Below, piece by piece: positions 1 to 64,000 of a stretch of DNA of 64,000 nucleotides (position 1 is its first letter; each line of letters begins with the position of its first letter). This stretch comes from Clavibacter michiganensis (GTDB lineage: Bacteria; Actinomycetota; Actinomycetes; Actinomycetales; Microbacteriaceae). The translations under genes were made by a program, and so were the position numbers. The stretch is taken from the NCBI GenBank assembly GCA_002150995.1, contig MDHJ01000001.1, positions 2,542,001 to 2,606,000 on the forward strand, written 5' to 3'. The notes under the pieces are model-generated. The model searched no databases and had not been told where the DNA came from. It saw only the letters and a list, made by a program, of their open reading frames with translations.

Positions 1-189
1 CTGGGACACGACGGCGTGACGCGGCTCGATGGAGCCGGACACGACCTCGGGCAGGAACGGCTGGTACGTCATGTACGGGAGCGGGTCGACCATGGTGACC
101 TCGGCCTCGCCGGATCGGAGGTGCGACTCGAGCTTCCATGCCGTGTAGAAACCGGCGTAGCCGCCGCCGACGATCAGGATTTTGGGCAC
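1..189 (-). CDS. Type II NADH dehydrogenase-like FAD/NAD(P) oxidoreductase, N-terminal part
   Basis: The reading frame runs off the left edge, so only the first 63 residues are visible. They begin with GTG at 189 and encode MPKILIVGGGYAGFYTAWKL, a Rossmann beta-alpha-beta with GxGxxG for FAD. Downstream is PLPYMTYQPFLPEVVSG, typical of the family. NDH-2 enzymes pass electrons from NADH to quinone at the cytoplasmic membrane face. An AGGGAG ribosome site lies about 9 bases upstream of the GTG, which favours this start. Other pyridine-nucleotide disulfide oxidoreductases share the N-terminal fold, so the exact substrate is inferred. Confidence 0.85.
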   Translation of the reverse strand, partial: MPKILIVGGGYAGFYTAWKLESHLRSGEAEVTMVDPLPYMTYQPFLPEVVSGSIEPRHAVVSQ

Positions 190-223
190 GATGGATGACT
201 CCCTGCAGGTTGTGGTCGAAATC

Positions 224-253
224 AGGCTACCCCTAACGGAGCAGCCGTCTGAA
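224..253 (-). promoter_or_regulatory. Candidate promoter for the NADH dehydrogenase gene
   Basis: On the minus strand, TTCAGA (248-253) and TAGCCT (224-229) are separated by 18 bases. TAGCCT fits the TAnnnT -10 form usual in high-GC actinobacteria; the -35 is only moderate. It overlaps the end of the upstream protease gene, so the dehydrogenase may have its own promoter. Confidence 0.35.
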
Positions 254-1510
254 ATGCCGGTACGCGACGACGCCCATGGCGGCGGCGAGCGCGGCGAAGA
301 GGGACAGCACGAGGGCGGGGATCCCGACCTGCCGGACCGCGCCGACGGTCGGCACCGCGTCCGCCGCGGGGTCGGCCGTCGGGCCGTCGGCGGGGACCGC
401 GGGCGCGGCGTCGGGGCGGGCGGACGCCGTGGGATCCGGTGTCGCGACGGGCGCGCGGCGGTAGAGGCGAACCCACTCCTCCAGGTCGCCGAGCGGCTTG
501 CCGCTGGCCGGCGCCACCGACGCGCTCACGGCGGCAGCCGCGTCGACGAGGCCGCGGCCGTAGATCTCCGGCCGGCCCTCCTGCCGCGCGGTGGCGAGGA
601 CGCGCTCGACCACGTCGTCGGCGTCGAGCTCCGGATGCGCGGCCCGCACGAGCGCGACGACGCCGGAGACCAGCGGCGCGGCGCCGCTCGTGCCGTCCCA
701 CTGGACGTACCCGCCGCCGGGCTCGACCCCCACGAGCTGCTCGCTCGGCGCGGCCACCGCGATGGTGATGCCCTGCGAGGACGCGTCGAAGCTCGCGGCC
801 CCCGACCGGTCGACGCCCGCGACCGCGAGCACGCCCGGGATCGTGGCGGGCGCGCCCACCTCGGTGGTGCCGCTCCCCCGGTTGCCGGCGGCCGCGACGA
901 CCACGACGTCGTGCTCGTAGGCGTAGAGGAACGCGCGGTCCCAGCTCTCCGGCCAGTCGAGGGAGTTCCGGGTGAGGGACATGTTGATGACGCTCGCCCC
1001 GTTGTCGACCGCCCAGCGGACGGCGTCGGCGATCTGCGCGTCCTCGTCGCGGGCGCCGGGGGTCGGGCCGCCCAGGGCGACCGAGACGCTGAGGAGCCCG
1101 GCGGCCGGGGCGACGCCGATGACGCCCGAGCCCGTGCCCGTGCCGCGGCCCGCGAGGAGCGACGCGACCATGGTGCCGTGCTCGCTCGAGGCGCCGACGG
1201 GGCGGGTGCCGTCCGCGGATCCGACGCCCGACACGTCCGTGCCGCCGACGACCGCGCCACGGAGGTCGGCGACCGAGGAGTCCACGCCGGTGTCGATGAC
1301 CGCCACCGTGACGCCCTCGCCGCGCGTGGTCTGCCACGCCTGCTCGACGCCGTAGTCGCGCAGCCAGTACTGCCGGTCGCGGACGGGGTCCGCGGCCGCC
1401 GGCGTGACGGTGGGCAGCGCGGCGGCGACGGCGAGGATCCCGACGACGACCGCGCGCGCCAGCCGGCGCCGCGGTGCCGACGGCGCCCGCGTGCCGGGTG
1501 CCGGGGTCAT
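233..1510 (-). CDS. Membrane-anchored S8 subtilisin-like serine protease (mycosin-like)
   Basis: This 425-residue protein has the full subtilase triad: Asp73 in VAVIDTGVD, His111 in SEHGTMVASL and Ser275 in GTSGAAPL, plus oxyanion Asn210 in AAAGN. Residues 17-40 form a signal peptide. A C-terminal segment (VLSLFAALAAAMGVVAYRHF) is a membrane anchor with a basic tail, so the catalytic domain should lie outside the cell. This architecture matches mycosins of type VII secretion, but no ESX genes are nearby and such stand-alone proteases are known in actinobacteria. The frame stays open far upstream; ATG 1510 is chosen because it overlaps the DUF501 stop by four bases and starts the signal peptide. 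Confidence 0.85.
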   Translation of the reverse strand: MTPAPGTRAPSAPRRRLARAVVVGILAVAAALPTVTPAAADPVRDRQYWLRDYGVEQAWQTTRGEGVTVAVIDTGVDSSVADLRGAVVGGTDVSGVGSADGTRPVGASSEHGTMVASLLAGRGTGTGSGVIGVAPAAGLLSVSVALGGPTPGARDEDAQIADAVRWAVDNGASVINMSLTRNSLDWPESWDRAFLYAYEHDVVVVAAAGNRGSGTTEVGAPATIPGVLAVAGVDRSGAASFDASSQGITIAVAAPSEQLVGVEPGGGYVQWDGTSGAAPLVSGVVALVRAAHPELDADDVVERVLATARQEGRPEIYGRGLVDAAAAVSASVAPASGKPLGDLEEWVRLYRRAPVATPDPTASARPDAAPAVPADGPTADPAADAVPTVGAVRQVGIPALVLSLFAALAAAMGVVAYRHFRRLLR

Positions 1511-2022
1511 GCCGCGTCGTGGTCGGCGCACTCGCACACGTCGGGCGACCACGACGCCCGTGCCAGCGCGATGTCGCCGATGGGGTTCACGCCGGGGCCC
1601 GCGGCCAGCGCGTGGCCTGCCAGCGCGTGCAGGCACTTCACCCGCACGGGCATCCCGCCCGCGGAGACGCCCGCGAGCTCGGGGACCACGAGGATCGAGT
1701 CGCGGTCGGCGAGGTAGGACGCGTGGGCGGCGGCGTAGGCGTCGCGCATCGCCTCGTCCTCGGCGAGGTCGTCCTGCAGCTCGGCCATGACGTGCTCGGC
1801 CTCGAGGTGCGAGATGGCCGCGGTGGCCGCCGGATGGCACAGGTAGTAGAGCGTGGGGAACGGCGTGCCGTCGGACAGGCGCGGGGCGGTGCTCACGACC
1901 GTCGGATTGCCGCACACGCAGCGCGCGGCGATGCCGACCACGTCGCGGGCCGGCCGGCCGAGCTGGGCGGAGACGACGCGCACGTCGCGCTCGGTGGGCG
2001 GGTCGAAGGGGGGTCGGGTCAC
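1507..2022 (-). CDS. DUF501 family protein
   Basis: A 171-residue cytoplasmic protein of the DUF501 family, biochemical function unknown. Visible features are an RPxRDVVGIAARCVCGNP segment, a PTLYYLCHP motif and conserved cysteines including a C-terminal CECADH. DUF501 genes in actinobacteria usually follow eno and ftsB and precede an exopolyphosphatase; here the usual ppx position is taken by the subtilase. It overlaps ftsB by 4 bases upstream and the protease by 4 bases downstream, so the three are very likely translated from one message. Confidence 0.88.
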   Translation of the reverse strand: MTRPPFDPPTERDVRVVSAQLGRPARDVVGIAARCVCGNPTVVSTAPRLSDGTPFPTLYYLCHPAATAAISHLEAEHVMAELQDDLAEDEAMRDAYAAAHASYLADRDSILVVPELAGVSAGGMPVRVKCLHALAGHALAAGPGVNPIGDIALARASWSPDVCECADHDAA

Positions 2023-2576
2023 TGGTCGCCTCCCTGGACGGATCCCTGGAGCTGGTCGGGCGGGGTGTCGCTGAGGGCGCTGGTGAGCGCAGAGCCGAGG
2101 AGGGCCTGGACCCAGTCCTGCCGGGTCTCCTGCAGGTCGTCGCTGATGGGCGCGCCGTCGGCGGTGGCGGGCCGCTCGTCCGACTCGTCGGGCAGGCCGC
2201 GGACCAGGTAGCTCGTCTCGCCGGGCATCACGTAGAAGAGCCGGTCGCGCACCTGCGCCTTGAGGAACGCGGGGTCGTCGTACCGGGCGCGCTGGTCCTG
2301 GAGCTCGGCGATGGTGCCCTTCTGGGCGTCCACCGCGCTCTGCAGGCTGCTGAGCTGCTCGCGCTGCTCCAGGTAGATGCGCAGGCCCGGGGCGAGCACC
2401 ACGACCGTCAGGACGAGGAGCACGAGGACCATCGCCGAGAATCCGGAGAACCGCATGCTGCGGAGCCAGTTGCCGGCGGGAGCGTCGGCGTCCGGCAGCG
2501 CCACGGGCACGCGCTCGGTGCGCGGCCGCGCGGCACGGCGGGTGCGGAGGGTGTCGAGGCCGGGGAAGCGGGCCAT
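2019..2576 (-). CDS. Septum formation initiator FtsB/DivIC family protein
   Basis: A 185-residue bitopic membrane protein. Residues 1-43 are basic and cytoplasmic, a single membrane helix (MVLVLLVLTVVVLAPGLRIYL) follows, then a coiled coil (EQREQLSSLQSAVDAQKGTIAELQ) and the family signature DDPAFLKAQVRDRLFYVMPGE. FtsB/DivIC proteins link FtsL and FtsQ in the divisome. The C-terminal tail of about 50 residues is variable and low in structure. Located between enolase and DUF501 on the same strand, the standard actinobacterial order. A GGAGG sequence sits just upstream of the ATG. Confidence 0.9.
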   Translation of the reverse strand: MARFPGLDTLRTRRAARPRTERVPVALPDADAPAGNWLRSMRFSGFSAMVLVLLVLTVVVLAPGLRIYLEQREQLSSLQSAVDAQKGTIAELQDQRARYDDPAFLKAQVRDRLFYVMPGETSYLVRGLPDESDERPATADGAPISDDLQETRQDWVQALLGSALTSALSDTPPDQLQGSVQGGDQ

Positions 2577-2597
2577 CGGTCCTCCTTCGGGTGTCGG

Positions 2598-2690
2598 GTC
2601 GTGCGGCGGGGTGCGGGTCGTGCGGCGGTACCGGTCGTGCGGTGGTGCGGTGGTGCCGTCCTGCGGGTGACGTCGTGCGGCGGGACGGGG
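2598..2690. repeat. GTGCGG-type low-complexity tract between eno and ftsB
   Basis: The 210-base gap between enolase and ftsB is filled with irregular repeats of gtgcgg/gtgcggt, followed by GC-rich inverted segments near 2745-2765. No open reading frame with coding character is visible. The gap probably separates eno transcription from ftsB, but I see no clear terminator or promoter. Confidence 0.5.
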
Positions 2691-2786
2691 GCGGCGGGAC
2701 GCCGGGCCGCGTGGCCCGCCGCCCCGCCGCGTCGTCCGGTGGTGCGCCGGCGGCCCGCCGCCGCGGGGCGGGGCGGGCCGGTCGGG

Positions 2787-4118
<1,332 letters not shown>

Positions 4119-4180
4119 GCCGCGGGCCCCTCGCGGGCCGTCGGCGGCGGGATGCGCGCAGGTGTCGCGCAGGTGGCGGA

Positions 4181-5488
4181 TCAGCCGCGCGGGCCGCCGT
4201 CGAGCGGGCGCTCCTGCAGGGACGCGGCGTCGGCGGTGCCGGCGTCGACGGCCGCGAAGGTGCGGAACCCCTGCCGGCGCAGCGACTCCAGGAGCGGCGC
4301 CACGTTCTTCGGGCGCGGCTCGAGCCGCACGCGGCGTCCCGTCGCGACCAGCTCCGCCTTGAGGCGCGCGAGCACGGCCACGGGCGTGCGGCGGTCGTGG
4401 ACGAGGGCGATCGCGTCGGCGTCCTCCGCGGCGGGCAGGACGGCCAGGTCGACGATCCGCTCGAACCCGATGGAGAAGCCCGCGGCCGGCACGTCCTGGC
4501 CGAGGAAGCGGCCGATCATCCCGTCGTAGCGTCCTCCGCCGCCCACGGAGCTGCCGGAGGCGGGGTGCGCGATCTCGAAGATGGTGCCCGTGTAGTAGCC
4601 CATGCCGCGCACCAGGGTCGGGTCGAACCGGAGGGTGACGCCCTCGGGGAGGCCGACGAGCGCGTCGGCGAGCGTCTCGAGGTCGGCGACGGCGTCGGGG
4701 TCGACGCCCGCGGGGAGGACCCCCGTGATCGCGTCGACGGTGAGGGGCACGCCACCGTCGGCGAGCGCGGGCTCGATGCGCTCGAGGATCCCCCCGAGCA
4801 CGTCCGCCGCGTCCGCCCCGCCCTCGGCGAGCTCGGCGACGACGCCCGCGGCGCCGATCTTGTCGAGCTTGTCGATGCTGATGAGGGCCTGCGCGTGCCG
4901 GTCGGGCGCGAAGCCGCAGAAGGCGAGGATCCCGGCGAGGATGCGGCGGTCGTTCACGCGGATCGTGCAGCCGGTGAGGCCGAGCGCGTCGAGGGTCGCC
5001 GCGGTGGCGGAGATCAGCTCGACCTCGGCCAGCTGGCCGGGCTCGCCGATGATGTCGATGTCGCACTGCATGAACTGGCGGTAGCGGCCCTTCTGCGGTC
5101 GCTCCGCGCGCCAGACCGGGGCGGCCTGGATGGCGCGGAAGACGCCCGGCAGCTCGGCGCGGTGCGACGCGTAGAACCGGGCGAGCGGCACCGTGAGGTC
5201 GAACCGGAGCCCCAGGTCGGAGAGCGCGAGCACGTCGCCGGAGTCCGCCGCCGCACGCAGGTCGTCGCCCGAGAGCCCCCGCTTCAGCACCGAGTAGGCG
5301 AGCTTCTCGTTGTCGCCGCCGAGGCCCGCGTGCAGCCGCCCGGACTCCTCGACCACGGGCGTCTCGATCTCGTCGAAGCCGTGGGCCCGGTACGTGCGGC
5401 GGATGACGGCGAGCGCCTGCTCGCGTCGGGCCTTCTCGGCGGGCAGGAAGTCGCGCATGCCGCGGGGCGGCGTGATCTGCTGGGGCAT
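4181..5488 (-). CDS. hisS: Histidyl-tRNA synthetase
   Basis: A 435-residue class II aminoacyl-tRNA synthetase charging tRNA-His. It shows the N-terminal PPRGMRDFLP, the ATP/histidine segment LRFDLTVPLARF, motif 2 region WRAERPQKGRYRQFMQCDID, and the histidine-binding LVRGMGYYTGTIFEI, then GGGGRYDGMI and an anticodon-binding domain to the C terminus. A TetR gene ends 12 bases upstream on the same strand, so both may be cotranscribed. Spacing to eno is 113 bases, enough for eno to have its own promoter. Confidence 0.97.
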   Translation of the reverse strand: MPQQITPPRGMRDFLPAEKARREQALAVIRRTYRAHGFDEIETPVVEESGRLHAGLGGDNEKLAYSVLKRGLSGDDLRAAADSGDVLALSDLGLRFDLTVPLARFYASHRAELPGVFRAIQAAPVWRAERPQKGRYRQFMQCDIDIIGEPGQLAEVELISATAATLDALGLTGCTIRVNDRRILAGILAFCGFAPDRHAQALISIDKLDKIGAAGVVAELAEGGADAADVLGGILERIEPALADGGVPLTVDAITGVLPAGVDPDAVADLETLADALVGLPEGVTLRFDPTLVRGMGYYTGTIFEIAHPASGSSVGGGGRYDGMIGRFLGQDVPAAGFSIGFERIVDLAVLPAAEDADAIALVHDRRTPVAVLARLKAELVATGRRVRLEPRPKNVAPLLESLRRQGFRTFAAVDAGTADAASLQERPLDGGPRG

Positions 5489-5500
5489 CCCCCGATTCTG

Positions 5501-6145
5501 TCAGGCGGCGGGCGGGCCACCGGGCGCCCGGTCGGCCTCCGCCGCCGCGGCGGCCGCGGCCGCGTCGATCCACGGCTCGATGCGCGGCGTGAAGGCGTCG
5601 ATGAGCGCCTCGAACCCGCGCATGGCGCGGTCGCGGTCGCCCGAGATGACGAAGTCGAACTGCAGGCCGTAGGAGCCCGCCTGCAGGAGGTCGGCCGTGT
5701 CCACGGCCACGTCCTCCGGCACGCCGTGCGCCAGCATCCAGTCGAGCCCGAAGCGGCGCCACGCGGTGACGCTCGCGATGGCGTGCGGCCGCACGACGCC
5801 GTCGCGGGTGCGGAGGAGCGCCGCCTCGAACTCGAGGCGCTGGAAGTCGCGGTTGACGTCCGTGAGGCGCCAGCTCCAGGCCCGGGTCGTCCACTCGCGC
5901 AGCTCCCAGGAGGGGATCTCCCGCGGATCGCCCGCCACCATCTCGGCCTGGCGCTGGTCGATCGCGTCCATCGCCGCCTCGAGCAGCCGCTCCTTGGAGC
6001 CGAAGTGGTAGACGAGCACGAACGTGCTCTCGCCGAGCGCGTCCGCCAGCCCGCGGAAGGTCACGGACGCCAGCGGGTGCGTGCGCAGGTGGTCGAGGAT
6101 GTGCGCCAGGAGCTCCTGGCGGCGACGCGGATCCGGAGCTGCCAC
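5501..6145 (-). CDS. TetR family transcriptional regulator
   Basis: About 214 residues. Residues 1-50 form the helix-turn-helix (ASVTFRGLADALGESTFVLVYHFGSKERLLEAAM, with the family YHF-KE-L ending); the rest is an all-helical ligand domain that cannot be assigned a ligand. The frame is open another 74 codons upstream but those codons are arginine/proline rich and unlike the family, so GTG 6145 is chosen. A -10-like TATGGT ends exactly six bases before this GTG, suggesting a leaderless transcript. The gene sits just upstream of hisS; its target is unknown. Confidence 0.85.
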   Translation of the reverse strand: MAAPDPRRRQELLAHILDHLRTHPLASVTFRGLADALGESTFVLVYHFGSKERLLEAAMDAIDQRQAEMVAGDPREIPSWELREWTTRAWSWRLTDVNRDFQRLEFEAALLRTRDGVVRPHAIASVTAWRRFGLDWMLAHGVPEDVAVDTADLLQAGSYGLQFDFVISGDRDRAMRGFEALIDAFTPRIEPWIDAAAAAAAAEADRAPGGPPAA

Positions 6146-6151
6146 GCCCCG

Positions 6152-6157
6152 ACCATA
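6152..6157 (-). promoter_or_regulatory. Candidate -10 element for a leaderless tetR transcript
   Basis: TATGGT on the minus strand ends six bases before GTG 6145, so transcription would start at the initiation codon. About 30 bases upstream (6186-6193) is the palindrome CCGTACGG, a possible operator half-site arrangement. No strong -35 is visible. Confidence 0.4.
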
Positions 6158-6299
6158 ACAACCGTGATGGACATGCGGCGAAGACCCGTACGGTGTGAGC
6201 GCCCAGTCTGTCCGCCGTCTCCTTCGGGTGGAGGCGTCGGACGTGGCGGCCCGGGATCGGGTAAATCCCGGGCGACGCCCCCGCGGGCCGGACCTCGCC

Positions 6300-7070
6300 T
6301 CAGGCGCTCCGGCCCGCGCCGGCGGTCCCCGCGGGCCCGTCGTCGCCCTCCGGCCCCGCCTCGGCACCCTGCTCGGCGGCTCCTCCGGTCGCGCGCGCCG
6401 GCTCGGCGGCGCGGATCTCCGCGCTCAGCGACCGCAGCGTCGTCCGCAGCGCGCGCTCCGCGTCGAGCCCCCGGCTCCGGGCCGAGACCACGACCGCGAG
6501 CAGCAGGCGGCCGAGGTCGTCCTCGTCGTCCACCGGGATGGCCGCGGGCGCGCCCGCCTCCAGCAGCCCGATCCGCTCGGCGCGGCCGAGCAGCTTGTCG
6601 GCGAGGGCGAGGGACGGGAGGGACGCCGGGATCCCGTCGAGGACGCTCGTGCGGGCCGACTTCTCGCGGTCCTTCGCCGCGCCCCACACGCGGATCACCT
6701 CCTCCACGGTGTCCGCGCGCTCGTCGCCGAAGACGTGGGGATGGCGGCGCACCATCTTCTCCGTGGCCGTCCGCGCGACGTCGTCGAGGTCGAATCCCTC
6801 GCCTTCCGTGCGGGCGATGTCGGCGTGGAACACGACCTGCAGCAGGACGTCGGCCAGCTCCTCGCGCATGCCGCCGACGTCGTCGCCCTCGATGGCCTCG
6901 ACCAGCTCGTGGCTCTCCTCGAGCAGGTACGGCACGAGCGAGCGATGCGTCATGCCCCGGTTCCAGACGCAGCCGTCGGGCGCCCGGAGGACGGCCATCG
7001 CGGCGGCGAGGTCGCCGACGGCCGCGGCGGCGGATCCGGAGGGCGCGGAGGGGGACGCGGGCTCGCTCAT
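6300..7070 (-). CDS. mazG: MazG family nucleoside triphosphate pyrophosphohydrolase
   Basis: A 256-residue protein that hydrolyses (d)NTPs to monophosphates and pyrophosphate, cleaning up aberrant nucleotides. The all-alpha MazG core has CVWNRGMTHRSLVPYLLEESHEL, then the metal-binding EExxE...ExxD arrangement in MREELADVLLQVVFHADIA, and the second block VRRHPHVFGDE...VWGAAKDREK. The C-terminal 45 residues are alanine/glycine rich and probably disordered. It is divergent from nhaA. Upstream of eno in many actinobacteria, here separated from it by tetR and hisS. Confidence 0.95.
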   Translation of the reverse strand: MSEPASPSAPSGSAAAAVGDLAAAMAVLRAPDGCVWNRGMTHRSLVPYLLEESHELVEAIEGDDVGGMREELADVLLQVVFHADIARTEGEGFDLDDVARTATEKMVRRHPHVFGDERADTVEEVIRVWGAAKDREKSARTSVLDGIPASLPSLALADKLLGRAERIGLLEAGAPAAIPVDDEDDLGRLLLAVVVSARSRGLDAERALRTTLRSLSAEIRAAEPARATGGAAEQGAEAGPEGDDGPAGTAGAGRSA

Positions 7071-7177
7071 CCCGTCATCCTCGCACCGGGCGCCCGGTAG
7101 GCTGGACGTCGGTGTGCCGGGAAGTCTGGTCGGCGGCGGGCGACCGTCTCCCCCTCCCCCGACCCCGGAAGGCGCAC

Positions 7178-8407
<1,230 letters not shown>

Positions 8408-8428
8408 GCTCCGGCGCCCGCCGCCGGG

Positions 8429-11400
8429 TCAGGCCTTCGGCGCCGACTCCTTCGCCGCGGGCGCGGGCTCCACCGTGAACACCGCGTCGAGGAGCTGGCG
8501 CACCCAGTCCACGAGCTCGGAGTCCGGCAGCGGCTCGCCGTCGCGCTTGGGCAGCGGCACGGTCACGGCGTTGGTCTGCGCGAACAGGCGGCTCCCCGGG
8601 TACATGCGCTGCAGGCGCACCTGCTTGCTGTCGGCGAGGTCGGCCGGCGCGATGCGGAGGTTCGGGCCCATGGCCACGACCTCGCTGAGCCCCGCACGCT
8701 GCGCGACGCGGCGCAGGCGCGACACCCGCACGAGGTTGTCGACCTCCACGGGCGGCTCGCCGTACCGGTCCGACAGCTCCTCGATGACCCGGTCGATCTG
8801 ATCGTCCGATGCCGCGGGCGACGCGGCCGTCGAGAGCTTCTGGTACGCCTCCAGGCGCAGCCGCTCGCTGTCGACGTACTCCTCCGGGATGTGCGCGTCG
8901 ACCGGCAGCTCGAGCCGCAGCTCGGTCTGGCCCTCGGCCACGTCGCCCCGGAAGGTCGAGACGGCCTCGCCGATCATCCGGAGGTAGAGGTCGAAGCCGA
9001 CGCCCTGGATGTGGCCCGACTGCTCGCCGCCCAGCAGGTTGCCCGCACCGCGGATCTCGAGGTCCTTCAGCGCCACCTGCATGCCGGAGCCCAGCTCGTT
9101 GTTGGCCGCGATGGTGGAGAGCCGGTCGTGCGCCGTCTCGGACAGCGGCTTGTCGGCGTCGTAGAGGAAGTACGCGTACGCGCGCTCCCGACCGCGGCCG
9201 ACGCGACCGCGCAGCTGGTGCAGCTGGCTCAGGCCGTACTTGTCGGCCCGGTCGATGATGAGCGTGTTCGCGTTGGCGATGTCGAGGCCGGTCTCGATGA
9301 TGGTGGTCGAGACGAGCACGTCGAACTTCCGCTCCCAGAAGTCCACGATGACCTGCTCCAGCATGGCCTCGCTCATCTTGCCGTGCGCCACGGCGACGCG
9401 CGCCTCGGGCACGAGCTCCGCGAGCTCCGAGGCGACGCGGTTGATGCTCGAGACGCGGTTGTGCACGAAGAACACCTGGCCCTCGCGGAGGAGCTCCCGG
9501 CGGATCGCCGCCGCGATCTGCTTCTCGCTGTTCGGGCCGACGAAGGTGAGGATCGGGTGCCGGTCCTCCGGCGGGGTCGCGAGCGTCGACATCTCGCGGA
9601 TGCCCGTGACCGCCATCTCGAGCGTGCGCGGGATGGGCGTGGCCGACATGGCGAGGATGTCGACGTTGGCCTTCAGCTTCTTCAGCGCGTCCTTGTGCTC
9701 GACGCCGAACCGCTGCTCCTCGTCGATGATGACGAGGCCGACGTCCTTGAACGCGATGCTGCCCGTGAGCAGGCGGTGCGTGCCGATGACGACGTCGACC
9801 GAGCCGTCCTCGAGGCCCTTGATGGTCTCGCGGGACTCCTTGTCGGTCTGGAACCGGCTCAGCTGGCGCAGGTGGACCGGGAACCCGGCGAAGCGCTCGG
9901 AGAACGTCTCGAAGTGCTGCTTCACGAGCAGGGTGGTGGGCACGAGCATGACGACCTGCTTGCCGTCCTGCACCGCCTTGAACGCGGCGCGCACGGCGAT
10001 CTCGGTCTTGCCGAAGCCGACGTCGCCCGAGACCAGGCGGTCCATGGGGATGGGGCTCTCCATGTCGCGCTTGACCTCGTCGATGACGGTGAGCTGGTCG
10101 GGCGTCTCCATGAACGGGAACGCCTCCTCGAGCTCGCGCTGCCAGGGGGTGTCCGGCGGGAACGAGTGCCCGCGCGACGCCATGCGCGCCGAGTACAGCT
10201 TCACGAGCTCGACCGCGATGTCGCGGACGGCCCGGCGCGCCTTGCCCTTGGCCGCGGCCCAGTCGCTGCCGCCCATCTTGCTGAGGGCGGGCTCCTCGCC
10301 GCCGACGTACCGGCTGAGGAGGTCGAGCTGGTCGGTGGGGACGAAGAGCTTGTCGCCCGGGTAGCCGCGCTTCGAGGGCGCGTACTCGATGACGAGGTAC
10401 TCGCGCCGGGTCTTCACCGCGTTCCGGCCGCCCGAGGAGACCTCGCGCTGCGTGAGCTCGACGAAGCGCCCGATGCCGTGCGTGGTGTGCACGACGTGGT
10501 CGCCCGGCTTCAGCTGCAGCGGGTCCACCACGTTCTTGCGGCGCGTGGCGAGCTTCTTGACCTGCCGGCTGTCGTACCCGGCGGCACGCCCGTAGAACTC
10601 GCTCTCCGTGAGGAGCGCCAGCTGGATCTCGGGCATCTCGAAGCCCGCGTCGATCGCGGCGCGGAGGAGGTAGGCGATGCCCGCCTCCGGGGCGGCGGGG
10701 AACTCCTCCACCACGCGCGCGGGCACGCCGGCCTCGCGGAGCACGGTGTCGGCGCGCTCGACGAGCCCCGAGCCCTGCGCGACGACGCCCACGCTCCAGC
10801 CCGCCGCGAGGCGCTCGCGCACGTGCTCGACGGCGCCGTCGGCGTTGCCCGCGAAGCTCGGGACCGGATCCGCCTGGATGCGGACGGTCATGACCTCGTC
10901 GATGCCCAGGTCCTCCGGGAGCACGTCGGTGGCCTGGAAGCCCGACAGGGTCCACCAGCGGCGCGGGCCGCGGGCGTCGCGCAGCCGCCCGAGGGAGAGG
11001 AAGTCGCCGGAGGCGAGGTCGATGGGGGCCTGGGCACCGGCGGTGGCGGCGTTCCACGCGGCGTCGAGGAACTCGCGGTTGGTGTCGGCGAGGCTCTGCG
11101 CGCGCGTGGAGACGCGCTCGGGCGAGACGACGGCGATGGCCGCGTCGACCGGGAGGTAGTGGGTGACCGGCACCAGCCGGTCGACGAGCGCGGGCGCCAG
11201 GGACTCCATGCCCTCGACCGGGATGCCCTCCGCGATCTTCGCGAGCATCTGCTGCAGGTTCGGGAACTCGTGCTGCATCTCCCGGGCGCGCTGGCGCACG
11301 GGGGCGCTCAGCAGCAGCTCGCGGCTCGGCGGCAGCTCCACCGACTCGACCGTCTCCTCGAGGGAGCGCTGGTCGGCGACCGCGAAGGGCCGCATCTGGT

Positions 11401-12061
11401 CGACCTCGTCGCCGAAGAACTCCACGCGCACGGGGTGGTCGGCGACGGGCGGGAAGACGTCGAGGATGCCGCCGCGCACCGCGAACTCGCCACGGCGCGT
11501 GACCATGTCGACGCGCGAGTACGCGAGGTCGACGAGCCGCACCGCGAGCTCCGACAGGTCGTGGCCCCGGCTGCCCGTGACGAGCTGCACGGGCGCGAGC
11601 TCGGTGAGGTTGTCGGCGACGGGCTGCAGCGCGGCGCGCACCGAGGCGACGACGACGAGCGGCCGCACCTGGTCGGCCGGCACCTCGCGGGCGCCCTGGC
11701 CGAGCGCGCGGTGCCACTGCTCCATGCGACGGAGCGCGTGGATCCGCTTGCCGACGATCTCGGCGCTCGGGCTCAGCCGCTCGTGCGGCAGCGTCTCCCA
11801 CGCCGGGAACTCGAGGATCTCGGCGTCGGGCAGCACGGCGGCGAGGCTGCGGCGCATGCCCTCGGACTCGCGGCCGGTGGCGGTGACGACGAGCAGGCAC
11901 CCCGGGATGCCGCGCTGGATGCGCTGGCGGAGGAGCCCCGCGAGCAGCGGCCCCTGGAGCCCCTCGGTGAGGGAGAAGTCGGCGTCGCGGGAGGCCGATG
12001 CGAGGGCGTCGTCGAACGTGGAGGCGCGCGAGAGCGCCGGGATCAAGCCCTGGAGGATCAC
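8429..12061 (-). CDS. mfd: Transcription-repair coupling factor Mfd
   Basis: A 1210-residue ATP-dependent translocase that removes stalled RNA polymerase and recruits UvrA. Domains in order: UvrB-like N-terminal region (LEFPAWETLPHERLSP), the CarD-like RNA polymerase interaction domain near residues 510-570 (KPGDHVVHTTHGIGRFVEL), helicase motif I SGDVGFGKTEIAVRAAF, motif II IIDEEQRFGVEHK, motif III MSATPIPRT, the TRG region GRVGRGRERAYAYFLY and the C-terminal TRCF domain. Length is normal. Pth lies just upstream on the same strand, separated by a short hairpin. Confidence 0.97.
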   Translation of the reverse strand: MILQGLIPALSRASTFDDALASASRDADFSLTEGLQGPLLAGLLRQRIQRGIPGCLLVVTATGRESEGMRRSLAAVLPDAEILEFPAWETLPHERLSPSAEIVGKRIHALRRMEQWHRALGQGAREVPADQVRPLVVVASVRAALQPVADNLTELAPVQLVTGSRGHDLSELAVRLVDLAYSRVDMVTRRGEFAVRGGILDVFPPVADHPVRVEFFGDEVDQMRPFAVADQRSLEETVESVELPPSRELLLSAPVRQRAREMQHEFPNLQQMLAKIAEGIPVEGMESLAPALVDRLVPVTHYLPVDAAIAVVSPERVSTRAQSLADTNREFLDAAWNAATAGAQAPIDLASGDFLSLGRLRDARGPRRWWTLSGFQATDVLPEDLGIDEVMTVRIQADPVPSFAGNADGAVEHVRERLAAGWSVGVVAQGSGLVERADTVLREAGVPARVVEEFPAAPEAGIAYLLRAAIDAGFEMPEIQLALLTESEFYGRAAGYDSRQVKKLATRRKNVVDPLQLKPGDHVVHTTHGIGRFVELTQREVSSGGRNAVKTRREYLVIEYAPSKRGYPGDKLFVPTDQLDLLSRYVGGEEPALSKMGGSDWAAAKGKARRAVRDIAVELVKLYSARMASRGHSFPPDTPWQRELEEAFPFMETPDQLTVIDEVKRDMESPIPMDRLVSGDVGFGKTEIAVRAAFKAVQDGKQVVMLVPTTLLVKQHFETFSERFAGFPVHLRQLSRFQTDKESRETIKGLEDGSVDVVIGTHRLLTGSIAFKDVGLVIIDEEQRFGVEHKDALKKLKANVDILAMSATPIPRTLEMAVTGIREMSTLATPPEDRHPILTFVGPNSEKQIAAAIRRELLREGQVFFVHNRVSSINRVASELAELVPEARVAVAHGKMSEAMLEQVIVDFWERKFDVLVSTTIIETGLDIANANTLIIDRADKYGLSQLHQLRGRVGRGRERAYAYFLYDADKPLSETAHDRLSTIAANNELGSGMQVALKDLEIRGAGNLLGGEQSGHIQGVGFDLYLRMIGEAVSTFRGDVAEGQTELRLELPVDAHIPEEYVDSERLRLEAYQKLSTAASPAASDDQIDRVIEELSDRYGEPPVEVDNLVRVSRLRRVAQRAGLSEVVAMGPNLRIAPADLADSKQVRLQRMYPGSRLFAQTNAVTVPLPKRDGEPLPDSELVDWVRQLLDAVFTVEPAPAAKESAPKA

Positions 12062-12099
12062 CAGATGATCGTACGCGCCGCCACCGACGTGCTCGCCGT

Positions 12100-12118
12100 C
12101 GTCCGCCGAGGGCGGACG
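12100..12118 (-). terminator. Short hairpin between pth and mfd
   Basis: CGTCCGCC-GAG-GGCGGACG, a perfect 8-bp stem with a 3-base loop, lies in the 76-base gap between the pth stop and the mfd start. There is no U-run, so it may attenuate or stabilise the message rather than end it. Confidence 0.45.
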
Positions 12119-12137
12119 GCCGGGAGCCGCGCGCCGG

Positions 12138-12725
12138 TCAGGAGGCGGCGGTGTGGAAGCGCAGCTGCGCGGCGATGAGGCCGTCGGCGGCGATCATCTC
12201 GATGGCGTCCGCGGCGTCCTCGAGCACGTTCGGCAGCACCTGCCGCTCGGTGGAGGAGAAGGGCTTCAGCACGAAGTCGGCCGCGTCCTGGCGGCCGGGA
12301 GGTCGGCCTATGCCGATGCGCACGCGCGTGAAGTCGCCCGTGCCGGCCGAGGAGATGATGTCGCGGATGCCGTTGTGGCCACCGTGCCCGCCGCCCTGCT
12401 TGAGCTTCATGGCGTCGAACGGGATGTCGAGCTCGTCGTGCGCGACCACGAGCTGCGACGCGTCGAGCGAGAAGTACTTGAGCAGGTTCGCGACGGGCCC
12501 GCCGGAGAGGTTCATGAACGAGCCGGGCTTCGCGAGGATGAGCTTCGGCCCGCCCGGGACGGGACGGCCCTCCGCGACCTGCGCGTTGGCGCGGTGCGAG
12601 CGGAAGGCGGCGCGCATCCGGTCGGCCAGCACGTCGAGGGCCATCTGGCCGACGTTGTGCCGCGTGCCCGCGTACTGCGGGCCCGGGTTGCCGAGCCCGA
12701 CCACGAGCAGCGTCCGGTCGTCCAC
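12138..12725 (-). CDS. pth: Peptidyl-tRNA hydrolase
   Basis: A 195-residue enzyme that releases peptides from prematurely dissociated peptidyl-tRNAs. Family motifs are VVGLGNPGPQYAGTRHNVG with the catalytic His, KPGSFMNLSG, the catalytic Asp in VAHDELDIPF, and LKQGGGHGGHNGIRDI. GTG 12725 is preferred over an upstream ATG because GAGGAG lies 7 bases before it and the protein then begins directly at the first beta strand (VDDRTLLVVGLG). It follows rplY (ribosomal protein L25), a common pairing, with two hairpins between them. Confidence 0.95.
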   Translation of the reverse strand: MDDRTLLVVGLGNPGPQYAGTRHNVGQMALDVLADRMRAAFRSHRANAQVAEGRPVPGGPKLILAKPGSFMNLSGGPVANLLKYFSLDASQLVVAHDELDIPFDAMKLKQGGGHGGHNGIRDIISSAGTGDFTRVRIGIGRPPGRQDAADFVLKPFSSTERQVLPNVLEDAADAIEMIAADGLIAAQLRFHTAAS

Positions 12726-12747
12726 GTGCGATCTCCTCGTCGTCGGC

Positions 12748-12816
12748 CGCATCCGGGGCGGATGCGCGGAGCCCGCCGGCCGCGGCCGGTGTCCCGGACG
12801 GCGGCCGACGGGCTCC
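12748..12816 (-). terminator. Two hairpins between rplY and pth
   Basis: The 151-base gap holds a perfect stem CGCATCCG-GGG-CGGATGCG (12748-12766) and a longer imperfect stem pairing GGAGCCCG (12768-12775) with CGGGCTCC (12809-12816), with further GGCCGC/GCGGCC pairing inside. No U-run follows. They probably terminate or attenuate rplY transcription. Confidence 0.5.
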
Positions 12817-12876
12817 GTTGTGCTGGTGGTGCGGTGCCGCGCGATGCGGCGGCGCGGCCCGCGGGCCGCGGTGGTG

Positions 12877-13524
12877 CTACTTGTCGGAGTCGCCCGACTG
12901 GTCGCCGGTGGCGCCGTCGTCGGTGACGTCGACCTCGGCGTCGCCCTCGGCCACGACGTCCTCGTCGACCGCGTCGGTCGTGAGGTCGAGCTGGGGCACG
13001 GAGACCGCGAGCACGAGCGTCTCGGGGTCGGTGACCAGCGTGGCGCCGGCGGGGAGGTCGACCTGGCCGGCCGAGACCTGCGTGCCGTCCTCGAAGCCCT
13101 CGATGGAGACGACGAAGCTCTCCGGGATGTGCGTGGCCTCGACCTCGACGAGGATCGACGTGTTCTCGATCGTGTGGATCGTGCCGGGGTAGGACTCGCC
13201 CTCGACGTGGATCGGGACCTCGACCTCGACGCGCTCGCCCTGGCGGACGACGATGAGGTCGACGTGCTCGATGATCTGGCGGACGGGGTCCTTCTGGACG
13301 TCCTTCACCAGCGCGAGCTGCGGCTTGCCGGCGATGTCGAGCGTGATGATCTGGTTCGCCTTGCGGATGATGAGCATGAGCTCGTGGCCCGGCAGCGTGA
13401 CGTGCTGCGGGTCGGTGCCGTGGCCGTAGATGACCGCGGGGATCTTGCCGATCGCGCGGATCTTGCGGGCCGCGCCCTTGCCGAACTGCGTGCGCAGCTC
13501 CGCGGTGAGGTTGTTGTCAACCAT
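12877..13524 (-). CDS. rplY: 50S ribosomal protein L25/general stress protein Ctc
   Basis: A 215-residue L25/Ctc protein binding 5S rRNA. The N-terminal L25 domain has LTAELRTQFGKGAARKIRAIGKIPAVIYGHG; the C-terminal TL5-like domain has VEVEVPIHVEGE...SILVEVEATHIPESFVVSIEG. An acidic tail (DEDVVAEGDAEVDVTDDG) ends the protein. The frame is open 32 codons upstream, but ATG 13524 has TAGGAG at good spacing and matches the family start. Located upstream of pth on the same strand. Confidence 0.95.
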   Translation of the reverse strand: MVDNNLTAELRTQFGKGAARKIRAIGKIPAVIYGHGTDPQHVTLPGHELMLIIRKANQIITLDIAGKPQLALVKDVQKDPVRQIIEHVDLIVVRQGERVEVEVPIHVEGESYPGTIHTIENTSILVEVEATHIPESFVVSIEGFEDGTQVSAGQVDLPAGATLVTDPETLVLAVSVPQLDLTTDAVDEDVVAEGDAEVDVTDDGATGDQSGDSDK

Positions 13525-13693
13525 GGTGTCGCTCCTAGTGGAGCCCGTGAGGGCTCGCGTCGTGGTGTGTCGTCTGCTCGAACGCTTGCGCGTGAGGAAT
13601 GAGGTGCGAGCCCCGTCCACCGCGTCGATAACGGACCGCCGCCGCGCTCGCGCACGGCCCCTGCGATCCCTCGCCGAAGTTCAACCCCCGATG

Positions 13694-15633
13694 CTACCGG
13701 ACGGACGGGCCCCCGGTCGACGCGTCCGCGGCGGACCCCTCCTGCGCCGTCGGCCCCGCCGCCCCGGGAGCGGGCGGCGTCGACTGCCCGACGCGGAGGC
13801 GCAGGCCGTCGTGCACGCCGTCGACGACGTCCTCGAACGCGACCGGCGCGCCGAGCGTGGCCGAGACGTACACGCTCACCACGGTCGCCAGCGACAGGAA
13901 GGCGTCGTCGACGGTCACCCCGGCCGGGCGTCCCGTCCGGAGGGCGTCGGCGATGTCGTCGTACTGCCGGTAGTGGCCCTCGAGGTAGGTGTTGTCGAGC
14001 CGCGGGGACCGGGGCAGGTCCGCGTCGTGCAGCTCGAGCTCGGCGTCGTTCCGCACGTCCGCCTGGGCCGGCACCCCGGACTCGGGCGCCGCGTGGAAGT
14101 AGGTGAGCGAGCCCGCCTCGATGACCGCGGATCCGCGCGTCCCCTGCACCTGCACGCGCGTGTCGAGGCCCGGGTAGCCGGCCGTGCTCGCCTGGAGGGT
14201 CGCGAGCGCGCCCGAGGCGAAGCGGATCACGGCGACCGCGACGTCCTCCACCTCGATGCCCTCGTGGGCGAGCAGCGCCGTCTGCGCGTACACCTCGACC
14301 GGGCGGCCGAGGTAGGAGACGAGGAGGTCGAGCGTGTGCACGCCCTGGTTCATGAGGGCGCCGCCGCCGTCGAGGTCCCACGTGCCGCGCCAGTGCCCGG
14401 AGTCGTAGAAGCCCTGGCTGCGCCACCACGGCGCGCTGGCGACCGCGGAGGTGAGCCGGCCGAGCCGACCCGAGCGCACGGCACGGTCGACGACGACGCT
14501 CGAGGGATTGAAGCGGTGCTGGCTGATGACGGTCGAGAGGATCCCGCGTCCGGCGGCCGCGCGCGCGAGCTCCGCGATGCGGCGGCCGCGCGCCAGGTCG
14601 ACGTCGAGGGGCTTCTCGATGACGACGTGCAGGCCCGCGGCGAGCGCCTCCTCGGCGAGGCCGATGTGCAGGCCGCTCGGGGTGCAGATGACGACGAGCT
14701 CGGCGGCGTCCGCGCGGACGAGGTCGGCGAGCCGGGCGAAGACGCGGGGCGGTCGGCGCGCAGCTCGTCGACGACCACCTCCGCGAGCTCCTCCGCGGTG
14801 GTGGTGCTCGTGTCGACGAGGGCGGCGACGCGGAACCCGGGGTGCTCGGCGAGGACGCGCGCGTGGTGCGTGCCGATGACGCCGCAGCCGACGATCGCGA
14901 CCCGGATGGGCTGGTGGACCGCCGCGGCGGGCGCGCCCTCGTCGGACGGCTCGATCTCGGCGACGACCGCGGCGGCGCCCGACGGGTCCGGCAGCGCGTC
15001 GTCGGCGCGCGCGGCGCGGACGAGCGCCGGGACGTCCGCCTCGGGGACCGCCACGGCGGGCTCCGTCGGCGATGCCGGGGCGTCGTCGACGCGACCGGGC
15101 GACGCGGTCCGACCGCCGGGCAGGAGATCGCGGACCGCAGCGTCGGCGAGGGCCACGGGGTCGTCGGCGATGTCGAGCGTGACGCCGCGCTCGTCGTCGC
15201 CGAGCGGCTCCAGCGTGCGCAGCTGCGAGGCGAGGAGGCTGCCCGGCATGAAGTGGCCCTCCCGGTGCCCGAGGCGCTCGGCCAGGAGGTCGTGGTCTCC
15301 CGCGAGGTGCACGAAGGCGACGTCGGGGGCGGCGGCGCGGAGGATGTCGCGGTAGGAGCGCTTCAGGGCGCTGCAGGCCACGACCGGTCCGCCCTCGGGC
15401 CGGTCGGCGAGCACGCGCCCGATGTCCTCGAGCCAGGGACGCCGGTCGTCGTCGTCGAGCGCGTGGCCCTCGGCCATCTTCCGGCGGGCCGACTCGCTGT
15501 GGAGGACGTCTCCGTCGATGAAGGGGACGCCGGCGTCCTGGGCGAGGAGGTCGCCCACCGTCGACTTCCCGGATCCGGAGACCCCCATCACGATCACGGG
15601 CGGGAACGGGCGGACGGCGTCGATGCGGATCAC
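13694..15633 (-). pseudogene. Gluconokinase fused to Gfo/Idh/MocA-family oxidoreductase, frameshifted
   Basis: The first part is gluconokinase: P-loop GVSGSGKST (residues 17-25), FIDGDVLHSESARRKM, VVACSALKRSYRD and HFMPGSLLASQL. A linker of about 70 residues leads into a Rossmann fold (RVAIVGCGVIGTHHARVL) of the Gfo/Idh/MocA family, ending with the C-terminal domain GTWDLDGGGALMNQGVHTLDLL. The frame breaks at the G-run 14746-14749: one extra base there restores RVFARLADLVRADAAELVV and gives exactly 647 codons. I think it is one bifunctional protein of 646 residues with a sequence error. It is divergent from gnd, the next step of gluconate use. The start may be GTG 15633 or ATG 15690. Confidence 0.8.
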
Positions 15634-15720
15634 TCCCTGCGGTTCGGTGAGGAACTCGTGCGGCGCGACCCTCGCGGTGCGCCCGCCCATCCTACGAGAC
15701 GCTCCCCGTGACCTCGCTGA

Positions 15721-15738
15721 CGCCCGGGGACCCGGGCG
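15721..15738. promoter_or_regulatory. 18-bp palindrome in the gnd promoter spacer
   Basis: CGCCCGGG-GA-CCCGGGCG has perfect 8-base arms. On the plus strand it is followed directly by TACCCT (15739-15744), a TAnnnT -10 for gnd, and preceded by CTGAC, a partial -35. A dimeric regulator bound here would cover the spacer. It lies between the divergent gluconokinase fusion and gnd, so it could control both. Confidence 0.5.
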
Positions 15739-15773
15739 TACCCTGAGCACGACTGTCGACAAGGAGGCATCAG

Positions 15774-17228
15774 ATGTCAGATGACCAGAAGGCCACGGCG
15801 AACATCGGGGTGGTGGGGCTCGCGGTGATGGGGTCGAACCTCGCCCGCAACCTCGCCAGCCGCGAGGGCAACACGGTCGCGGTGTACAACCGCACCACCG
15901 AGAAGACCACGCACCTCATCGAGGAGCACCCCGAGGCCGGCTTCGTCGCCGCCACCACCGTCGAGGAGTTCGCCGCGTCGCTGCAGCGTCCCCGCACGGC
16001 GATCATCATGGTCAAGGCCGGACGCGGCACGGACGCCGTCATCGAGCAGCTGACCGCGGCGTTCGAGGAGGGCGACATCATCGTGGACGGCGGCAACGCG
16101 CTGTTCACCGACACGATCCGCCGCGAGAAGGAGGTCCGCGCGAAGGGCCTCCACTTCGTCGGCGCCGGCATCTCCGGCGGCGAGGAGGGCGCGCTCAAGG
16201 GCCCGAGCATCATGCCCGGAGGGACCGCCGAGGCGTACGAGACGCTCGGCCCCATCCTCGAGTCCATCGCCGCGGTCGCGGAGGGCGAGCCCTGCGTGAC
16301 CCACGTCGGCACCGACGGCGCCGGCCACTTCGTGAAGATGATCCACAACGGCATCGAGTACGCCGACATGCAGCTCATCGCCGAGTCGTTCGACCTGCTG
16401 CGCCGCGTCGGCGGCCACGAGCCCGACGCGATCGCGGACGTCTTCGAGGAGTGGAACGGGGGCGACCTCGAGTCGTACCTCATCGAGATCACCGCGGAGG
16501 TCCTCCGCCAGAAGGACGCGTCGACCGGGAAGCCGCTCGTCGACGTGATCGTCGACCAGGCCGGCTCCAAGGGCACCGGCGTCTGGACCGTGCAGAACGC
16601 GGTCGGCCTCGGCGTGCCCGTGGGCGGGATCGCGGAGGCCGTGTTCGCGCGCGCCGTCTCCTCGAAGCCCGAGCAGCGGAAGGCCGTGCAGGCCACCATC
16701 ACGAGCCGTCCGGAGATCCAGCCCGGCGGGGACACCTTCGAGGACGACGTGCGCGCCGCGCTCTACGCGAGCAAGGTCGTCGCGTACGCGCAGGGCTTCG
16801 ACGCGATCATCGCGGGCGCGGAGGAGTACGGCTGGGACATCGACAAGGGCAAGGTCGCGGAGATCTGGCGCGGCGGCTGCATCATCCGCGCCCAGTTCCT
16901 CAACCGCATCGTCGAGGCGTACGAGAAGGACTCGGGCCTCGCGACGCTGCTCGAGGACCCGTACTTCGCGAAGGCCGTCGCCGACGGCGAGCAGGCCTGG
17001 CGCCGCGTCGTGTCGGTCGCCGCGCTCTCCGGCATCCCCGTGCCCGGGTTCGCGTCGGCGCTCAGCTACTACGACTCGCTCGCCTCCGAGCGGCTGCCCG
17101 CCGCCCTGGTGCAGGGCCAGCGCGACTTCTTCGGCGCGCACACGTACCACCGCGTCGACAAGGAGGGCACCTTCCACACGCTGTGGTCCGGCGACCGCTC
17201 CGAGATCGAGGCGGAGGACACGCACTAG
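15774..17228 (+). CDS. gnd: 6-phosphogluconate dehydrogenase, decarboxylating
   Basis: A 484-residue enzyme of the long-chain type, oxidising 6-phosphogluconate to ribulose 5-phosphate with NADP+. Motifs: nucleotide-binding IGVVGLAVMGSNLARNLA, YNRTTEKT, substrate-binding GAGISGGEEGALKGPSIMPGG, catalytic HFVKMIHNGIEYADMQLI, and KGTGVWTVQNAVGLGVPV. The C-terminal helix region includes QRDFFGAHTYHRVD. AAGGAGG sits seven bases before ATG 15774. It is divergent from the gluconokinase fusion, which would make its substrate, and is followed by a strong terminator. Confidence 0.97.
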   Translation: MSDDQKATANIGVVGLAVMGSNLARNLASREGNTVAVYNRTTEKTTHLIEEHPEAGFVAATTVEEFAASLQRPRTAIIMVKAGRGTDAVIEQLTAAFEEGDIIVDGGNALFTDTIRREKEVRAKGLHFVGAGISGGEEGALKGPSIMPGGTAEAYETLGPILESIAAVAEGEPCVTHVGTDGAGHFVKMIHNGIEYADMQLIAESFDLLRRVGGHEPDAIADVFEEWNGGDLESYLIEITAEVLRQKDASTGKPLVDVIVDQAGSKGTGVWTVQNAVGLGVPVGGIAEAVFARAVSSKPEQRKAVQATITSRPEIQPGGDTFEDDVRAALYASKVVAYAQGFDAIIAGAEEYGWDIDKGKVAEIWRGGCIIRAQFLNRIVEAYEKDSGLATLLEDPYFAKAVADGEQAWRRVVSVAALSGIPVPGFASALSYYDSLASERLPAALVQGQRDFFGAHTYHRVDKEGTFHTLWSGDRSEIEAEDTH

Positions 17229-17245
17229 CCGTCCGCGCCCCGACG

Positions 17246-17278
17246 ACGCCCCGCCGCCCCTCATGGGCGGCGGGGCGT
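17246..17278 (+). terminator. Terminator hairpin after gnd
   Basis: ACGCCCCGCCGCCC (17246-17259), a five-base loop ctcat, and the exact complement GGGCGGCGGGGCGT (17265-17278). The perfect 14-bp stem starts 17 bases after the gnd stop; ctgtcac follows rather than a U-tract, as is common in actinobacteria. Confidence 0.85.
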
Positions 17279-17295
17279 CTGTCACACTGGGGCGG

Positions 17296-17669
17296 ATGGA
17301 CGACGACGAGCACCCCGAGCTCGCGGGCTACGAGCCGCACCGCCCCGGAGCCTGCGCAGCAAGCGCACGCTCCTCGTGATGCGGGTCGTCGTGGTGGTCG
17401 GGATCGTGAGCCTGCTGCTCCCCGGCGTCGTCACCATGGTGCGCGTCGGCGCGAACACGGCCGACATGGCGTGCGCCGACTTCGTGCGGTTCGAGCGCCC
17501 CGACTCCCCCTCCTACGAGGTGCGCTTCCAGCTCTTCGGCCCCGGCGTCGTGGGCTACGAGTGCTACACGCGGTACGCGTTCGGCGGCGACGAGCACATC
17601 GTCTCGCTGGGCCTCATCCCCTCGGGGCGCGTCGCGCGCGAGGTCGTCGAGCGGAACTCCCGGGACTGA
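17296..17669 (+). pseudogene. Small single-pass membrane protein, frameshifted
   Basis: An N-terminal frame from ATG 17296 (MDDDEHPELAGYEPHRP) and a second frame beginning near RSLRSKRTLLVMRVVVVV join if one C is added to the CCCC run around 17344-17347; the result is 125 codons. The product has a hydrophobic segment (RVVVVVGIVSLLLPGVV) and a short exported domain with two cysteines (DMACADFV, VGYECYTRYA). I do not recognise the family. It may equally be translated only from the GTG at 17376. It lies between the gnd terminator and convergent prs. Confidence 0.55.
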
Positions 17670-17677
17670 CCCCGGGA

Positions 17678-17702
17678 GCCGCCTCCAGCGCAGGGAGGAG
17701 GC
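17678..17702. terminator. Hairpin between convergent genes upstream of the prs stop
   Basis: GCCGCCTCC and GGAGGAGGC form a 9-bp stem with one mismatch around a 7-base loop. It lies in the 47-base gap between the small membrane protein and prs, which converge, so it could serve either strand. Confidence 0.35.
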
Positions 17703-17716
17703 CGGTGTCCTGCGGC

Positions 17717-18694
17717 CTAGGCGGCGCCGTCGAACATGCTCGTGACGGATCCGTCGTCGAAGACCTCGTGGATGGCGCGGGCCAGCAGCGGCGCGATGGG
17801 CAGCACCGTGAGCTTGTCCCAGCGCTTCTCCTCCGGGATCGGCAGCGTGTCGGTGACGACGACCGAGTCGATGTGCGGGCTGTCGAGGATCTGCGTGGCC
17901 GGGTCCGAGAACACGGCGTGCGTCGCGGCGACGACGACGCCCGTGGCGCCGTTCTTCTTCAGCGCCTCGGCGGCGGAGACGATGGTGCGCCCGGTGTCGA
18001 TGAGGTCGTCGACCAGCAGGCAGACGCGACCCGAGACGTCGCCGACGATCTCGTGCACGGTGACCTGGTTGTGCACCTTCGGGTCGCGGCGCTTGTGGAT
18101 GATGGCGAGGGGGGCGCCGAGCTTGTCGCTCCAGATGTCGGCGACGCGCACGCGGCCCATGTCGGGCGAGACGACCGTGAGGGTCTTCGAGTCGAGCACG
18201 CTGCGCATGTGCTCGAGGAGCACGGGCATGGCGAAGAGGTGGTCGACGGGGCCGTCGAAGAAGCCCTGGATCTGGGCGGCGTGCAGGTCGACGGACATGA
18301 TGCGGTCGGCGCCCGCGGCCTTGAAGAGGTCGGCGACGAGGCGGGCGGAGATCGGCTCGCGGCCGCGGCCCTTCTTGTCCTGGCGCGCGTAGGGGTAGAA
18401 CGGCGCGACGACCGTGATGCGCTTCGCGGAGGCGCGCTTCAGGGCGTCGACCATGATGAGCTGCTCCATGAGCCACTCGTTGATGGGCGCCGTGTGCGCC
18501 TGGATGACGAACGCGTCGCTGCCGCGGACGCTCTCGTCGTACCGGATGTAGAGCTCGCCGTTGGCGAAGGTCCGCGCGTCGGTGTGCACGAGGGTGGTCT
18601 CGAGCTCCTCCGCGATCTGCTCGGCGAGCTGGGGGTGCGCTCGCCCCGTGACGAGCACGAGCCGCTTCTCTCCGGCGGTCTTGATTGCGGACAC
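17717..18694 (-). CDS. prs: Ribose-phosphate pyrophosphokinase
   Basis: A 325-residue PRPP synthetase making 5-phosphoribosyl 1-pyrophosphate from ribose 5-phosphate and ATP for nucleotide, histidine and tryptophan synthesis. Seen: FANGELYIRYDESVRGSDAFVIQ, the flexible-loop region YARQDKKGRGREPISARL, MSVDLHAAQIQGFFDGPVDHL, and the PRPP-binding VCLLVDDLIDTGRTI. It starts 14 bases after glmU ends on the same strand; the glmU-prs pairing is conserved in actinobacteria and other bacteria. Confidence 0.97.
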   Translation of the reverse strand: MSAIKTAGEKRLVLVTGRAHPQLAEQIAEELETTLVHTDARTFANGELYIRYDESVRGSDAFVIQAHTAPINEWLMEQLIMVDALKRASAKRITVVAPFYPYARQDKKGRGREPISARLVADLFKAAGADRIMSVDLHAAQIQGFFDGPVDHLFAMPVLLEHMRSVLDSKTLTVVSPDMGRVRVADIWSDKLGAPLAIIHKRRDPKVHNQVTVHEIVGDVSGRVCLLVDDLIDTGRTIVSAAEALKKNGATGVVVAATHAVFSDPATQILDSPHIDSVVVTDTLPIPEEKRWDKLTVLPIAPLLARAIHEVFDDGSVTSMFDGAA

Positions 18695-18708
18695 GGGACT
18701 CCGTCTCG

Positions 18709-20253
18709 TCAGTGCTGCTCGGTGTGCTGGGCGTCGGACGAGTCGTCCCTCGCGCCGTCGGCGGCCTCGACGGCGGCCCGGGCCTCGGGGGTGCCCGGTC
18801 GCTTGGCCTCGGTCCAGCCGACCATGTTGCGTTGCGGCGCCACCGAGATGCCGAGTGCGCCGGGCGGGACGTCCTTGCGGATGACGGCACCGGCACCCGT
18901 GTAGGAGCCGGTACCGATCCTAACGGGTGCGACGAAGACGTTCCGCGAGCCCACGTGCACGTGGTCGCCCACCTCCGTGCGGTGCTTCGAGACGCCGTCG
19001 TAGTTCGCGAAGATCGCGCCGGCGCCGATGTTGGTGTGCTCGCCGATGGTCGCGTCGCCCACGTAGCTGAGGTGCGGGACCTTGCTGGACGCGCCGATCT
19101 CCGCGTTCTTCGTCTCGACGTAGGCGCCGATCTTGCCGTCGTCGCCGAGGCGCGTGCCCGGGCGGAGGAACGAGAACGGGCCGACCTTCGCACGGGCGCC
19201 GATGACGGAGAGCTCCGCGTCCGTGCGCCGCACCTCGGCGTCCTCGCCGACCTCCGTGTCGCGGAGGGTGGTGTCGGGGCCGACCGTGGCGCCGGCCGCC
19301 ACCGTGCTCGCGCCGAGGATCTGCGTGCCGGGGAGGACGGTCACGTCGGCGGCGAGCGTGGCCTTCACGTCGATCCAGGTGGTGCGGGGGTCCTGGATGG
19401 TGGCGCCCGCGAGCTGCCAGCGCCGGATGATGCGCGCGTTCAGCTCCGTCGCGGCCGCCGTGAGCTGCACCCGGTCGTTGATGCCGGCGACGAGCCAGCT
19501 GTCGCGCACGGGCAGGGCCTCGATGGCGCCGCCCGCGCGGCGGATGACGTCGGCCGCGTCGGTGAGGTACTTCTCCCGCTGCGCGTTCTCGGTGCCGATG
19601 GCGCCCAGGGTCTGCCGCAGCGCCTCCGCGTCGAAGACGTAGACGCCCGCGTTGACCTCGTCGATGCGGAGCTGGTCGCCCGTGGCGTCCTTCTGCTCGA
19701 CGATGGCCTGGAACGCGCCGTCCTCGCCGCGGATGATCCGCCCGTTGCCGGTGGGGTCGGCGAGGCGGGCGGTGAGGAGGGTCAGGTCGTTGCGGGCCTG
19801 GCGGTGCGCGGACACGAGCGAGCGGAGGGTCGCCGCGTCGAGCAGCGGGACGTCGCCGGACAGCACGACGACCTGGCCGGTGAACCCGTCGGGCAGGGCC
19901 GTGATGCCCACCTCCACCGCGCGGCCGGTGCCCGGGATCTCGTCCTGGTCGACCACGAGGGCGTCGGGCGAGAGCGCGCGGACGACCTCGACGACCTGGT
20001 CGCGCTCGTGGCGGACGACGGTGACGACGTGGCGGGCGCCCAGCTCCTCCGCGGTCGCGAGCACATGGCCGACGAGCGGCAGCCCGGCGAGCGCGTGCAG
20101 AACCTTGGGCAGGCGCGAGCGCATGCGCGTGCCCTGGCCGGCCGCGAGGATCACGACCGCGATCGAGGGGCTGCGCGGCTCGCCGTCGACGTCGAGCTCG
20201 CCCGTGACGATGGGGATCTCGCGGGTCCTCGGCGTGCTGTCTGAGTCGGTCAT
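18709..20253 (-). CDS. glmU: Bifunctional UDP-N-acetylglucosamine pyrophosphorylase/glucosamine-1-phosphate N-acetyltransferase
   Basis: A 514-residue enzyme making UDP-GlcNAc for peptidoglycan. The N-terminal nucleotidyltransferase has AVVILAAGQGTRMRSRLPKVLH and VVVLSGDVPLL; the C-terminal left-handed beta helix has hexapeptide repeats with SVIGARAKVGPFSFLRPGT, the acetyltransferase His/Tyr region KIGAYVETKNAEIG, and NIGAGAIFANYDGVSKHRT. A 28-residue N-terminal extension and a 30-residue acidic tail flank the usual core. It is followed immediately by prs and preceded by tRNA-Gln on the same strand. Confidence 0.97.
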   Translation of the reverse strand: MTDSDSTPRTREIPIVTGELDVDGEPRSPSIAVVILAAGQGTRMRSRLPKVLHALAGLPLVGHVLATAEELGARHVVTVVRHERDQVVEVVRALSPDALVVDQDEIPGTGRAVEVGITALPDGFTGQVVVLSGDVPLLDAATLRSLVSAHRQARNDLTLLTARLADPTGNGRIIRGEDGAFQAIVEQKDATGDQLRIDEVNAGVYVFDAEALRQTLGAIGTENAQREKYLTDAADVIRRAGGAIEALPVRDSWLVAGINDRVQLTAAATELNARIIRRWQLAGATIQDPRTTWIDVKATLAADVTVLPGTQILGASTVAAGATVGPDTTLRDTEVGEDAEVRRTDAELSVIGARAKVGPFSFLRPGTRLGDDGKIGAYVETKNAEIGASSKVPHLSYVGDATIGEHTNIGAGAIFANYDGVSKHRTEVGDHVHVGSRNVFVAPVRIGTGSYTGAGAVIRKDVPPGALGISVAPQRNMVGWTEAKRPGTPEARAAVEAADGARDDSSDAQHTEQH

Positions 20254-20306
20254 GACGATCTCCCTGCGTCTCGCGTTCCGTCGTCCGGCGCGGCCGGCGG
20301 GCGTCG

Positions 20307-20378
20307 CTCCGCCCCCAGGATTCGAACCTGGACCTCACAGCTCCAAAGGCTGAAGTGCTGCCGTTACACCAAGGCGGA
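20307..20378 (-). tRNA. tRNA-Gln (anticodon TTG)
   Basis: The minus strand folds into a cloverleaf: acceptor TCCGCCT/GGGCGGA, T arm CCAGG-TTCGAAT-CCTGG, anticodon loop CTTTGGA giving TTG, closed by CAGC/GCTG, and discriminator G as expected for glutamine. CCA is not encoded. It lies 53 bases upstream of glmU on the same strand. A shifted reading of the loop would give TGG (Pro), but only the TTG placement gives a seven-base loop closed by paired bases. Confidence 0.95.
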
Positions 20379-20472
20379 CCGCTCCACGGCCCGGCCGTGC
20401 GCAGGTCGAGTCTGCCAGACCGCGGTGCGCCGCTCGGCCGGGCGGATGTCCGCGGACCGGCATGATGGGGGC

Positions 20473-20976
20473 ATGCCCAGCCGCGACGAGGTCGACCGCA
20501 TCGTCGACGCGTGGCGGGGCGAGCGGCCCGACCTCGACTTCTCGCCGCTCGAGGTGCTGTCGCGCGTCGGACGCCTGTCGCGCCTGCTCGAGCGCGCCCG
20601 CCGGTCCGCCTTCCAGGAGTCGGAGCTCGAGTCGTGGGAGTTCGACGTGCTCTCGGCGCTCCGGCGCGCGGGCGATCCCTACCAGCTGAGCCCCAAGGCC
20701 CTCCTGCAGCAGACGCTCGTCTCCTCGGGCACCATGACGAACCGCATCGACCGGCTCGTCGCCCGCGGGCTCGTGGAGCGCCGGACGGACCCGCACGACG
20801 GGCGCGGGATCCTCGTGGTCATGTCGGACGCCGGGCGCACGCGCGTCGACACGGCCATCACGCGGCTGGTCGCCGAGGAGGCCGATCTGCTGGAGACGAT
20901 GCCCGCCGCCGACCGCGACACGCTGGCGGGGCTCCTCCGCCAGCTGATCCTCGACCTGGACGACGACCTGACCTGA
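20473..20976 (+). CDS. MarR family transcriptional regulator
   Basis: A 167-residue winged-helix protein. The DNA-binding region is ELESWEFDVLSALRRAG...LSPKALLQQTLVSSGTMTNRIDRLVARGLVERRTDPHDGRGILVVM, with the typical recognition helix and wing. The short N-terminal helix (PSRDEVDRIVDAWRGERPDLD) matches an actinobacterial subgroup. ATG 20473 is favoured over an upstream start because CATGAT lies six bases before it, like a -10 of a leaderless transcript, and upstream codons do not look coding. It is divergent from tRNA-Gln; the target is unknown. Confidence 0.88.
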   Translation: MPSRDEVDRIVDAWRGERPDLDFSPLEVLSRVGRLSRLLERARRSAFQESELESWEFDVLSALRRAGDPYQLSPKALLQQTLVSSGTMTNRIDRLVARGLVERRTDPHDGRGILVVMSDAGRTRVDTAITRLVAEEADLLETMPAADRDTLAGLLRQLILDLDDDLT

Positions 20977-21006
20977 TCCGAGCGACCGCAGCGTCCGCGG
21001 CGGCGC

Positions 21007-21432
21007 TCAGGCGTGCGCGACGCAGCGGCGGGCGGCCGGACGGATCTCGAGCCGGCCGGCCGGGATCCGCTCGCCGCACGCCTCGCAGCGGCCGTAGGTG
21101 CCGGCGTCGAGTCGTGCGACGGCCGCGTCGATGTCGTCCAGGCGGGCGCGCGCCTCGTGGATCATCGCGTCGGACTGCGAGCGCTCGAAGGCGAGGGTCG
21201 CGCCCTCGGGGTCGTGCTCGTCGTCGGAGTTGGCGTCCCGCCGTGCCTCGACGATGGCCGCCACGTCGCGGTCGAGCCCGCGGACGAGCGCGAGCGTGTC
21301 CTCCCGGAGGGCGGCCAGGGACGCGCGCGGACCGACGGGCGCGTCAGCGACGGGCGCGGCGTGGACCGTCGCGGAGTTGACCGGCGCGGCGTGGACGGGC
21401 ACGGCGTCGCCGGGTGCGGGGTCGGCGGGCAC
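21007..21432 (-). CDS. TraR/DksA-type zinc-finger protein
   Basis: About 141 residues (start uncertain; GTG 21432 or GTG 21402). The N-terminal 40 residues are an alanine/proline/valine repeat. A coiled coil follows (LAALREDTLALVRGLDRDVAAIVEARRDANSDDEHDPEGATLA), then a C-terminal zinc finger GRCEACGERIP...RRCVAHA. The fourth zinc ligand is His rather than the usual Cys (CxxC...CxxH). DksA-like proteins act in the RNA polymerase secondary channel, but small actinobacterial ones are mostly uncharacterised. It starts about 8 bases after the LLM oxidoreductase stop, so it is probably translated by reinitiation. Confidence 0.75.
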   Translation of the reverse strand: MPADPAPGDAVPVHAAPVNSATVHAAPVADAPVGPRASLAALREDTLALVRGLDRDVAAIVEARRDANSDDEHDPEGATLAFERSQSDAMIHEARARLDDIDAAVARLDAGTYGRCEACGERIPAGRLEIRPAARRCVAHA

Positions 21433-21440
21433 GGCTCGGG

Positions 21441-22448
21441 CTACGCGGCGACGAGGGCGTGCGCGTCGGCGAGCAGCTCGACCGAGCGGAGGCGCTCGGG
21501 CGTCCGCTGCGAGGCGTGCCCGACGATGACCTCGTCGACGCCCGCCCGCTCCGCGAACCGGTTCGCGTAGTCGGAGACCTCGGCACCCGTGCCGATGCCC
21601 GTGTAGGTCATCATGCTGGCGACGTGCGCCCCGACGGGCGCCTCGAGGAGCCGGTCGAGCTCCTCGTCGGTGAAGGTCTGGGTGGCGGGGATCTGCCCGC
21701 TCTGGCGGAGCAGCATCACGAGCCGCGCGCGGCGGACCTGCTGGAACTGGCGCTCGGCGTCGGCGCGGTCGTCGGCGGTGATGGCGTTGATGCCGGCGAT
21801 GGCGTACGGCTCCTGGAGCTGCTCCGACGGGCGGAAGTCGCGGCGGTAGATCCGCACGGCCTCGAGCAGGGCGTCGGGCGCGAAGTGCGAGGCGAACGCG
21901 TACGGCAGGCCGAGGGCGGCCGCGAGCTGGGCGCCGAAGAGCGAGGATCCGAGGATGTAGAGGGGCACGCGGGTGCCCGCGCCCGGGGTCGCGGCGACGC
22001 CGGGGACCTGGCTCTCGCCGGCGAGGAAGCCCTGCAGCTCCACGACGTCCTCGGGGAAGCGGTCGGACGACGCGGGGTCGCGTCGGAGCGCCCGGAAGGT
22101 GGCCTGGTCGCTGCCGGGTGCGCGGCCGAGGCCGAGGTCGATGCGGCCCGGGTGCAGCGTCTCGAGCGTGCCGAACTGCTCGGCGATGGTGAGCGGCGAG
22201 TGGTTCGGGAGCATCACGCCGCCGGAGCCGAGGCGGATCGTCGACGTCTGGCTGGCGACGTGCGCGATCAGGACGCTCGTGGCGCTGGACGCGATGGACG
22301 CCATGTTGTGGTGCTCCGCGTACCAGACCCGGCGGTAGCCGCTGCGCTCGGCCTGCTGGGCGAGCGCCACGGAGGCGGCGAAGCTGTCGCGGGCGGTCTC
22401 CCCGGGGGCGATGGGGGCGAGGTCGAGGATGGAGAGCGGGACGGTCAT
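21441..22448 (-). CDS. LLM class flavin-dependent oxidoreductase
   Basis: A 335-residue luciferase-like monooxygenase of the subgroup related to E. coli YhbW (MsnO8-like). Visible: [78 protein letters not shown] and [14 protein letters not shown]. These proteins use F420 or FMN; the substrate cannot be told from sequence. ATG 22448 is selected because it begins exactly at the conserved [10 protein letters not shown]. The frame upstream is a shadow of the neighbouring exporter gene. It precedes the DksA-like gene by 8 bases. Confidence 0.92.
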
Positions 22449-22522
22449 GCCGGGTCCAACAGCGGGAGGGCCCCGGGTGTTCCGAGCCGGGGCCGCGCGG
22501 CGTCCCGGGCGCGGCGCCGCCC

Positions 22523-23386
22523 TCAGGCCGTGGGGGCGGAGCTGCCGACCGGGGAGGCGGGGGCGGGCGCGACAGGGGCCGCCGAGTCCGCCGACAGGGG
22601 GTCGACCGCGTCCGCGGAAGCACCCGCGTCCGCGTCCTCGTCCGCGTCCGCGTCCGCGGGAGCATCCGCGCCCGCGCGACGACGCCGGAGCCCGGCCCCG
22701 GCGGCGACCGCCCCCGCGAGCGCCAGGCAGATCGCCGTGGCGACGAGGACCCGCGCCCCCTCCGCGAGCTGCTCCGGCACGAGCGGCAGCAGGATCTGCA
22801 CGGCGAGCACCAGCATCACGACGGCGATCACGGTGTCGAGCACCCGCCAGGCCGACGGGCGGGCGAGCAGGGGCGCGAACACGCGCGCCGCGGTGGCGAG
22901 GAGCGTGAACCAGACGCAGCTGGCGATCATGGCGCCGACGCCGAACGCCCAGCGGCCGTCGCCGTGGCCCGCGGCGACCGATCCGACGAGGAGGACCGTG
23001 TCGAGGTAGACGTGCGGGTTCAGCCACGTGAGCGCGAGGCACGCGGCGACCACGGCTCCGAGGGCCCGCGGCGCGGACGCGGCGACGGCGAGGCCCGCGG
23101 GCGCGACGGCGCGGCGCAGGGACAGGGCGGCGTAGCCGGCGAGGAAGCAGGCGCCGAGGACGCGGATCACGACGATAGCCACCGGCGCGGCCTCGATGAC
23201 GGCGCCGACCCCCGCCACGCCCAGCCCGATGAGGATCACGTCGGAGACCGCGCAGATGAGGACGACCGCGAGGACGTGCTCCCGACGCGTGCCCTGACGC
23301 AGGACGAAGGCGTTCTGCGCGCCGATGGCGGCGATGAGGGAGAAGCCGAGGCCGAAGCCGGAGAGGGCGTGCGCGAGCGGGTGCAT
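22523..23386 (-). CDS. LysE/ArgO family basic amino-acid exporter
   Basis: A 287-residue inner-membrane exporter of L-lysine/L-arginine. The family signature [26 protein letters not shown] opens the protein, followed by helices and [19 protein letters not shown] with the key Asn-Pro-His. About six helices are visible. The last 60 residues are an unusual alanine/aspartate/proline tail ([16 protein letters not shown]) absent from most family members. It is divergent from a LysG/ArgP-type LysR regulator 68 bases away, the classic lysE-lysG arrangement in which the regulator activates export when amino acids accumulate. Confidence 0.93.
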
Positions 23387-23454
23387 GCCCCCACGGTAGG
23401 CATCGCCTGCCCATCAGACCAGCTCACGTTGCTGGAGCACCATTAGAGTCGCTG

Positions 23455-24351
23455 ATGATGGACATCCGCACCGAGCACCTGCGCACCCTGGCCGCCGTCA
23501 TCGACACGGGCACGCTCGACGCGGCCGCCCGTGCGCTGCGGCTGACGCCGTCCGCGGTGAGCCAGCGCATCACGGCCCTGGAGCGGAGCGCGGGCCGCGT
23601 GCTCCTGCGCCGCACACGGCCCGCGACCACCACCGAGGCGGGCGACGCCGTCCTCCGGCACGCGCGGCAGGTGCTGCTGCTGGAGCGCGACCTCGACGGG
23701 CTCCTCGGACTCGGCGACGGGGAGACCCCGCGCGCCGGCACCGCGGCGGTGCCCGTGGTCGTGAACGGGGACTCGCTCGCGTCCTGGCTGCTGCCCGCGT
23801 TCGCCGCCCTCGCGGCCGAGACCGGGCAGGCCGTGGAGGTCCTCCGGGAGGACGAGCACCACTCGCTCGACCTGCTGCGCGACGGCACCGCCATGGCCGC
23901 CGTCACGAGCGTGCGCGACCCCGTGCAGGGCTGCACCTCGGAGCGCCTCGGCCGGATGCGGTACCGGGCGGTGGCGACGCCCGCGTACCGCGACGCCCAC
24001 CTGCCCGACGGGCCGACGCCCGGCGCGCTGGCGACCGCGCCCCTCGTCATGTACGACCGCAAGGACGCCATGCAGGACCGCTGGCTCCGCGGCCGGCGCG
24101 CGCCCGTCGGCCAGCCGCGGCACTACGTGCCCTCGTCGGCCGAGTTCGTCACGGCGGTCACGCTCGGCATGGGCTGGGGCATGCTGCCCGACCTCCAGGC
24201 CGAGGACCTCGTGCGCCGAGGCGTGCTCGTGCGGCTCGACGAGGCGTCCCACGTGGACGTGGCGCTGCACTGGCAGCGCTGGAGCGTGGACTCCCCCGTG
24301 CTCGCCGACCTCACCCGGCACGTGCGCGCCGCGGCCGCCTCGCTCCGCTAG
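23455..24351 (+). CDS. LysR family regulator, ArgP/LysG type
   Basis: A 298-residue activator. The N-terminal HTH (RTLAAVIDTGTLDAAARALRLTPSAVSQRITALERSAGRVLLRR) and ligand domain with VNGDSLASWLLPAF and EDEHHSLDLLRDG match LysG/ArgP. It probably senses lysine/arginine and switches on the divergent exporter. ATG 23455 is followed by a second in-frame ATG; TAGAGT (23444-23449) lies five bases before the first, so the message may be leaderless. Confidence 0.92.
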   Translation: MMDIRTEHLRTLAAVIDTGTLDAAARALRLTPSAVSQRITALERSAGRVLLRRTRPATTTEAGDAVLRHARQVLLLERDLDGLLGLGDGETPRAGTAAVPVVVNGDSLASWLLPAFAALAAETGQAVEVLREDEHHSLDLLRDGTAMAAVTSVRDPVQGCTSERLGRMRYRAVATPAYRDAHLPDGPTPGALATAPLVMYDRKDAMQDRWLRGRRAPVGQPRHYVPSSAEFVTAVTLGMGWGMLPDLQAEDLVRRGVLVRLDEASHVDVALHWQRWSVDSPVLADLTRHVRAAAASLR

Positions 24352-24388
24352 GGGACGGGACGGCCGCGGCGCGGACGTGCGGCGCGGA

Positions 24389-25048
24389 TCAGCGGCGCAG
24401 CGCCGCGCGCGCCAGCCGGTTGCCGATGAACTGCACCACCTGCACGAGCACGATGATGATGAGCACCGCCGACCAGGTGACGACCGGCTCGAACTGCCGG
24501 TAGCCGTACACGATCGCGAAGTCGCCGAGCCCGCCGCCGCCGACCGCGCCCGCGACGGCCGTCATGTCGACGATCCCGACGAAGACGAACGTGTAGCCGA
24601 GGACCAGCGGGCCGAGGGCCTCCGGGATCAGCAGGGTGAAGACGATCCGCACCGGGCTCGCGCCCACCGAGCGGGCCGCCTCGATCACGCCGGGCTGCAC
24701 CGTGAGCAGGTTCTGCTCGACGATGCGGCTGATCGCGAAGGAGGCAGCGAGCGACAGGGTGAAGATGATCGCCGGCTGCCCGATGCCGCTGCCCGTCGCG
24801 AGCCGGGCGAGGGGCTGCGCGGCGACGAGGAAGATGATGAACGGGATCGGCCGGAAGGTGTTGACCACCACGTTCAGCACCGCGAACACGGGCCGGTTCG
24901 CGAACAGGCTGCCGGCGCGCGTCAGGTACAGGCCGAGGCCCATGACGAGGCCGCCGAGCCCGCCGAACAGGAGCGTGAGCAGCACCATCGTGAGCGTCTC
25001 GACCGTGGCGCGGCCGAGGAGGGGCAGGAGCGGGGTCAGCGCGTCCAT
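24389..25048 (-). CDS. metI: Methionine ABC transporter permease
   Basis: A 219-residue MetI-type permease with five or six helices. The ABC permease loop is EAARSVGASPVRIVFTLLIPEALGPLVLG; the region RPIPFIIFLVAAQPLARL is typical of MetI. It follows metN with a one-base gap and belongs to the metQ-metN-metI operon read leftwards. Substrate assignment to D/L-methionine rests on the whole operon and the MetN C-terminal domain. Confidence 0.94.
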   Translation of the reverse strand: MDALTPLLPLLGRATVETLTMVLLTLLFGGLGGLVMGLGLYLTRAGSLFANRPVFAVLNVVVNTFRPIPFIIFLVAAQPLARLATGSGIGQPAIIFTLSLAASFAISRIVEQNLLTVQPGVIEAARSVGASPVRIVFTLLIPEALGPLVLGYTFVFVGIVDMTAVAGAVGGGGLGDFAIVYGYRQFEPVVTWSAVLIIIVLVQVVQFIGNRLARAALRR

Positions 25049-25049
25049 C

Positions 25050-26150
25050 TCAGACCACCTCCGTCACGGTGACGCCGGCGCGGTCGGCCGCGAGCACCTC
25101 GTCGATGCGCTCCGGGTCGCCGGTGAGCGCGAGGGTCAGGTTGCCGAAGGTGCGGCCCTGGATGTCGGTGATGCCGCCGTGGACGACCTCGAAGGCGATC
25201 CCCGCGCCCGCGAGCGCCCGGAACACCTCCGTCTGCGTCGCCCCGCCGTCCGCGAAGGACAGCGTGACGAGGCGGCCGGGGTGCCGGGCGCGGAGCCGGG
25301 CGACCTCGTCGGCCTCGGGCACGCCCGCGACGACGGTGGACACGAAGCGGCGCGCGGCGTCGCTCGACGGGCGCGAGAACACGTCGAACACCTCGCCCTG
25401 CTCGATGACGCGGCCGGAGTCCATCACGGCCACGCGGTCGGCGATGGACTTGATGACCTCCATCTCGTGCGTGATGACGACGATGGTGACGCCGAGCTCC
25501 TCGTTGACCCGGCGCAGGAGCGCCAGGACCTCGCTCGTGGTCTCCGGGTCGAGCGCGCTCGTGGCCTCGTCGGCCAGCAGGATCGCCGGGCTGGTCGCGA
25601 GCGCCCGGGCGATGCCGACGCGCTGCTTCTGGCCGCCGGACAGCTCGTCGGGCCGGGCGTGCGCCTTGTCGGCGAGCCCCACGAAGTGCAGGAGCTCGCT
25701 GATGCGGCGCTGCTGCTGGTCCTTCGGCATGCCCGCCACGGACAGCGGGTACGCGACGTTGCCCCACACGGTCTTCGAGGTGAAGAGGTTGAACTGCTGG
25801 AAGACCATGCCGATGCCGAGCCGGAGCCTCCGGAGCTCCCGCTCGGGGAGGTCCTGGATCTCGCGCCCGTCGACGGAGACGGTGCCCGACGTCGGGAGCT
25901 CGAGCGCGTTCACGAGCCGCACGAGCGTGCTCTTGCCGGCACCCGAGTAGCCGATGATGCCGAACACCTCGCCGCGGAGTATGTCGAGGTCGACGTCCGC
26001 GAGCGCGTCCAGGGCCGGCTCGCCCTTCGCGCGCGGCGGGTACCGCTTGCCGACGCCCCGCAGGGAGACGTGCGGCACGACGGGATCCCCGTCCCGGGCG
26101 GGACGGGGATCGGCGTCGGGGCCGGAGCCCGCGGGACGGGCGTCCGTCAC
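25050..26150 (-). CDS. metN: Methionine ABC transporter ATP-binding protein
   Basis: A 366-residue ATPase. Walker A is GYSGAGKST, the signature LSGGQKQR, Walker B ILLADEATSALD and the H-loop VITHEMEVIK. After residue 270 comes a NIL/ACT-like regulatory domain (VTLSFADGGATQTEVFRALA...IQGRTFGNLTLALTG), which in E. coli MetN binds methionine and blocks transport. GTG 26150 overlaps the metQ stop by GTGA, so translation is coupled. The N-terminal 25 residues are unstructured. Confidence 0.96.
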   Translation of the reverse strand: MTDARPAGSGPDADPRPARDGDPVVPHVSLRGVGKRYPPRAKGEPALDALADVDLDILRGEVFGIIGYSGAGKSTLVRLVNALELPTSGTVSVDGREIQDLPERELRRLRLGIGMVFQQFNLFTSKTVWGNVAYPLSVAGMPKDQQQRRISELLHFVGLADKAHARPDELSGGQKQRVGIARALATSPAILLADEATSALDPETTSEVLALLRRVNEELGVTIVVITHEMEVIKSIADRVAVMDSGRVIEQGEVFDVFSRPSSDAARRFVSTVVAGVPEADEVARLRARHPGRLVTLSFADGGATQTEVFRALAGAGIAFEVVHGGITDIQGRTFGNLTLALTGDPERIDEVLAADRAGVTVTEVV

Positions 26151-27079
26151 TCCGCCGCCTTGCTCGCCGCGACGTCCTCCTCGGTGGTGGCGAGGATGCT
26201 CCGCAGCTCGTCCGCCGGGGTCTTCAGCGGGACAGCGGTGCCGCCCGAGTTCTCGACGAGGGCGTCGATGACGGCGGGCGTGTCCTCGAAGATGCGGGCG
26301 AGCTGCAGGTACGTCTCGTTCGACGCGTCGTCCGCGCGGGCGGCGAAGACGTTGACGTAGGCGAGCGAGGCGGGGTCGCTCGGGTCGTCCTGCGCGATGG
26401 CGTCGTCGGAGGTGAGGCCGGCGTCGGGGACGAAGTCGTTGTTGATGATGACGGCGTCCGCGTCGGGCAGCGACGTGGCGGTGAGCGCCGCGTCGACCGT
26501 GGTGACCGTGACCTTGGAGGCGTCCTGGTCGATGTCGTCGAGCGTGGAGATGCTGGATCCGCCGCCCTCGAGGGTGACGAGGCCGGCGCTCTGGAGCACC
26601 AGGAGGCTGCGGGCGAGGTTCGACTCGTCGTTGGGGACGACGACCGTGCCGCCCTCGGGGATCTCGTCGACCGACGCGTGCTTCGAGGAGTACAGCGCGA
26701 GGGGGTAGATGGCCGTGGCGCCGATGGGCGTGAGGTCGTCGCCCGCGCCCTCGTTGTACTGCGCGAGGTAGACGAGGTGCTGGAACTGGTTGAGGTCGAT
26801 CTCGCCCTCGGAGAGCGCCGGGTTCAGCTGCGTGTACTCGGAGAAGTTGACGACCTCCACGTCGATGCCCTCCTCCTTCGCCGCGTCGACGAACGGCTGC
26901 CACTGCGGGTCGCTCGCGCCGACCACGCCGATCCGGACGGCCTTGCCGCGGCCGTCGAACGCGCCGGTCGCGAAGAGGACGGCCGCGACGACGGCGAGGA
27001 CGACGACGATCGCGCCGATGATGAGGCCGAGGCGGTTCCGCCGCTTCGGGGCGTCGATCAGGGGTGCGGGGGTGGTCAT
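26147..27079 (-). CDS. metQ: Methionine ABC transporter substrate-binding protein, membrane anchored
   Basis: A 310-residue NlpA/MetQ-type solute-binding protein: VRIGVVGASDPQWQPFVDAAKEEGIDVEVVNFSEYTQLNPALSEGEIDLNQFQH is diagnostic. Instead of a lipobox it has a basic N terminus (APKRRNR) and one hydrophobic helix (LIIGAIVVVLAVVAAVLFATG) with no cysteine, so it should be held by an uncleaved helix. GAGAGGA lies upstream of ATG 27079. It is the first gene of the operon, behind a leader of nearly 270 bases. Confidence 0.94.
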   Translation of the reverse strand: MTTPAPLIDAPKRRNRLGLIIGAIVVVLAVVAAVLFATGAFDGRGKAVRIGVVGASDPQWQPFVDAAKEEGIDVEVVNFSEYTQLNPALSEGEIDLNQFQHLVYLAQYNEGAGDDLTPIGATAIYPLALYSSKHASVDEIPEGGTVVVPNDESNLARSLLVLQSAGLVTLEGGGSSISTLDDIDQDASKVTVTTVDAALTATSLPDADAVIINNDFVPDAGLTSDDAIAQDDPSDPASLAYVNVFAARADDASNETYLQLARIFEDTPAVIDALVENSGGTAVPLKTPADELRSILATTEEDVAASKAAE

Positions 27080-27353
27080 GGGGATCCTCTCGGTCGTGCG
27101 GGAACCGGTGCTGTCCGGGTGGTGCGGGGTGCGGGTGCCTGCTGCGGGGTGCGTGTTGCGGGGGCTGGTCGGGCGGACGCGGCGGGCGCGGACGGCCGTC
27201 CGGGTCGGGAGCGCGGGCGGTGCGTCGGCACGCGCGGCGGCACCATGATGCGGGTCTCCGCGGCGATGCCGAGCGGCGCGCGGGCGGCTCCGTGCCGCGG
27301 ATGCGGTGCGGGACGCCGGCGCCGACCGGTCGCCGCGGCCCTGCAGCACCTCG
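27080..27353 (-). other. Long GC-rich leader of the metQNI operon
   Basis: From the predicted start near 27347 to ATG 27079 no convincing ORF exists. The part nearest the gene contains gtgcgggtgc-type repeats (about 27110-27170). I searched by eye for SAM-I, SAM-II and SAM-IV riboswitch cores (the conserved CAAGCCCCGGCUUG/GGCAACCC style blocks) and did not find them. The 27384-27572 part beyond the promoter holds nothing I recognise. Confidence 0.4.
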
Positions 27354-27383
27354 ACGGTAGGCGCGGGGGCGGTCGCGTGTCGA
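27354..27383 (-). promoter_or_regulatory. Candidate promoter of the metQNI operon
   Basis: On the minus strand TCGACA (27378-27383) and TACCGT (27354-27359) are separated by 18 bases. Both fit actinobacterial consensus forms (TTGACn, TAnnnT) moderately well. Confidence 0.4.
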
Positions 27384-27572
27384 ACCGGGGCGTAACACGG
27401 GGACACCGCGAGGACATCGAGGGAACGCCGCCGGGACGCCCCCGGGACGCGGCCGGGACGCGGCCGGGGCCATGGTGGGCTGCCTCCGGATGCCGCGGCG
27501 GGGTCCGCGGGCCGTCCCCCGCTCCCGTGCCCCCGCGGGATGTGGCAGGGTCGGCGGAGGAGGAGGTGCTCC

Positions 27573-28457
27573 ATGCACCAGGACGGCGAGGACGCGGTCG
27601 AGGAGCTCGGCGCGCTGCCGGACGCGGAGCTCCGCCGCCGCGTCTACGCGCAGGGCGCCGACGGGTCGGACGAGCGCTGGATCCGCGCCGCCGCCGAGCT
27701 CGACCGCCGCGAGCGCACCGCCCGGGGCGACGGCCCGGACGACGATCGCGAGGGCGGGATCCGGGACGCCGAGCACCAGGCGGAAGACGACCACGACCCG
27801 GGCGCGGACGCGGACCCGGCGCCCCGGCGCCCCCGCCTCCCCGTCGCGCTGCTCGGAGCCTGCGCCGCCCTCGCGGTCGGCCTCCTCGCCGGCGTCGCCG
27901 TGGGCACCGGCCTCGGCACCGCCGCCCCGGAGGAGGGTGCGGGCGCCGCCGCGGACCGCTCGGACAGTGCCGCCTCCGATCTCCCGCGGACGGGCGGATC
28001 CGGCGCCGCCTCGACGGGCACGACCGGCACCTCGCCGAACGCGTCGGCCTCGCCCGCGCTGCTCGGCCCGGAGTCGCTGTCGGACACCCGCAGCCGCCCG
28101 ATCGGCGCGATCCTCGACTCCGAGCAGACCGACACCGACCTGCCGCCGCGCCAGGTGCGCGCGGACGTGGATCCCGCCTCCGTGCGCGGCGTGCAGACGA
28201 GCGTCGGGCTCTACGCGGCCCGTACCGTGACGGGCGACCTCTGCCTGCTGGTCTTCCCGGACGGCGGATCCGCGGTGCTCACCTGCGGCACGCCCGACCA
28301 GGTCTCCAGCACGGGCCTCCGCATCGCGTGGACGACCGTGTTCCCGTCGCGCAACCGCGACGGCTCCGTCGGCACGATCACGGGCGACGTCACCGCGACC
28401 TGGTCGACGGACGGCCTCATCACGCTGACGACGCCCGGCCGCCTCCTCGCGTACTGA
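27573..28457 (+). CDS. Single-pass membrane protein with acidic cytoplasmic N terminus, unknown function
   Basis: A 294-residue protein I do not recognise. Residues 1-85 are highly charged and look cytoplasmic, with a short helix (ALPDAELRRRVYAQGADGSDERWIRAAAELDRRER). A hydrophobic segment at about 88-112 is followed by a Ser/Gly/Thr linker and an exported domain of about 120 residues ending TATWSTDGLITLTTPGRLLAY, with two cysteines (DLCLLVF, VLTCGTPD) that could pair. GGAGGAGGAGG precedes ATG 27573. It has the same overall plan as the paralogue pair at 47.7-49.9 kb, but no clear sequence similarity to them. Convergent with the ABC-F gene. Confidence 0.8.
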   Translation: MHQDGEDAVEELGALPDAELRRRVYAQGADGSDERWIRAAAELDRRERTARGDGPDDDREGGIRDAEHQAEDDHDPGADADPAPRRPRLPVALLGACAALAVGLLAGVAVGTGLGTAAPEEGAGAAADRSDSAASDLPRTGGSGAASTGTTGTSPNASASPALLGPESLSDTRSRPIGAILDSEQTDTDLPPRQVRADVDPASVRGVQTSVGLYAARTVTGDLCLLVFPDGGSAVLTCGTPDQVSSTGLRIAWTTVFPSRNRDGSVGTITGDVTATWSTDGLITLTTPGRLLAY

Positions 28458-28579
28458 GGGGCGGACGGTGCGCCGCGGCGCCGTGACGGCCGCGGGCGGG
28501 CTCACGGCCCACGGGCACCCGACGGGACGATGGCCCCGCAGGTCCCAGGGAGCCCCGACGCCTGCCGAGGACGGGCGGA

Positions 28580-30397
<1,818 letters not shown>

Positions 30398-30544
30398 CGG
30401 ACGAGCCTAGGTGGTCTCCACCCGGGGAATTCCCGCGAGCGGTCCGTCGTTGCCCCTCCTCGTGACCCGATCGGGGTCGCGCGCTCGACGGGGAGCGGCC
30501 CGCCCCGTCCGGCCGCGGGGATCCGCCCACCGCGAGGAGCGCAC

Positions 30545-31830
30545 ATGACCACCGGCAGCACCGACACCGCATCCACGCCCACCGCCGCCGGATCCGCCGC
30601 GCTCGCGTCGCCCCGCCGCGACTCCCCCGTGGGCCTCGTGGTCTACGCGCTCACGCTGCTCGTGCTGGTCGCCAGCGGCGCCGCGCCCTCGCCGCTCTAC
30701 CCGTGTACCAGGAGGAGTGGGCGCTGCCTCCCGTGGTGCTCACGGTCGTGTTCGCCGTCTACGTCGCCGGCCTCCTCGCGACCCTGCTGACCGCCGGGCG
30801 GCTGTCCGACCACATCGGCCGCCGGCCCGTGATCCTCGGGGCGCTGGCCGTCTCCATCGCCGCGATGCTCGTGTTCGCCTTCGCCGAGGACGGGCTCGCG
30901 CTCGTGGTCGCACGCATCCTGCAGGGCCTCGCGATCGGCCTGGCGACCGGGGCCCTCGGCGCCGGGATGATCGACCACCAGCCCGTCCGCCGGTCCGGCC
31001 TCGCCGCCTTCCTCAACGGCGTGGTGCCGCCCGCCGCGCTGACCGTCGGCGCCCTGGGCAGCGGCTTCCTCGTGGCGTACGGGCCGGCCCCGGAGGAGAC
31101 GGTGTTCCTCGTGCTCGCCGGGCTCATGCTCGCCGCGGGCGTCGCCGTGGCCGTGGTGCCCGAGCGGCAGCCGCGGCGCGCGGGCGCGCTCCGCTCGCTC
31201 GTCCCGTCGGTGGCCGTGCCGCGCGCCGCGCGCTCGGTCTTCACCGCCGTCGTCGGCGGCATGATCGCCAGCTGGGCGCTCGGCGGCATGTTCCTCGCGT
31301 TCATCGGCTCCGTGCTCGGCACGACCTTCGGCCTGCACAGCGCCGCGCTCACGGGCGCCGCGATCGCCCTGTTCACCGGCACGGGCGCGATCACCGGCAT
31401 CGTGATCCGCACGCGCGACGCCCGCCGCAGCCTCATCGTGGGCGTCGTCGCGCTGGTGCTCGGCCCGGTCGGCCTCGTCGCGGCCATCTGGACGGCGTCG
31501 CTCCCCCTCTTCGCCGCGGCCGCGGTCGTCGGCGGCGTCGGCTTCGGCGCGGGCTTCCAGGCGGGCCTCCGGCTGGTGCTCGCGGAGGCGCCCGTCGACC
31601 AGCGCGCCAGCCTCCTCTCCTCCGTCTACGTCGCCAGCTACCTGGCGTTCGGGATCCCGAGCATCGTCGCCGGGGTCTTCGTGGAGGCCGACGGCCTGCC
31701 CGTCGTGCTCACCGTCTACGGCGCGTTCGTCGCGGCGAGCGCCCTGGTCGCGCTCGTGCTGCAGCTGGCGGGCGGCCGCGCCCGCCGGGCCGAGCGGATC
31801 GCCGCCGGGGACGCCGCGTCGGCCGCCTGA
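30545..31830 (+). pseudogene. MFS transporter, frameshifted
   Basis: ATG 30545 (with GAGGAG upstream) encodes a short N terminus and first helix (VGLVVYALTLLVLVASGAAPSPLY). The frame is then lost, while the rest of a 12-helix major facilitator continues from about 30703: YQEEWALPPVVLTVVFAVYV, then motif A GRLSDHIGRRPVILGAL. Adding one C to the CCC run 30700-30702 gives SPLYPVYQEEWALPP and 429 codons in total. Substrate unknown; the family is often annotated as drug or sugar efflux. Confidence 0.85.
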
Positions 31831-31921
31831 CGCGCACCGGCCCGGGCGTCCGGGGGCGCCGCCCTTCCGCTGGCGCACGGTGCCTGACATGCTCGTCGCG
31901 ACGATCGACGACGGGGGCACC

Positions 31922-32872
31922 ATGACGGATCCGGACGACGACGCGGGCGACGACGAGGTCGGCCCCGACGCCGAGTGGGGACGCCTCGTCGGGGAGGTCG
32001 GGCAGGCGACCATCGGCGATCCCCGCATCGCGCGGCTCGTCTTCGTGCCCGCGGCCGTGCCGCACCCGTTCGAGGACGCCGTCGAGGTGTTCGAGCGGGC
32101 CGCGACGCAGCTGCTCGCCGGCTCCGCGGAGCGCCCCGTGGCGTTCCTCGGCTACCACGCGATGAACCGCCTCACGCGCTCCCGGGAGGCGGTGGGCTTC
32201 CTCGTGACCGATCGCGCCGTGCACGTGCGGGATGCGCCGTCCGGGGTGATCCTCCGTGCGCCCGTGCGGCGGATCCCGCTGGTCCGCGGCCCGGAGGGCC
32301 CCGCCGCGTCGGCGGCGGCGACCGTCGCGGCGGCCGCCGGGGGATTCGCCTGGCAGCACGTCGACCACCTGCTCCCTCCGGACGCGCGGCCCGTCCTCCT
32401 CGGGGCGCTGGAGCGGGCCGTCGCCCTCACCCTCGAGCACGACGCGCGGACCTCGCGGTCGCTGCCCGCGGCCGTGCCCCGCGCCCGTGGCCTCATCGGC
32501 CGCATCGCGGAGCTCGAGCTCGGCGACGTGGTGCGGCTGCCGGACGATCCGCGGCACCGCAAGCACATGGCCCGGCTGACGAAGGCGCTGGCCCTCCCTG
32601 CGGAGGAGCAGGTCCTCTTCACGGTGACCGACCAGACCCTCGGCGGGCCGTACGGGGTCGTCGTCACCGGCACCGCGATCCGCTCGAAGGACCTCATGGA
32701 GGAGCCGGTGGCGACGCCGATCGCCGGCCTCGATCCGACCGCGATCCACGTGGAGGGCGCCCATCTGCACGCCGGCGACGCGCACACGCTCCCGGCGCAC
32801 CTGGAGGACGCCCAGCGCACCGCGCTCGAGACGCTCGTCCGCGAGCACGTCGGCGGCGCGCTCGACGGGTGA
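31922..32872 (+). CDS. Conserved hypothetical protein with possible PH-like domain
   Basis: About 316 residues from ATG 31922 (an in-frame ATG at 31889 is possible). It has no signal peptide or membrane helix. Residues near 85-115 (GFLVTDRAVHVRDAPSGVILRAPVRRIPLV) and 215-275 (QVLFTVTDQTLGGPYGVVVTGTAIRSKDLMEEPVATPIAGLDP) resemble strand patterns of bacterial PH-like domains (a 'TGTAI...I...I' layout). This is a weak inference. Function unknown. It may follow the MFS gene by 91 bases, with no shared function evident. Confidence 0.75.
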   Translation: MTDPDDDAGDDEVGPDAEWGRLVGEVGQATIGDPRIARLVFVPAAVPHPFEDAVEVFERAATQLLAGSAERPVAFLGYHAMNRLTRSREAVGFLVTDRAVHVRDAPSGVILRAPVRRIPLVRGPEGPAASAAATVAAAAGGFAWQHVDHLLPPDARPVLLGALERAVALTLEHDARTSRSLPAAVPRARGLIGRIAELELGDVVRLPDDPRHRKHMARLTKALALPAEEQVLFTVTDQTLGGPYGVVVTGTAIRSKDLMEEPVATPIAGLDPTAIHVEGAHLHAGDAHTLPAHLEDAQRTALETLVREHVGGALDG

Positions 32873-33480
32873 GGCGGATCCGCCCGGACCGGTGGGGCGC
32901 GGTCGGCGGAGCGCGGGTAGCGGAGCGCGGGCAGCGGTGAGGCGCCGCCCGTGTCCTCCGACGCGGGCCGCACGGCGCCGCTCGTCGCGCCCGCCTCCCA
33001 CCGACGGAGGCGCCGGAGCCCACGCACGCGGACGGCCGTGCCCGCCGCGCCGCCCAGCGCGAGCGATCCCGCGGCGAGCGCGACGGCGGTCCCGGGCGTC
33101 GTGTCGCCCACGACGGCGGAGGCGACCACCATCGTGGCGAGCGACAGGACGAGCGACAGCTCCGCGGCCCCGCTCACGTCCATCGGGCGAGGCCGGGGCG
33201 GGTGACCGGTGCGCGCGGCCGCCCGCCGTGCCCGGTGGAGCCGCAGCCCGCGACGGAGCGTCCGCACGCCCGCGACCACGACCCCGGCCAGCGCGAGGAC
33301 GAGGCCGACCCCGAACACGACGAGGAGCAGCCGCGGCGCCCCCGCGGCGAGCGGGGACCCGACCATCACCACCCAGCCCGCCGACATCAGGACCGTCTGC
33401 GGCCTCACGGGGAGGACGGGCCGCCCGTGCCGCCCGCGGCGGGCCGACGCGACCCGCGCCTCCCGGATGACGAACCGCAC
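32873..33480 (-). CDS. Putative membrane protein, 3' end undefined
   Basis: From GTG 33480 the frame encodes VRFVIREARVASARRG, then two long hydrophobic hairpins (VLMSAGWVVMVGS...LLLVVFGVGLVLALAGVVVAGV and ELSLVLSLATMVVASAVVGD...VALAAGSLALGGAAG), each followed by arginine-rich loops. This looks like a real four-helix protein. No stop codon occurs on this strand in any frame between 33174 and 32694, and this frame runs on antisense through the neighbouring gene to 32152. The true end is therefore unknown; the listed end is only where the convergent gene stops. Confidence 0.5.
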
Positions 33481-33665
33481 GACCGACCTCCCGGATCCCG
33501 TGCGGACGCTAGCGCGGACGCCGGTCCCCTGCGTCCGATCGTCCCCAGGCGCCTCCGCCGATCGGGACGGCGGGGTCGCGCCGCCGCGGGCTGGGGACGC
33601 GCGGGAGGGCGGTGCCGGGCCGCCGGTTAGCGTCGTCACCTCCGCCCCGACCCGAGGAGAGCGCG

Positions 33666-34501
33666 ATGACCGTCCCCGTCGATCCTGCGCGCCGCCCGCT
33701 CCGGACCGCCTGGGCCCTCGTCGTCGCGTACCTCGTGGTCACCGTCGGCCTGGGCGGCCTCCTCGAGGGCCTCGCGGGCGAGCGCGACGCGACGAGCCGC
33801 GTGGTGCTCGGCCACGTCATCCCGGTGACTCTCGCGGTGGGCGGTCTCCTCCTGCACGTGTGGTGGGTCGGCGACCAGGCCGCCGTGTGGCGGGAGCGCT
33901 CGACGCTCGCGATGTCACCGCGCCGGCCGTGGCTCCTCGCCTTCCCGGTGCTCCTCGTCCTTCTCCCGGTCCTCGGGCGGCGACCGTGGCGTGGGGCGCG
34001 ATCCCCGCGACGACGGTCCTGGTCGTCGTGGTGAGCACGGGCCTCGTGGGGGTCGGCGAGGAGCTGCTGATCCGGGGCGTGCTGCTCGTGGCCGTCCGGG
34101 CGCGCCACGGCGAGCTCGCGGCGCTGGGCATCACCAGCGGCGCGTTCGCCCTCGGTCACGTCCCCGGCAGCCTCGTCGGCGGCATGCCCGCACCCGAGCT
34201 CGCGCTGCAGGTCGCCTACCTCGCCGTCGTGGGCGCGGCCTGCTGCTGGATGCGCCGGGTCACGGGCCGCCTGTGGCCCGTCATGGTCGTCCACGCGGCC
34301 GTCGACGCGACGGTCCTCCTCGGCGCGGCCTCCGGATCCGCGCCCTCGGCGCACCCGATCCCCGAGCAGACGGCGGAGGTCCTGCTGGCGGTCGTGCAGT
34401 CGCTGCTGGTCGTCGCCGTGGCGGCCGGCTGCGTGAGCGCGCGACGCGAGGACCGGCGCACCGCAGCCGCGCGGGCCGCGGAGGCCGCGCCCGGCGGCTG
34501 A
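33666..34501 (+). pseudogene. CPBP family intramembrane metalloprotease, frameshifted
   Basis: ATG 33666 (GAGGAGAGCGCG upstream) opens a frame with basic/hydrophobic segments ending at 34034. The CPBP core lies in another frame: VGVGEELLIRGVLLVA (EExxxR), FALGHVPG and VMVVHAAVDATVLL (HxxxD). Adding one G to the GGG run 33975-33977 joins them as LLPVLGAATVAWGAIP and gives 279 codons. CPBP (Abi) proteases process prenylated proteins or bacteriocins; most bacterial members have no known substrate. Convergent with moaE, 16 bases apart. Confidence 0.85.
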
Positions 34502-34517
34502 GCCGCGGCGGCATGGG

Positions 34518-34949
34518 TCACCCGAGCGAGGCGACCCACTCGCTCGAGCCGTCGTCGAACGCCTGCTGCTTCCAGATGGGGACGCGCTGCTTGACCTCGT
34601 CGACGAGCACGCCGCAGGCGGCGAAGGCGTCGGCGCGGTGCGCGGAGGACACGGCGCAGGTGAGCGCGACGTCGCCGATGCCGAGCCGGCCGATCCGGTG
34701 CTCCACCGCGATGCGCACGTCCGGGTAGCGGGCGGAGACGTCGAGGGCGACCTGCCGGATCGCCTGGCGCGCGGCGGGATGCGCGGAGTAGTCGAGCCAG
34801 AGCACGCCCCGGCCGTCGTCGTGGTCGCGCACGACGCCCTCGAAGGTCACCACGGCGCCCGCGTCGTCGGCGCGCACGGCGTCGGCGCAGTCCTCGACGC
34901 GGATCGCCCCGCCGGCGATGCGCGCGAACAGCACCCGGTCGGCGGTCAC
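34518..34949 (-). CDS. moaE: Molybdopterin synthase catalytic subunit MoaE
   Basis: A 143-residue large subunit of molybdopterin synthase, which adds sulfur from MoaD thiocarboxylate to cyclic pyranopterin monophosphate. Seen: VVTFEGVVRDHDDGRGVLWLDYSAHP, VEHRIGRLGIGD and the C-terminal VPIWKQQAFDDGSSEWV. The usual catalytic Lys-Lys pair reads Lys-Gln (WKQQ), which occurs in some actinobacteria. It is last in the operon, overlapping mogA by 4 bases. No moaD or moaA lies in the window. Confidence 0.95.
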   Translation of the reverse strand: MTADRVLFARIAGGAIRVEDCADAVRADDAGAVVTFEGVVRDHDDGRGVLWLDYSAHPAARQAIRQVALDVSARYPDVRIAVEHRIGRLGIGDVALTCAVSSAHRADAFAACGVLVDEVKQRVPIWKQQAFDDGSSEWVASLG

Positions 34950-35473
34950 GCGCGCTCCTCCCGGTCGGCAGCCGGATCCGTCGCGGGGTGGACGGAGCCG
35001 CGGATCTGCTCGAGGACGTGGTCGAGGACGCCGTCGAGGACGGCCAGCCCGTCACGCACGCCGCCGGGCGAGCCCGGCAGGTTCATGACGAACGAGCCGC
35101 CGGCGACGCCCGCGTGCCCGCGCGTGAGCACGGCGGTGGGCGTGTGGGCCACGCCGACGCGGCGGACCTCCTCCACGATGCCCGGGATCTCGAGGTCCAG
35201 CAGCGGGGCGGTCGCCTCGGGCGTGCGGTCGGTGGGCGTGACGCCCGTGCCGCCCGTGGTGAGGACCACGCGCGCGCCCTCCGCGACGGCCTCGGCGAGC
35301 GCCGCGCCCACGCCGGGCCCGTCGGCGCGGACGAGCGGGCCGCCGACCGCGAAGCCGCGCTCGGCCAGCCACGCCGCGATGACGGGCCCCGTGCGGTCCT
35401 CGTACTCGCCCGCGGCGGCACGGGTGGAGGCGACGATGACGACGGCCCGGCCGCGCGGATCCGAGCCGCTCAT
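34946..35473 (-). CDS. Molybdopterin adenylyltransferase MogA/MoaB
   Basis: A 175-residue protein that adenylylates molybdopterin before metal insertion. The family nucleotide motif is VVLTTGGTGVTPTDRTPEAT; AVVIVASTRAAAGEYEDRTGP and GGSFVMNLPGSPGGVRDGL also match. It overlaps moaC upstream and moaE downstream by 4 bases each, showing tight translational coupling. MogA and MoaB cannot be separated by eye. Confidence 0.94.
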   Translation of the reverse strand: MSGSDPRGRAVVIVASTRAAAGEYEDRTGPVIAAWLAERGFAVGGPLVRADGPGVGAALAEAVAEGARVVLTTGGTGVTPTDRTPEATAPLLDLEIPGIVEEVRRVGVAHTPTAVLTRGHAGVAGGSFVMNLPGSPGGVRDGLAVLDGVLDHVLEQIRGSVHPATDPAADREERA

Positions 35474-35970
35474 GCGCGCACCCAGTCGCCGGACTTGCCG
35501 CCCTGCTTCTCGCGCACCAGGACCTCGGTGATCACGGCCCGGGCGTCGACGGCCTTCACCATGTCGTAGAGGGTGAGCGCGGCGACCGAGGCCGCGGTCA
35601 GGGCCTCCATCTCGACGCCCGTGACGCCCGTGGTGCTCACCGACGCGACGACCGTGAGCCGGTCGTCCGCACCCGCGATGTCGATCTCGATGCGCCCGAT
35701 CGGCAGCGGGTGGCAGAGCGGGATGAGGGACGAGGTCTGCTTCGCCGCCATGATCCCGGCGATGCGCGCCGTCCCGACGGCCTCGCCCTTGGGCAGGTCG
35801 CCGGAGATCACGGCCCGGACGACCTCGGGCCGCGTGACGAGCACCGCCTGCGCGACGGCGCGGCGCTTCGTGGTCGCCTTGCCGGTCACGTCGACCATGT
35901 GCGCGGATCCGTCCGGCCGCAGGTGGGTGAGGTCGGGCGCGACGTCCGCGCCGGCTCCGGGGTCAGTCAT
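35470..35970 (-). CDS. moaC: Cyclic pyranopterin monophosphate synthase MoaC
   Basis: A 166-residue enzyme completing cyclic pyranopterin monophosphate after the radical-SAM step of MoaA. Motifs: HMVDVTGKATTKRRAVA, AGIMAAKQTSSLIPLCHPL, and GVTGVEMEALTAASVAALTLYDMVKA with the active-site Glu and Asp/Lys. It overlaps the moeA stop by 8 bases and mogA by 4. Confidence 0.96.
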   Translation of the reverse strand: MTDPGAGADVAPDLTHLRPDGSAHMVDVTGKATTKRRAVAQAVLVTRPEVVRAVISGDLPKGEAVGTARIAGIMAAKQTSSLIPLCHPLPIGRIEIDIAGADDRLTVVASVSTTGVTGVEMEALTAASVAALTLYDMVKAVDARAVITEVLVREKQGGKSGDWVRA

Positions 35971-37257
35971 CGATGCTCCAGACGGTCACGGCGTCGCCGG
36001 CCTCGAGCCGGTCGAGACCTGCGGGGATGTGGACGAGGTAGGTGGCGGTCGCGTACGCGTGCAGGAGATGGGATCCGGGGCCGCCGACCGGGACCACCCG
36101 GCCGTCGGCGTCGATCCGGCCGCGCCGCACCTGGTGCTTGCCGGCGGGCGAGTCGAGGGCCTCGGCGAGCGGCAGCTCCTGCGCCGCGCGGTCGGGGCGC
36201 GGGTGCCCAGCGAGGGCGCGCAGCACGGGGCGGAGGAAGAGCTCGAAGGAGACGAGCGCGCTCACGGGGTTGCCGGGGAAGGCCACCACCGGGACGCGGG
36301 CGCCGCCGAGGTCCGCCGTCCCGAGGCCCTGCGGCCCGCCCGGCTGCACGGCGACGGATCGGAACTCCACGCCGCCGCCCTCGAGGACGTCGCGCACCAC
36401 CTCGTAGGCGCCCGCGCTCACGCCGCCTGTGGTGACGAGCAGGTCGACGCCGTCGGCGGCCGCGCGGAGCGCGTCGCGCACGCGGTCGGGCTCGTCGGAC
36501 GCGACCCGCAGCGCGCGGACCTCCGCGCCGGCGGCGTGCAGCGCCGCCGCCAGCGCGACGGAGTTGGCGTCGTGCACCTGGCCGGGCGCGAGCTCCTCGC
36601 CGGGGCCGCGCAGCTCGAGGCCGGTGGAGAGGAGGAGGACGACGGGTCGGCGGCGGACCACGACGCGGGCGACGCCCGCCGATGCGAGGACGCCCAGTGC
36701 GCGGGGAGGAGGCGCGTCCCCCGGGCGACCAGCGGGCGGCCCGCGGCGAGGTCGCTGCCGCGCTCGCGGACGTACGCGCCCGCGTCGACGGGAGCGGTGA
36801 AGGAGACCGTCGCGTCGACCGCGGCCTCGTCGACGAAGCGGTCCGGCGTCGCGGCCTCGACGGGCACGACCGCGTCGGCGCCGGGCGGCACGGGGGCGCC
36901 CGTCATGCAGGGCGCGGCCGTGCCGGGGGCGAGCGGCGGGGCGGCGCGGCCGGCGGGGATCCGCGCGGCGATGCGGAGGGCGACCGGCCGCGCGGGCGAA
37001 GCGGCCCGGATGTCCGCCACGCGCACGGCGTAGCCGTCCATCTGGGAGTTCCGGAACGGCGGGAGGTCGAGGGGGTTGGTGACGTCGTGGGCGAGCACGC
37101 GGTCGGCGTAGCGGTGCGGATCGGCCGTGAGCGCGCCCGCGTCGACGGGCAGCTCCTCGCCGGGCAGGTCCGCGAGCGGGGCGAGGAGGGCGCGCACGGC
37201 CGCGCGGTGCTCCTCCACGCGACGTCGCGCGGGGCCGGCGGGGCGGTCGGTGCTCAT
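35963..37257 (-). pseudogene. moeA: Molybdopterin molybdotransferase MoeA, frameshifted
   Basis: MoeA inserts molybdate into adenylylated molybdopterin. The N-terminal frame from ATG 37257 has RNSQMDGYAVRVADIR, CMTGAPVPPGADAVVPVE and GSDLAAGRPLVARGTRLLP, then degenerates. The C-terminal frame has VVLLLSTGLELRGPGEEL, VTTGGVSAGAYEVVRDVL and VVAFPGNPVSALVSFE. Adding one base to the GGGG run 36703-36706 (CCCC on the coding strand) reads LLPRALGVLASAGVARVVV and gives 432 codons. The operon's first gene is thus probably intact in the organism. Confidence 0.9.
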
Positions 37258-37338
37258 GCCCCCATCATCCCCGAGACGCGGTGGCCATCCGCCGATCCCG
37301 CGCCCCCGACCGTCAGGCGGCCGCCCTAGGGTCGGACC

Positions 37339-38112
37339 ATGACCATCGCCGCCCGCGGGCAGACCCTCGTCGACCTCCACACCGCACCCGAGCTCCTCCG
37401 GGTGGTGAACGTGTGGGACGCGATCTCGGCCGCCGCGGTCGCCGCGCTGCCCGAGACCCGGGCCCTCGCCACCGCGAGCCACTCCATCGCCGCGACCTTC
37501 GGCTACGAGGACGGCGAGCGGATCCCGCTCGACCTGCACCTCGACATGATCGGCCGCATCGTCGCCGCCGTGGAGCAGCCCGTCTCCGCCGACCTCGAGT
37601 CGGGCTACGGCGACGCCGGCGAGACCGTGCGCCGCGCCATCGGCGTCGGCGTCGTCGGCGCGAACCTGGAGGACGGCATGCGGCCGCTCGCCGACTCCGT
37701 GCGCGCCGTCGAGGCGGCCGTCGCCGCGGCTGAGGCGGAGGGCGTGCCCTTCGCCCTCAACGCCCGCACCGACGCATACGTGCGGGCCGGCGACCGCGAC
37801 CGGTCCGACGTCCTCGCCGACGCCGTCGAGCGCTCGCGCGCCTACCTCGCCGCGGGCGCCACGAGCGTCTTCGTGCCCGGCCCGCTCACGGAGGACGAGG
37901 TGCGCACCCTGGTCGACGCCGTCGGACCGCAGCGCCTCACCGTCATCGGCATCCCCGGCTCCCTCTCCCCCGCGCGCCTCGAGGAGCTCGGCGTCGCGCG
38001 CATCTCCTACGGCCCGTGGACGCAGCGCGTCGCGCTGACGGCGCTCCAGGACGCGGCGAAGGACCTCTACGCGGGCGGCGCGCTGCCCGAGGGGACGCGT
38101 CCGCTCAACTGA
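37339..38112 (+). CDS. Isocitrate lyase/PEP mutase family protein
   Basis: A 257-residue TIM-barrel enzyme of the PEP mutase/isocitrate lyase superfamily. Visible: VVNVWDAISAAAVAALPETRALATASHSIAATFGYEDG, VSADLESGYGDAGETVRRAI with acidic metal ligands, VVGANLEDG and FALNARTDAYVRAG. Members cleave or make C-C or P-C bonds next to carboxylates; the substrate of this subgroup is unknown. TAGGGT (37327-37332) ends six bases before the ATG, suggesting a leaderless message. Divergent from moeA by 81 bases. Confidence 0.9.
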   Translation: MTIAARGQTLVDLHTAPELLRVVNVWDAISAAAVAALPETRALATASHSIAATFGYEDGERIPLDLHLDMIGRIVAAVEQPVSADLESGYGDAGETVRRAIGVGVVGANLEDGMRPLADSVRAVEAAVAAAEAEGVPFALNARTDAYVRAGDRDRSDVLADAVERSRAYLAAGATSVFVPGPLTEDEVRTLVDAVGPQRLTVIGIPGSLSPARLEELGVARISYGPWTQRVALTALQDAAKDLYAGGALPEGTRPLN

Positions 38113-38205
38113 CGCCCCTGCGCACCTCGGCGGACGGAGCGGGCCCGACCGGGCACGCCGCCGCCCGCCCGCCCGAACCCCGGAACCGCCCTCGAAGGAG
38201 CACCC

Positions 38206-39150
38206 GTGACCGACACCCCCGCCCCGGCACCCGCCGACGCGTCCACCACCCGTCCCCGCGCCGAGATCGGCGTCATCGGCGGATCCGGCCTGTACGCCCT
38301 GCTCGACCCCGCCACCAGCGCATCGCACCGCGTCGCGACGCCGTTCGGACCGACGTCCAGCGAGGTGACCGTCGGCGAGCTCGCCGGCCGCCGGGTGGCG
38401 TTCCTCACGCGGCACGGCGCCGACCACTCGGTCGCGCCGCACCTCATCGACTACCGGGCGAACGTCTGGGCGCTGGCGTCGCTCGGCGTGACGGCCATCG
38501 TCTCGTCGTCCGCCGTGGGCGGCGTCTCGCCGGACTACCCGCCGGGATCGCTCGTGCTCACCGACCAGCTCCTGGACCGCACCTGGGGCCGCCCGGACAC
38601 CTTCTTCGACGCCGGCGTCGTGCAGCACCTGTCCGCCGCCGACCCGTTCGACCCGGCCCTGCACGGCCCCGCGGCCGCGGCGCTGGTCGAGCTCGAGGGC
38701 GGCGACCGCGCCGATCCCGCGGGGCCGCTGCGCACCTCGGGCACCGTCGTCGTCATCCAGGGGCCGCGGTTCTCCACGCGCGCCGAGTCGCTGTGGTTCC
38801 GCCAGGCGGGTGCCCACATCGTGAACATGACGCAGTACCCGGAGGTCGTCCTGGCCTCCGAGCTCAACGTCGGCACCGTCAACCTGTCGTTCGTCACCGA
38901 CGCCGACGCGGGCCTCGCGCCGCTGCCCGGTGAGCAGGGCGACGCGGTCACCGCCGAGCTGGTGTTCGCGCGCCTCCGGGAGGCGCAGCCGCGCATCGTG
39001 CGGGCGATCGAGGCGGTCGTCCGCGCGATCCCGGCCGGCTACCGCGGCCGCCCCCTCATCGACGCGGACGCGGTCGCCTCGGTGCTCGCGCGTCCCGTCA
39101 CGGGCGCGACGGGCGACGCGGCGGCGCCGGCGACGGAGGCGCGCTCGTGA
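38206..39150 (+). CDS. S-methyl-5'-thioadenosine phosphorylase family protein
   Basis: A 314-residue trimeric-type purine nucleoside/MTA phosphorylase, splitting methylthioadenosine with phosphate in methionine salvage. Motifs: EIGVIGGSGLYALL, VAFLTRHGADHSVAPHLIDYRANVWAL, SSAVGGVSPDYPPG, VVIQGPRFSTRAESLWFRQ and VNMTQYPEVVLASELNV. GTG 38206 has AAGGAG a few bases upstream. Its stop overlaps the epimerase start by GTGA. The C-terminal extension of 35 residues is variable. It could also act on inosine or adenosine. Confidence 0.93.
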   Translation: MTDTPAPAPADASTTRPRAEIGVIGGSGLYALLDPATSASHRVATPFGPTSSEVTVGELAGRRVAFLTRHGADHSVAPHLIDYRANVWALASLGVTAIVSSSAVGGVSPDYPPGSLVLTDQLLDRTWGRPDTFFDAGVVQHLSAADPFDPALHGPAAAALVELEGGDRADPAGPLRTSGTVVVIQGPRFSTRAESLWFRQAGAHIVNMTQYPEVVLASELNVGTVNLSFVTDADAGLAPLPGEQGDAVTAELVFARLREAQPRIVRAIEAVVRAIPAGYRGRPLIDADAVASVLARPVTGATGDAAAPATEARS

Positions 39151-40211
39151 GCGACGGGATCCTCCTCGTCACGGGCGGCGCGGGCTTCATCGGCGGCACG
39201 ATCGTCACCGCGGCCCTCGAGGAGGGTCGCCGGGTGCGCGTCCTCGACTCGCTCCGCGCCGACGTGCACGGCGGCGAGCCGGAGACGGATCCGCGCGTCG
39301 AGCTGTTGCGCGGCGACGTCACCGACCCGGACGCGGTCGCGCGCGCCCTCGACGGCGTCGACGTCGTGTGCCACCAGGCCGCCAAGGTCGGGCTCGGCGT
39401 CGACTTCCTCGACGCGCCCGACTACGTGTCCACCAACGACGGCGGCACCGCCGTGCTCCTGGCCGCGATGACCCGCGCGGGCATCGACCGGCTCGTGCTC
39501 GCGAGCTCGATGGTCGTCTACGGCGAGGGCGCCTACGCGGGCGCCGACGGACCGGTCCGCCCGCCCGCGCGCCGCGTCGCCGACCTCGACGCCGGCATGT
39601 TCGACCCCCTCGATCCCGCGACGGGCGAGCCGCTCGTCCCGCAGCTCATCGGCGAGGACGTGCCGCTCGACCCGCGGAACGTCTACGCCACCACGAAGCT
39701 CGCGCAGGAGAACCTCGCGAGCTCGTGGACGCGCGCCACGGGCGGCCGGGCCGCCGCGCTCCGCTACCACAACGTCTACGGGCCGGGCATGCCGCAGAAC
39801 ACGCCCTACGCGGGCGTCGCCTCCCTGTTCCGCTCGGCCCTCGCCCGCGGCGAGGCGCCGCGCGTCTTCGAGGACGGCCGTCAGCGTCGCGACTTCGTGC
39901 ACGTCCGCGACGTCGCCGGCGCGAACCTCGCGGCGCTCGCCTGGACCGGGGATCGCGAGGCCGGCTCCTTCCGCGCCTTCAACGTCGGCAGCGGCACGGT
40001 GCACACCATCGGCGAGATGGCCGAGGCGCTCGCGCGCGAGGCCGGCGGATCGGCGCCCGTCACCACGGGCGAGTACCGGCTCGGCGACGTGCGGCACATC
40101 ACGGCGTCGTCGGAGCGGCTGCGCACGGAGCTCGGCTGGGAGCCCCGGATGACGTTCGAGGAGGGCATGCGCGAGTTCGCCACGGCGCCGCTCCGCAGCG
40201 CGGTGGTCTGA
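39147..40211 (+). CDS. NAD-dependent sugar epimerase/dehydratase (extended SDR)
   Basis: A 354-residue extended short-chain dehydrogenase like UDP-glucose 4-epimerase. Seen: nucleotide motif LLVTGGAGFIGGTIV, VCHQAAKVGLGVD, catalytic SSMVVYGEGAY and YATTK (Tyr-x3-Lys), HNVYGPGMPQNTPYAGV and RDFVHVRDVAGANL. The sugar nucleotide is unknown. GTG 39147 overlaps the MTA phosphorylase stop by four bases, so the two are coupled. Confidence 0.93.
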   Translation: MSDGILLVTGGAGFIGGTIVTAALEEGRRVRVLDSLRADVHGGEPETDPRVELLRGDVTDPDAVARALDGVDVVCHQAAKVGLGVDFLDAPDYVSTNDGGTAVLLAAMTRAGIDRLVLASSMVVYGEGAYAGADGPVRPPARRVADLDAGMFDPLDPATGEPLVPQLIGEDVPLDPRNVYATTKLAQENLASSWTRATGGRAAALRYHNVYGPGMPQNTPYAGVASLFRSALARGEAPRVFEDGRQRRDFVHVRDVAGANLAALAWTGDREAGSFRAFNVGSGTVHTIGEMAEALAREAGGSAPVTTGEYRLGDVRHITASSERLRTELGWEPRMTFEEGMREFATAPLRSAVV

Positions 40212-40348
40212 CGCCCCGCGGGACCGGGACCACGTCCGGGACCTCGTCCGGATCCGAGGCGGCCGGTGGTCCCGCGGTGCCGCGTCGGCCGGCATCCCGG
40301 CACCTCCGGGGGACGAGGCGCCCGGGGCCCGCGGGCGACACTGGGTGC

Positions 40349-40798
40349 ATGAACCCCGCGTCCTCCCGTCGTGCCGTCGTCCGCTCCGGGACCGTCCTCA
40401 CGGCCGCGGCCCTGTCCCTCGCCCTCGCGGGCTGCTCGGACATCGCCGACGACATCGCCGACATCTACGCCATCACCTACGAGGTCAGCACCACGGAGGC
40501 CGCGGACGGCGGGCTCACGGACGTGGCGTACGCGGAGGCGTCGCGGCGGGGCCGGCCGTCCGTCGTCCAGGACGTCGGCCGCGCGTCGCTGGCGGCGGGC
40601 CGCGACGCCGGAGAGGGGCTGTGGTCGGCGGAGGCCTACGTCACCGCGGAGGACTGGGCGTTCGTGCAGGCCACGCCCGTGGACGGCGAGGCGCTGACCT
40701 GCCGGATCCTCATCGACGGGAAGCGGGAGATCGCGACCGCCACCGCGGCTCCCGGCCAGCCGGTGACGTGCCAGGTGCCGACGCCGCCCTTCGGCTGA
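40349..40798 (+). CDS. Small lipoprotein, unknown function
   Basis: A 149-residue precursor with a basic N terminus (MNPASSRRAVVRSG), hydrophobic stretch and lipobox LALAGC (Cys29), so the mature protein should be lipid-anchored outside the membrane. The mature part is about 120 residues with two cysteines (LTCRILIDG, VTCQVPTPP) that could form a disulfide. I do not recognise the family. A GACACT sits six bases before the ATG, a weak leaderless -10. Convergent with the SDR gene. Confidence 0.8.
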   Translation: MNPASSRRAVVRSGTVLTAAALSLALAGCSDIADDIADIYAITYEVSTTEAADGGLTDVAYAEASRRGRPSVVQDVGRASLAAGRDAGEGLWSAEAYVTAEDWAFVQATPVDGEALTCRILIDGKREIATATAAPGQPVTCQVPTPPFG

Positions 40799-40888
40799 GC
40801 GCACGGGCACGATCCCCCACCCGCGGACGCGGCCAGGGCCGGACGACGACGCCCGGCACCGGCTCCCGCGACGGCGCGATGCCGCGGA

Positions 40889-41677
40889 TCAGTACTTCGC
40901 GGACTGCCCGCCGTCGATCGGCAGGACGGCGGCGTTCACGTAGTCCGCGTCGTCGGAGAGCAGGAACGCGACCACGGACGCGATCTCCTCGGCCTCGCCG
41001 TAGCGCTTCGTCGGGTTGCCCTGGATGAACTGCTCGGCCGCGCCCCGCGGGTCCTCGGCGCTCAGCTGCTTCATCGACGCCTCGACCATGGGGGTCCAGA
41101 TGGCGCCGGGCGCGATCGCGTTGACGCGGATGCCGAACTCGCCGTACTCGACGGCCGAGTTGCGGGTGAGCCCGACGACGCCGTGCTTCGCGGCCGCGTA
41201 GCCGGACTGGTTGCCGACGCCGCGGATCCCGCCGACGCTGGCGGTGTTGACGACCATGCCGGAGCCCTGCGCGCGCATGACGGCGAGCACCTTCTCCAGC
41301 CCCAGGAACACGCCGCGCAGGTTGATGGCGACGACCTTGTCGAACTCGGCGGCGGTGAAGTCCTCGGTGAGGTTCTGGCGGCCCTCGATCCCCGCGTTGT
41401 TGAAGAAGCCGTCGATGCGGCCGAAGCGCTCGACGGTCCCCTGCACGTAGGCGTCGACGTCGGACTCGTCCGACACGTCGGCGATGACGGTGAGGACCTC
41501 GGCGTCGGGCGATGACGAGCGGACCGCCTCGACGGTGGCCTGAAGGCCCTTCTCGGAGATGTCGACGAGGGCGAGCCGGGCGCCCTCGGCGGCGAGGCGG
41601 ACGGCGGCGGCACGGCCGAGGCCCGAGCCTCCGCCGGTGATGAGGACGACCTTGTCGGTGAAGCGGGTGGTGGTCAT
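40889..41677 (-). CDS. SDR family oxidoreductase
   Basis: A 262-residue classical short-chain dehydrogenase: VVLITGGGSGLGRAAAVRLAAEGARLALVDI (Asp indicates NAD preference), FFNNAGIEG, NTASVGGIRG with the catalytic Ser, and YAAAKHG (Tyr-x3-Lys). The substrate is unknown; the family includes glucose 1-dehydrogenase and cyclopentanol dehydrogenase types. ATG 41677 has AGGAG at proper spacing. An 18-bp palindrome lies 54 bases upstream. Confidence 0.94.
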   Translation of the reverse strand: MTTTRFTDKVVLITGGGSGLGRAAAVRLAAEGARLALVDISEKGLQATVEAVRSSSPDAEVLTVIADVSDESDVDAYVQGTVERFGRIDGFFNNAGIEGRQNLTEDFTAAEFDKVVAINLRGVFLGLEKVLAVMRAQGSGMVVNTASVGGIRGVGNQSGYAAAKHGVVGLTRNSAVEYGEFGIRVNAIAPGAIWTPMVEASMKQLSAEDPRGAAEQFIQGNPTKRYGEAEEIASVVAFLLSDDADYVNAAVLPIDGGQSAKY

Positions 41678-41730
41678 GGGGTCTCCTGACGACGTGGGGC
41701 GACGGCTCGCGCCTCGTGGTGGAGCCACCA

Positions 41731-41763
41731 TCCATGCGATCGCATGGACATCCCTACCGTAGG
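41731..41763. promoter_or_regulatory. Perfect 18-bp palindrome and adjacent hairpin upstream of the SDR gene
   Basis: TCCATGCGATCGCATGGA (41731-41748) equals its own reverse complement. Five bases further is CCTAC-C-GTAGG (41753-41763), which overlaps the stop codon of the upstream CPBP gene and contains TACGGT, usable as a minus-strand -10 for the SDR. The arrangement fits an operator just downstream of a promoter. Confidence 0.55.
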
Positions 41764-42782
41764 TCGGTTTCCTGGACGCGGCCTCCGCGCACCGCCCGCA
41801 GCTCGGGCGCCCGCCGCTCCGACCGCCACCTCACGCCGACGAAGACGATCCCGGCGAGCACGATGTGCACGAGCACCAGCGCGATCGCGTCGGGCTCCAC
41901 GAACGCGACGTCCCAGCCCGACGACGCCCAGCTCTGACCGCCCAGCAGGATGCGGGTCACCGTGAGCTGCGTCCAGTGGAACGCCATCGCGACGAGGAGC
42001 GCGCCCTCCATCGGGATCCGCCGCGCGGCGACGAGCGCGAGGCCGAACAGCGCGAGCTGGAGCACGTACGCGATCGCGTCGTTCCCGGCGGGCACCGGCG
42101 TGAAGGCGCCGGCGTCGGACCCCGCGATCGTGAGCACGAGCCAGCGGCCGGACTCGATCACGACGCCGATCGCGGGGAAGAGGGCGGTGGTGAGGAGCGT
42201 GGCGACGGCGAGCCCGGTGCCGTCGCGGAGGTTCGTCCACACGTACCCGCGGAGGGCGAGCTCCTCGGGGATCGCCTCGTAGAGCGCGAGGACGAGCCCG
42301 TTGAGGAGGAGGAAGCCGGCGAACGCGGCGAGGTCGATGCCGTCGACGCGGATCCAGCCGAGGAGGCCGGCCGGGACCCAGACGACTGCGCCCGTCACCG
42401 CTCCCACCCCGACGCCGAGCGCGATCGGGCGCCCGACCCGCCGCGAGAGGCCGAGGCCCGCGAGGCTCCGGCGGTCGAGCCGCCGCCGCAGGAGGACGAC
42501 GGCGGGCACGACGAGCGCCGACATGAGCACGGCCTGCAGCGCGACCTTCGGGAGCAGGCCGGCCCCGGTCGCCTGCTCGGCCGCGCCCGCGATCCCGATG
42601 GCGAGGCCGAGCCCCGCGCCGAGCACGACCCAGGCGAGGAACGCGACCGCGACGGCGCGGATCCACGGCTGCGGGCGGCGCGTCTGCGCGTCGAGGCGCG
42701 GATCCGTCGCGACGGCGGCCGGGTCGTGGCGGTCGGCCGATGCGGTGCGGGCGGACCCGGAGGGGCGGGCGGATGCGGGCAC
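41754..42782 (-). CDS. CPBP family intramembrane glutamic endopeptidase
   Basis: A 342-residue membrane protein with about eight helices. The CPBP motifs are EAIPEELALRGYVWTNL (EExxxR) and MAFHWTQLTVTRIL; the second conserved histidine block (ALFPAIG) is less standard. A 40-residue basic/acidic N-terminal tail precedes the first helix, and the C-terminal 25 residues are cytoplasmic and basic. Substrate unknown. It is a second CPBP protein besides that at 33.7 kb, but the two are not close in sequence. GTG 42782 is the only start before the tail. Confidence 0.88.
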   Translation of the reverse strand: MPASARPSGSARTASADRHDPAAVATDPRLDAQTRRPQPWIRAVAVAFLAWVVLGAGLGLAIGIAGAAEQATGAGLLPKVALQAVLMSALVVPAVVLLRRRLDRRSLAGLGLSRRVGRPIALGVGVGAVTGAVVWVPAGLLGWIRVDGIDLAAFAGFLLLNGLVLALYEAIPEELALRGYVWTNLRDGTGLAVATLLTTALFPAIGVVIESGRWLVLTIAGSDAGAFTPVPAGNDAIAYVLQLALFGLALVAARRIPMEGALLVAMAFHWTQLTVTRILLGGQSWASSGWDVAFVEPDAIALVLVHIVLAGIVFVGVRWRSERRAPELRAVRGGRVQETDLR

Positions 42783-42890
42783 GGGTCTCGTCTCGTCGGC
42801 GGATCGTGGGCGGCGTCCTCACCCATGCTGGCCGCGAGGCCGCCGGCGTGCGACCGCGACGGCGGCCCGGCCCGCTTCTGGGGCGCGGGA

Positions 42891-43420
42891 TCAGGCCGGG
42901 GACGCCCCCGCGGGCGCGTCGGCCGAGGCCTCCGGCACCGGCTCCCCCTCCGGCTCCGGCACCGGCTCCGGCTCCGGCTCCGGCTCCGTGAAGTCGAAGA
43001 CGAGCACCCCGTGCGGATCCGACGCCAGCAGCGGCCCGACGAAGTGTTTGAAGGCCGCGTGCTGCGCGTCGATGCGGGCAGGATCCCGGATCAGCGGCTC
43101 CCCGAGGTACAGGTTGCGGTCGCCCTCCGACGCGAAGGTGAGCACGAACCCCAGCTCGAAGCCGCGGCCGACGCCCTCCGGGCTCGACTGGCGGCCCGCG
43201 TGCAGGGAGCGGATGTACGGCCCCGAGCCGTCGGGATGCGGCGAGTCGGCGAGCGCCCGGAACCGGCGCTCCACCTCGTCGCGGTCCTCGGGCGCCGCGT
43301 CGTCGCGGAGGCGGAACAGCACGATGTGGTGCACGAGGCCCGGCACGTGGTCGCGGGCGGTGAGCTGGGCGTCGGTGAGGGCGGGGGCGGCCGCGGGCGG
43401 GCCTCGTGAGCGGTCGTCAT
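42891..43420 (-). pseudogene. Dabb (stress-responsive alpha-beta barrel) protein, probably frameshifted near its start
   Basis: The main frame encodes LVHHIVLFRLRDDAAPEDRDEVERRFRALADS and GFELGFVLTFASEGDRNLYL, a Dabb domain as in small dimeric barrel proteins. Upstream in the same frame ALTDAQLTARDHVPG also looks coding but has no start; MTTAHEARP from ATG 43420 lies in the other frame. One extra base in the GGG runs at 43395-43401 joins them as MTTAHEARPAAAPALTDAQL and yields 177 codons. Otherwise GTG 43346 gives 151 residues. The tail is a Glu-Pro repeat (EPEPEPEPVPEPEGEP). CAGACT sits 7 bases before ATG 43420. Confidence 0.75.
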
Positions 43421-43465
43421 GGTCGCGAGTCTGGCCTGTGCGACGCCCCGCCGCCCGCGCCCGGC

Positions 43466-43509
43466 TTGACTTCGAAAACCTTCACGCTGGTAAGGTTAGG
43501 CAACCCTTA
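43466..43509 (+). promoter_or_regulatory. Iron-regulated promoter with DtxR/IdeR-type box
   Basis: TAAGGTTAGGCAACCCTTA (43491-43509) matches 15 of 19 positions of the DtxR/IdeR consensus TTAGGTTAGGCTAACCTAA. It overlaps the -10 TAAGGT (43491-43496); TTGACT (43466-43471) is the -35 at a 19-base spacing. Iron-loaded repressor would block this promoter of the siderophore operon. The rest of the 320-base gap (43421-43667) shows no other gene; about 160 bases separate the box from the ATG. Confidence 0.75.
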
Positions 43510-43667
43510 CGGATCGTCCCGGACGATCCGCCTGCCGTGCGAGGGCGGCACGGCCGCCTCGCCGACAGCACGGCGATGCGGCGCCGCCCCTCCCGTGACG
43601 CTCGGACCCGCCCGTCGGGTCGATCCGTCGCGCCCACGGCGCCGGGCACCCCCACCGAAAGGCACGC

Positions 43668-44702
43668 ATGTCCCGCACCGCACGCCTGGCCGCGACCTCC
43701 GCCGCCGCGCTCCTCGCCCTCGGCCTCGCCGGCTGCTCCACCCCGCCCGCGTCCGACGCCGGCGCCGAGCCGTCCGCCGACTCCGGCTTCACGCCGATCA
43801 CCATCGAGCACGCGCTCGGCACCACGACCATCGAGGCGCAGCCCGAGCGCGTCGCCACGGTGAACTGGGCCAACCACGAGGTGCCGCTGGCCCTCGGCGT
43901 GGTGCCCGTCGGCATGGCCGCCGCGAACTTCGGCGACGACGACGGCGACGGCGTGCTCCCCTGGGTCGAGGAGAAGCTGACCGAGCTCGGCGCCGAGACG
44001 CCCGTGCTGTTCGACGAGACCGACGGCATCGACTTCGAGGCCGTCGCGGACACGCAGCCCGACGTGATCCTCGCCGCCTACTCCGGCCTCACGCAGGAGG
44101 ACTACGACACGCTCAGCGAGATCGCGCCCGTCGTCGCGTACCCGGAGACCGCCTGGGGCACCCCGTGGCGCGAGATGATCGAGGTGAACAGCCAGGCGAT
44201 GGGCATGGCCGCGGAGGGCGAGCGCCTCGTCGCCGACCTGGAGGCCGAGATCGACGAGACCGTCTCCGGCTTCGAGGCCCTCACCGGCACCTCCGCGATG
44301 TTCCTCACCCACGTGGACGCCGCCGACCTCAGCGAGGTCAGCTTCTACACGACCCACGACACCCGCGCGATGTTCTTCGAGGACATCGGCCTCGAGACGC
44401 CGGCGAGCATCGCGGACGCGTCGGCCTCGACCGAGAAGTACTCCCTCACCACGAGCGCGGAGCAGGCGGACGCCTTCCGCGACGTCGACGTGATCGTCAC
44501 CTACGGCGACGAGGAGCTCGTCGCCACGCTCGAGGGCGACCCGCTGCTGTCGCAGATCCCCGCGGTCGCGAACGACGCGATCGTGCTGCTGCCGGGCACC
44601 ACTCCGCTGGGGACCGCCGCGAACCCGACCCCGCTGTCGATCTCGTACGTCCTCGACGACTACCTCACCCTCATCGCCGACGCCGCCGCCCGGGCGGCGT
44701 GA
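43668..44702 (+). CDS. Iron-siderophore ABC transporter substrate-binding lipoprotein
   Basis: A 344-residue FepB/FecB-like protein. The signal sequence ends in lipobox LGLAGC (Cys23). The mature part has ITIEHALGTTTIEAQPERVATVNWANHEVPLALGVVPVGM and later VLPWVEEKLTELGAETPVLFDETDGIDFEAVADTQPDVIL, typical of the family. It captures ferric siderophore outside the cell for the downstream permeases. GAAAGG precedes the ATG. Its stop overlaps the next start by GTGA. The iron box lies upstream. Confidence 0.95.
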   Translation: MSRTARLAATSAAALLALGLAGCSTPPASDAGAEPSADSGFTPITIEHALGTTTIEAQPERVATVNWANHEVPLALGVVPVGMAAANFGDDDGDGVLPWVEEKLTELGAETPVLFDETDGIDFEAVADTQPDVILAAYSGLTQEDYDTLSEIAPVVAYPETAWGTPWREMIEVNSQAMGMAAEGERLVADLEAEIDETVSGFEALTGTSAMFLTHVDAADLSEVSFYTTHDTRAMFFEDIGLETPASIADASASTEKYSLTTSAEQADAFRDVDVIVTYGDEELVATLEGDPLLSQIPAVANDAIVLLPGTTPLGTAANPTPLSISYVLDDYLTLIADAAARAA

Positions 44703-45756
44703 CCTCCGGCACCACCGCGGCCGACCCGGCCGTCCGCGCCCGGGCGTCGTCCTCCGACGACGCCCGGGGCGCCGGCGCGCGCTCGCGCTGATCGGGACGG
44801 CCCTCGTGCTGGCCGCGCTGATGCTCGCGTCGGTGGTGATCGGATCCCGCGACATCGGCTGGTCCGACATCGTCGCCGCGCTCTCCGGCTCCGTGGAGGG
44901 CTTCGGGCCGGCCTCGGTCGCCACCCGCATCCCGCGCACCGTGCTGGCGGTGGCGGTGGGCGCCGCCCTGGGGCTCTCCGGCGCGGTCATGCAGGGCGTG
45001 ACGCGGAACCCGCTGGCCGACCCCGGGATCCTCGGCGTGAACACGGGGGCGGCCCTCGCGGTCGTCACCGGCATCGCGTTCTTCGGCCTGAGCACCCCGA
45101 CGGGCTTCATCTGGGTCGCGATCGGCGGCGCGGCCGTCACCGCGGTCTTCGTCTACACGGTCGGGTCGCTCGGGCGGGACGGCGCGACGCCGCTGAAGCT
45201 CGCGCTCGCGGGCGCCGCCACCTCGGCGGCGCTCGCGTCGTTCGTGACCGCCGTCGTGCTGCCGCGCAACGACATCGCGGGCGGCGTGCGGTCCTGGCAG
45301 ATCGGCGGGGTGGGCGGCGCGACGTTCGCGAGCATGCAGCAGGTCGTGCCCTTCCTCGTCGTCGGCGTCCTCGCCTGCCTCCTCTCCGCGCGGAGCCTCA
45401 ACTCGCTCGCGCTCGGCGACGAGCTGGCAGCGGGTCTCGGGGAGCGCGTCGCGCTGGCGCGGGGCCTCGCCGCCGCGGGCGCCGTGGTGCTCTGCGGCGC
45501 GGCGACGGCGATCGCGGGCCCGATCGGGTTCGTCGGCCTCGTCGTGCCGCACGCCAGCCGCCTGCTGGTCGGCGTCGACCACCGCTGGCTGATCCCCTTC
45601 TCCGCGCTGCTCGGCGCCGCCCTCCTCACCGCCGCCGACGTGCTCGGCCGCATCGTCGCGCGGCCCGCGGAGCTCGACGTCGGCATCGTCACGGCGCTGA
45701 TCGGCGCGCCGTTCTTCATCCACATCGTCCGCCGGCAGAGGGTGCGGGCGCTGTGA
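44699..45756 (+). pseudogene. FecCD-family iron ABC transporter permease, frameshifted near the start
   Basis: GTG 44699, overlapping the binding-protein stop, encodes a hydrophilic tail and hits a stop at 44789. The permease frame begins near ALALIGTALVLAALMLASVV and continues with TRIPRTVLAVAVGAALGLSGAVMQGVTRNPLADPGILGVNTGAAL, diagnostic of FecCD. One extra G in the GGGG run 44766-44769 fuses them (SSDDARGRRRALALIGT) into 353 codons. If the frameshift is real, translation might restart at 44806 and lose the first helix. Confidence 0.88.
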
Positions 45757-46814
45757 CCGCCGCCGTCGAGGACCGCTCCCGCGTGATCCGCACCGCCGAC
45801 GCCGTCGCGCTCGGCCGCCGCCGCAGGTCGCTCCGCCGCCGGGTCGTGGTGGCGGTGCTCGCCGTGCTCATCGCCGCCGTCGCGCTCCTCTCCCTGATGG
45901 TGGGGAACACCTTCCACCCGCTCGACGACGTGGTCCGCGTCGCCCTCGGCCAGGACGTGCCGGGCGCGACCTTCACCGTCGGCCGGCTGCGGCTCCCCCG
46001 GACCGCCCTCGCCGTGCTCGTCGGCCTGTGCTTCGGCCTCTCCGGCGTCGCGTTCCAGACCATGCTGCGGAACCCGCTCGCGAGCCCCGACATCATCGGG
46101 ATCAGCTCCGGCGCGAGCGCCGCGGCGGCCTTCGCCATCGTGACGCTGTCGCTCGGCCGGACGGCGACCTCGGTGCTCGCGATCGTCGCGGGCCTCGCGG
46201 TCGCGCTCCTCGTCTACGCGCTCGCGTACCGCGGCGGCGTCGCCGGCACACGGCTCATCCTCATCGGGATCGGCGTGGCGGCGATGCTCGACAGCGCCAC
46301 CACGTACGTGCTCTCCACCGCCGCCGACGGCGACCTGCAGGCGGCCATGCGCTGGCTCACCGGCAGCCTCAACGGCGTCGGCTGGGGCGACGCGCTCCCG
46401 GTGCTCCTCGCGCTCGCGGTGCTGGGGCCCGTGCTGCTCAGCCGGTCCCGGGCCCTCGACGCGACGCGCCTCGGCGACGACACGGCCGCCGCGCTCGGCG
46501 TCGGCGTCGACCGCACGCGGCTCGTCGTGATCGTCGCCGCCGTGGGGCTCATCGCCTTCGCGACCGCGGCGACCGGCCCCATCGCGTTCGTCGCGTTCCT
46601 GTCCGGCCCCATCGCCGCGCGCATCGTCGGGCCGGGCGGGTCCCTGCTCGTGCCCTCGGCCCTCGTCGGGGCGCTCCTCGTCGTCGTGGGCGACGTGCTC
46701 GGGCAGCACGCCCTCGGGATCCGCCTGCCCGTCGGGGTCGTCACGGGCATCCTCGGAGCGCCCTACCTCGTGTACCTCATCGTCCGCAGCAACCGCCGAG
46801 GAGCCGCCCTGTGA
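45753..46814 (+). CDS. FecCD-family iron ABC transporter permease, second subunit
   Basis: A 353-residue permease with about nine helices: LRLPRTALAVLVGLCFGLSGVAFQTMLRNPLASPDIIGISSGASAAAAFA is the FecCD signature, and RLGDDTAAALGVGVDRTRLVVIVAAVGLIAFATAATGPIAFVAF the ATPase-contact region. It overlaps the first permease by GTGA and the ATPase by 4 bases. Two different permease subunits form the channel, as in FepD/FepG. Confidence 0.96.
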   Translation: MTAAVEDRSRVIRTADAVALGRRRRSLRRRVVVAVLAVLIAAVALLSLMVGNTFHPLDDVVRVALGQDVPGATFTVGRLRLPRTALAVLVGLCFGLSGVAFQTMLRNPLASPDIIGISSGASAAAAFAIVTLSLGRTATSVLAIVAGLAVALLVYALAYRGGVAGTRLILIGIGVAAMLDSATTYVLSTAADGDLQAAMRWLTGSLNGVGWGDALPVLLALAVLGPVLLSRSRALDATRLGDDTAAALGVGVDRTRLVVIVAAVGLIAFATAATGPIAFVAFLSGPIAARIVGPGGSLLVPSALVGALLVVVGDVLGQHALGIRLPVGVVTGILGAPYLVYLIVRSNRRGAAL

Positions 46815-47671
46815 CCACCACCCACTCGCTGTCTGTCGAGGGGCTCGCCCTCGGCTACGGCGACCGCACCGTGATCCGGTCCCTCGACCTCGTCGTGCCG
46901 CCCGGCCGCGTCACCGCCATCGTGGGCGCCAACGCCTGCGGGAAGTCGACCCTCCTGCGGTCGATGTCGCGGCTCCTCGCCCCGCGGGAGGGGCGCGTGG
47001 TCCTCGACGGGCGCGACGTGCACCGCATCCCCGCGAAGGAGCTCGCCCGCACGCTCGGCCTCCTCCCGCAGTCGCCCGTGGCTCCCGAGGGGATCACGGT
47101 GTCCGACCTCGTCGGGCGCGGCCGCCACCCGCACCAGGGCCTCCTGTCCCGGTGGAGCCGGGAGGACGACCTGGCCGTCGCGGAGGCGCTGGAGGCGACC
47201 GACACGGCGGCGCTCGCCGACCGCGCGGTCGACGAGCTGTCGGGCGGGCAGCGGCAGCGCGTCTGGATCGCCATGGCCCTCGCCCAGCGCACCGACCTGC
47301 TGCTGCTCGACGAGCCGACCACGTTCCTCGACGTCAGCCACCAGGTCGAGGTCCTCGACCTGCTCACCGACCTCAACCGCGCGCGCGGCACGACGGTCGT
47401 GATGGTGCTGCACGACCTGAACCTCGCCGCCCGGTACGCCGACCAGCTCATCGCGCTCGCGGACGGGCGGCTGCACGCGGCCGGACCGCCCGCCGAGGTG
47501 CTCACCGAGGAGTGCGTGCGGGCCGTGTTCGGACTGGAGAGCCGCGTGATCGTCGACCCCACCTCGGGTCGACCGCTGATGCTCCCCCTCGGCCGCCACC
47601 ACGTCCGCGCTCCCGGAGGGCCCCGGGACGGGGGCGCCGTCGCCCTCCCGCTCGGGCACGCCGCGACGTAG
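46811..47671 (+). CDS. Iron-siderophore ABC transporter ATP-binding protein
   Basis: A 286-residue FecE/FepC-like ATPase: Walker A VGANACGKSTLLRS, Q-loop LGLLPQSPVAPEGITVSDLVGRGRHPHQGLL, signature LSGGQRQRVWIAMALAQ, Walker B LLLLDEPTTFLD and H-loop VLHDLNLAARYAD. The GANACGKST Walker A variant is typical of siderophore ATPases. It ends the four-gene operon. No siderophore synthetase is present, so the system may use siderophores made by others. Confidence 0.96.
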   Translation: MTTTHSLSVEGLALGYGDRTVIRSLDLVVPPGRVTAIVGANACGKSTLLRSMSRLLAPREGRVVLDGRDVHRIPAKELARTLGLLPQSPVAPEGITVSDLVGRGRHPHQGLLSRWSREDDLAVAEALEATDTAALADRAVDELSGGQRQRVWIAMALAQRTDLLLLDEPTTFLDVSHQVEVLDLLTDLNRARGTTVVMVLHDLNLAARYADQLIALADGRLHAAGPPAEVLTEECVRAVFGLESRVIVDPTSGRPLMLPLGRHHVRAPGGPRDGGAVALPLGHAAT

Positions 47672-47706
47672 CCTGGGCGGACGACGGACCGCGACGAGGA
47701 GGCCGC

Positions 47707-48837
47707 ATGCACGACGAGCCCGCCTCCACCGCCGCGGCCCTCCGCCGCCGCCTGCGGGACGACCCGGCGGCCGGGCGCGCGCTCGAGGAGCTGCGGCGCG
47801 CGGCGTACGGGCGCGCCGGATCGGACGCGCCGCTCGTCGAGGTCCCGGCCGCGCTCCGCGCGCGCACCGGCTCCCCGCAGCGGGAGCTGCCGGCGCCCCT
47901 CGTGGCGCTGCTGGCCGAGGAGGCGCGCCTGGTGGACGAGGGCGCGGCCCTGCTGGCGGCCGAGCGGGTGCACGGGGAGGCGGCGGGCGGGGATCCGACG
48001 GCCGGGGATCCGACGGCCGGGGATCCGACGTCCGGGGATCCGACGGCCGGGGATCAGCCGGCGGACGATCCGGTGACCGCTCCCCGGCGCCGCCGCGTGG
48101 CCCGCGGGCCGCTGGCCGCCCTGATCGCCGGGGCCGTCGTCCTCGCCGCCCTCGGCACCGCCTCGGCGACGGGTCTTCTCGACGGGGTCGCCGCGGGTGC
48201 CCCCGGCCCCACTGCCGCCACCGCCGGGGATCCGGCCCCGGACGCCGCGACGACGCCCCGCGGCCAGGCGATGGGCACGCCCGACGGCCGCCGCGGCGCC
48301 GCGGTCCCCGACTTCTCCGAGGACCCGCCCGTGCCCGTGCCCGCCACCGACGAGGAGCTCGCCGCCGAGCGGACCCGCGCAGCCGACGCGCTGTGGGCGA
48401 TGCTCGTCGCCCAGGAGCCGGACGCCGTGCGCCCCGACGTCGGCTTCGAGCGCACGATCGCGCCGGGCCTCTTCGCGGAGGTGCAGGTCGGATGCCTCCG
48501 GGAGGCGGGCATCGACGCGTCCGTCATCGGCTCGGACAGCTTCACGTACCCCGACGGGGACGCGGCCGCCCTGTACGCCTGCGCGGTGCGTTTCCCGATG
48601 GCGGAGGCCGCGGACGGGCCCCGGGACGACGCGGGGCTCGCGTACCTCCACGACTACTACGTCGCGTACCTGCTGCCGTGCTACGCCGCCGAGGGGAAGC
48701 CGTACGAGGGCGAGGTGCCCGCGCGCGACGAGTTCATCGCGGCGACCCGCGCGGGCGACCCGTGGACGCCGTTCCCCGCGGCCATGGACCCCGCCCTGGC
48801 CGCCACGTGCCCCGCGACCCCGGCGGCGTACCGGTGA
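47707..48837 (+). CDS. Tandem membrane-anchored protein, copy A, unknown function
   Basis: A 376-residue single-pass protein paralogous to the next gene. Layout: conserved cytoplasmic helices (ALRRRLRDDPAAGRALEELRRAAYGR at 11-36; ELPAPLVALLAEEARLVDEGAALL at 60-83), a GDPTA repeat at 95-115, a membrane helix at about 134-157, and an exported domain from about 190 with four cysteines (VGCLREAG, YACAVRFP, LLPCYAAEG, ATCPATP). GAGGAGG precedes ATG 47707. It starts 35 bases after the iron operon. I do not recognise the family. Confidence 0.82.
   Translation: MHDEPASTAAALRRRLRDDPAAGRALEELRRAAYGRAGSDAPLVEVPAALRARTGSPQRELPAPLVALLAEEARLVDEGAALLAAERVHGEAAGGDPTAGDPTAGDPTSGDPTAGDQPADDPVTAPRRRRVARGPLAALIAGAVVLAALGTASATGLLDGVAAGAPGPTAATAGDPAPDAATTPRGQAMGTPDGRRGAAVPDFSEDPPVPVPATDEELAAERTRAADALWAMLVAQEPDAVRPDVGFERTIAPGLFAEVQVGCLREAGIDASVIGSDSFTYPDGDAAALYACAVRFPMAEAADGPRDDAGLAYLHDYYVAYLLPCYAAEGKPYEGEVPARDEFIAATRAGDPWTPFPAAMDPALAATCPATPAAYR
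47989..48057 (+). repeat. 15-bp tandem repeat coding for GDPTA
   Basis: Four full copies of ggggatccgacggcc (one with tcc in place of gcc) followed by a partial copy. The unit is a multiple of three, so copy number changes keep the frame and alter only the linker before the membrane helix. Copy B has an acidic linker here instead. Confidence 0.8.
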
Positions 48838-48841
48838 CCCG

Positions 48842-49948
48842 GTGACCGGATCCGCCGCTCCCGCCGCCGACGCCCTCCGCCGGCGCCTGCGGGACGACCC
48901 CGCGGCCGCGCGTGCCCTCGACGCGCTCCGCCGCGCGGCGTACGGACGCGACGCGGCCGACGCCCCGGTCGTGCGGCTGCCCGTCGCCGTGCGGGTGACC
49001 CTGTCCATCGCCGCGGAGGCGCTGCCCGCCCCGCTGGTCGCGCTCATGACGGAGGAGGCCCGGCTCGTGGAGGAGGGCCGCGCGCTCCTCGCGCGCGACG
49101 CCGCGTGGGCCGAGGGCCACGACGAGGACGATGACGACGACGGCCCATCCGGATCCGACGGCGCGCCGGCCCCGACCGCGGATCCCGACCGCGCGGAGCA
49201 CCACGCGACGGGCCGCACCCCGTGGCACCGCCGCCTGCTCCGACCCGGCCGCCTCGCCGCAGTGCTCGCGGGCGCGCTCCTCGTGGCCGGCCTCGGCGCC
49301 GCCTCCGCGTCCGGACTCCTCGTGGACGGAGACGGCCGGCGCGCCCCGGAGCCGACCTCCGCCCCCGCTCCGCCGAGCACGCCGGATCCGCGGGTCGGCC
49401 TGCCCGTCCCGGAGTTCACCGCCGAGCCGCCCGCGCCGTTGCGCGAGGAGCTCACGGCGTCGGCGACGGCGGCGGCCCTCCGCACCGAGGCGGACGCGCT
49501 CTGGGAGCAGGTGCGCACCCAGCGGCCCGACGCGGTGCGGCCCGACCTGCCGGTGGAGCGCGTGCTCGAGGGCGAGGCCTGGGTCCGCCAGCAGGCCGCG
49601 TGCCTGACCGAGTCGGGGGTCCGGGTCCAGGTCATCGGCACGGGCGAGGACACCCGGCTCGGCGTCCACTCGGCGGACGCCGCCGTCGAGTACGCGTGCG
49701 CGGTGCGCTTCCCGACCGCTCCCCGGGGACCGCTGACGACGGCGGCCCTGCAGTGGGTCCACGCCTACCACGTCGGCTTCCTCCTCCCCTGCTACGCGTC
49801 CGAGGGCTCCCCGTACCAGGGCGAGGTGCCCGACCGCGCCGCGTTCGTCGCGCACGCGCGCGCCGGAGGCTGGTGGCAGCCGACGGTGCCGACGGACGAC
49901 GGCGTGCTCGAGTCGCGCTGCCCGTCCGCTCCCCCGGGTCTGCGCTGA
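48842..49948 (+). CDS. Tandem membrane-anchored protein, copy B, unknown function
   Basis: A 368-residue paralogue of the preceding gene, 4 bases after its stop. The same blocks are conserved: ALRRRLRDDPAAARALDALRRAAYGR (11-36), LPAPLVALMTEEARLVEEGRALL, a membrane helix at 137-157, and four cysteines (AACLTESG, YACAVRFP, LLPCYASEG, SRCPSAP) in an exported domain with RPDAVRPDLPVERVL and Y-x-GEVP-R. The linker is acidic (HDEDDDDDGPSG) rather than GDPTA. GTG 48842 is chosen by alignment with copy A. The cysteine spacing suggests two disulfides. Confidence 0.82.
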   Translation: MTGSAAPAADALRRRLRDDPAAARALDALRRAAYGRDAADAPVVRLPVAVRVTLSIAAEALPAPLVALMTEEARLVEEGRALLARDAAWAEGHDEDDDDDGPSGSDGAPAPTADPDRAEHHATGRTPWHRRLLRPGRLAAVLAGALLVAGLGAASASGLLVDGDGRRAPEPTSAPAPPSTPDPRVGLPVPEFTAEPPAPLREELTASATAAALRTEADALWEQVRTQRPDAVRPDLPVERVLEGEAWVRQQAACLTESGVRVQVIGTGEDTRLGVHSADAAVEYACAVRFPTAPRGPLTTAALQWVHAYHVGFLLPCYASEGSPYQGEVPDRAAFVAHARAGGWWQPTVPTDDGVLESRCPSAPPGLR

Positions 49949-50000
49949 TCGCCCGTCGCGCCTGCTGAGGACGCTTCTCAGCCCGGTTAGGGTGGTCGGG

Positions 50001-50048
50001 ATGCGCGCGCCCCTCCGACCCCGGCCCCGCGCCACCGGTCCGCGATGA
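50001..50048 (+). CDS. Possible leaderless leader peptide upstream of the permease
   Basis: ATG 50001 opens a 15-codon ORF, MRAPLRPRPRATGPR, whose TGA overlaps the permease ATG as ATGA (50045-50048). TAGGGT (49988-49993) lies seven bases upstream of ATG 50001, the geometry of a leaderless -10. If real, the ORF couples permease translation to its own reading. One third of its residues are arginine. A chance ORF remains possible. Confidence 0.4.
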   Translation: MRAPLRPRPRATGPR

Positions 50049-51322
50049 CGGACCGCCTCGGCGGCACCGCGCCCGACGACGACGGCGCCTCGCCCTTCGA
50101 CCGGCCCGTGCGGCCCCGGCGCGAGCGGGCCCGCGACCGGCGCCCCGCCCGGTCCGCCCCCGCCGCCGACTCGGGCACGGACACGGACACGGACACCCGC
50201 ACCGGCACCGGCACCCGCACCCGCACCGGCACCGGCACCGGCACCGGCACCGGCACCGCGACGCTCGACCGCGACGATCCGCACGATCACGCCGCCCACG
50301 GCCCCGACGCCGGGCGCCCCGCCCGCCGCGCCGCCCCCACGGGCCTCCGCGCGGGCCTCGCGACGGGCCTCGGCCTCGTCGTCCTCCTCCTCGCCCTCCG
50401 CGCCGCCTCCCCTGCGCTCGGCGACGGCGTGCTGCCCGACCGGATCCAGGACCTCGTCACGCTGTCCGTGAGCGTCATCGTCGAGTCGCTGCCGTTCGTG
50501 ATCCTCGGCATCGTGCTGTCGATCGTCGTGCAGGTGTGGGTGCCGCCCGGCGTGATCGAGCGGCGCCTGCCGCGGAACCCCTTCCTCCGCCGCGCGTGCA
50601 TCTCGTTCCTCGGCATGGCGCTGCCCGTCTGCGAGTGCGGCAACGTGCCGCTCGCCCGTGGCCTCGTGGTGCGCGGGTTCACGGTGCCGGAGTCGATCAC
50701 GTTCCTGCTCGCGGCGCCGATCCTCAACCCGATCACGATCATCACGACCCACGCGGCGTTCGGCTTCGACGGCTGGATCCTCGTGGCCCGCCTCGTGGGC
50801 GGCTTCCTCATCGCGAACGTCGTCGGCTGGCTGTTCAGCCTGCACCCGCAGCCCGACCGCCTCCTCACCGACGAGTTCCGCGCCGAGTGCGCCCTGCCGG
50901 ACCCGCACGCGCAGGGCGGCGCGCGCGTCCGGAGGTCGATCGGCCTGTTCGGGCGCGAGGCGACGACGATCATGCCGGCGCTCGTCATCGGCTCGCTGCT
51001 GGCGGGCCTCATCCAGGTCGCCGTTCCGCGCGAGGTGCTCGTGACGCTGGGCGGCAGCCCGATCCTCTCCGTCGTCGCGCTGATGGTGCTCGCCTTCGTC
51101 GTCTCCGTCTGCTCCAACGTCGACGCGTTCTTCGTGCTGTCGTTCGGGTCCGTGTTCCTCCCCGGCGGCATCGTCGCCTTCCTGGTGTTCGGACCGGTCA
51201 TCGACGTCAAGATGCTCGCGCTCATGCGCACCACCTACTCGACCCGCACGCTCGTGATGATCACCTCGGTCGTCGCGCTGATCAGCCTCGCGCTGGGATG
51301 GGGTGTCAATGCGATCGCCTGA
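50045..51322 (+). CDS. ArsP/UPF0718-type permease
   Basis: A 425-residue permease of the DUF318 (ArsP_1) family, with about eight helices. Core motifs: FLGMALPVCECGNVPLARGLVVRG (cysteines at the substrate site), ESITFLLAAPILNPITIITTHAAFG, SVCSNVDAFFVLSFGSVFLPGGIVAFLVFGPVIDVKML. Relatives export trivalent organoarsenicals or occur in zinc-regulated loci; the substrate here is unknown. The first 95 residues are hydrophilic, with TDTDTDTRTGTGTRTRTGTG repeats from a hexanucleotide tract. It overlaps the next gene by 20 bases, a partnership conserved in actinobacteria. Confidence 0.9.
   Translation: MTDRLGGTAPDDDGASPFDRPVRPRRERARDRRPARSAPAADSGTDTDTDTRTGTGTRTRTGTGTGTGTGTATLDRDDPHDHAAHGPDAGRPARRAAPTGLRAGLATGLGLVVLLLALRAASPALGDGVLPDRIQDLVTLSVSVIVESLPFVILGIVLSIVVQVWVPPGVIERRLPRNPFLRRACISFLGMALPVCECGNVPLARGLVVRGFTVPESITFLLAAPILNPITIITTHAAFGFDGWILVARLVGGFLIANVVGWLFSLHPQPDRLLTDEFRAECALPDPHAQGGARVRRSIGLFGREATTIMPALVIGSLLAGLIQVAVPREVLVTLGGSPILSVVALMVLAFVVSVCSNVDAFFVLSFGSVFLPGGIVAFLVFGPVIDVKMLALMRTTYSTRTLVMITSVVALISLALGWGVNAIA
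50175..50258 (+). repeat. Hexanucleotide microsatellite in the permease gene
   Basis: About fourteen degenerate copies of gcaccg/gcacgg encoding alternating Thr-Asp, Thr-Arg and Thr-Gly. Multiples of six keep frame, so length can vary without killing the gene. It forms part of the cytoplasmic tail. Confidence 0.75.
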
Positions 51323-52283
51323 CGACCGGATGCACGCCGACCCGACCGCCGACGGCCGGATCGCCGACGTCCCGACCACCGCCTCGGGATCCCGCGGGAC
51401 CCGCCGCGCGCGCCGGCGTCGGGCCGCCGGGGGCCGGGCCTCCTCCACGGTCGGCCTCGTGCTCCTCGCGGCCTGCATCGTCTCGACGCTGTGGCTCACG
51501 GTCACCGGGCAGCTCGGCCTCTACATCCACCCGCGCTACTTCGTCTTCACGGCGATCATGGCGGTCATCGGGCTCGTCGCGACCGTCGCCGGGTTCGCCC
51601 TGCGGCCCGCCGAGGCCGCGGCGGAGCACGACCACGACCACGACCACGACCACGGACCCGCCGCCCTCGGCGACGCGGCCGCCCCGTCCTCGGCCGGGTC
51701 CGGGTCCGGATCCGAGTCCGCGGTCGCGTCCGCGCGCCGCCGCCGCGCGTCCCTCCGGTCCCGCGCCTCCCGCCTCGCCGTCGCCGGCGTCGTCACGGTC
51801 ACGGTCGTCGCCGTCCTCGTCCTCCCGCCCCGCACGCTCACGACGAGCACGGTCACGCAGCGCGCCCTCAACTCGAGCACGGTCGCCTCGGACGCGGCGC
51901 CCGACGAGGAGCTCCTCGGCACGAGCGACTTCTCGACCCTGGGCGTGAAGGACTGGTCGCAGCTGCTCGCGCAGACCACCGATCCGACCTTCTTCACGTC
52001 GAAGTCCGTGGACATCACGGGCTTCGTGAGCGCCGACCCCGACGACCCGGACGACGTCTTCTACGTGACCCGCTTCGTCGTCACCTGCTGCGCGGTCGAC
52101 GCGCAGCCCGTCGGCGTGCCCGTCTACCAGCCCGGCTGGGCGTCGACGCTCGAGACCGACGAGTGGGTGGAGGTCACCGGCCCGTTCGCCTCGAACCCGA
52201 GCGCGCGCAGCCGGCAGCCGCTCGCCGTCATGCCCGCGACCGTCGAGCAGGTCGAGCAGCCCGCCGACCCCTACGTCTACTGA
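51303..52283 (+). CDS. TIGR03943-type permease-associated membrane protein
   Basis: About 326 residues (GTG 51303; ATG 51309 possible). Two N-terminal helices (STVGLVLLAACIVSTLWLTVTG; FVFTAIMAVIGLVATVAGFAL) flank a histidine-rich loop HDHDHDHDHG, likely metal-binding. A third helix (LAVAGVVTVTVVAVLVL) leads to an exported domain with DPTFFTSKSVDITGFVSADPDDPDDVFYVTRFVVTCCAVDAQPVGVPVY, the family hallmark including CC. It follows and overlaps the ArsP-like permease. Such proteins are thought to act with the permease in metal or zinc homeostasis. Confidence 0.87.
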   Translation: MSMRSPDDRMHADPTADGRIADVPTTASGSRGTRRARRRRAAGGRASSTVGLVLLAACIVSTLWLTVTGQLGLYIHPRYFVFTAIMAVIGLVATVAGFALRPAEAAAEHDHDHDHDHGPAALGDAAAPSSAGSGSGSESAVASARRRRASLRSRASRLAVAGVVTVTVVAVLVLPPRTLTTSTVTQRALNSSTVASDAAPDEELLGTSDFSTLGVKDWSQLLAQTTDPTFFTSKSVDITGFVSADPDDPDDVFYVTRFVVTCCAVDAQPVGVPVYQPGWASTLETDEWVEVTGPFASNPSARSRQPLAVMPATVEQVEQPADPYVY

Positions 52284-52290
52284 GCCTCCC

Positions 52291-53682
52291 GTGACCGACG
52301 CCGCCGCCTCCCCGCGCGCCTTCCGCCGGGCGTTCACCGCCGTGGTCGTCGTGCTCGTCCTCGTCTGCGGCGGACTGCTCGCGGCCGCCGGCAGCCAAGG
52401 GCCGCGGCTGGTGCGCACCGACGTCGATCCGCTCGCCGTCGTGCAGCAGTCCCGGCAGCGGCTCGTGCTCGCGGCGAACCGCCCGCTCCAGCCCGTCGAC
52501 GCGTCGCGCGTGCGGATGGAGCCCGGCGCCGAGTTCACGGTCGACACGCAGGCCGACCGGATCGTCATCGACTTCGCGCGCCCGCTCGCGTACGACGCCG
52601 ACTACACGGTCGCCGTCGACGGCGTGCAGGGCATCGGCGGCGGCCCGGCGGCCGACCTCCGCACCTCGTTCCGCACGGGCGACCCCGGCATGTTCGTGCT
52701 CGTCCGCGGCGGCGAGCAGCAGGCCGACCGCATCGTGCGGCAGAGCGTGGCGGGCACCGGATCCGGCGCGAGCGACGTCGTGTTCGAGGCGACGAGGATC
52801 CAGGAGTACGCGGTCGTCGGGCAGTCCCTCGTCGTCGCGACGCTCGAGGACGACGGCACGAACGGCCTCGTCATCGCCGCGCTCGACGGCTCCGGCCAGG
52901 TGCCGCTGCCGCTGCCCGACCGCGGGACGCTGCAGGACCTCCACGCCGAGGACACGGGCACCACCGTCGGCTTCCGCTTCACGAGCGCCGACGGCGTCCG
53001 CTTCGACGACACCCTCATGGTCGACGACGTCGCGGCCGGCGCCGCCCCCGCACCCGTGCTCGGGCTCGACGGGCAGGCGGTCTCCGCGCAGGCCTGGGGG
53101 TTCGTCCCCGGGCGCCCCCAGCTGGTCGCGCACGGGCAGGACGGCGACCTCTACCTCATCACCGTCGACGGCTCCGCGCCGATCGTGCCGCTCGGGCGGC
53201 ACGGCACGCTCGGGCCGTTCTCCGCGGACGGCACGCGCCTGGCGGTCACGGATCCGGGCACGACGACCGAGATCGACCTCCGCACCGCCCGGCAGACGAC
53301 GCTCCCGACCGAGACGGGCGGCCAGGACCTGCAGTATGACGGCGCCATCTCGTTCGTGCCCGGCGACGACGGCGCGGTGCTGCGCGTGCGCACGGCGCTG
53401 GATCCCGCCACCGGCGCGGCCACGCAGCGCCTGGTGGTCGTCCGCGACGGCTCGGCGAGCGACGTCTACGTGCCCGCCGACCCGGCGACCCGGATCACGG
53501 GGCTCACGGTCACGCCCAACGGCCGCTTCGCGCTGCTCGAGACGGTGCCGGACCCGGCCCGCGGGGCGAGCGACGAGTACCCGCGGAACCCCCGCGACAC
53601 GAGCGTCACCACGCTGCTCGTCGAGCTGTCCACGGGCACGGTGACCCGCAGCGTCGCCGGCTTCGAGGTCACGATCGGCTGA
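52291..53682 (+). CDS. Membrane-anchored beta-propeller-like protein, unknown function
   Basis: A 463-residue protein with an N-terminal signal anchor (AFTAVVVVLVLVCGGLLAAAG). Residues 50-130 resemble a bacterial Ig-like domain (RMEPGAEFTVDTQADRIVIDFARPLAYDADYTVAV); the rest shows repeated strand patterns with D-G turns (GTLGPFSADGTRLAVTDP, GLTVTPNGRFALLETVP), like a TolB/WD40 propeller. It starts 7 bases after the preceding gene, so it is the third gene of the permease operon. Convergent with the MFS gene, overlapping it by 14 bases. Confidence 0.83.
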   Translation: MTDAAASPRAFRRAFTAVVVVLVLVCGGLLAAAGSQGPRLVRTDVDPLAVVQQSRQRLVLAANRPLQPVDASRVRMEPGAEFTVDTQADRIVIDFARPLAYDADYTVAVDGVQGIGGGPAADLRTSFRTGDPGMFVLVRGGEQQADRIVRQSVAGTGSGASDVVFEATRIQEYAVVGQSLVVATLEDDGTNGLVIAALDGSGQVPLPLPDRGTLQDLHAEDTGTTVGFRFTSADGVRFDDTLMVDDVAAGAAPAPVLGLDGQAVSAQAWGFVPGRPQLVAHGQDGDLYLITVDGSAPIVPLGRHGTLGPFSADGTRLAVTDPGTTTEIDLRTARQTTLPTETGGQDLQYDGAISFVPGDDGAVLRVRTALDPATGAATQRLVVVRDGSASDVYVPADPATRITGLTVTPNGRFALLETVPDPARGASDEYPRNPRDTSVTTLLVELSTGTVTRSVAGFEVTIG

Positions 53683-54937
53683 GCGGGGTCCCCCCGTCCC
53701 GACCTGTCCGGGGTCCCGCGGCCTGCGCGAGGAGCGACGCCGCGGCGACGAGGACGAGCACCAGGACCATCGCGCCGCGGAGCCCGAACTGCTCGCCCAG
53801 GAACCCGAGCACGGGAGGTCCCACGAGGAAGGCGACGTAGCCGACCGTCGCGACCGCGGCGACGGACGACGTGGGGTCGTCGCCGTCGGCGGCCGCGGAG
53901 AGCGTCACGGGGAAGCCGAGGGCGGCGCCCAGCCCCCACAGCACGACCGCGCATCCGGCCGCGACGGGGCTGTCGACGAACACGACCACGGCGATGCCGG
54001 CCGCGGAGACGAGCGCGCTCACGCGGAGCACGGCCGCGTTGCCGTACCGGGCGAGGAGCGGCGCGCCGACGAACCGGCCGACGGTCATGGCGGCCGCGAA
54101 CGCCGTGAAGACGACCGTGCCGACGGTCGGCGACGCGCCGTGGCCGTCGACCATCAGGAGCGGCAGCCAGTCCATCGCGGAGCCCTCCGCCAGGGCGAGG
54201 GCCAGCACGATGGCGCCCAGCATCAGCACGCGCCGCTCGCGCATGGCCTGCAGCAGCGACCTCCGCGGGGATCCCGAGGCGTCCGCCGACGTGTCCCGGT
54301 CCACCCGTCCCGTGCCGGGCGACACCGACCGGACGACCGTGACGAGCAGGACGCCGCCGAGCGCCGCGACGGCGAGGAGCTGCCCGATCACGGGGAAGTC
54401 GACCGCGGTGAGGCCGATCCCCACCACCGAGCCCAGCACCGTGCCCAGGCTGAAGCACCCGTGCATCGCGGGGAGCACCGAGCGTCCGAGCGCCGTCTCG
54501 ATGGCCGCGCCCTCGAGGTTCAGCGCGATCTCCGAGAAGCCGATCCCGAGCCCGGTCAGCGCGAGCCCGACGAACACGCCCGGCGTGGACGAGAGGCTCG
54601 CGGAGATCCCGACGAGCGCGATGCCCGCCGTGAAGGACGCCCCGCCGAGCGCGACGGTGAGGCGCACGCCGTGCCGGCGCACGAAGGCGGCCGACGTCAG
54701 CACCCCGGTCATGGACCCGACGGAGAGGCCGAGCAGCACGAGGCCCATCTCGGCCGTGGACGCGGCCAGGAGGTCCCGCACGGCGGGCGTGCGGACCACC
54801 CACGACGACATCCCGATGCCGAACACCAGCATGAACGCGTACACCGCCCGTCGGCGCCCGAGGAGCGCCGCGGCGTCCCGGGGGGCCTTGGTCGTCGCGT
54901 CCCGCGCCGTCGCGTCCGTCGTCGTCCCGTCCTGCAT
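53669..54937 (-). CDS. MFS transporter
   Basis: About 422 residues with 12 helices. It lacks the usual GRxxDRxGRR signature but has VYAFMLVFGIGMSSWVVRTPAVRDLL, GLSVGSMTGVLTSAAFVRRHGVRLTVALG and MDWLPLLMVDGHGASP, resembling the sugar/nucleoside MFS branch related to FucP-like and YbjJ proteins. ATG 54937 is listed; TTG 54973 would add 12 residues. The 3' end overlaps the convergent gene by 14 bases. Substrate unknown. Confidence 0.88.
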   Translation of the reverse strand: MQDGTTTDATARDATTKAPRDAAALLGRRRAVYAFMLVFGIGMSSWVVRTPAVRDLLAASTAEMGLVLLGLSVGSMTGVLTSAAFVRRHGVRLTVALGGASFTAGIALVGISASLSSTPGVFVGLALTGLGIGFSEIALNLEGAAIETALGRSVLPAMHGCFSLGTVLGSVVGIGLTAVDFPVIGQLLAVAALGGVLLVTVVRSVSPGTGRVDRDTSADASGSPRRSLLQAMRERRVLMLGAIVLALALAEGSAMDWLPLLMVDGHGASPTVGTVVFTAFAAAMTVGRFVGAPLLARYGNAAVLRVSALVSAAGIAVVVFVDSPVAAGCAVVLWGLGAALGFPVTLSAAADGDDPTSSVAAVATVGYVAFLVGPPVLGFLGEQFGLRGAMVLVLVLVAAASLLAQAAGPRTGRDGGTPLSRS

Positions 54938-54992
54938 GCCCGCCCCGATCCGTCCCTGCCGACCTCGAGTCAAGCAGGTCGGCGCGGCGTCC

Positions 54993-56366
54993 TCACGCCG
55001 GGGAGGCGGTGCGGCGCACGGCGACGACCGTCACGTCGTCGGGCAGGGCGCCCGCCGGCGCGAGGCCGGTGATGCCCGCGACCGCGCCGGCGGCGCTGGG
55101 CCCCGCCGCCATCGCGGCGTCCGCCGCGCGGTCGAGCGCCGCCACCGTGCCGTCGAAGAGGTCGAGCACGCCGTCGCTGCAGACGAGCAGCAGGTCGCCG
55201 GGCCCGAGGTGGACGGTGCTCGTCACCCACTCCTGCTCGCCCAGCGCGCCGAGGGGCAGGTTCCGCGACGGGATCTGCTCGCGCGAGCCGTCCGCCCGGC
55301 AGACGAGCCCGAGCCCGTGCCCGGCGTCGACGATCGCGACGTCGCCGCTCGCCGCGTCCAGCCGCAGGTGCAGCAGGGTGACGAAGGCGCCGTTCGCGTC
55401 GAGGTCCGGCTCGACGGCCCGGTCGACGACGGCGAGCGTGCGGCCGGGGTCGAGGGTCGGGAGGGCGGTGCGGAGCGACGCGCGCACGGTCGCCGCGATG
55501 ACCGCGGCGCCGACGCCCTTCCCCATCACGTCGGCGAGGGTGACGACGATGCCGTCCGGGGTGCGGTGCCAGTCGAAGAAGTCGCCGCTGACCTCCCCGC
55601 TCGGCACGCACTCGCCGGCCACCTCGTAGCCCGGCACGTCGGGCACGGACTGGGGCAGGAGCCGCCGCTGGACGCCGCCGCCCTCGATCAGCTCTTGCCG
55701 TGTCCGGTCGGCGGAGGCGGCGAGCATCCTCGCCACCTGCTCGCCGCTGAGCGACGCCATGCTGAACGACACCACGACGAGGAGCACCAGCGTGATGAGC
55801 GTCGTCGACGGGGTGCCGAACCACGTCGTGAAGGCGGGGCTGCGCGGCCCGGTCGCGACGAGGACGGCGCATCGCACGGCGTAGTACGCGGCCAGCGCCC
55901 CGGAGGAGAGCAGGAGCGGCCAGCGCGTGCGGGAGAGGCCCGCCTCGAGGAGGGCGAGCTCGCGCGTCGACAGGCCGATCAGCGTGCTCATCAGCCCCAG
56001 GTACAGCGGGCCGCCGGACCAGTCGTTCGTCGCGGGCGAGTCGGCGGACGACACGACGACCATGACGACTGCGGGCGCGACCACGAGCCACCACGGCGTC
56101 GGGCGCGTGCGCAGGGACCGGCTCCCCATCCACACGGCAGCGGCACCGGCGACGTTGAGGCCGTTGCCCAGCGGGTTCGCCCAGACCTGGTCGGCGGTGC
56201 CGTCGCGGAGGTAGAGGAGCGATCCGGCCATGAACAGCGCCAGGGCGCTGCACCACCAGAAGCTGAAGGCCGAGCGGGTGCTGCGGAACGTGACGAGCGC
56301 GAAGAGCAGGAACAGCGTGAGGGTCGCGACGCCGAAGGCGACGCGGAGCGTGAGCGAGTCGAGCAC
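54993..56366 (-). CDS. PP2C/SpoIIE-type phosphatase with membrane sensor domain
   Basis: About 457 residues from GTG 56366 (AGGAGG ten bases upstream). Residues 1-200 contain seven hydrophobic helices (VAFGVATLTLFLLFALVTF...AVWMGSRSLR). A coiled segment (LSGEQVARMLAASADRTRQELIEGGGVQRRLLP) leads to a SpoIIE/RsbU domain with GEVSGDFFDWH, LADVMGKGVGAAVIA, VDAGHGLGLV, LLVCSDGVLDLFDG and DDVTVVAV, retaining the metal-binding aspartates. Such proteins dephosphorylate anti-anti-sigma factors; no partner genes are nearby. Confidence 0.9.
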   Translation of the reverse strand: MLDSLTLRVAFGVATLTLFLLFALVTFRSTRSAFSFWWCSALALFMAGSLLYLRDGTADQVWANPLGNGLNVAGAAAVWMGSRSLRTRPTPWWLVVAPAVVMVVVSSADSPATNDWSGGPLYLGLMSTLIGLSTRELALLEAGLSRTRWPLLLSSGALAAYYAVRCAVLVATGPRSPAFTTWFGTPSTTLITLVLLVVVSFSMASLSGEQVARMLAASADRTRQELIEGGGVQRRLLPQSVPDVPGYEVAGECVPSGEVSGDFFDWHRTPDGIVVTLADVMGKGVGAAVIAATVRASLRTALPTLDPGRTLAVVDRAVEPDLDANGAFVTLLHLRLDAASGDVAIVDAGHGLGLVCRADGSREQIPSRNLPLGALGEQEWVTSTVHLGPGDLLLVCSDGVLDLFDGTVAALDRAADAAMAAGPSAAGAVAGITGLAPAGALPDDVTVVAVRRTASPA

Positions 56367-56656
56367 GATGCGGTCGCCTCCTGTCCCTCGGGATCTCGGG
56401 GAGGTCCGTCGGGGATGCGGCGGGCGCGTCGACCGTGGTCGTCCGCGCTCCGCCGGCGGCGATGCCGACGGCCCCCCGGGCGTCGGCAGTGCGTCTGGTG
56501 CCCAGGCTACCGATCCGCAGGGCGTCCGACAGGTCGACGCGGCGCCGGACGGGCCCGGACGCGCCGACGGCCCCGGCTCCCGGAGGGAGACGAGGCCGTC
56601 GATGCGTTCCGCTGTGATCGCAGGTGGTGCTGTCCCGGTGTGTGCCGGGTGGGGTG
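56367..56656 (-). other. 290-base gap with promoter and hairpin candidates
   Basis: No gene is visible. On the minus strand TAGCCT (56504-56509) could be a -10 for the phosphatase; a hairpin TGCCGACG...CGTCGGCA (56463-56488, 8-bp stem) would lie early in the resulting 130-base leader. Both are modest signals. Confidence 0.3.
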
Positions 56657-57355
56657 CTACTTGGTGTTGACGGTGATCTTCGCGATGCCGACGACGAGCT
56701 CGTCGGTGACGGCGTCGGTGCCGAAGGTGCTGTTCAGCAGGGCGGCGGCGTCGGGGCTGACCTTGACGGTGGTGCCCTCGAGGACGGCGTTGTCGCCCTC
56801 CATCTGGAGCGGGTTCAGGGTCGTGCCGTCGAGGTTGAAGATGTAGACGTCGTTCATGACCTCGCCGTCGCCGACCTGGACCGAGCCGGTGAGGCGGCTG
56901 GTGCCGGGGTCGATGACGAAGTCGGTGAGCTTCACGACGGTGTCGCCGGCGGTGAGGCTGATGCCGGAGCCGTCGTGGTCGATCTCGCCCTGGACGTAGG
57001 GGCGGTAGTCCATCTCGGGGTCGTAGTAGTCCACGTTGCCGCCGGTGATGGGGAACGCGAGGACGCCGGTGGCGCCGTCGAGGGTGGCGGTGCCGATGAC
57101 GCCGGGGGTCAGGCCCAGGGTCGTGAGGGCGCCGGTGAAGCCGGAGTCGAGGGTGACCTGGGTGTCGACGCCGGTCAGGGTCGGGATCGACGCGAGCGGC
57201 GTGGGGTCGGCCTCGGTCGTCGCGGACGCGGACGCGGACGGCGCGGCGGAGCTGGAGGACGAGGGGGTCTCGGCGGGGGTCGAGCAGGCCGCGAGGCCGA
57301 CGACGAGGAAGCCCGCGGTGGCGAGGCCGAAGACCGACTTGGTGAGGTTGCGCAT
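56657..57355 (-). CDS. Exported lipoprotein, unknown function
   Basis: A 232-residue precursor. After MRNLTKSVFGLATAGFLVV comes lipobox GLAAC (Cys24), a Ser/Ala/Thr linker and a mature domain rich in strands: GVIGTATLDGATGVLAFPITGG, VDYYDPEMDYRPYVQGEIDHDGSG, LTDFVIDPGTSRLTG and NDVYIFNLDGTTLNPL. I do not recognise the family. AAGGA precedes ATG 57355; upstream codons in frame look non-coding. It is divergent from a PadR regulator, so it may be the regulated target. Confidence 0.82.
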   Translation of the reverse strand: MRNLTKSVFGLATAGFLVVGLAACSTPAETPSSSSSAAPSASASATTEADPTPLASIPTLTGVDTQVTLDSGFTGALTTLGLTPGVIGTATLDGATGVLAFPITGGNVDYYDPEMDYRPYVQGEIDHDGSGISLTAGDTVVKLTDFVIDPGTSRLTGSVQVGDGEVMNDVYIFNLDGTTLNPLQMEGDNAVLEGTTVKVSPDAAALLNSTFGTDAVTDELVVGIAKITVNTK

Positions 57356-57531
57356 GACATTTCCTTCGCTGTGTGAACGGGATCCGTGCCCGGTACCCCG
57401 GGCGACACAGGGACTTCGGCGCCGGAGGAGAACGGGTTGGGGCCGGTGCTCCTTTCCCAGGGGAAGGCCAGGTTCGAAGCCCGGAAGCCCGTGGATCCGG
57501 GGATGCGCCACGATGCGCGGAAAGGGGGCCC

Positions 57532-57560
57532 TTGACATCCGATAGTCGCCGATATATCGT
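57532..57560 (+). promoter_or_regulatory. padR promoter with palindromic operator candidate
   Basis: TTGACA (57532-57537) and TATCGT (57555-57560) at a 17-base spacing form the best promoter in the window. CGATATATCG (57550-57559) is a perfect palindrome covering the -10. PadR regulators commonly repress their own gene through such AT-rich palindromes. TSS would be near 57567, about 50 bases before the ATG. Confidence 0.7.
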
Positions 57561-57618
57561 CGCTACATCGCGACAGCACGCCGCGATCCCCGACATCATC
57601 TCCCCGGAAGGAGCGCCC

Positions 57619-58313
57619 ATGCGCACCCACGACCACGATCACGACCACCTGCCGTCCCGCACCCGGGACGGCGTCCCCGCCGACCGCCACGAGCCCCGCC
57701 TGCAGCACCACCGCGGCGGACGCCCGCGCATCATGCCCGGGCGCCCGCTCGCCCGCGGCTTCCAGCCCGGCGAGGGCGGCGGCTTCCCGGGCTTCCCCGG
57801 GTTCCCCGGCTTCCCCGGCATGGGCGGCTTCGGCGGCCCCGGCTTCGGCCCGGGCCGCGGACGCGGCGGACGGGCCGCGCCCGCCGCGGCGACGTCCGCC
57901 TCGCGATCCTCTCCCTGCTCGCCGAGGCGCCGTCCAACGGCTACGGGCTCATCACCGGCATCGCCGCGAAGAGCGAGGGCGCCTGGCGCCCGAGCCCCGG
58001 CTCCGTGTACCCGACGCTCCAGCAGCTCGTCGACGAGGACCTCATCGTCGCCGACGAGTCCGGCGCCAAGAGCGTCTACTCCCTCACCGACGCGGGCCGC
58101 GCCCACGTCGAGGAGAACCGCGCGTCGATCGACGCCGCCTGGGCCGCCACCACCGACCGGTCCGAGGGCGAGGACGCGTTCCAGACGAGCCTCATGAAGC
58201 TCATGGGCGTCGTGAAGCCCCTCATGCACGACGCGACCGACGCCCAGCGCCAGGCCGCGGCGGCGAAGCTCGACGAGACGCGGCGCGCGCTGTACGCGAT
58301 CCTCGCCGACTGA
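57619..58313 (+). pseudogene. PadR family transcriptional regulator, frameshifted
   Basis: AAGGAG precedes ATG 57619. The N-terminal frame holds a histidine-rich start (THDHDHDHLPSR) and a Gly-Pro-Phe repeat (GFPGFPGFPGFPGMGGFGG). The PadR domain continues in another frame: RGDVRLAILSLLAEAPSNGYGLITGI, WRPSPGSVYPTLQQLVDEDLIVADESGAKSVYSLTDAGRAHVEE. Adding one C to the CCC run 57880-57882 joins them (RAAPRRGDVRL) and gives 232 codons. A terminator follows. PadR proteins repress membrane or stress genes; the divergent lipoprotein is the obvious candidate. Confidence 0.88.
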
Positions 58314-58344
58314 TCCCGGTCGCCGGCCCGTACCGGCGCCCGGA

Positions 58345-58383
58345 CACGACGACGGCCCCGCTCCTGCGGGGGCCGTCGTCGTG
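58345..58383 (+). terminator. Terminator hairpin after padR
   Basis: CACGACGACGGCCCC (58345-58359) pairs perfectly with GGGGCCGTCGTCGTG (58369-58383) across a nine-base loop, about 30 bases after the padR stop. No U-run. It could also serve the convergent small acidic gene. Confidence 0.8.
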
Positions 58384-58447
58384 CGTGCGGGGCCGGCGGA
58401 TCCGCCCGATGAGCGGCACCGCCGGGTGGACGGGACCGCCGGGCGGG

Positions 58448-58717
58448 TCAGCGGATCGCGGCGCCCGTGTCCAGGTCGTCGCCGGCCTCGAGGTCGGGGC
58501 CGTCCGACTGCGTGATGTCGATGCCCAGCCCGCCGTCCTCGGCGTCGTCGTCGGCGTCGTCGGCGGCCGCGTCGTCGTCGTCGAGCGGCACGACGCGCTC
58601 CGCGTCGACGGCCTCCTCGGCATCGCGGTCGTCGGTGCCGACGAGCTCCTCCACGTCGACGCCGGTGTCGTCCAGGTCGCGGTCGGCGGGGTCGCGCGGG
58701 TTCTCGATGTCGCTCAC
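58448..58717 (-). CDS. Small highly acidic protein
   Basis: 89 residues, over a third Asp/Glu (PLDDDDAAADDADDDAEDGG), with no hydrophobic segment. The start GTG 58717 has GAGGAGAG upstream, and the N terminus (SDIENPRDPADRDLDDTGVDVEELVGTDDRD) looks like other small actinobacterial proteins of unknown function. It probably is disordered. Its real coding status is supported mainly by the ribosome site and composition. Confidence 0.65.
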   Translation of the reverse strand: MSDIENPRDPADRDLDDTGVDVEELVGTDDRDAEEAVDAERVVPLDDDDAAADDADDDAEDGGLGIDITQSDGPDLEAGDDLDTGAAIR

Positions 58718-58814
58718 GGTGCTCTCCTCTGCTGGTCGGTGCGGCGCGGTGGCGCCATCCCTCGACGCTACGCGCTCGGCCTCCGCGCGTCCCGGGAGGG
58801 CGGCCGGACCGTGA

Positions 58815-60427
58815 TCAGGCGACGGTGACGGAGATGCCGTGCCAGCCGGTCGCGCCGTCGGGCGCGGGCGGCGCCTCGTCCGAGGTCTGGGTCGCGCCCG
58901 TGGTGTCGGTCGCGCGCACCTCGAGCCGGTGGGATCCGCTCGTCGCGTCCCACGCGTACGACCACTGCCGCCAGGTGTCGGTGCCGACGCCGTCGCCCAG
59001 GGCCGCCTCGGCCCAGTCGCCCTCGTCGACGCGCACCTCGACGCGCGCGATGCCGGTGTGCTGCGCCCACGCCATCCCGGCGACGGCGACCCGGCCCGCG
59101 TCGACGCGGACGCCCGCGCGCGGGGTGTCGATGCGCGAGCCGGTCTTGATCGGGCCGCGCTCGGTCCAGCCGCGGGTGGACCAGTACGCGACGTCCTCGG
59201 CGAAAGTGGTCACCTTGAGCTCGGTGACCCACTTCGTGGCGGACACGTAGCCGTAGAGCCCGGGCACCACCATCCGCACGGGGAAGCCGTGCTGCTGCGG
59301 CAGCGGCTCGCCGTTCATGCCCACCGCGAGGATCGACGCCCGGTCGGGGTCGGTGAGCGCCTCCAGCGGCGTGCTCGCCGTCCAGCCGTCCTGGCTGGTG
59401 GACAGCACCATGTCGGCGCCGGCACGGGGCCGGGCGCGCTCGAGCAGCAGCCGGATGGGGTAGCCGAGCCACAGGGCGTTGCCGATCAGGTCGCCGCCGA
59501 CCTCGTTGGACACGCACGTGAGCGTCGTCACGTGCTCCTCGAGGGGCAGCGCCAGGAGCTCGGCGAAGGTGATCTCCACCTCCTCCTCGACCATGCCGGT
59601 GATGCGGAGGCGCCACGACGCCGCGTCGACGGACGGCACCTGCAGGGCCGTGTCGATGCGGTAGAAGTCCGAGGCGGGGGTGACGAACGGCGCGAGGCCG
59701 TCGATCCCGAGCTCGGCGGAGGCGGGGATCGCGGCGGCGGGCGTCGCCGCGCGCGGGAGCACGAGGGTGCGGCGGAAGTCGTCCACGCGCGCGGCCGCGG
59801 CGTTGAGGCCGCGGGCGACGGATCCGGCGACGACGGAGGCGACGCCCGCCACCACGGTCATCACGAGGAACGTGCGGCGCTCGACGCGCGCGCCGCCGGT
59901 GAGGGGGCGCGGGCGGCCGGGCGGGCGATCGCGCGCACGGGCTCCGCCGCCTGCACGGCCACGGACGTGGAGCGGTCGGCGGCGTCGCGCCAGTCGCGGA
60001 GCCGGTCCGCGCCGCGGTGCAGGATGAAGACGCCCGCGAGCATGCCGAGGACGGTGGGGATCGCCGCGGCGCCCGTGGCACCGGCGCGCGAGGTGGCCGC
60101 CAGCACCGCGACGCCGGCGAAGAGCGCCAGCACGACGATGCCGAGGGGTGGACGGCGCACCTGCAGGATCCCGGCGAGCGCGGCCGCGGCGAGCACCACG
60201 ACGCCGAGCACGACGATGAGCGCGACCTTGTCGCCCGTGCCGAACAGCGCGATGACGGCGTCCTTGACGCCCGCGGGCACCAGGTCGATGACGAGCGCGC
60301 CGACCGCCAGCACCGGGCTCGCCGCGGGCGCGACGAACGCCGCCGCGATCTCCGCGACGGCGAGGACGGACAGCGCCGCGACGACCCCCAGGAACGCCGA
60401 CCAGGCGGCCAGGGCCGCACGGGTCAC
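58815..60427 (-). pseudogene. Membrane-anchored molybdopterin-dependent oxidoreductase (sulfite oxidase fold), frameshifted
   Basis: From GTG 60427 (overlapping the kinase stop as GTGA) the first frame encodes about four helices (LAAWSAFLGVVAALSVLAVAEIAAAFVAP, VALIVVLGVVVLAAAALAGIL, LGIVVLALFAGVAVLAAT). The second frame holds the molybdopterin domain: VEEEVEITFAELLALPLEEHVTTLTCVSNEVGGDLIGNALW (Cys likely the Mo ligand), GWTASTPLEAL, GLYGYVSATKWVTELKV and a C-terminal dimerisation domain. One extra base in the GGGGG run 59903-59907 or the neighbouring run restores LTGGARVERRTFLVM and 538 codons. Substrate unknown. Confidence 0.88.
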
Positions 60428-61686
60428 GCCGGGACCGGCTTGCTGTACGGGAGGATCACGTCGAAGCGGCAGCCGCCGTCGACGTTCTGCACGGTCACGT
60501 CGCCGTCGTGCGCGCGCACGATGCCTCGGACGATGGCGAGGCCGAGGCCTGCGCCGCCACCGCCCGACGCGTAGCCGCCGTCGTGGGTGGACTCGGCCTG
60601 CGCGGCGGGATCGGGCTCCGGGGTCTCGGCGGCGGGCGCCGGGAAGTCGGGCCCGAGGGCCGCCCTCTGCGCGGCGCTGCCGGCATACGCGCGGGGAGTG
60701 CGGGATCCGGTGGAGCGCCAGCCCGCGTCGAACACGCGCGGCAGGTCGGCCTCGGGGATGCCGCCCGCGGTGTCCTCGACCGACAGGACCGCGAGGTTGC
60801 CGGAGTCGCGGTGCGCCGAGATGACGATGCGGCCGCCGGGGAGCGACTGCTGGATGGCGTTCATCACGAGGTTGCCGACGACGCGCGAGAGCTCCCGCGG
60901 GTCGCCCTGCACCACGAGGTCGTCGTGCGCGGTGACGCCGCGGAGGTCGACCTGGCGCGCCTGCGCGACCGGTCCGAGCTCGGCGACCGTGTCGCTCACG
61001 ACGTCGTAGAGGGAGACGCGCTCGACGGCGAGGTCGAGGCTGCCCGAGTTGATGCGGGACAGCTCGAAGAGGTCGTCGACCATGCCGTTGAGGCGGTTCG
61101 CCTGCACGCGGATCTGCCGGAAGTAGCGGTGCTCGTCGTCGACCATGCCGTCCTCCAGGGACTCGGCCATGGCGCGGATGCCGGCGAGCGGCGTGCGGAG
61201 GTCGTGCGACATCCAGGCGATGAGCTCGCGGCGGCTGCGCTCCTGGGCCTCCATCCGGTCGCGGGCGTCCGCGAGGCGGCGGTTCGCGGCGCTGAGCTCG
61301 CGGGCGAGCTGCGCGAACTCCGTGCTGGTGGGGCGGTTCGGCTCGACGGCGGCCTCCTCGCCCATGGACGCGGCGTAGCGGCCGAGCTCCCGGCTGCCGC
61401 GCACGAGGGTCATGCCGAGCATGGCGGCCATGACCAGCGAGACGAGCGCGGAGACGGCGGCGACGGAGAGGAACGCGGCGAGGCCGGCGTCGTCCACGAG
61501 CATGCCCGCGGTGACGGCGACCATGCCGCCCACGACCGAGAGCACGGCGGCGAGCGCGACGACGCAGATCTGCAGCACGAGCGAACGGCGGCGGAGGAGC
61601 CGCAGGAGGACGCTCGCGCCGAGGCCGACGACGGCGGCGCAGACGAGCGCCGTCAGCACGACGATGAGGAAGGAGTCCGCGTTCAC
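60424..61686 (-). CDS. Sensor histidine kinase
   Basis: A 420-residue two-helix kinase. Helix 1 (SFLIVVLTALVCAAVVGLGASVLLRLL) and helices at about 35-75 enclose a very short external loop, so it probably senses within or near the membrane. Then HAMP-like linker, H-box RRELIAWMSHDLRTPLAGIRAM, N-box RVVGNLVMNAIQQSL, G1 VEDTAGGIPEADL and G2 GAGLGLAIVRGIVRAHDG. Between G1/F and G2 is an extra segment of about 45 residues (TGSRTPRAYAGSAAQRAALG...) in the ATP lid. GTG 61686 overlaps the regulator stop. Confidence 0.93.
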   Translation of the reverse strand: MNADSFLIVVLTALVCAAVVGLGASVLLRLLRRRSLVLQICVVALAAVLSVVGGMVAVTAGMLVDDAGLAAFLSVAAVSALVSLVMAAMLGMTLVRGSRELGRYAASMGEEAAVEPNRPTSTEFAQLARELSAANRRLADARDRMEAQERSRRELIAWMSHDLRTPLAGIRAMAESLEDGMVDDEHRYFRQIRVQANRLNGMVDDLFELSRINSGSLDLAVERVSLYDVVSDTVAELGPVAQARQVDLRGVTAHDDLVVQGDPRELSRVVGNLVMNAIQQSLPGGRIVISAHRDSGNLAVLSVEDTAGGIPEADLPRVFDAGWRSTGSRTPRAYAGSAAQRAALGPDFPAPAAETPEPDPAAQAESTHDGGYASGGGGAGLGLAIVRGIVRAHDGDVTVQNVDGGCRFDVILPYSKPVPA

Positions 61687-62528
61687 GCGTCGCCCCCGGC
61701 GGGATCGGCGACGGGCGCGGCAGGCGCAGCCGCGGCAGGCGCGGCGGGCGTCGCGGCGTCGGGGTCGAAGCGGTAGCCCACGCCCCACACGGTGCCGAGG
61801 AGGACGGGATGGGCGGGATCCGCCTCGATCTTCTCCCGCAGCCGCCGCACGTGCACGGTGACGGTGCTGAGGTCGCCGATCTCCCAGCCCCACACCTGGC
61901 GGAGCAGGTCGTCGCGACCGAACACGCGCCGCGGGTTCCGCAGGAGGAAGGCGAGCAGGTCGAACTCGCGCGAGGTGAGCGAGAGCATGGCACCGGCCTG
62001 GTGGATCTCCCGCGCACCGAGGTCGAGCACGAACGGGCCGGCGACGAACGCGGGCTCCGGGACGTCCTCTAGGACGGTGCGGCGGAGGACGGCGCGCACG
62101 CGGAGCACCAGCTCGCGCGGGGAGAAGGGCTTCGCCAGGTAGTCGTCGGCTCCGGCGTCGAGGCCGTTGACGCGGTCCTCGCCCTGGCCGAGCGCGGTGA
62201 GCATCACGACGGGGACGGGCGACTCGGGGTGCTCCGCGCGGATCCGACGGCACACCTCGAGCCCGTCGAGGCCCGGGAGCATGCGGTCGAGCACGACGAG
62301 GTCGGGCATCCGCTCGGTGGCGACGCGCACGGCCTCGAGCCCGTCGGCGACCGTCTCCACGTGGAAGCCGGAGGCCTTGAGGTAGCGGCACACCACCTCG
62401 TTGACGGTGGGGTCGTCCTCGACGACGAGGATGCGGCGGCCGCGCAGGGGGTCCGGCCGCGACGGATCGGGCCGAGAGGGGTCGGGGCGGCCGCCATCGG
62501 CGCGCGCGGTATCGGATGCGGGGCTCAC
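61683..62528 (-). CDS. OmpR-family response regulator
   Basis: 281 residues. Receiver: ILVVEDDPTVNEVVCRYL, phospho-acceptor in PDLVVLDRMLPGLDGLEV, and LAKPFSPRELVLRV. Winged helix: LSLTSREFDLLAFLLRNPRRVFGRDDLLRQVWGW...VTVHVRRLREKIE...VWGVGYRF. The first 27 residues (RPDPSRPDPSRPDP) and last 25 (ATPAAPAAAAPAAP) are low complexity. The gene leads the operon regulator-kinase-molybdopterin oxidoreductase, suggesting it controls the enzyme. Confidence 0.95.
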   Translation of the reverse strand: MSPASDTARADGGRPDPSRPDPSRPDPLRGRRILVVEDDPTVNEVVCRYLKASGFHVETVADGLEAVRVATERMPDLVVLDRMLPGLDGLEVCRRIRAEHPESPVPVVMLTALGQGEDRVNGLDAGADDYLAKPFSPRELVLRVRAVLRRTVLEDVPEPAFVAGPFVLDLGAREIHQAGAMLSLTSREFDLLAFLLRNPRRVFGRDDLLRQVWGWEIGDLSTVTVHVRRLREKIEADPAHPVLLGTVWGVGYRFDPDAATPAAPAAAAPAAPVADPAGGDA

Positions 62529-62600
62529 CCGGCCAGACTATGCGCCGGTCCCTGGGCGCAGCCGGGCCGTGTCCGGCTTGCGAGCGAGCCGTCACCCCTC

Positions 62601-62700
62601 GCGGCGGTGCCGCCTCACGGCCGACGGCGCCCTCCCCCAGCCGCGGACTCGCTCCGGTGCCGCCTCACGGCCGACGGCGCCCTCCCCCAGCCGGGGACTC
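62601..62700. repeat. Two tandem 50-bp repeats between divergent genes
   Basis: 62601-62650 and 62651-62700 are near-identical: 39 bases (62605-62643 and 62655-62693) match exactly, then one mismatch and ggactc again. They lie between the response regulator and the glycosyltransferase. The second copy ends at the glycosyltransferase -10 TAGGCT (62702-62707), so the pair may be regulatory or a slippage duplication. Confidence 0.85.
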
Positions 62701-62713
62701 CTAGGCTCACGGC

Positions 62714-63421
62714 ATGACGCAAGCGCTCGTGGACGTGGTCCTCCCCTGCCTGGACGAGGAGGAGGCCCTGCCCTGGGTGCTGTCGCGCCTGCCGGAGGGG
62801 TACCGCGCCATCGTCGTCGACAACGGCTCGACCGACCGCTCCGCCGAGGTCGCGCGGGAGCACGGCGCGCTCGTGGTGGCCGAGTCCCGCCGCGGGTTCG
62901 GCGCCGCCGCGCATGCGGGCCTCGAGGCGGCGACCGCTCCGCTCGTCGCGTTCTGCGACGCCGACGCGTCGATGGACCCGGCCCTCCTCCCCCGCGTCGT
63001 CGATCCCGTGCGACACGGCGAGCGCGACCTCGTGCTCGGTCGCCGCGTGCCCTCGGCGCGCGGCGCGTGGCCGCTGCACGCGCGCATCGCGAACCTGGAG
63101 CTGGCGCGCCGGCTCCGACGGATCACGGGGGTCCCGCTCCACGACCTCGGCCCGATGCGCTGCGGCCGGCGCACCGAGCTGCTCGGCCTCGGCATCCTCG
63201 ACCGGCGCAGCGGCTATCCGCTGGAGATGCTCCTGCGGGCGTCCGCCGCCGGGTGGAGCATCCTGGAGGTGGACATGCCGTACGCACCGCGCGTGGGGCG
63301 GTCCAAGGTCACCGGCACCGTGCGCGGGACCGTCACGGCCGTCCGCGACATGTCGCGCGTGCTGGCCGAGGCGCGCGCCGCGGCCGCGGGAGCAGGCCGC
63401 GCACCGGGAGGATCCGCATGA
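62714..63421 (+). CDS. Glycosyltransferase family 2 protein
   Basis: 235 residues. GT-A fold: VDVVLPCLDEEEALPWVLSRLP, AIVVDNGSTDRSAEVARE, and the DxD-like CDADASMDP, then LGRRVPSARGAWPLHARIAN and YPLEMLLRASAAGWSILEVDMPY. No membrane helices, so it is cytosolic or peripheral; polyprenyl-phosphate or sugar acceptors are both possible. TAGGCT (62702-62707) lies six bases before the ATG, so the message may be leaderless. Its stop overlaps the next ATG as ATGA. Confidence 0.92.
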   Translation: MTQALVDVVLPCLDEEEALPWVLSRLPEGYRAIVVDNGSTDRSAEVAREHGALVVAESRRGFGAAAHAGLEAATAPLVAFCDADASMDPALLPRVVDPVRHGERDLVLGRRVPSARGAWPLHARIANLELARRLRRITGVPLHDLGPMRCGRRTELLGLGILDRRSGYPLEMLLRASAAGWSILEVDMPYAPRVGRSKVTGTVRGTVTAVRDMSRVLAEARAAAAGAGRAPGGSA

Positions 63422-64000
63422 CCGCCGTCGTCGTCATCGCCAAGGAGTGCATCCCGGGCCGCGTGAAGACGCGCCTGCACCCGCCGTTCACGCTCGAGGA
63501 GGCGGCCGAGCTCGCCTCCTCGGCCCTCGCCGACACGCTCGCCGCCGTGGACGACGCCGCCCCCGCGCGGCGCGTGCTCCTCTTCGACGGCAGGACGCCG
63601 CCCGAGGAGGCGGCCGGCTACGACGTGATCCCGCAGGTCGCGGGCGACCTCGACGAGCGCCTCGCCGCCATGTTCGACGTGCTCGACGGCCCGGTCCTCC
63701 TCGTCGGGATGGACACGCCCCAGCTGACCGCGGCGCTGCTGCGCCCCGTGCTCGACTCCTGGGCCGACGGCGCGCAGGGCCCCGACGCGTGGTTCGGCCC
63801 GGCGAACGACGGCGGCTTCTGGGCGCTCGGGCTCCGGGACCCGGACGGCGCGCTGGTGCGCGGCGTCCCCATGTCCCGCGACGACACCGGCGCCGTGCAG
63901 CTGTCGCGCCTGATCGACGCCGGGCTCGACGTCGCGATGCTCCCCGAGCTCACGGACGTGGACACGGTCGACGACGCGCGGGAGGCCGCCGCGGCCGCGC
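63418..64000 (+). CDS. DUF2064 (TIGR04282-type) glycosyltransferase-like protein, partial
   Basis: The frame leaves the right edge after 194 residues. It has TAVVVIAKECIPGRVKTRLHPPFTLEEAAELA, VLLVGMDTPQLTAALL and WFGPANDGGFWALGLRDP, a nucleotidyl/glycosyltransferase-like fold. Members sit next to GT2 enzymes in arsenosugar and other glycolipid loci. ATG 63418 overlaps the GT2 stop by four bases, so the two are coupled. C terminus and further operon members are outside the window. Confidence 0.9.
   Translation, partial: MTAVVVIAKECIPGRVKTRLHPPFTLEEAAELASSALADTLAAVDDAAPARRVLLFDGRTPPEEAAGYDVIPQVAGDLDERLAAMFDVLDGPVLLVGMDTPQLTAALLRPVLDSWADGAQGPDAWFGPANDGGFWALGLRDPDGALVRGVPMSRDDTGAVQLSRLIDAGLDVAMLPELTDVDTVDDAREAAAAA

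Follow-up and report, generated by a model that had tools for sequence, protein, structure and literature searches.

A regulator-kinase pair overlapping a membrane molybdenum enzyme gene in Clavibacter michiganensis: possible member of an uncharacterized actinobacterial family controlling extracytoplasmic molybdenum oxidoreductases

The window, a 64,000-nucleotide stretch of Clavibacter michiganensis contig MDHJ01000001.1, carries a response regulator, a sensor histidine kinase, and a membrane molybdenum enzyme (here called MoA) on one strand (Table 1). The two regulatory genes proposed in the first-pass annotation were confirmed as open reading frames (ORFs) and by Pfam, as were the GTGA overlaps between regulator and kinase (61683 to 61686) and between kinase and enzyme (60424 to 60427). 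The kinase was correctly described there as nearly devoid of an external loop; its orientation in the membrane is predicted from the positive-inside rule. The Moco operon that had been noted in the window also exists, with a mogA-like MoCF_biosynth gene as its second member. A second membrane molybdenum enzyme, of the haem type (MoB), and modABC-like genes lie just beyond the window, and the DUF2064 gene at its end is the next member of a GT2-DUF2064-MTase-MoB island.

Table 1. Features of the window, with positions counted from its first nucleotide
Feature	Position	Strand	Remark
Moco operon moaE, mogA-like, moaC, moeA	34518..37218	-	moeA in two frames
moaE	34518..34949	-	Moco operon
mogA-like (MoCF_biosynth)	34946..35473	-	Moco operon
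moaC	35470..35970	-	Moco operon
moeA	35963..37218	-	Moco operon; split over two frames
PNP_UDP_1 phosphorylase (MTAP-like) and NAD-dependent epimerase	38206..40211	+	Relatives directly flank kinase in several genomes
MoA remainder: Tat motif ERRTFL, TM5, Oxidored_molyb domain, Ig-like C-terminal domain	58815..59894	-	
MoA membrane part, TM1-4, of SUOX-fold enzyme	59861..60427	-	Lacks conserved haem histidines
MoA frame-break interval in this assembly	59894..59936	-	Intact in 15/16 other Clavibacter loci
Sensor histidine kinase	60424..61686	-	~3 hydrophobic segments, ~8-residue outer loop, HisKA + HATPase_c
Kinase Met62 codon	61501..61503	-	Outer-loop methionine, kept in 77/78 aligned sensors
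OmpR/PhoB-type response regulator	61683..62528	-	Pfam; clade placement of family regulators
Conserved 30-base block upstream of regulator	62569..62598	-	0-3 differences among 11 Clavibacter
GT2 glycosyltransferase	62714..63421	+	Divergent regulator partner in many genomes; Pfam on G006 orthologue
DUF2064/TIGR04282-type gene	63418..64000	+	Continues past window end; families on G006 orthologue

The enzyme had been annotated as a single ORF running from 60427 to 58815, which did not hold: its membrane and Tat/catalytic parts lie in different frames, and the mechanical ORF for the latter spans 58815 to 59864. Of the other Clavibacter loci with the gene, only that of genome G016 likewise departs from a single frame. 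Genome completeness is 92.3, whereas it is 99 to 100 for the rest of the genus (17 genomes), and among 42 genes of genome G006 matched in the window, 34 were intact, 4 frame-broken, and 4 neither. The break is likely an assembly error; real decay is possible.

The Oxidored_molyb domain (PF00174) of MoA scored 151 bits against a Pfam cutoff of 24. In a full-length structure model of the protein of a Clavibacter relative (locus L034), built from 62 sequences with a pLDDT of 89, the predicted fold is that of sulfite oxidases (Z of 29), the catalytic part aligning with SorA at a Z of 28.8 (298 residues, 2.6 Å) and with chicken sulfite oxidase at a Z of 29.1. A model of the catalytic part only, for which 14 sequences were used, reached a pLDDT of just 57 and was set aside as poor. 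The twin arginine R186-R187 is present in all 101 aligned full-length MoA proteins, and in the L115 protein a hydrophobic segment (187 to 210) follows directly, which puts the Tat motif right before the fifth transmembrane (TM) segment. No conserved histidine for two b haems was found in the TM part of these 101 proteins. MoA has the plan of a Sec/Tat-type membrane protein with a sulfite-oxidase fold. Its likeness is closer to sulfite dehydrogenases than to the methionine sulfoxide reductase MsrP, which counts against the reading that we favor below. MoB has histidines in its TM part (44, 70, 142, 156, and 167 in L115) and the C-V-E-[GA]-W motif in common with Escherichia coli MsrP; the G006 protein scored 30 bits against the MsrP model, below the cutoff of 207.

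The kinase sensor was detected in 169 of 394 Actinomycetes genomes. Thirty-six regulators of the family form one clade (support, 100/96), apart from the paralogues of seven genomes, and the Clavibacter pair bears the family marks, with Met62 in the outer loop of the sensor and its regulator within the clade. Met62 is the most conserved sensor column; the single exception in the 78 aligned sequences, L273, is a miscalled gene that we still count as an exception. An outer-loop histidine occurs in 60 of the 78 sensors. Clavibacter has kept the methionine and lost the S-x-H-D signature of the loop.

One batch of named loci comprised the best 80 of 412. For gene order we used two sets of loci. The order set held 39 kinase places, of which 2 near contig ends were left out (37 loci), and the class set held 40 places hand-picked from the 169 genomes to cover families, of which L260 yielded no kinase gene (39 loci); neighbors are undercounted in class loci L251, L254, L264, L266, and L280, since these end at contig edges. 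A membrane molybdenum enzyme lay within about eight genes in 41 of the 76 loci (order, 21/37; class, 20/39) and around none of 17 paralogous regulators (P = 1.6e-5, with loci taken as independent and relatedness uncorrected). Some of the 35 family loci with no such enzyme nearby are ended by contig edges. At E values of up to 1e-60, MoA was found in 35 of 36 kinase-bearing genomes of the order versus 130 of 261 kinase-less ones.

Loci of relatives bear out a two-component system that is coupled to a membrane molybdenum enzyme and tied to molybdenum genes. The first-pass annotation had set its module against the possibility that the three genes are separated in most relatives, and separation was found in part: the enzyme directly follows the kinase in only 6 of 37 loci, and within the order it is far more widespread (165 of 297 genomes) than the kinase sensor (36). 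The regulator-kinase-enzyme order nevertheless recurs beside molybdenum-cofactor genes in Arthrobacter-type genomes. In G121, G219, and G243, it continues directly into MoeA-MoaC-MogA-MoaE, and MoaA is divergent; in G265, MoeA-MoaC-MogA-MoaE follows downstream, past an opposite-strand MTAP gene, and modA/modB are found upstream. The 4-base overlap of the enzyme start codon with the kinase stop was found again in 16 of 16 other Clavibacter loci, in a Lacisediminihabitans metagenome-assembled genome (L073), and in 9 of 9 Arthrobacter/Paenarthrobacter loci checked, and given this recurrence it is more than chance. Methionine-rich lipoproteins, some of them DM13 proteins, made up 4 of 148 genes within two genes of the pair versus 0 of 496 genes farther away; in Clavibacter, the lipoprotein close to the pair does not look rich in methionine by eye. 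The methionine-rich peptide of Azospira is reportedly a comparable extracytoplasmic case. Among open-license PMC papers, we found none describing this system.

From the regulator promoters of the family, we learned a direct-repeat box, TTACG-N6-KGACG, with an 11-base period (log-likelihood by expectation maximization, 338, versus 65.5 to 77.1 in six shuffles run with fewer restarts). In a cross-trained test with regulator promoters masked, the box preceded 15 of 34 molybdenum enzymes versus 15 of 629 unlabeled genes; this test covers genes that have an upstream gap of 40 bases and do not overlap a masked regulator promoter. The box also preceded thioredoxin lipoproteins (4/6), GT2 (8/11), GT87 (8/12), MTAP (6/15), and epimerase (6/19) genes, and it was absent before MoeA (0/4) and modA (0/2). 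No promoter link to the MTase was found (0/5). The box is commoner before GT2 and GT87 than before the molybdenum enzymes, so the main theme may be something other than redox. At MoA promoters, it was found in 15 of 75 at 12 bits (controls, 36/1,029) and in 8 of 75 at 14.5 bits (controls, 26/1,029), where regulator promoters and other true targets are counted among the controls and some of the 75 MoA genes are operonic. Because the box is also found where MoA is not adjacent to the pair, the link between regulator and MoA may outlast gene adjacency.

The box is frequent across the family, though it is not universal: no canonical box was found at the Clavibacter regulator, enzyme, or MoB, and the regulator promoter had no site of at least 9 bits, its top score being 3.6 bits. 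Genome-wide, the pattern had two matches in Clavibacter, the same as its control. In G121 a strict form of it had two matches versus eight in the control, a count that says little, as the site of the G121 regulator itself does not fit the pattern. With the canonical box missing, the case for regulation in Clavibacter rests on the overlapping operon and gene order. The conserved block upstream of the regulator (Table 1) contains one TGACG half-site and is a candidate, putative regulator-binding site.

Our main reading, to which we give a probability of about 0.5, is that the Clavibacter pair is a member of an uncharacterized actinobacterial two-component family controlling extracytoplasmic molybdenum oxidoreductases and probably responding to oxidative damage. 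The computed support comes from the family itself, gene linkage, co-occurrence, the promoter box, methionine conservation, and the fold. The signal, phosphotransfer, DNA binding, and direction of the reaction we infer as follows. Oxidants would oxidize the single conserved methionine in the tiny outer loop of the kinase, which would then phosphorylate the regulator. The regulator would bind the direct repeat and switch on the membrane enzymes, namely, the SUOX-fold MoA and the haem-type MoB with its MsrP motif. Further targets would be part of the linked sugar/methyl cluster and, in some lineages, a lipoprotein of the thioredoxin type along with a DsbD/CcdA-like protein (a tentative name, as those of L146, L148, and L155 all fall below the Pfam cutoff). 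With electrons from the membrane, the enzymes would repair or detoxify oxidized sulfur outside the cell. We propose more tentatively, at well under even odds, a class-wide Actinomycetes system, unnamed in the literature that we found, in which the single outer methionine is the redox switch of the kinase, the box governs two membrane molybdoenzyme families and a sugar/methyl pathway, and the whole is an independent Gram-positive counterpart of E. coli HprSR-MsrPQ. To our knowledge, the sensing and repair of oxidation outside the membrane are less well described in Gram-positive bacteria than in E. coli. If true, the main reading would assign a first function both to an unnamed but widespread pair of regulatory genes (in Streptomyces, probably SCO3740/41) and to molybdenum enzymes known as export models, and the kinase family, defined DNA box, and short list of candidate targets make extracytoplasmic redox sensing testable in actinomycetes.

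The pair might instead mainly regulate the sugar/methyl cluster (GT2-DUF2064-MTase, epimerase, MTAP-like, and GT87 genes), the molybdenum enzymes being biosynthetic there rather than repair enzymes. We consider this unlikely but by no means negligible: GT2 (38/76), DUF2064 (35/76), and MTase (32/76) genes are nearly as frequent in family loci as molybdenum enzymes, and the box frequencies before GT2, GT87, MTAP, and epimerase genes agree with it. Yet six loci (L146, L148, L150, L155, L171, and L178) have the kinase with thioredoxin/CcdA-like genes and/or MoA and no sugar genes within seven genes, MoA promoters bear the box even away from the pair, and a divergent MoB often shares the box that precedes GT87 or MTAP. 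It is rather improbable that the kinase senses copper or another metal, with the methionine and histidine of the loop (M-F-L-S-x-H-D) as ligands, methionine-rich lipoproteins binding copper, and the enzymes mending copper-oxidized proteins. The presence of both residues in most sensors, the DM13 lipoproteins near the pair, and the additional induction of E. coli msrPQ by copper through CusSR, as described in PMC9302797, fit such a role; Clavibacter and other members lacking the histidine but keeping the methionine do not, and no copper pump occurs among labeled neighbors, the only ones considered.

The first-pass annotation suggested that the kinase senses membrane or redox state and that the enzyme reports to it. 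The redox part gains weight from the nearly invariant outer-loop methionine. A role for a near-loopless kinase in sensing membrane state, the quinone pool, or the flow of electrons through the enzyme itself would suit its closely spaced TM segments and minimal outer domain, as well as the overlap of kinase and enzyme genes seen in Clavibacter, in L073, and in loci of the Arthrobacter type, but we think it very unlikely given that the best conserved sensor column is in the outer loop and that 35 of 76 loci have no nearby enzyme to report. There is also a slim chance that the module is decaying in the window genome and that the pair lacks a functional molybdenum target. MoA, moeA, and modA have frame breaks, the modC match lacks the N-terminal 85 residues, and a tally of 4 of 12 molybdenum-related versus 3 of 45 other genes (P = 0.03; rough, hand-counted classes) weakly suggests preferential decay. 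Against this, MoB, modB, moaC, the mogA-like gene, moaE, the regulator, and the kinase are each in one frame, and low completeness with breaks in unrelated genes points to assembly noise.

Among known systems, the sulfite dehydrogenases SorA, SoxC, and SorT resemble MoA in catalytic fold, and MoA keeps the Cys ligand as well as the Arg that aligns with R55 of SorA; unlike them, it has a Trp at the position of SorA Y236 (aligned by eye) and a fused membrane part, and it falls below the equivalog cutoffs (SorA, 115/600 bits; SoxC, 107/420; SorT, 88/570). In Brucella bcrXQP, a methionine-rich peptide is described with an MsrPQ homologue (PMC10151825), much as a methionine-rich extracytoplasmic protein adjoins the molybdenum enzyme module in L154; bcrXQP control is by a sigma/anti-sigma pair (PMC10151825), whereas the actinobacterial family has a two-component system.

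Another protein with the plan of MoA is Sco3746, a polytopic, Sec/Tat dual-targeted MoCo protein of Streptomyces used as an export model (PMC5449189). Both have five TM segments, a twin-arginine motif before TM5, and a C-terminal MoCo domain; MoB shares this plan with histidines in the TM part. MoA departs from it in lacking a conserved TM histidine, in its SorA-like catalytic fold, and in carrying an extra Ig-like domain. SCO3740/SCO3741 of Streptomyces coelicolor appear in a table of PMC9739842 as an OmpR-class regulator-kinase pair with no name. The regulator tag is five from Sco3746, which is the RR-GT2-DUF2064-MTase-small-MoB spacing of L241, L242, and L268, and judging from these locus tags the pair probably belongs to the family.

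A likeness is also seen in E. coli, where hprSR is divergent from hiuH-msrP-msrQ. There, too, an OmpR-type regulator and a kinase lie beside an Oxidored_molyb-type enzyme with a membrane partner, and two periplasmic-loop methionines of HprS are described as sensing HOCl (PMC10151825). The kinase of the actinobacterial family differs in its loop of ~8 residues with one conserved methionine, and MoA differs from MsrPQ in its fused membrane part with no conserved haem histidine. In E. coli the box is built as an inverted repeat, CATTACAAAATTGTAATG (PMC9302797), in contrast to the direct repeat of the actinobacterial family. Scores were below cutoff for the window regulator against the HprR model (137 versus 353 bits) and for MoA against MsrP (59 versus 207 bits), and HprR fell outside the family clade, on a long branch of unsure placement. 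By this analogy, the family is best read as working like HprSR-MsrPQ without being a member of it.

The GTGA overlaps that the first-pass annotation placed at both junctions, between the response regulator (RR) and histidine kinase (HK) and between the kinase and the molybdopterin enzyme, were borne out on the minus strand. The enzyme, a SUOX-fold membrane protein termed MoA here, is not the single reading frame then assumed, as its membrane and Tat/catalytic parts differ in frame in the window assembly. At 16 other Clavibacter loci, MoA overlaps the kinase gene in front of it by 4 bases; 15 of these have it as a single frame, and the G016 copy is broken. Two genes downstream of MoA, encoding a lipoprotein-like protein and a very acidic small protein, are also found in the congener G006.

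The window genome (3.27 Mb, single contig) has relatives named Clavibacter at 89 to 91% protein identity, and it belongs to one genus with G001 to G017. Among 42 G006 genes matched in the window, 34 were intact, 4 frame-broken and 4 neither. Just outside the window, modA is split over two frames and modC is shortened, as is a PadR-like gene within it. Completeness was 92.3, versus 99 to 100 in 17 other genomes of the genus, which suggests assembly indels; assembly error is the likeliest cause of the broken frames, with real decay a possible one. A third, small Oxidored_molyb protein is encoded elsewhere in this genome.

Features of the window and of compared loci
Feature	Locus	Position	Strand or orientation	Remarks
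OmpR-type response regulator	window	61683-62528	minus	
Histidine kinase	window	60424-61686	minus	
MoA, membrane part	window	59861-60427		without Pfam hit
MoA, second part	window			frame other than membrane part's; Tat motif ERRTFL, Oxidored_molyb domain (E 2.6e-44), Ig-like domain
Reading-frame breaks relative to G006	window; L114	13697-15633, 17263-17666, 35963-37218, 58815-60427; 17024-17694		moeA, modA among affected genes
Lipoprotein-like protein	window	56657-57355		
PadR-like gene	window	58005-58313		
Acidic small protein	window	58448-58717		
50-base unit, 2.1 repeats	window	62598-62700		between regulator and GT2
Small Oxidored_molyb protein	L002	genome 1485407-1485844		218 aa frame
Methionine-rich lipoprotein	L154	8165-8467	divergent from regulator	13% Met
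Methionine-rich DM13 lipoprotein	L175	10482-11030	divergent from regulator	
Methionine-rich DM13 lipoprotein	L160	10639-11178	divergent from regulator	
DoxX/MauE-like membrane protein	L160	11196-11654		right behind DM13 lipoprotein
MsrA gene (PMSR, E 2e-53)	L147	13185-13730		three genes from kinase

Gene order across relatives supported the proposed module in part: the trio recurs in Arthrobacter-type loci, but the commonest arrangement of the family is different, with the pair divergent from GT2-DUF2064-methyltransferase-MoB, with or without an epimerase (MoB being a second, haem-type membrane Mo-enzyme). Of the 80 named loci compared (the best 80 of 412), 17 have the RR-HK pair adjoining MoA: 12 from Arthrobacter/Paenarthrobacter, 4 from Clavibacter and one from a Lacisediminihabitans MAG. 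A start codon overlaps the kinase stop by 4 bases in L073 and in the nine Arthrobacter/Paenarthrobacter loci checked. We found no description of the RR-HK-MoA order in the open-licence PMC literature. In G121, G219 and G243, the trio continues into MoeA-MoaC-MogA-MoaE, with MoaA divergent (Pfam identities from representative proteins of G121 and G219). The Clavibacter Moco operon does lie 23 kb from the trio, as first noted, and adjoins MTAP-like and epimerase genes (34518-40211 for operon and neighbours together). Since relatives of these genes flank the kinase in other genomes, the operon looks like a displaced piece of one neighbourhood shared with the trio.

Within the order, the kinase sensor profile matched in 36 of 297 genomes; within the class, a broader one matched in 169 of 394. 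In a tree with paralogues from seven genomes, the regulators beside 36 of these kinases grouped as a single clade (100/96). By HMM tally, a membrane Mo-enzyme lies within about 8 genes at 21/37 order and 20/39 class loci (35 of 76 lack one), versus 0/17 control loci around paralogous regulators. Six order-set loci (L146, L148, L150, L155, L171 and L178) carry a thioredoxin-like lipoprotein and a DsbD/CcdA-like protein, the latter label being under the Pfam cut-off wherever scanned; MoA accompanies them in L155, L171 and L178. Methionine-rich lipoproteins, possibly oxidant sinks or copper binders, made up 4/148 near genes versus 0/496 farther ones. At L160 a DoxX/MauE-like gene follows such a lipoprotein (its DoxX and MauE matches are both below the Pfam cut-off), and L147 has an MsrA gene. 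The GT2-DUF2064-methyltransferase-MoB cluster recurs (e.g., L241, L246, L248, L267 and L144 to L149), often joined by epimerase, MTAP-like and GT87 genes, and several of its promoters carry the box described below.

A predicted full-length model of a Clavibacter MoA relative (pLDDT 89) matched sulfite oxidases best (Z 29.1; SorA, Z 28.8) and more weakly the smaller oxidoreductase 1xdq/1xdy (Z 17.5 to 17.6), which we take to be YedY/MsrP. In alignments, MoA retains the Cys ligand and an Arg matching SorA R55, and a Trp aligns by eye with SorA Tyr236. All of 101 full-length relatives carry the twin-arginine pair, whereas their membrane parts share no conserved histidine, and MoA passes no equivalog model. 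MoA thus follows the plan of the Sec/Tat-targeted Sco3746 (PMC5449189), but without its haem histidines. MoB, about 5 kb away and just outside the window, has transmembrane histidines, a Tat motif and C-V-E-G-W, resembling C-V-E-A-W of E. coli MsrP. The stretch between and past the two enzymes holds GT2-DUF2064-methyltransferase, modABC-like genes, a GT87 gene and a regulator that matches Mop and excisionase-type families (families assigned by scanning G006 orthologues).

The kinase has about three hydrophobic segments, and the positive-inside rule would leave only about eight residues outside, between TM2 and TM3. Its first 120 positions hold one practically invariant column, Met62 (77/78 sequences; the gene lacking it is miscalled), a count slightly biased because the search profiles already included this Met. 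Next came Asp68 (69), Val71 (69), Leu90 (67), Ser65 (65), Val75 (61) and His67 (60); Clavibacter keeps Met62 and has lost the S, H and D.

An EM search of 61 regulator-upstream regions yielded cCTTACGaAcCgCgGACG, a direct repeat of two half-sites spaced 11 bases, often about 50 to 60 bases ahead of the start (log-likelihood 338, versus 65.5 to 77.1 in six shuffles with fewer restarts). With matrices trained on the other genome set, regulator promoters masked and a threshold of at least 14 bits, the box preceded 15/34 Mo-enzymes versus 15/629 unlabelled genes. It also preceded MTAP (6/15), epimerase (6/19) and thioredoxin lipoprotein genes (4/6), and none of the methyltransferase (0/5), MoeA (0/4) or modA (0/2) genes; a matrix trained on all regions puts single sites ahead of MoeA and of modA in L156. 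In named genomes, 15/75 MoA promoters had a site of at least 12 bits versus 36/1029 control upstreams, and at 14.5 bits the figures were 8/75 versus 26/1029. The p-values for these comparisons take no account of kinship among genomes. The regulator's DNA-recognition segment, STVTVHVRRLREK, is identical in Clavibacter and almost so across the family. The box is absent from Clavibacter, which instead has a 30-base block with one TGACG half-site (0 to 3 differences among 11 Clavibacter); control of MoA there thus rests on the operon. The 50-base repeat in the window was not in ten other aligned Clavibacter loci.

Computation yielded the gene linkage, the promoter box and the conserved Met, and they are best explained by an envelope redox-response system, in which the kinase would sense an oxidant and transfer phosphate to a regulator that would bind DNA, with the Mo-enzymes catalyzing their presumed reactions. 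In the strongest rival reading, the pair would serve the sugar/methyl cluster and the Mo-enzymes would be biosynthetic within it; the box is indeed commoner before GT2 (8/11) and GT87 (8/12). The second rival makes the kinase a copper sensor. Met and His bind copper. In addition, CusSR also governs E. coli msrPQ, according to PMC9302797.

The best-supported reading, an envelope redox response, would have the family act like HprSR-MsrPQ without belonging to it. In E. coli, where we observed the hprSR/hiuH-msrPQ gene order directly, HprS senses HOCl through two methionines of its periplasmic loop, and HprSR drives msrPQ (PMC10151825). A possible counterpart in S. coelicolor is SCO3740/41, a pair without a name in the TCS list of PMC9739842; judging from tag numbering, its distance to Sco3746 would fit the arrangement in L241, L242 and L268.
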